From positions 1-14,645 of the forward strand of contig JAFGWO010000051.1 of assembly GCA_016937135.1 (NCBI GenBank): 14,645 nucleotides of DNA, written 5' to 3'. The translations under genes were made by a program, and so were the position numbers. The notes under the pieces are model-generated. The model saw only the letters and a list, made by a program, of their open reading frames with translations, had not been told where the DNA came from and searched no databases. This DNA comes from Pseudomonadota bacterium. Its GTDB lineage: Bacteria; BMS3Abin14. Below, one piece after another: positions 1 through 14,645 of this stretch (positions are counted from its first letter, which is position 1; the number at the start of each line of letters is the position of its first letter).

Positions 1-78
1 GAGAAGGAGCTTCGGTTTGCCATCCGGGAGGGGGGACGGACGGTAGGCGCCGGGGTGGTGGCCGACATCATCAAGTAA
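1..78 (+). CDS. tuf: Elongation factor Tu, C-terminal fragment (partial at window edge)
   Basis: Frame 1 reads 25 residues to a TAA at 76-78, including FAIREGGRTVGAGVV and ending DIIK. This is the near-invariant end of EF-Tu domain 3. EF-Tu is the cytoplasmic GTPase that delivers aminoacyl-tRNA to the ribosomal A site. The GTPase domain and start codon lie to the left of the window. The position just before rpsJ is the usual junction of the str cluster (rpsL-rpsG-fusA-tuf) with the S10 cluster. Only the last few percent of the protein is visible, but the motif is diagnostic. Confidence 0.93.
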   Translation, partial: EKELRFAIREGGRTVGAGVVADIIK

Positions 79-159
79 CAGCCGCCAACACTATTTGGGA
101 ACCCTTGAAGCCTTCCTTTTATGCGGGGGCAAGGGACACAACGGAGGAACGGGAGAGCA

Positions 160-471
160 ATGGAACAGCAAAAGATCAGGATCAAACTGAAGGCCTACGA
201 TCATCGGATCCTGGACGCTTCGGTCAGTGAGATCGTGGAAACGGCCAAGCGCACCGGAGCCCGGGTCTGTGGTCCCATTCCGCTCCCGACGCGCCGAAGC
301 ATGTATACGGTTCTCCGTTCACCGCATGTCGATAAGAAATCCCGGGAGCAGTTCGAGATCCGCGTCCACAAAAGGATGCTGGAGATCGTTGAGCCCACGC
401 CCCAGACGGTCGATGCTCTAATGAAGCTGGACCTTTCCGCCGGGGTGGATGTCGAGATCAAACTTTCTTGA
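160..471 (+). CDS. rpsJ: 30S ribosomal protein S10
   Basis: The protein is 103 residues, the same length as E. coli S10. It carries the family signatures [11 protein letters not shown] (11-21), [17 protein letters not shown] (28-44) and the C-terminal [18 protein letters not shown]10 sits in the 30S head and, in E. coli, also pairs with NusB in antitermination. I chose ATG 160 over the upstream in-frame ATG at 121 because the extra 13 residues match nothing in the family and 160 gives the standard start [15 protein letters not shown] at 152-155 and GGAGG at 143-147 lie upstream. It opens the S10 cluster. The next gene is rplD rather than the expected rplC. Confidence 0.97.
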
Positions 472-484
472 GGGGACTGTGGTC

Positions 485-1105
485 ATGCCTCAGCTGGATG
501 TTTTCAATCTAAAAAACGAGGTGGTGGGGAAAGTGGACCTCGCAACCTGGTGGGACAAGGAGGGGAACGATTCTCTCATGCACCAGGCCGTGGTGGCCGC
601 GATGGCCGGCGCCCGCAGCGGGACCCACGCCGCCAAAGGACGCTCCGATATTTCGGGAGGGGGCAAAAAACCCTTCCGGCAGAAGGGGACGGGCAACGCG
701 CGGCAGGGAACGACCCGCGCGCCGCAGATGAGGGGCGGCGGGGTAGTTTTCGGGCCGCAGCCGCGGGACCACTCCAAATCCCTGAACAAGAGGATGTCGC
801 GAGGGGCCCTCAAGAGCGCTTTGGCCCGGAAGGCAGCCTCGGGAAATCTTCTTGTCCTGGAGGAAATAGTTCTGGAGGGCCCTAAAACCAGGGAGCTGGT
901 ATCCGCCATGGACCGGTTCGATGTGGTGAGCGCCCTTGTCCTGGTGGAAGGGGTTACGGCAGAACTTGAAAGGGCCTCCTCCAACCTGGGCTGGGTGAAG
1001 GTCGTTGAGCCCGGGCAGATCAACATTTATGACGTCATGGCTTATGAGAAGCTCATCATCAGCCGGAAAGCACTCCAGGTGCTGGAAGGAGCGCTGTCGC
1101 AATGA
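485..1105 (+). CDS. rplD: 50S ribosomal protein L4
   Basis: The protein is 206 residues, normal for bacterial L4 (about 201-210). The long basic loop that reaches into the exit tunnel is recognisable around residues 50-97, with SGGGKKPFRQKGTGNARQG and then RGGGVVFGPQPRD. L4 is an early 50S assembly protein that lines the peptide exit tunnel. In E. coli it also represses the S10 operon through the leader mRNA; whether it does so here is unknown. ATG 485 follows an AGGGG at 471-475 with 9-nt spacing and gives the family start MPQLDVFN. An upstream in-frame start at 449 would lie inside rpsJ. Its stop overlaps rplW by 4 nt (ATGA). It lies 13 nt after rpsJ, where rplC is normally found. Confidence 0.97.
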   Translation: MPQLDVFNLKNEVVGKVDLATWWDKEGNDSLMHQAVVAAMAGARSGTHAAKGRSDISGGGKKPFRQKGTGNARQGTTRAPQMRGGGVVFGPQPRDHSKSLNKRMSRGALKSALARKAASGNLLVLEEIVLEGPKTRELVSAMDRFDVVSALVLVEGVTAELERASSNLGWVKVVEPGQINIYDVMAYEKLIISRKALQVLEGALSQ

Positions 1106-1392
1106 GGCCCTATTCAGAGGTTATCATCCGGCCCCTTCTGACGGAGAAGAACGCAAAGATGAAGGAAGCCGAGAACAGGGTGGCTTTTGAAGTTGCCCCG
1201 GACGCCAACCGGATCGAGGTTCGCAAAGCGGTTGAGGAAGCTTTTAAAGTATCCGTAACCCGGGTCAATATTCTGAATATCAGGGGAAAATTTAAAAGGC
1301 TTGGTAAAAATACCGGGAAACGCCGGGACTGGAAGAAAGCCATTGTGACCCTGAAAGAAGGCAGCACGATAGAGTTCTTTGAGGGAGTCTGA
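1102..1392 (+). CDS. rplW: 50S ribosomal protein L23
   Basis: The protein is 96 residues, typical of bacterial L23. It starts MRPYSEVIIRPLLTEK, the family signature (I.RP..TEK), and contains the basic loop GKFKRLGKNTGKRRDWKKA (62-80). L23 sits at the mouth of the exit tunnel and is the docking site for trigger factor and SRP. The ATG shares an ATGA overlap with the rplD stop, implying translational coupling to L4. A 51-nt gap containing a possible hairpin (1399-1423) separates it from rplB. Confidence 0.97.
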   Translation: MRPYSEVIIRPLLTEKNAKMKEAENRVAFEVAPDANRIEVRKAVEEAFKVSVTRVNILNIRGKFKRLGKNTGKRRDWKKAIVTLKEGSTIEFFEGV

Positions 1393-1398
1393 GAAGGC

Positions 1399-1423
1399 AG
1401 CCGGAATCATAAGTTCGGCTTTT
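1399..1423 (+). other. Possible stem-loop with short T-run between rplW and rplB
   Basis: The arm AGCCGGAA (1399-1406) can pair with TTCGGCT (1414-1420) around a 7-nt loop if one G is bulged. It is followed directly by T residues, giving a run of four Ts at 1420-1423. The shape is that of a weak intrinsic terminator or attenuator inside the operon. The T-run is too short for a convincing terminator, and the rplB Shine-Dalgarno sequence follows at 1432-1437. Chance is not excluded. Confidence 0.25.
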
Positions 1424-1443
1424 AGGAAGGCAAGGAGCGCGGA

Positions 1444-2268
1444 ATGGGAATCAGGACATTAAAACCGACATCTCCGGGACGAAGGTTCCAGACCGTGAAC
1501 GATTTTTCGGAGATAACCTCTGTCGGCCCTGAAAAGAGCCTTCTTGCCCCCATTAAGAAAAAAGGGGGCAGGAACAACCTCGGCAGGGTGACGGCATGGC
1601 AGCGCGGTGGAGGTCACAAAAGGCGCTACAGGATCATCGATTTTAAAAGGAACAAGTTCGATGTGCCGGCCAGGGTCAGCACCATAGAATACGATCCCAA
1701 CCGGAGCGCCAATATTGCCCTTCTGATTTACGCGGACGGAGAAAAGAGGTATATCCTCGCCCCTCAGAACCTCAAGGTCGGGGATGAGATCGTCTCCGCG
1801 GAAAAAGCTGATATCAGGCCCGGCAACGCCATGAAGCTGCGCAGCATTCCCCTTGGCACCCTCGTGCACAACGTCGAGCTCAAGGAGAACAAGGGGGGTC
1901 AGATGGTCAGGAGCGCCGGGGGGTTTGCCCAACTCATGGCCAAGGAAGGGGATCTTGCCACCCTTCGACTCCCTTCCGGAGAGATCCGGATGGTTCGTCT
2001 CGATTGCATGGCGACCATCGGGCAACTTGGGAACGCGCAGCACGAGATCGTTTCCCTGGGGAAGGCGGGGCGCAAACGCTGGCTCGGCAAAAGGCCCAAT
2101 GTACGAGGCGTGGCCATGAACCCGGTCGACCATCCCATGGGGGGCGGGGAGGGCAAGAGCTCCGGCGGCAGGCATCCTTGTACGCCTTGGGGAAAACCGA
2201 CCAAGGGCTACAAGACAAGGAACAGGAACAAGGCTTCCGAGCGGTTTATCGTTAAGAAGCGTTCTTGA
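1444..2268 (+). CDS. rplB: 50S ribosomal protein L2
   Basis: The protein is 274 residues, full length for L2. N-terminal motifs are [12 protein letters not shown] (3-14) and [17 protein letters not shown] (47-63). The C-terminal signature [12 protein letters not shown] (226-237) holds His230, which aligns with E. coli His229 (mature numbering), a residue implicated in peptidyl-transferase function. The tail is rich in Lys and Arg. L2 is a primary 23S rRNA binder near the peptidyl-transferase centre and supports subunit joining. The start is ATG 1444, 6 nt after AAGGAG (1432-1437). The end is followed by a strong AGGAGG that serves rpsS. Confidence 0.98.
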
Positions 2269-2281
2269 CAGGAGGAAGGCT

Positions 2282-2563
2282 TTGAGCAGGTCCATTAAAA
2301 AAGGCCCCTTTGCGGACGATCACCTCGTTAAAAAGGTGGCGGCCATGGAGGAAACCGGGGAGAAAAAGGTCGTCAAAACCTGGTCAAGACGGTCGATGAT
2401 CCTCCCCGAAATGGTGGGATACACCTTCGCCGTTCACAACGGCAAAAACTTTGTGCCCGTTTTCGTTACGGAGAACATGGTTGGACACCGGCTGGGGGAG
2501 TTCTCTCCCACCAGATTATACCGGGGCCACACCTCCAAGGCGGACAAACGGGGCAAAAAATAG
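2282..2563 (+). CDS. rpsS: 30S ribosomal protein S19 (TTG start)
   Basis: The protein is 93 residues, normal for S19. It begins (M)[14 protein letters not shown] and contains [16 protein letters not shown], both family signatures, and ends near the conserved [10 protein letters not shown] and [13 protein letters not shown]19 forms a complex with S13 in the 30S head and touches the A-site finger of the large subunit. The initiator is TTG at 2282, 6 nt after an AGGAGG (2270-2275). No in-frame ATG exists nearby, so the non-ATG start is well supported. It lies between rplB and rplV as usual. Confidence 0.97.
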
Positions 2564-2589
2564 ACTGAAGGGATTGGCGGAGATAAGCC

Positions 2590-2922
2590 ATGGAATCAAC
2601 CGCAAGAGCAAGATATGTCCGGATCGCGCCGCGTAAGGTGAGATTGGTGATGGACATGGTCCGGGGAAAACCGGTGGAGGAAGCCCTCCAGACCCTCGGC
2701 CTTGTCCGGAAGGCGGCCTCGCCCGTCCTCGTCAAAGTGATCAGGTCGGCCCTGGCAAATGCCGAGAACAATTTTCAAATGCACACCGACGGCCTTCTGA
2801 TCAAGAAGGCGTGGGTGGACGAAGGACCGACGATGAAGAGGTTTCTCCCCCGTGCGATGGGAAGAGCCACCCCTGTGAGAAAAAGGACGAGCCACATTAC
2901 AGTCGTTCTTTCCGAAAAGTAA
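2590..2922 (+). CDS. rplV: 50S ribosomal protein L22
   Basis: The protein is 110 residues, typical for L22. The globular part carries [20 protein letters not shown] (10-29) and a long C-terminal beta-hairpin, [20 protein letters not shown] (79-98), which in known ribosomes reaches the exit-tunnel constriction opposite L4. The start ATG 2590 is preceded by a modest GGAG-like site. It stops at the TAA that forms part of the rpsC Shine-Dalgarno region (TAAGGAGG), so the two genes are closely linked. Confidence 0.97.
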
Positions 2923-2927
2923 GGAGG
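2923..2927 (+). promoter_or_regulatory. Shine-Dalgarno that fixes the rpsC TTG start
   Basis: AAGGAGG immediately follows the rplV stop, and its GGAGG core ends 6 nt before TTG 2934. This supports the short S3 reading rather than a longer in-frame extension beginning at 2811 inside rplV. Confidence 0.8.
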
Positions 2928-2933
2928 AGAAGC

Positions 2934-3590
2934 TTGGGTCAAAAAGTCCATCCCAAAGGTTTCCGTCTGGGGATCATCAAAGACTGGGATTCCCGCTGGT
3001 ACGCTGAAAAGGATTACTCGAAACTTCTTCATGAAGATATCCGGATAAGGAAGTTCATCAAGGAGAAGCTCTTTAACGCGGGTGTTTCCAACATCATCAT
3101 CGAGAGGACCGCCAAACGCGCAAGGATCAATATCCATGCGGCCCGTCCCGGGATCATCATCGGAAAGAAGGGTGCGGAGGTAGAGTCCCTCCGGAGAGAA
3201 ATCCAGAAGATGACCGACAAGGACATCTTCATCAATATCGTCGAAGTGCGGAAACCAGAGGTGGAAGCGCAGCTCGTCGCTGAAAATATCGCGGGACAGC
3301 TGGAAAGAAGGGTTGCCTTCCGCCGGGCCCTCAAAAGGAGCGTCTCTTCCGCCCTGCGGTTCGGGGCTGAAGGGATCAAGGTTATGGTGGCCGGCCGTTT
3401 AAACGGCGCGGAAATGTCGCGCCGGGAATGGTACAGGGAAGGGAGGGTTCCCCTCCAGACCCTCAGGGCCGACATCGAGTACGGCTTTGCCGAAGCGAGG
3501 ACCACCTACGGGGTGATCGGAGTCAAGGTCTGGGTTTTCAATGGCGAAAACATGGGACCCGGCGCTGCCGGCGAGGATGCTTCCGCCTGA
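2934..3590 (+). CDS. rpsC: 30S ribosomal protein S3 (TTG start)
   Basis: The protein is 218 residues. It starts (M)[13 protein letters not shown], the S3 signature. The KH domain has its GIIIGKKG loop at 73-80. The C-terminal domain carries RRALKR (130-135), the region whose basic residues give E. coli S3 its mRNA helicase role at the entry tunnel, and [18 protein letters not shown] (164-181). S3 sits at the mRNA entrance with S4 and S5. TTG 2934 with its GGAGG is preferred, because the frame is open back to 2811 but that would add 41 residues overlapping rplV. The tail ([15 protein letters not shown]) is short and acidic. Confidence 0.97.
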
Positions 3591-3642
3591 AAGGGATATC
3601 TGATCCCCCGCGGGGGAACAGGACGCACCAGGAGAAATCGCC

Positions 3643-4059
3643 ATGTTAATGCCGAAGAAAGTCAAATTCCGGAAACAGATGCGCGGCCGCATGAAGGGTG
3701 CCGCCAACCGGGGAAATGAATTGAATTTCGGGGATTTCGGCCTCCAGGCCTTGACGCCCGGCTGGGTTACCTCGCGGCAGATCGAGGCGGCCCGTATTGC
3801 CATCACCCGGCACGTCAAGAGGGGCGGAAAAGTCTGGATCCGGGTCTTTCCGGACAAACCGGTGACGAAGAAGCCCGCCGAGACCAGGATGGGAAAAGGA
3901 AAGGGATCGCCGGAAGGGTGGGTCGCGGTGGTCAAGCCGGGCCGGATCCTTTACGAACTTGAGGGAGTGACCGAGGATGTCGCGCGGGAGGCCCTCAGGC
4001 TGGCTTCCCACAAGCTTCCCATCAAGACCCGGATGCTTGTCAGGGAGGAAGTTAAATGA
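3643..4059 (+). CDS. rplP: 50S ribosomal protein L16
   Basis: The protein is 138 residues, typical of L16. It starts [16 protein letters not shown] and contains [16 protein letters not shown] (81-96). Arg82 aligns with E. coli Arg81, the site hydroxylated by the L16 oxygenase in that species. L16 binds near the A-site tRNA elbow and is a late assembly protein. The start ATG 3643 lies 8 nt after AGGAG (3630-3634). The alternative ATG at 3649 is less likely, since the MLxPK start is conserved. The stop overlaps rpmC by 4 nt (ATGA). The 52-nt gap before it holds a 12-bp GC palindrome (3605-3616). Confidence 0.97.
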
Positions 4060-4262
4060 AAGCCGCGGAACTGAGGGACCTTACCCTGGATGAGCTTGTC
4101 CGGAAAGAGGCGGAGATCGGAGTGGAGCTTTTCAACCTGAGGTTTCAGCTGGCAACCAACCAGCTGGAAAACCCCATGCGGCTCCCCCTTACCAAAAAGG
4201 ATCTTGCGCGGGTAAAAACCGTGATCGCGCAGAAAAAGCGTGCGGCGGAGAGGGTTGAATAA
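4056..4262 (+). CDS. rpmC: 50S ribosomal protein L29
   Basis: The protein is 68 residues, within the L29 range (60-75). It reads [20 protein letters not shown] and later [19 protein letters not shown], the helical-hairpin signature of the family. L29 lies at the tunnel exit next to L23 and contributes to chaperone and SRP docking. It overlaps rplP by 4 nt and rpsQ by 1 nt (TAATG), so translation of these three genes is probably coupled. Confidence 0.96.
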
Positions 4263-4558
4263 TGTCAGACACAGAAAAAACCGGTGGGAAGATCCTTGTC
4301 GGCACGGTGGTGGGAAACAGAATGGACAAGACCGCGGTAGTCCAGGTCCACAGGAGGTTCGTCCATCCCGTTTTCAGGAAGATCGTGGGCAAAAGGGTTA
4401 AATACAAGGTCCATGATGAAAAGAATGAACTCAATGTCGGGGATACGGTCCGAATAATCGAGACCCGGCCCATCTCCAGGGACAAGCGGTTCAGGCTGCT
4501 GGATGTCGTGGAGCGTGCCGTGCAGGATCAGGACCTGGTCCAGGGAAATGAGGGTTAG
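4262..4558 (+). CDS. rpsQ: 30S ribosomal protein S17
   Basis: The protein is 98 residues, somewhat longer than E. coli S17 (84) because of a hydrophilic N-terminal lead ([10 protein letters not shown]) and a C-terminal acidic tail. The OB-fold core is clear: [16 protein letters not shown] (14-29), then [19 protein letters not shown] and [14 protein letters not shown]17 is a primary 16S rRNA binder in the 30S body. The start overlaps the rpmC stop by 1 nt. It is the last gene of the S10 cluster and lies 2 nt from rplN, so the S10 and spc clusters run together without a visible terminator. Confidence 0.96.
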
Positions 4559-4560
4559 AG

Positions 4561-4929
4561 ATGATCAAGGTTGAGACGGTCCTCGATGTGGCCGATAACA
4601 GCGGGGCGAAAAAGGTCCTCTGCTTCAGGATCCTTGGCGGATCCAGGAGAAAATCCGCAACGGTGGGGGATATTATCGTTGTATCCATCAAGGAGGCCGC
4701 GCCCGAGTCGAAGGTCAAGAAGGGGGATGTCCACAAGGCCGTCATAGTCCGGACCAAAAAGGAAATCCGCAGGTCCGACGGCTCCTACATCCGTTTTGAC
4801 AATAATGCCGCGGTTATCATCAACGAGGCGCGGGAGCCCATCGGAACGCGTATCTTCGGGCCCATCGCCAGGGAATTGAGGGGAAAGAATTTCATGAAGA
4901 TCGTCTCTCTGGCCCCCGAAGTTCTTTAG
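4561..4929 (+). CDS. rplN: 50S ribosomal protein L14
   Basis: The protein is 122 residues, the standard length. Motifs are [18 protein letters not shown] (10-27), [17 protein letters not shown], and [15 protein letters not shown] followed by [12 protein letters not shown] at the C-terminus, all strongly conserved. L14 is a beta-barrel protein at the subunit interface. It contributes to intersubunit bridges and is the binding surface for silencing factor RsfS in other bacteria. The start ATG 4561 follows GAGGG near the end of rpsQ. The TAG stop is embedded in the rplX Shine-Dalgarno (TAGGAGG). Confidence 0.98.
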
Positions 4930-4938
4930 GAGGCACGG

Positions 4939-5259
4939 ATGGCAGGCATCGATATCAGAAAGAATGACCTCGTCGTTGTGACGGCGGGGAAGGAAAAGGG
5001 GAAAAAGGGCAAGGTTCTCAAGGTCCTCAGGGACAAGGACCGCGTTGTCGTTGAGAAGATCAACTTCATAAAACGGCACCAGCGGCCCACCGGATCCCAG
5101 AAGCAGGGCGGCATCATCGAGAGGGAGGGCCCCTTGCACGCGTCCAATGTCATGCTCTTTTGCGAAAAATGTCGAAAAGGAGTAAGGGTTCGCAGCCAGC
5201 GCCTTGAAGACGGCAAGGTCGTAAGGCTATGCGCCGGCTGCGGCGAATCCTTCGATTAA
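4939..5259 (+). CDS. rplX: 50S ribosomal protein L24 with Cys4 zinc ribbon
   Basis: The protein is 106 residues. The N-terminal KOW domain is seen as [20 protein letters not shown] (6-25). It is followed by the conserved [11 protein letters not shown] and then [15 protein letters not shown]. The C-terminal end carries C75-x2-C78 and C98-x2-C101, a zinc-ribbon arrangement found in many but not all bacterial L24 proteins. L24 is one of the two assembly initiators of the 50S subunit. The start ATG 4939 follows AGGAGG (4928-4933) by 5 nt. The gap to rplE is 17 nt. Confidence 0.97.
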
Positions 5260-5276
5260 TCGGGAGAAAGATCCCC

Positions 5277-5816
5277 ATGAATGAGCTTCAGACCAAATAT
5301 CAGGAAGAGATCATCCCGGCCATGATGAAGAGGTTCGGCTACAGGAACGTCATGCAGGTTCCGAAGGTGGAGAAGGTCGTTGTGAATATGGGCCTTGGTG
5401 AGGCCCTTCAGAACGCGCGCGTCCTGGACACTTCCCTGGAGGAGATGCAGATCATCACAGGGCAGAGGCCGGTCCTTACCCGGGCCAGAAAGTCCATCGC
5501 CAACTTCAAGCTGCGGGAAGGAAACCCCATCGGCTGCTGCGTCACCCTCAGGAAAGGGAAGATGTACGATTTCGCCTACCGGTTCATCAACATCGCCCTT
5601 CCCCGGGTCAGGGATTTTAAAGGAATCTCTCCCAAAGGCTTCGACGGCCGCGGCAACCTCACCATTGGCATCCGGGAACAGCTGATCTTCCCGGAGATCA
5701 ATTACGACAATGTGGAAAAGGTCAAGGGGATGAATATCACCTTTGTCACAAGCGCCAGGACCGATGAGGAGGCAAAAGAGCTTCTCGCCCTCCTGGGTGT
5801 TCCGTTCAGAAAGTAG
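5277..5816 (+). CDS. rplE: 50S ribosomal protein L5
   Basis: The protein is 179 residues, matching the usual 178-180. It carries [16 protein letters not shown] (28-43), [20 protein letters not shown] (60-79), the [12 protein letters not shown] loop, and the signature [20 protein letters not shown] (108-127). L5 binds 5S rRNA with L18 and contacts the P-site tRNA and S13 across the interface. ATG 5277 is chosen because it gives the family start [12 protein letters not shown]. An in-frame upstream start at 5229 would overlap rplX and adds unrelated sequence. GGAG lies at 5263-5266. Confidence 0.97.
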
Positions 5817-5829
5817 GATTGGAGGAAAA

Positions 5830-6015
5830 ATGGCCAAGAAATCCCTGATGAACAAGGCCTTGAAAAAACCCAAGTTCGCTGTCCGAGGCTACAACAGATG
5901 CCCTATTTGCGGCAGGTCCAGAGGATTCCTGAGGCGTTTCGGTATGTGCAGGATCTGCTTCCGGAACCGGGCCCTGGCCGGGCAGATTCCCGGCGTCGTC
6001 AAGGCGAGCTGGTAG
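5830..6015 (+). CDS. rpsN: 30S ribosomal protein S14, short zinc type
   Basis: The protein is 61 residues, the length of the zinc-dependent S14 form (the zinc-free form is about 89-101). The zinc site is C24-x2-C27 (NRCPICGR) and C40-x2-C43 (MCRICF), with the usual C-terminal PGVVKASW. S14 sits in the 30S head near the A and P sites. The start ATG 5830 follows GGAGG (5821-5825) by 4 nt. In many bacteria a zinc-free paralogue elsewhere replaces this form under zinc limitation through Zur; no such paralogue is in this window. Confidence 0.97.
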
Positions 6016-6027
6016 GAGGAAGATGAA

Positions 6028-6426
6028 ATGTCCATGACAGATCCCATCGCGGATATGCTCACCAGGGTCCGCAATGCCCTGACCGCCGGCAAGGAAAAGG
6101 TCGATGTTCCCGCTTCAGCCCTCAAGGAGGGAATTGCGAGGATCCTCAGGGATGAGGGGTATATCATCAATTACCGGTTGATCGAGGACAGCAGGCAGGG
6201 CGTAATCCGGATTACCCTCAAATATGGGGAATCCGAAAGGCCCGCCATCGAGAAACTGCAGAGGGTAAGCCGCCCAGGCCGAAGGGTTTATGTGGGCACG
6301 GACGAGATCCCCCGGGTACTGAACGGAATGGGAATCGCTATTCTTTCCACATCAAAGGGCATCCTGACAGACAGGGATTCCCGGGCCCAGAAGGTCGGCG
6401 GAGAACTTCTCTGCTACATCTGGTAG
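6028..6426 (+). CDS. rpsH: 30S ribosomal protein S8
   Basis: The protein is 132 residues, normal for S8. It starts MSMTDPIADMLTRVRNA, the universal S8 signature. It ends with GIAILSTSKGILTDRDSR and GGELLCYIW, also typical. S8 binds helix 21 of 16S rRNA in the platform. In E. coli it represses the spc operon by binding the rplE mRNA; I did not find a convincing mimic of that site here. The start ATG 6028 is 8 nt from GGAGG (6015-6019). ATG 6034 is a weaker alternative. A 55-nt gap precedes rplF. Confidence 0.97.
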   Translation: MSMTDPIADMLTRVRNALTAGKEKVDVPASALKEGIARILRDEGYIINYRLIEDSRQGVIRITLKYGESERPAIEKLQRVSRPGRRVYVGTDEIPRVLNGMGIAILSTSKGILTDRDSRAQKVGGELLCYIW

Positions 6427-6481
6427 AGACCACACCGGGCCGCAGCGAAAAACGGCGCGGAAACAATCTGGAGTTAATATC

Positions 6482-7018
6482 ATGTCGAGAATAGGGAAAA
6501 TGCCCGTTACGATCCCCAGCGGGGTGGATGTGAAGGTCGAGGGGCGGATAATCACGGTCAAGGGTCCGAAAGGCCTTCTGAGCCGTGATATACCCATGGG
6601 CGTTCAGGTGGAGGTCAGGGATGGCGCCATCCACGTTCTGCCGCCCTCCAGGCCCAAGGAGAAGACCGCTTTTCAGGGCCTGGTTCGGTCCCTCGTAAAC
6701 AACATGGTCATCGGGGTTTCCGGCGGGTTCCAGAAGGACCTCGACATGGTGGGTGTAGGCTATCGGGCCCTTTCCAAGGGAAACATCCTCGAGATCCACG
6801 CCGGGTTCTCCCATCCCGTTGAATTCCGGCTGCCCGAAGGCATTACCGCCGAGGTGGACAAAAGCAATCGCATCTCCGTCAAAGGGATCGACAAGGAGAA
6901 AGTCGGCCAGACGGCGGCCGACATCAGGGCCATTCGACCTCCGGAACCCTACAAGGGGAAGGGGATTCAGTACACAGGAGAGAAAATCAGGCGCAAGGCC
7001 GGCAAGGCCGGGGCCTAA
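6482..7018 (+). CDS. rplF: 50S ribosomal protein L6
   Basis: The protein is 178 residues, the standard length. It starts MSRIGKMPVTIPSGVDV, continues with ITVKGPKGLLSR, and carries the late signature RPPEPYKGKGIQYTGEKIRR at the C-terminus. The two tandem alpha-beta repeats that make up L6 are visible as homologous halves around residues 10-80 and 85-165. L6 stands at the base of the L7/L12 stalk near the sarcin-ricin loop and the factor-binding site. The start ATG 6482 follows GGAG at 6471-6474. Confidence 0.97.
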   Translation: MSRIGKMPVTIPSGVDVKVEGRIITVKGPKGLLSRDIPMGVQVEVRDGAIHVLPPSRPKEKTAFQGLVRSLVNNMVIGVSGGFQKDLDMVGVGYRALSKGNILEIHAGFSHPVEFRLPEGITAEVDKSNRISVKGIDKEKVGQTAADIRAIRPPEPYKGKGIQYTGEKIRRKAGKAGA

Positions 7019-7042
7019 GGCGCCCATTCGGAGGACAGGAAA

Positions 7043-7411
7043 TTGGGACGGATCGAGGACAAGAACAGGGCCCGGCAGGCCAGAAAGAGGCGCATCCGGG
7101 GCAAACTAAGGGGAACGGCCCAACAGCCGAGGCTGGCGATTTTCAGGAGCGCCCGTCACATATATGCCCAGATCATCGATGATGATCTGGGGCATGTCCT
7201 GGCCAGCGCTTCCACTTTGGAAAAGGAACTGCGCGGATCCCTCAAAACGGGCGGAAACGAGGACGCGGCCAAAGAAGTCGGGAAACTTATCGCCGAAAGA
7301 GCGGTCCGGCAGAATATTGAGATGGTAGCCTTCGATCGCGGCGGATTCAAGTTCCACGGCCGCCTGAAGGCTCTTGCGGAAGCGGCCAGGGAAGGCGGTC
7401 TGAAGTTCTAG
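7043..7411 (+). CDS. rplR: 50S ribosomal protein L18 (TTG start)
   Basis: The protein is 122 residues. A basic N-terminal arm ([20 protein letters not shown], 9-28) precedes the signature [20 protein letters not shown] (29-48) and [11 protein letters not shown]. The C-terminus has [21 protein letters not shown]18 binds 5S rRNA with L5 in the central protuberance. The initiator is TTG 7043, 8 nt after GGAGG (7030-7034). The segment coding for Tyr41 to His51 contains a strong inverted repeat, described separately. Confidence 0.97.
7164..7195 (+). repeat. Inverted repeat / hairpin inside rplR
   Basis: The 14-nt arm ATGCCCAGATCATC (7164-7177) pairs with GATGATCTGGGGCAT (7181-7195) around the 3-nt loop GAT, with only one bulged G in the right arm. 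That is 14 base pairs, 11 of them uninterrupted next to the loop. In the mRNA it would form a strong hairpin about 120 nt into the gene. No T-run follows, so it is not an intrinsic terminator. Whether it has a function is unknown. The reading frame through it encodes ordinary L18 sequence. Confidence 0.7.
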
Positions 7412-7448
7412 GTTTTCAGACCCCGGAAAAAGCACAGGGAAGATATCT

Positions 7449-7982
7449 ATGAGCATAAGCAAAAGCGCAAGACAGCCACTTAGGGACGTAACCATCGACG
7501 AAGCCGATCTTATTGACAAGGTTGTTTTTATCAACCGGGTCGCCAAAGTGGTCAAGGGAGGCCGAAGGTTTCGATTCAGCGCCCTTGTGGTCGTTGGCGA
7601 CGGCAAGGGTCTGGTCGGTTTCGGACACGGGAAGGCCAACGAAGTCCCCGAAGCTATCCGCAAGGGAATCGATCAGGCCAAGAAAAACCTGTTCAGAATC
7701 CCCCTTCGCGGGACCACCATCTACCACCAGGTCGTCGGAAGATGGGGAAGCGCCAGAGTCCTTCTCAAGCCGGCCAGCCACGGGACCGGCGTCATCGCCG
7801 GGGGGCCGGTCAGAGCCCTGATGGAGGCCTTGGGGGTCAAGGATATCCTGACAAAATGCCTTGGGACCAACAATCCCAACAATGTCCTCAAGGCGGCCAT
7901 GGAGGGACTCCTCGAACTTCGAAGTCCTGAGGACATCGCCCGCCTGCGCGGCAAAAAAGTTGGCGAGATCCTTCACGGCTGA
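7449..7982 (+). CDS. rpsE: 30S ribosomal protein S5
   Basis: The protein is 177 residues, normal for S5. The N-terminal double-stranded-RNA-binding fold has [20 protein letters not shown] (25-44) and [16 protein letters not shown] (48-63). The C-terminal domain has [19 protein letters not shown] (106-124) and [13 protein letters not shown]5 lies at the mRNA entry site with S3 and S4 and affects decoding fidelity. The start ATG 7449 gives [11 protein letters not shown], with a weak AGGGA upstream at 7436-7440. Confidence 0.97.
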
Positions 7983-8002
7983 GGCCGGGTGACAGGGTAC
8001 GG

Positions 8003-8006
8003 GGAG
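8003..8006 (+). promoter_or_regulatory. Shine-Dalgarno that favours the downstream rpmD start
   Basis: The GGAG core of GGGGAG (8001-8006) lies only 2 nt before ATG 8009 but 8 nt before ATG 8015. Normal spacing therefore favours 8015 as the L30 initiator. Confidence 0.6.
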
Positions 8007-8014
8007 ATATGAAG

Positions 8015-8203
8015 ATGTCCAAGATTGATGTGACGCTTGTGAAAAGCACGATAGGCAGGCCCGGCAAGCACGGGAGGGTGATCCGCAGCCTGGGGCTGAA
8101 AAAACTGAACCAGACGGTGAGGCACGAGGTTAACCCCTGCATTATGGGGATGGTGGGAAAAGTATCCCACCTGGTTCGTGTCCAGGCCGTGGAGGAAGAA
8201 TAG
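8015..8203 (+). CDS. rpmD: 50S ribosomal protein L30
   Basis: From ATG 8015 the protein is 62 residues, typical of L30 (58-63). It reads MSKIDVTLVKSTIGRPGKHG, matching the I..RS.IG...KH pattern, then SLGLKKLNQTVRHEVNPCIM and GMVGKVSHLVRV. L30 binds 23S rRNA on the solvent face of the 50S subunit. It is dispensable and absent in some lineages, so its presence in the cluster is informative. An in-frame ATG at 8009 would add two residues, but its spacing from the Shine-Dalgarno is too short. The stop abuts the rplO start directly. Confidence 0.94.
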   Translation: MSKIDVTLVKSTIGRPGKHGRVIRSLGLKKLNQTVRHEVNPCIMGMVGKVSHLVRVQAVEEE

Positions 8204-8638
8204 ATGCTTCACGATCTGAAGCCCTCAAAAGGAAGCACCACCAGGAGGAAAAGGGTGGGGCGCGGGCCGGGGAGCACCCTGGGGAAAACCTGCGGGCACG
8301 GTACCAAGGGACAGAAATCCCGTTCCGGAGGTAAGGTCAGACAGGGATTCGAGGGCGGACAGATGCCCCTCCAAAGGCGTCTCCCCAAAAGGGGTTTCAC
8401 CAATTTTGCCCGGACGGAATATTCTATCGTCAACCTGCGGGATCTTGCCAGGTTCCCCGACGTTGAAACCCTGGATCCCGAGCTCATGGCCGAGCTCAGA
8501 CTCGTCAGGAAAGGGATGCCTGTGAAAGTCCTGGGGGACGGGGAGATCGAAAGGGCGGTCACCGTCAAGGCCCATAAAATCAGCTTTGCCGCGGCGGCCA
8601 AGATCGAAAAGGCCGGGGGCAAGGTCGAGATCATCTAA
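8204..8638 (+). CDS. rplO: 50S ribosomal protein L15
   Basis: The protein is 144 residues, normal for L15. The extended basic N-terminus shows [37 protein letters not shown] and [17 protein letters not shown], all strong family signatures. The compact C-terminal domain follows, ending [16 protein letters not shown]15 is a late-assembling 50S protein. ATG 8204 follows the rpmD TAG with no gap, and GGAGG (8191-8195) lies 8 nt upstream within rpmD. It precedes secY, as in most bacteria. Confidence 0.97.
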
Positions 8639-8640
8639 AA

Positions 8641-8645
8641 GAGGG
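8641..8645 (+). promoter_or_regulatory. Shine-Dalgarno that fixes the secY TTG start
   Basis: GAGGG lies 2 nt after the rplO stop and 6 nt before TTG 8652. It supports a start outside rplO, against an open-frame extension back to 8586. Confidence 0.65.
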
Positions 8646-8651
8646 TTCTCC

Positions 8652-9959
8652 TTGATTTCAAGCCTTATCAATATTTTCAAGATTCCGGAGCTGAAAAGGC
8701 GGGTTCTTTTCACCTTGGCCCTGCTGGCCATCTACCGCGTTGGATGCCACATCCCCACGCCCGGTATCGACGGGCAGGCCCTGGCAGAATTCTTCGCACA
8801 GGCCAAGGGCACCCTCCTCGGCTTCTTCGATCTCTTCTCCGGCGGAGCCCTCCTGAGGATGACCATTTTTGCCCTCGGGATCATGCCTTACATTTCGGCC
8901 AGCATCATCATCCAGCTGCTGACCGTGGTGATCCCACACCTTGAAAAGCTTGCCAAGGAAGGGGAGTCGGGCCGCCGGGTGCTTACACGCTACACCAGGT
9001 ACGGGACGGTGGGGCTGGCGGCCTTTCAGAGTCTGGCCATTTCCGTTGGTCTGGAACAGATGTCCAGTCCCGGCGGGGCTCTCATTGTCCCCTTCCCGGG
9101 TTGGGGTTTCCGGTTCATGACCGTGATAAGCCTTACCGCCGGAACCGCCTTTATCATGTGGCTCGGGGAACAGATCACCGAGAGGGGAATAGGAAACGGC
9201 ATATCCCTGATCATTTTTGCCGGGATTGTCGCCCGCATGCCCATTGCCATCGGCCAGACCTTCTCCCTTGTTCGCACGGGTCAGATATCTGCCTTCCTGA
9301 TGATTTTTGTCGTTGTAGTCATGATAGCTGCTGTGGCGTTCATTATTTTTATGGAGAGGGGACAGAGAAAGATCCCGGTCCAGTACGCGAAAAGGGTCGT
9401 CGGCAGGAAGATGTACGGAGGACAAAGCACGCACCTGCCCCTCCGGGTAAATACGGCCGGGGTTATTCCCCCTATTTTTGCCTCCTCGATCCTTCTTTTC
9501 CCGGCCACGGTCGCGGGATTCATCCGGATCCCTTTTATGGAGACGGTTGCCCAGACTTTCGCACCGGGAAGGGCCCTTTACACGGTCCTTTACGTGGCCC
9601 TCATCATCTTTTTCTGTTATTTCTACACGGCCATCCAGTTTAATCCGGTTGATGTGGCCGATAATCTGAAAAAGTATGGGGGATATATCCCCGGGATCCG
9701 GCCGGGGACCAGGACGGCCCAGTACATCGACCGCGTGCTGTCACGGATTACCTTCGGGGGCGCTATCTATCTGTCTCTCGTCTGCGTGATGCCCGAAATC
9801 CTCTACCGGATCTTCAATGTGCCCTTTTATTTCGGAGGTACGGGTCTTCTCATCGTCATCGGCGTGGCTCTTGACACGGTCACACAGATTGAGACCCATC
9901 TTGTCACACGGCACTACGAAGGGTTCATGAAAAAGGGCAGATTCAAGGGGAGGCGATGA
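8652..9959 (+). CDS. secY: Protein translocase subunit SecY (TTG start)
   Basis: The protein is 435 residues, the normal SecY length, and is a polytopic inner-membrane protein with about ten hydrophobic segments (the first near 16-32). It forms the channel of the SecYEG translocon for export and membrane insertion. Visible signatures are the plug and TM2 region LFSGGALLRMTIFALGIMPY (61-80), ERGIGNGISLIIFAGI (177-192), and the cytoplasmic-loop motif FNPVDVADNLKKYGGYIPGI followed by RPG (330-352), whose Arg350 lies in the conserved SecA/ribosome-interacting loop. I chose TTG 8652 because MISSLINIFKIPELKRR matches the family N-terminus. The stop overlaps adk by 1 nt. Confidence 0.96.
   Translation: MISSLINIFKIPELKRRVLFTLALLAIYRVGCHIPTPGIDGQALAEFFAQAKGTLLGFFDLFSGGALLRMTIFALGIMPYISASIIIQLLTVVIPHLEKLAKEGESGRRVLTRYTRYGTVGLAAFQSLAISVGLEQMSSPGGALIVPFPGWGFRFMTVISLTAGTAFIMWLGEQITERGIGNGISLIIFAGIVARMPIAIGQTFSLVRTGQISAFLMIFVVVVMIAAVAFIIFMERGQRKIPVQYAKRVVGRKMYGGQSTHLPLRVNTAGVIPPIFASSILLFPATVAGFIRIPFMETVAQTFAPGRALYTVLYVALIIFFCYFYTAIQFNPVDVADNLKKYGGYIPGIRPGTRTAQYIDRVLSRITFGGAIYLSLVCVMPEILYRIFNVPFYFGGTGLLIVIGVALDTVTQIETHLVTRHYEGFMKKGRFKGRR
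9947..9953 (+). promoter_or_regulatory. Shine-Dalgarno that favours the second adk ATG
   Basis: GGGGAGG at the end of secY lies 2 nt before ATG 9956 and 5 nt before ATG 9959. Spacing favours 9959, which also gives the shorter MDLILLG start usual for adenylate kinases. Confidence 0.6.
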
Positions 9960-10615
9960 TGGATCTGATCCTTCTCGGGCCCCCTGGCGCGGGGAAGGGA
10001 ACCCAGGCGAAAATGATGGCTGATCGCTGGGAAATTCCCCAGGTCTCAACAGGGGATATCCTCAGAGCGGCTGTCAAGGAAGGCCGGCCCCTTGGTCTTG
10101 AGGCCAAAAGTTTCATGGACAGGGGAGAACTGGTCCCCGACAGGGTAGTCATCGGCATTATCGGAGAGAGGCTTGAGGAGAAGGACGCCGCGGGAGGATT
10201 CATCCTGGATGGATTTCCGAGGACCATCCCGCAGGCTGAAGCCCTTCAGGAAATTCTTGCTGGCCTGGGCCGCAAGATCAGCTGCGTCCTGAGCATTGAG
10301 GTTGAGGAGGAAAAGCTGGTCGTCCGTCTCACCGGCAGGAGGATCTGCAGGAATTGCGGTCAGAGTTATCATCTGGTTTTTAACCCTCCGGCCCGTGACG
10401 GGATCTGCGGCCGCTGCGGGGGAGACCTGTATCAGAGAGACGACGACAAGGAAGAGACGATACGCCAGAGGCTTACCGTTTACAGGGAGCAGACCCAGCC
10501 CCTCGTAGGCTTTTATGAGAGCAAAAATCTCCTTAAGAGGATTGACGGAAGCGATTCCAAGGAGAAAATTTTTTCCGGGATCGTCGAGGTGGTGGAAAGC
10601 GACTGTCGGGGATGA
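9959..10615 (+). CDS. adk: Adenylate kinase, long form with Cys4 zinc LID
   Basis: The protein is 218 residues and interconverts ATP + AMP and 2 ADP in the cytoplasm. The P-loop GPPGAGKGT is at 7-15. The AMP-binding region starts at STGDILR (30-36), and the signature FILDGFPRT is at 81-89. The long LID domain carries C130-x2-C133 and C150-x2-C153, a zinc-binding set seen in Gram-positive and many other adenylate kinases but not in E. coli. ATG 9956 (one residue longer) is the alternative start. It overlaps secY by 1 nt and map by 4 nt (ATGA). The secY-adk-map-infA order is common in bacteria. Confidence 0.96.
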   Translation: MDLILLGPPGAGKGTQAKMMADRWEIPQVSTGDILRAAVKEGRPLGLEAKSFMDRGELVPDRVVIGIIGERLEEKDAAGGFILDGFPRTIPQAEALQEILAGLGRKISCVLSIEVEEEKLVVRLTGRRICRNCGQSYHLVFNPPARDGICGRCGGDLYQRDDDKEETIRQRLTVYREQTQPLVGFYESKNLLKRIDGSDSKEKIFSGIVEVVESDCRG

Positions 10616-11388
10616 TCACCAGAAAAACAGCTGACGAAATTGAGATTATGGCCGAAGGTGGGCGGATCGTCGGCCGGATCCTGAAGATGATGGAGGATGT
10701 GGTCGGTCCCGGAATCACAACCTCCTCGATTGAAAAGGAAGCCGAGAAACTCTCGGACCATTTCGGGATCATTCCCGCTTTCAAGGGTTATAGTGGATAC
10801 CCTTCTGCCATTTGTGTCTCGGTTAACGAGGAAGTGGTCCACGGCATCCCTTCCCCGAAGAGGCGCCTGAGGGAGGGGGACATTGTGGGACTCGATTTCG
10901 GAGCTATCCACAAGGGATTTTTCTCCGACTCGGCGGTGACCCTACCCGTGGGGAGGATAAACAGTCGGGTGAGGAAGCTCCTGGATGTGACCAGGGCCGC
11001 ACTGGAACGGGGAATCCAGTCAGCCATAATCGGGAACCGTCTGGGGGACTTGGGTCATGCGGTCCAGAGTTATGTCGAGGGGTTCGGTTATTCGGTGGTG
11101 CAGGTTTTCGTTGGTCACGGGATCGGGCGCAGCCTTCACGAGGATCCCCAGGTCCCCAATTTCGGGGAGCCGGGACGGGGCATCGTCCTGGAAGAAGGCA
11201 TGACCATTGCTATTGAGCCGATGGTCAATGAGGGTGAAAGTTCGGTCCGGGTTCTGGACGACGGATGGACCGCGGTGACGACGGACGGAGGTCTCTCCGC
11301 CCATTTTGAGCACTCTATCGCGGTCACGAAGGATGGTCCACGGATTCTGACCCTCGATTGCGGGGACCCGAAGGAGAGAATTAGCTGA
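10612..11388 (+). CDS. map: Type I methionine aminopeptidase
   Basis: The protein is 258 residues, the length of bacterial type Ia MetAP, without the N-terminal zinc-finger extension of some homologues. It removes the initiator Met from nascent proteins. The five metal ligands are in place: Asp95 (GLDFGA), Asp106 (FSDSAV), His169 (GHGIGR), Glu202 (AIEPMV) and Glu233 (HFEHS). The substrate-side histidines His77 (VVHGIP) and His176 (LHEDPQVPN) are also present. It overlaps adk by 4 nt and infA by 1 nt (TGATG), so its translation is probably coupled to both. Confidence 0.97.
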
Positions 11389-11606
11389 TGGCCAAGGAAG
11401 AAGCGATAGAAGTGGAAGGAACTGTTGTTGAACCGCTTCCAAACGCCATGTTTCGGGTGGAGCTGGAAAACGGTCATCAGGTTCTTGCGCATATTTCCGG
11501 TAAGATGAGGATGCATTACATCCGCATCCTCCCGGGAGATAAAGTGACGGTGGAACTGTCCCCCTATGATCTTTCCCGGGGCAGGATCACCTACAGGGCC
11601 AAGTAG
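11388..11606 (+). CDS. infA: Translation initiation factor IF-1
   Basis: The protein is 72 residues, the standard IF-1 length, a single OB fold. Motifs are [20 protein letters not shown] (10-29), [20 protein letters not shown] (32-51) and the C-terminal [14 protein letters not shown]-1 occupies the 30S A site during initiation. The start ATG 11388 shares one base with the map stop. A 26-nt gap leads to rpmJ. Confidence 0.98.
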
Positions 11607-11632
11607 GGAAATTTTCCGAAAAAGAGGATGTC

Positions 11633-11746
11633 ATGAAAGTCAGACCGTCGATCAAGAAAATGTGCGACAAATGCAAGATCATCCGCCGCAAAGGCATTGT
11701 GCGGGTGCTCTGTGAGAACCCCAAGCATAAACAGCGGCAGGGCTGA
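11633..11746 (+). CDS. rpmJ: 50S ribosomal protein L36, zinc type
   Basis: This 37-residue ORF is easily missed because of its size. It reads [20 protein letters not shown] and then [17 protein letters not shown], the exact size and pattern of bacterial L36. The zinc ligands are Cys11, Cys14, Cys27 and His32. L36 is the smallest ribosomal protein and stabilises 23S rRNA late in 50S assembly. It lies between infA and rpsM, its standard place. GAGG (11624-11627) lies 5 nt upstream of the ATG. The stop is followed by the rpsM Shine-Dalgarno after 4 nt. Confidence 0.97.
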
Positions 11747-11750
11747 TACC

Positions 11751-11758
11751 AGGAGGTG
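11751..11758 (+). promoter_or_regulatory. Strong Shine-Dalgarno for the rpsM GTG start
   Basis: AGGAGGTG is a full match to the anti-Shine-Dalgarno sequence. Its AGGAGG core ends 7 nt before GTG 11764, which supports that non-ATG initiator. Confidence 0.8.
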
Positions 11759-11763
11759 TTCAG

Positions 11764-12135
11764 GTGGCGCGTATTGCCGGAGTTGATTTGCCGAGAAACA
11801 AAAGGGTGGAGGTCGCCCTCACCTATATCTACGGGATTGGTCCATCCAAGGCGGCCCAGATCGTTGAGTCAGCAGAGGTTGATCCCGACACGAGGGTTGT
11901 GGACCTTGACGAGGGTCAGGTTATTCGGCTGAGGGAGATCATCGACAAACATCACATGGTGGAAGGGGATCTGCGCAGGGATATCTCCTTTAACATCAAG
12001 AGGAAAATGGATCTCGGCAGCTACGAAGGCCTGCGGCATCGAAGAGGGCTCCCTGTGAGGGGGCAAAGGACCCGCACCAATGCCAGGTCCAGGAAAGGAC
12101 ACCGTCCGTCCATCGGCGGCCGGAAAAAGAAGTAG
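11764..12135 (+). CDS. rpsM: 30S ribosomal protein S13 (GTG start)
   Basis: The protein is 123 residues, normal for S13. It starts (M)[20 protein letters not shown] and has the helix-hairpin-helix GIGPSKA. The C-terminal signature is [20 protein letters not shown] (92-111), followed by a basic tail that contacts P-site tRNA. S13 pairs with S19 and bridges to L5. GTG 11764 is supported by the near-perfect Shine-Dalgarno upstream. It opens the alpha cluster, 17 nt after rpmJ and 21 nt before rpsK. Confidence 0.97.
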
Positions 12136-12156
12136 TCCCAGTCAGGGGAGGAGAGG

Positions 12157-12546
12157 ATGGCAAAACCGAAGCGAAGTACCGGCAAGAAGATCAAGAAAAA
12201 CATCCCTGCCGGGGTGGCTCACATTCAGGCCACCTTTAACAATACGATCATCACCATCACGGATCCATTGGGGAATACCCTTTCCTGGTGCAGCGCGGGG
12301 AGCAAGGGCTTCAAGGGATCACGGAAAAGCACCCCCTTCGCGGCTCAGTTGGCCGCTGAGGACGCGGCAAAAAGGGCGATGGAGCAAGGCGTTCGAAAGG
12401 TGGATGTCCTGGTAAAAGGACCCGGTTCGGGCAGGGAAGCCGCTTTGAGGTCTCTGCAGGCTTCGGGACTTGAGGTCACCCTCATCCGGGATGTCACCCC
12501 CATTCCCCACAATGGCTGCCGCCCGCCCAAGAGAAGAAGGGTCTGA
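12157..12546 (+). CDS. rpsK: 30S ribosomal protein S11
   Basis: The protein is 129 residues, the standard length. Motifs are [19 protein letters not shown] (19-37), [20 protein letters not shown] (46-65), [15 protein letters not shown], and the C-terminal [18 protein letters not shown]. The Asn-Gly pair in PHNGC is the conserved site that forms isoaspartate in E. coli S11. S11 lies in the platform near the Shine-Dalgarno helix and E-site mRNA. The start is ATG 12157, with GGGGAGGAGAGG just upstream. Confidence 0.98.
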
Positions 12547-12554
12547 TAAGGATC

Positions 12555-12562
12555 AAGGAGGT
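12555..12562 (+). promoter_or_regulatory. Strong Shine-Dalgarno for the rpsD TTG start
   Basis: AAGGAGGT, a full-length Shine-Dalgarno match, ends 5 nt before TTG 12568. It supports that initiator, which also gives the expected S4 N-terminus. Confidence 0.8.
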
Positions 12563-12567
12563 ATAAA

Positions 12568-13194
12568 TTGTCAAGATACAGGGAATCCGTATGCCGGCTC
12601 TGTCGGAGGGAAGGGGCCAAGCTTTTTCTCAAGGGTGATCGGTGCTATTCCGACAAGTGTGCTGTCGAGAGAAGGCCTTACCCGCCGGGACAGCACGGAA
12701 GCCGAAGGATCAAACATTCTGATTACGGAGTCCAGCTTCGTGAAAAGCAGAAGGCCCGAAGAATCTACGGCATTATGGAAGGGCAGTTCCGCAGCTATTT
12801 CAAAATGGCCGACAGGCAGAAGGGCGTTACAGGTGAGAACCTGATCATCCTTTTGGAGCGAAGGCTCGACAACACCGTTTTCAGGCTGGGTTTTGCCGGC
12901 TCCAGGTCCGACGCCAGACAGTTGGTCCGCCACGGACATGTCCTGGTGAACGGGCGGAAAGTCAACATCCCGTCGTACCTCCTTCGGCCTGGTGATGTGG
13001 TGGAAATTCGGGAAAAAAGCCGGAATTCCTCCCGAATCCAGGAAGCGCTCGTTTCCGCTGAAAGGAAAAGCACCCCGGCCTGGCTGGAGCTTCAGGCGGC
13101 GAATTTCAGGGGTGTTTTCAAGAATTTTCCGCGTCGGGACGAGGTCGCTCTCCCGGTGAACGAGCAGCTCATTGTCGAGCTCTATTCCAAGTAA
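12568..13194 (+). CDS. rpsD: 30S ribosomal protein S4, Cys4 zinc type (TTG start)
   Basis: The protein is 208 residues, normal for S4. The N-terminus has C9-x2-C12, C26 and C31 (VCRLCRREG and DRCYSDKC), the zinc-containing variant known from Thermus. E. coli S4 lacks this set. Next come RPYPPGQHG and the S4 RNA-binding domain [20 protein letters not shown] (112-131) followed by [21 protein letters not shown]4 nucleates 30S body assembly and, in E. coli, represses the alpha operon through the rpsM leader. I did not identify a clear pseudoknot mimic here. TTG 12568 has a full Shine-Dalgarno. Confidence 0.97.
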
Positions 13195-13216
13195 GCCATC
13201 CATCGTAAGGGGAAAT

Positions 13217-14251
13217 ATGGCCATGATGGAGAAGAACTGGAAAAGCCTTACCCGTCCGAGGAAGCTGGAATTTTCCGGGGAGGAATGTTCGGATACATTT
13301 TGCCGTTTCGTGGCCGAACCCTTCGAGCGCGGGTTCGGAACGACATTCGGAAATGCCCTGAGAAGAATTCTTCTCTCTTCCCTCCAGGGTGCGGCTGTGA
13401 CGGCCTTCCGGATTGAAGGTGTCCTCCATGAATTTTCCGCGGTGCCGGGCGTTTTCGAGGATGTGACCCAGATCGTCCTCAACCTTAAGGAACTGCGGTT
13501 CCGCGTTCACAGCGCCAAGGCAAAGGTGATCTCCGTAGATGTGGAGCGGGAAGGTCCAGTGACCGCCGCGGACATCATCACCGACCAGGATGTGGAGATC
13601 CTCAATCCCCAGCATCATATCGCGACCCTTGAGAAGGGGGCCCATCTCAAAATGGAGATGGTCGTCAATCTGAGCAAGGGGTTTGTCACGGCGGAACGGA
13701 ACAGGGACGAAGGGCTTTCGGTGGATTTTATCCCTATCGATTCCATCCACTCCCCCGTCGTCAAGGTCAATTACAGGGTGGAAAATGCCCGTGTAGGCCG
13801 GGTGACGGACTTTGACCGCCTCATCCTGGAAATCACCACAGACGGCAGTGTGAAACCGGAAGATGCCCTCGCTGTCGCGGCGAAAATCATCAAGGAACAC
13901 ATGAACCTCTTTATCAATTTCGAGGAGGTTGAGATCCCGGATGAGGAGGAAGAAAAGGGAACGGAGCAGGAGAAGAAAAAGCTGTGGGAAAAGCTCAACA
14001 GGCATGTCAATGAACTCGAGCTTTCCGTCCGTTCCATCAATTGCCTTCAGAACGCTAATATCAGAACCATCGGGGAGCTTGTGCAGAAAACCGAGCCGGA
14101 GATGCTCCGGACCAAGAATTTCGGCAGAAAATCCCTGAATGAACTCAAGGAACTCCTTGAGGCGATGGGTCTCACTTTCGGGATGGACATAAAGGGATGG
14201 ACTCCGGAGGAGGCTGAAGCCGCGCCGGAGGAAGCCCAGGAACTACCCTGA
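13217..14251 (+). CDS. rpoA: DNA-directed RNA polymerase subunit alpha
   Basis: From ATG 13217 the protein is 344 residues. The N-terminal dimerisation domain includes [20 protein letters not shown] (33-52), and [20 protein letters not shown] lies in residues 70-89. A charged linker (about 238-258) leads to the C-terminal domain [20 protein letters not shown] (268-287) and [19 protein letters not shown]. Arg272 and Asn275 align with E. coli Arg265 and Asn268, which contact the UP element. The acidic tail after GW328 is short. ATGs at 13223 and 13226 are alternative starts. An upstream open frame back to 13172 overlaps rpsD and is rejected. The N-terminus resembles Desulfobacterota alpha subunits. 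Confidence 0.96.
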
Positions 14252-14258
14252 GTTAAGC

Positions 14259-14277
14259 TGCCCGTTCGCGGCGGGCA
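14259..14277 (+). other. Small hairpin in the rpoA-rplQ gap
   Basis: TGCCCG (14259-14264) pairs with CGGGCA (14272-14277) around a 7-nt loop, 7 nt after the rpoA stop. No T-run follows, so it does not look like an intrinsic terminator. It could affect mRNA processing or decay, or be chance. Confidence 0.3.
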
Positions 14278-14304
14278 AAGACACCATACGAAAGGCGGAG
14301 TGGG

Positions 14305-14645
14305 ATGCGTCACGGAAAAGCCGGAAAAAAATTCGGGAGAACCTCAGCACACAGGAAGGCCATGTTTCGAAACATGGTGACCTCCCTGCTGGGCCATGAG
14401 AGGATCATAACAACCGATGTGAAGGCCAAGGAGATCGCCCGACTTGCAGAGAAGATGATCACCCTTGGGAAACGGGGCGATCTTCATGCAAGGAGACAGG
14501 CGGTGGCTTTTATACGCACCGATGAGGTGGTCAGGAGACTTTTCACTGTCTACCCCGATCGGTACAAGAGCCGTCAAGGAGGGTATACGAGGGTGTTAAA
14601 GCTTGAGCCGAGACCTGGCGACAATGCTTCCATGGCCCTCGTGGA
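14305..14645 (+). CDS. rplQ: 50S ribosomal protein L17 (partial at window edge)
   Basis: The first 113 codons are visible and the frame is still open at the window end. It starts [20 protein letters not shown] and continues [20 protein letters not shown]. It then has the L17 signature [20 protein letters not shown] and SMALVE. L17 lies near the exit tunnel of the 50S subunit. GGAG (14297-14300) lies 4 nt before ATG 14305. It is the last gene of the canonical alpha cluster. Bacterial L17 is often about 115-130 residues, so little should be missing. Confidence 0.96.

Follow-up and report, generated by a model that had tools for sequence, protein, structure and literature searches.

Where is the gene for ribosomal protein L3 in a genome whose S10 cluster passes directly from rpsJ to rplD? 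The gene order rpsJ-rplC-rplD is very stable in bacteria, and L3, the product of rplC, is required at the first step of 50S assembly. The window, i.e., the whole stretch of DNA analysed here (14,645 nucleotides), is contig C172 of G000, a draft MAG of 1.71 Mb in 292 contigs and 80.9% complete. Its S10 cluster is arranged as follows.

1-78, forward strand: 3' end of tuf (EF-Tu), an EF-Tu-like end peptide in frame, with TAA at 76-78
160-471, forward strand: rpsJ (S10), 103 aa, from the ORF list; tblastn identity 88-94% in 10 of 10 relatives
472-484, forward strand: rpsJ-rplD spacer of 13 nt without L3, at the position of rplC in the canonical order
485-1105, forward strand: rplD (L4), 206 aa, ATG at 485, from the ORF list; 61-72% identity to 10 relatives
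1102-1392, forward strand: rplW (L23), from the ORF list and comparison with relatives
1444-2268, forward strand: rplB (L2), from the ORF list; served as tblastn query
2282-2563, forward strand: rpsS (S19), with a TTG start according to the ORF list
2590-2922, forward strand: rplV (L22), from the ORF list and comparison with relatives
2934-3590, forward strand: rpsC (S3), start picked by resemblance
3649-4059, forward strand: rplP (L16), from the ORF list and comparison with relatives
4056-4262, forward strand: rpmC (L29), named from reading the sequence alone
4262-4558, forward strand: rpsQ (S17), the final gene of the S10 set, from the ORF list and comparison with relatives

Relative to the canonical bacterial S10 operon (rpsJ-rplC-rplD-rplW-rplB-rpsS-rplV-rpsC-rplP-rpmC-rpsQ), the window lacks rplC, and the other ten of its 11 genes keep their order. 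The spacer carries a Shine-Dalgarno-like AGGGG, which overlaps the TGA stop codon of rpsJ at 469-471, and a tblastn search of the window with L3 returned no L3 adjoining L4. Just upstream of rpsJ, the EF-Tu end is matched in all ten relatives at 87-96% identity. An earlier note on this DNA had described rplC as missing from a 13-nt gap, and its coordinates are exact (rpsJ stop ending at 471, rplD ATG at 485, no L3 between); it was also right that the other genes of the set are present, rpmC by reading only. The word missing holds for this locus and not for the genome, where a search with the L3 profile (PF00297), a check that the note had proposed, returned exactly one match, on the minus strand of another contig (G000:C101:3241-3498; 51.8 bits against a gathering cut-off of 22 for PF00297 / uL3). 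The gene is as follows.

L032 2899-3780 (contig C101, 4,113 bp), minus strand of C101: relocated rplC, 293 aa, a complete L3

Residues 4-212 of this protein align to solved bacterial L3 structures (best E 1.5e-63, 8crx chain d), and 23 of the 78 residues past position 215 are D or E, forming an acidic C-terminal tail. Contig C101 belongs to the same organism as the window, because its GC content is equal (0.565 vs 0.564), its neighbouring genes (aminotransferase, ArsR, TatA and tRNA-Sec) are kept in the family of G000, and G000 falls within the same six-genome subclade in both a 13-protein tree and the L3 tree. Thus, rplC is relocated in G000, and not lost, which was one of the options that the earlier note had left standing. 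The moved gene is preceded, at a distance of about 190 nt, by a tRNA-Sec gene with a UCA anticodon (L032 3966-4063), and the interval between them holds a GC-rich hairpin with runs of A and T at its sides.

The arrangement is common to the family. The sample comprised 12 genomes, which are also all the genomes returned for the phylum; 11 of them yield rplD, and the same 11 each show one L3 match. In every one of these 11, rpsJ directly precedes rplD with a spacing of 11-15 nt, the comparison with relatives that the earlier note had also recommended. The remaining genome, G010 (71% complete), yielded neither L3 nor L4. In a listing of L3 clusters, 68 precede a fall in score from E 3e-85 to 2.5e-70. 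Three of the genomes consist of a single contig, namely G001 (100% complete), G002 (73%) and G008 (81%), and L3 and L4 are there separated along the contig by about 1.7 Mb, 330 kb and 33 kb, respectively. As a fixed address for rplC, the tRNA-Sec gene holds only in part: the two lie within about 1.8 kb of each other in six of the 11 genomes (G000, G004, G006, G007, G009 and G011) and about 8 kb apart in three (G001, G003 and G005), while in G002 and G008 rplC is located elsewhere, away from tRNA-Sec. The acidic tail of L3 is very variable in length across the family, with 11-98 aa past residue 215. It was considered as a consequence of relocation and rejected as a rule, because it measures only 11-12 aa in G001, G004 and G009, and because a long tail is present in the operon-bound L3 of G017 (L157).

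Free-standing rplC genes are also encountered outside the family. Among 49 genomes of other-family relatives, 48 yield L3 and L4 (G012 yields neither), and in six of the 48 rpsJ directly precedes rplD, with L3 elsewhere: G039 (L189), G042 (L192), G044 (L194), G051 (L201), G054 (L204) and G059 (L209). A further set of 80 L4 loci from named genomes, selected by similarity and not as a random sample, with identities of at most 47%, has L3 beside L4 in 78 cases; L092 starts at L4 and says nothing on L3, and L077, from a Pseudomonadota MAG, has no L3 beside L4 and an L3 elsewhere in its genome. When the rplC state is placed on a 13-protein tree with 81 rows, 59 of them genomes and 22 selected from the 80 L4 loci (FastTree, local supports only), the state without rplC needs seven changes, and the starred branches force at least six. 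On this tree, the move appears to have arisen independently several times, with at least six origins. An entire family with a displaced rplC, and no fewer than six independent cases in a sample of modest size, show the order rpsJ-rplC-rplD to be conserved but not required. Three stretches, L165 (G015), L205 (G055) and L208 (G058), have no S10 upstream of their L3-L4 pair within the stretch; the G055 contig begins close to L3, and G015 and G058 may have rpsJ elsewhere. In the L3 tree, a weakly supported group of 14 rows (SH-aLRT 84) takes in six of the seven free-standing L3s from outside the family. This may be a hint of gene transfer among free-standing L3s, or of a rate shift common to them.

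Upstream of the moved gene, all 11 family genomes carry a promoter-like site, TTGAC[GT]-17 nt-TANNNA, positioned 12-18 nt before an invariant CTA. A strict promoter scan of the G000 site does not report it, because its second box ends in A and not in T. Each of the 11 genomes with rplC also has a leader, about 60-110 nt long and about 80 nt in most members, which contains invariant blocks. The sequence after the promoter-like site runs in the order CUAAA-(A/C)-C-AU-(C/U)-C, a hypervariable hairpin, GGAUAAGAU-(A/G)-G, GGAG and ATG. The two invariant blocks, CUAAA and GGAUAAGAU, are situated downstream of the promoter-like site and ahead of the Shine-Dalgarno sequence, and one 9-mer outside the latter is common to all 11 upstream regions. 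By comparison, the 100 nt upstream of rpsJ contain no 6-mer common to the 11 genomes, and words shared upstream of the 13 further ribosomal protein genes of the window read as coding ends or Shine-Dalgarno sites. Since most of these other upstream stretches are coding, rpsJ is the only fair non-coding control.

The invariant blocks are predicted to pair as a helix-loop-helix. In helix P1, a C-rich 5' strand (CUCC in nine of 11) would pair with the GGAG of the Shine-Dalgarno sequence; P2 consists of CUA:U(A/G)G and leads into a 4x4 internal loop, AAMC/AAGA; the strands of P3 read AUYC...GGAU and are closed by the hypervariable tip. In the core, 97.8% of cells are paired, compared with 30-43% when slid by 1-3 columns. 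Two P3 core pairs vary on both sides, and one pair farther out swaps between C-G, G-C, U-G and G-U in eight leaders and has no standard pair in three. The covariation is modest and its shuffle control weak: of 500 shuffles, 45 reached the observed number of paired cells, 35 the covariation score and 160 the both-side changes, for an alignment of 11 sequences that are 10 distinct ones in the core. Folding energies are unexceptional (z from -2.16 to +0.43). P1 is predicted together with P2 in the minimum-energy fold of nine of the 11 leaders, P1 being absent from those of G005 and G011. Centroid folds contain P1 in seven leaders and lack it in G002, G005, G007 and G011. The predicted probability that the Shine-Dalgarno sequence is unpaired is at most 0.26 in nine leaders, and 0.82 and 0.87 in the remaining two. 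In five of the 11 leaders, that of G000 not among them, a rival hairpin is predicted in which GAURG(G) pairs with CC(U)AUC and the Shine-Dalgarno sequence would be looped out. In G002, both arms of this hairpin are unlike those of the other four, yet they still pair, and P2 keeps a wobble pair.

A covariance model of the leader, R1, was built from the same 11 leaders that it then detects, and therefore only its silence elsewhere is informative. Searched with Infernal at stricter filters over 145 genomes, R1 gives matches in 11, all of them family members, and none in the other 134, which are G010 plus 133 genomes from outside the family. Each of the 11 family genomes with rplC has one strong site, always before rplC, at 61-82 bits; the next best match reaches 26 bits. 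Beside the two best of these weak second matches (26 and 25 bits), no ribosomal protein gene was recognised when the ORFs were read. The 26-bit match, L246 (G004:C20:6726-6795), follows a tRNA-like match at a distance of about 200 nt. We also considered the same leader for the free rplC genes of the seven other lineages, whose upstream sequences differ, and rejected it, as none has a strong R1 site; the sole weak match there (L152 300-377, 14.8 bits) is separated from the L3 gene by more than 4 kb and lies on the opposite strand. The leader is therefore not required after relocation. In the seven of the 11 loci searched against Rfam 15, no family matches the leader strand. In G002, one sub-threshold fluoride match overlaps the leader, but on the strand opposite to it.

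Ribosomal-protein leaders often, though not necessarily, resemble the rRNA site of their ligand. Resemblance of the leader to the L3-binding part of the ribosome was assessed on the 23S rRNA stretches of two family genomes. In G003, the 23S match (L233, G003:C71:954-4743) is complete and spans 3,790 bases against a model of 2,925 positions, so that a large insertion within it is probable; in the complete genome G001, the match is a 267-base 3' piece only. Neither R1 nor R2 finds a counterpart of the leader in these two stretches: R1 gives two weak matches (E 0.6 and 6.5), both outside the 23S piece and on the opposite strand, and R2 gives none. A pattern composed with both sequences in view, GCUA-stem-GGAUAA, picks out the same hairpin close to the 3' end of each stretch, with a chance rate of 2 and 3 of 300 random sequences, and a stricter pattern matches the G001 stretch only. 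The hairpin found by the pattern is one that we take to lie in domain VI, where L3 binds. Mimicry of 23S rRNA by the leader is a weak proposal.

The S10 operon of E. coli is regulated by L4, and L3 would have lost such shared control on leaving the transcript. We propose that rplC left the S10 cluster in an ancestor common to the whole family, with the rpsJ-rplD gap closing behind it, and that it landed probably near the selenocysteine tRNA gene. The free gene would be transcribed from its own promoter, presumably the promoter-like site. Its conserved leader would act as a ribosomal-protein leader and most likely as a feedback switch for L3, in place of that shared control. Excess L3 would most likely bind the region of the internal loop and P3, lock P1 and block initiation, and when L3 is scarce the Shine-Dalgarno sequence would be freed, in five of the 11 leaders via the rival hairpin. 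L3 is the likeliest ligand on the criterion that rplC is the only regulated gene, as applied to ribosomal-protein leaders in PMC7247131, Table 1. For this reading as a whole, we estimate a probability of roughly two in three. A more specific version is put forward tentatively, at somewhat under even odds: the L3-sensing leader may have evolved after escape from L4-type control, with the AAMC/AAGA loop and its helix mimicking the 23S rRNA hairpin that lies close to the 3' end, and with the Shine-Dalgarno sequence toggling between a sequestered and a looped-out state.

Other explanations have been proposed or can be conceived for the empty rplC position. That the genome has truly lost L3, an option raised in the earlier note, would fit the local absence at the rpsJ-rplD junction and nothing more; it is ruled out by the full-length gene on C101, and the single L3 match in 11 of the 12 family genomes speaks against it as well, so that we consider its chances negligible. 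The same is true of sequence deleted at 472-484 in assembly or binning, an option that the note had also raised, with the C101 gene as a stray contig. This would suit a MAG as fragmented and incomplete as G000, and a contig as short as C101, but the common junction in 11 family genomes, three of them single contigs, excludes such a deletion, and C101 carries family-conserved neighbours and an L3 that branches inside the family. A subtler alternative is xenologous replacement, in which a foreign L3 gene was acquired near tRNA-Sec and the native rplC of the S10 cluster was deleted afterwards. tRNA genes are common integration sites, and no outgroup with rplC in S10 is tied to the L3 of the family on the L3 tree, where 13 of 78 inner branches are starred and where one protein of the length of L3 is too short to settle the deep branches. 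Against this, the family L3s form a clade of their own (support 100) with no supported foreign sister, and we regard replacement as improbable.

Relocation with a conserved upstream element still leaves room for different views of the element itself. The leader could be real but sense another ribosomal protein, such as L4, or act as a temperature or mRNA-stability element, given that L3 as ligand is only inferred, that the 23S tests with models R1 and R2 were negative, and that hairpins sequestering a Shine-Dalgarno sequence can be thermosensors. However, the invariant letters of the internal loop (AAMC/AAGA) point to ligand recognition beyond stability alone, the strong leader sites occur before rplC only, and the criterion of the only regulated gene favours L3; this alternative is rather unlikely. 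That there is no regulatory RNA, the conserved letters being simply promoter, transcription start and Shine-Dalgarno sequence, would agree with the low folding z-scores, the weak shuffle control and the small alignment. It is distinctly improbable, since CUAAA and GGAUAAGAU fall outside the promoter-like site and the Shine-Dalgarno sequence, the pairing fails when slid, and no such block, apart from words read as coding ends or Shine-Dalgarno sites, occurs upstream of the 14 other ribosomal protein genes of the window, with rpsJ as the one fair control.

Relocation of a single ribosomal protein gene is an already known kind of event. In PMC8046335, as far as its main text goes, "deletions" from the str-S10-spc-alpha cluster denote one gene taken out of the operon, whether lost or translocated, and the present case is similar in that one gene leaves the operon; it differs in lineage, as Gammaproteobacteria and Bacilli are treated there, and the term rplC is absent from that main text. 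For Leptospira, the available text of PMC2481283 places rplC in its usual position. Among the matches listed in a literature search, largely of non-subscription sources, no title or abstract opening concerned a moved rplC or an L3 leader. As a story of loss, the rplC case is ordinary; its moderate interest lies in a move shared by the whole lineage, together with a new candidate ribosomal-protein leader.

The closest counterparts of that leader are ribosomal-protein leaders such as the single-gene L17 and L31 leaders of PMC7247131, where Shine-Dalgarno sequestration is among the mechanisms named. Like these, the rplC leader is a lineage-restricted 5' UTR, here with a predicted structure, of a single ribosomal protein gene, and it shares with such leaders a predicted sequestration of the Shine-Dalgarno sequence. 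Unlike them, it precedes rplC, and it is without an Rfam 15 match in the loci searched; no L3 leader is among the 20 in Table 1 of PMC7247131, the table that this comparison covers; the paper lists 35 earlier leaders separately. The family leader makes testable what becomes of stoichiometric feedback once a ribosomal protein gene leaves its co-regulated operon. Should L3 bind it, L3 would join the autoregulating ribosomal proteins, and the leader would offer a compact RNA for studies of L3-RNA recognition.
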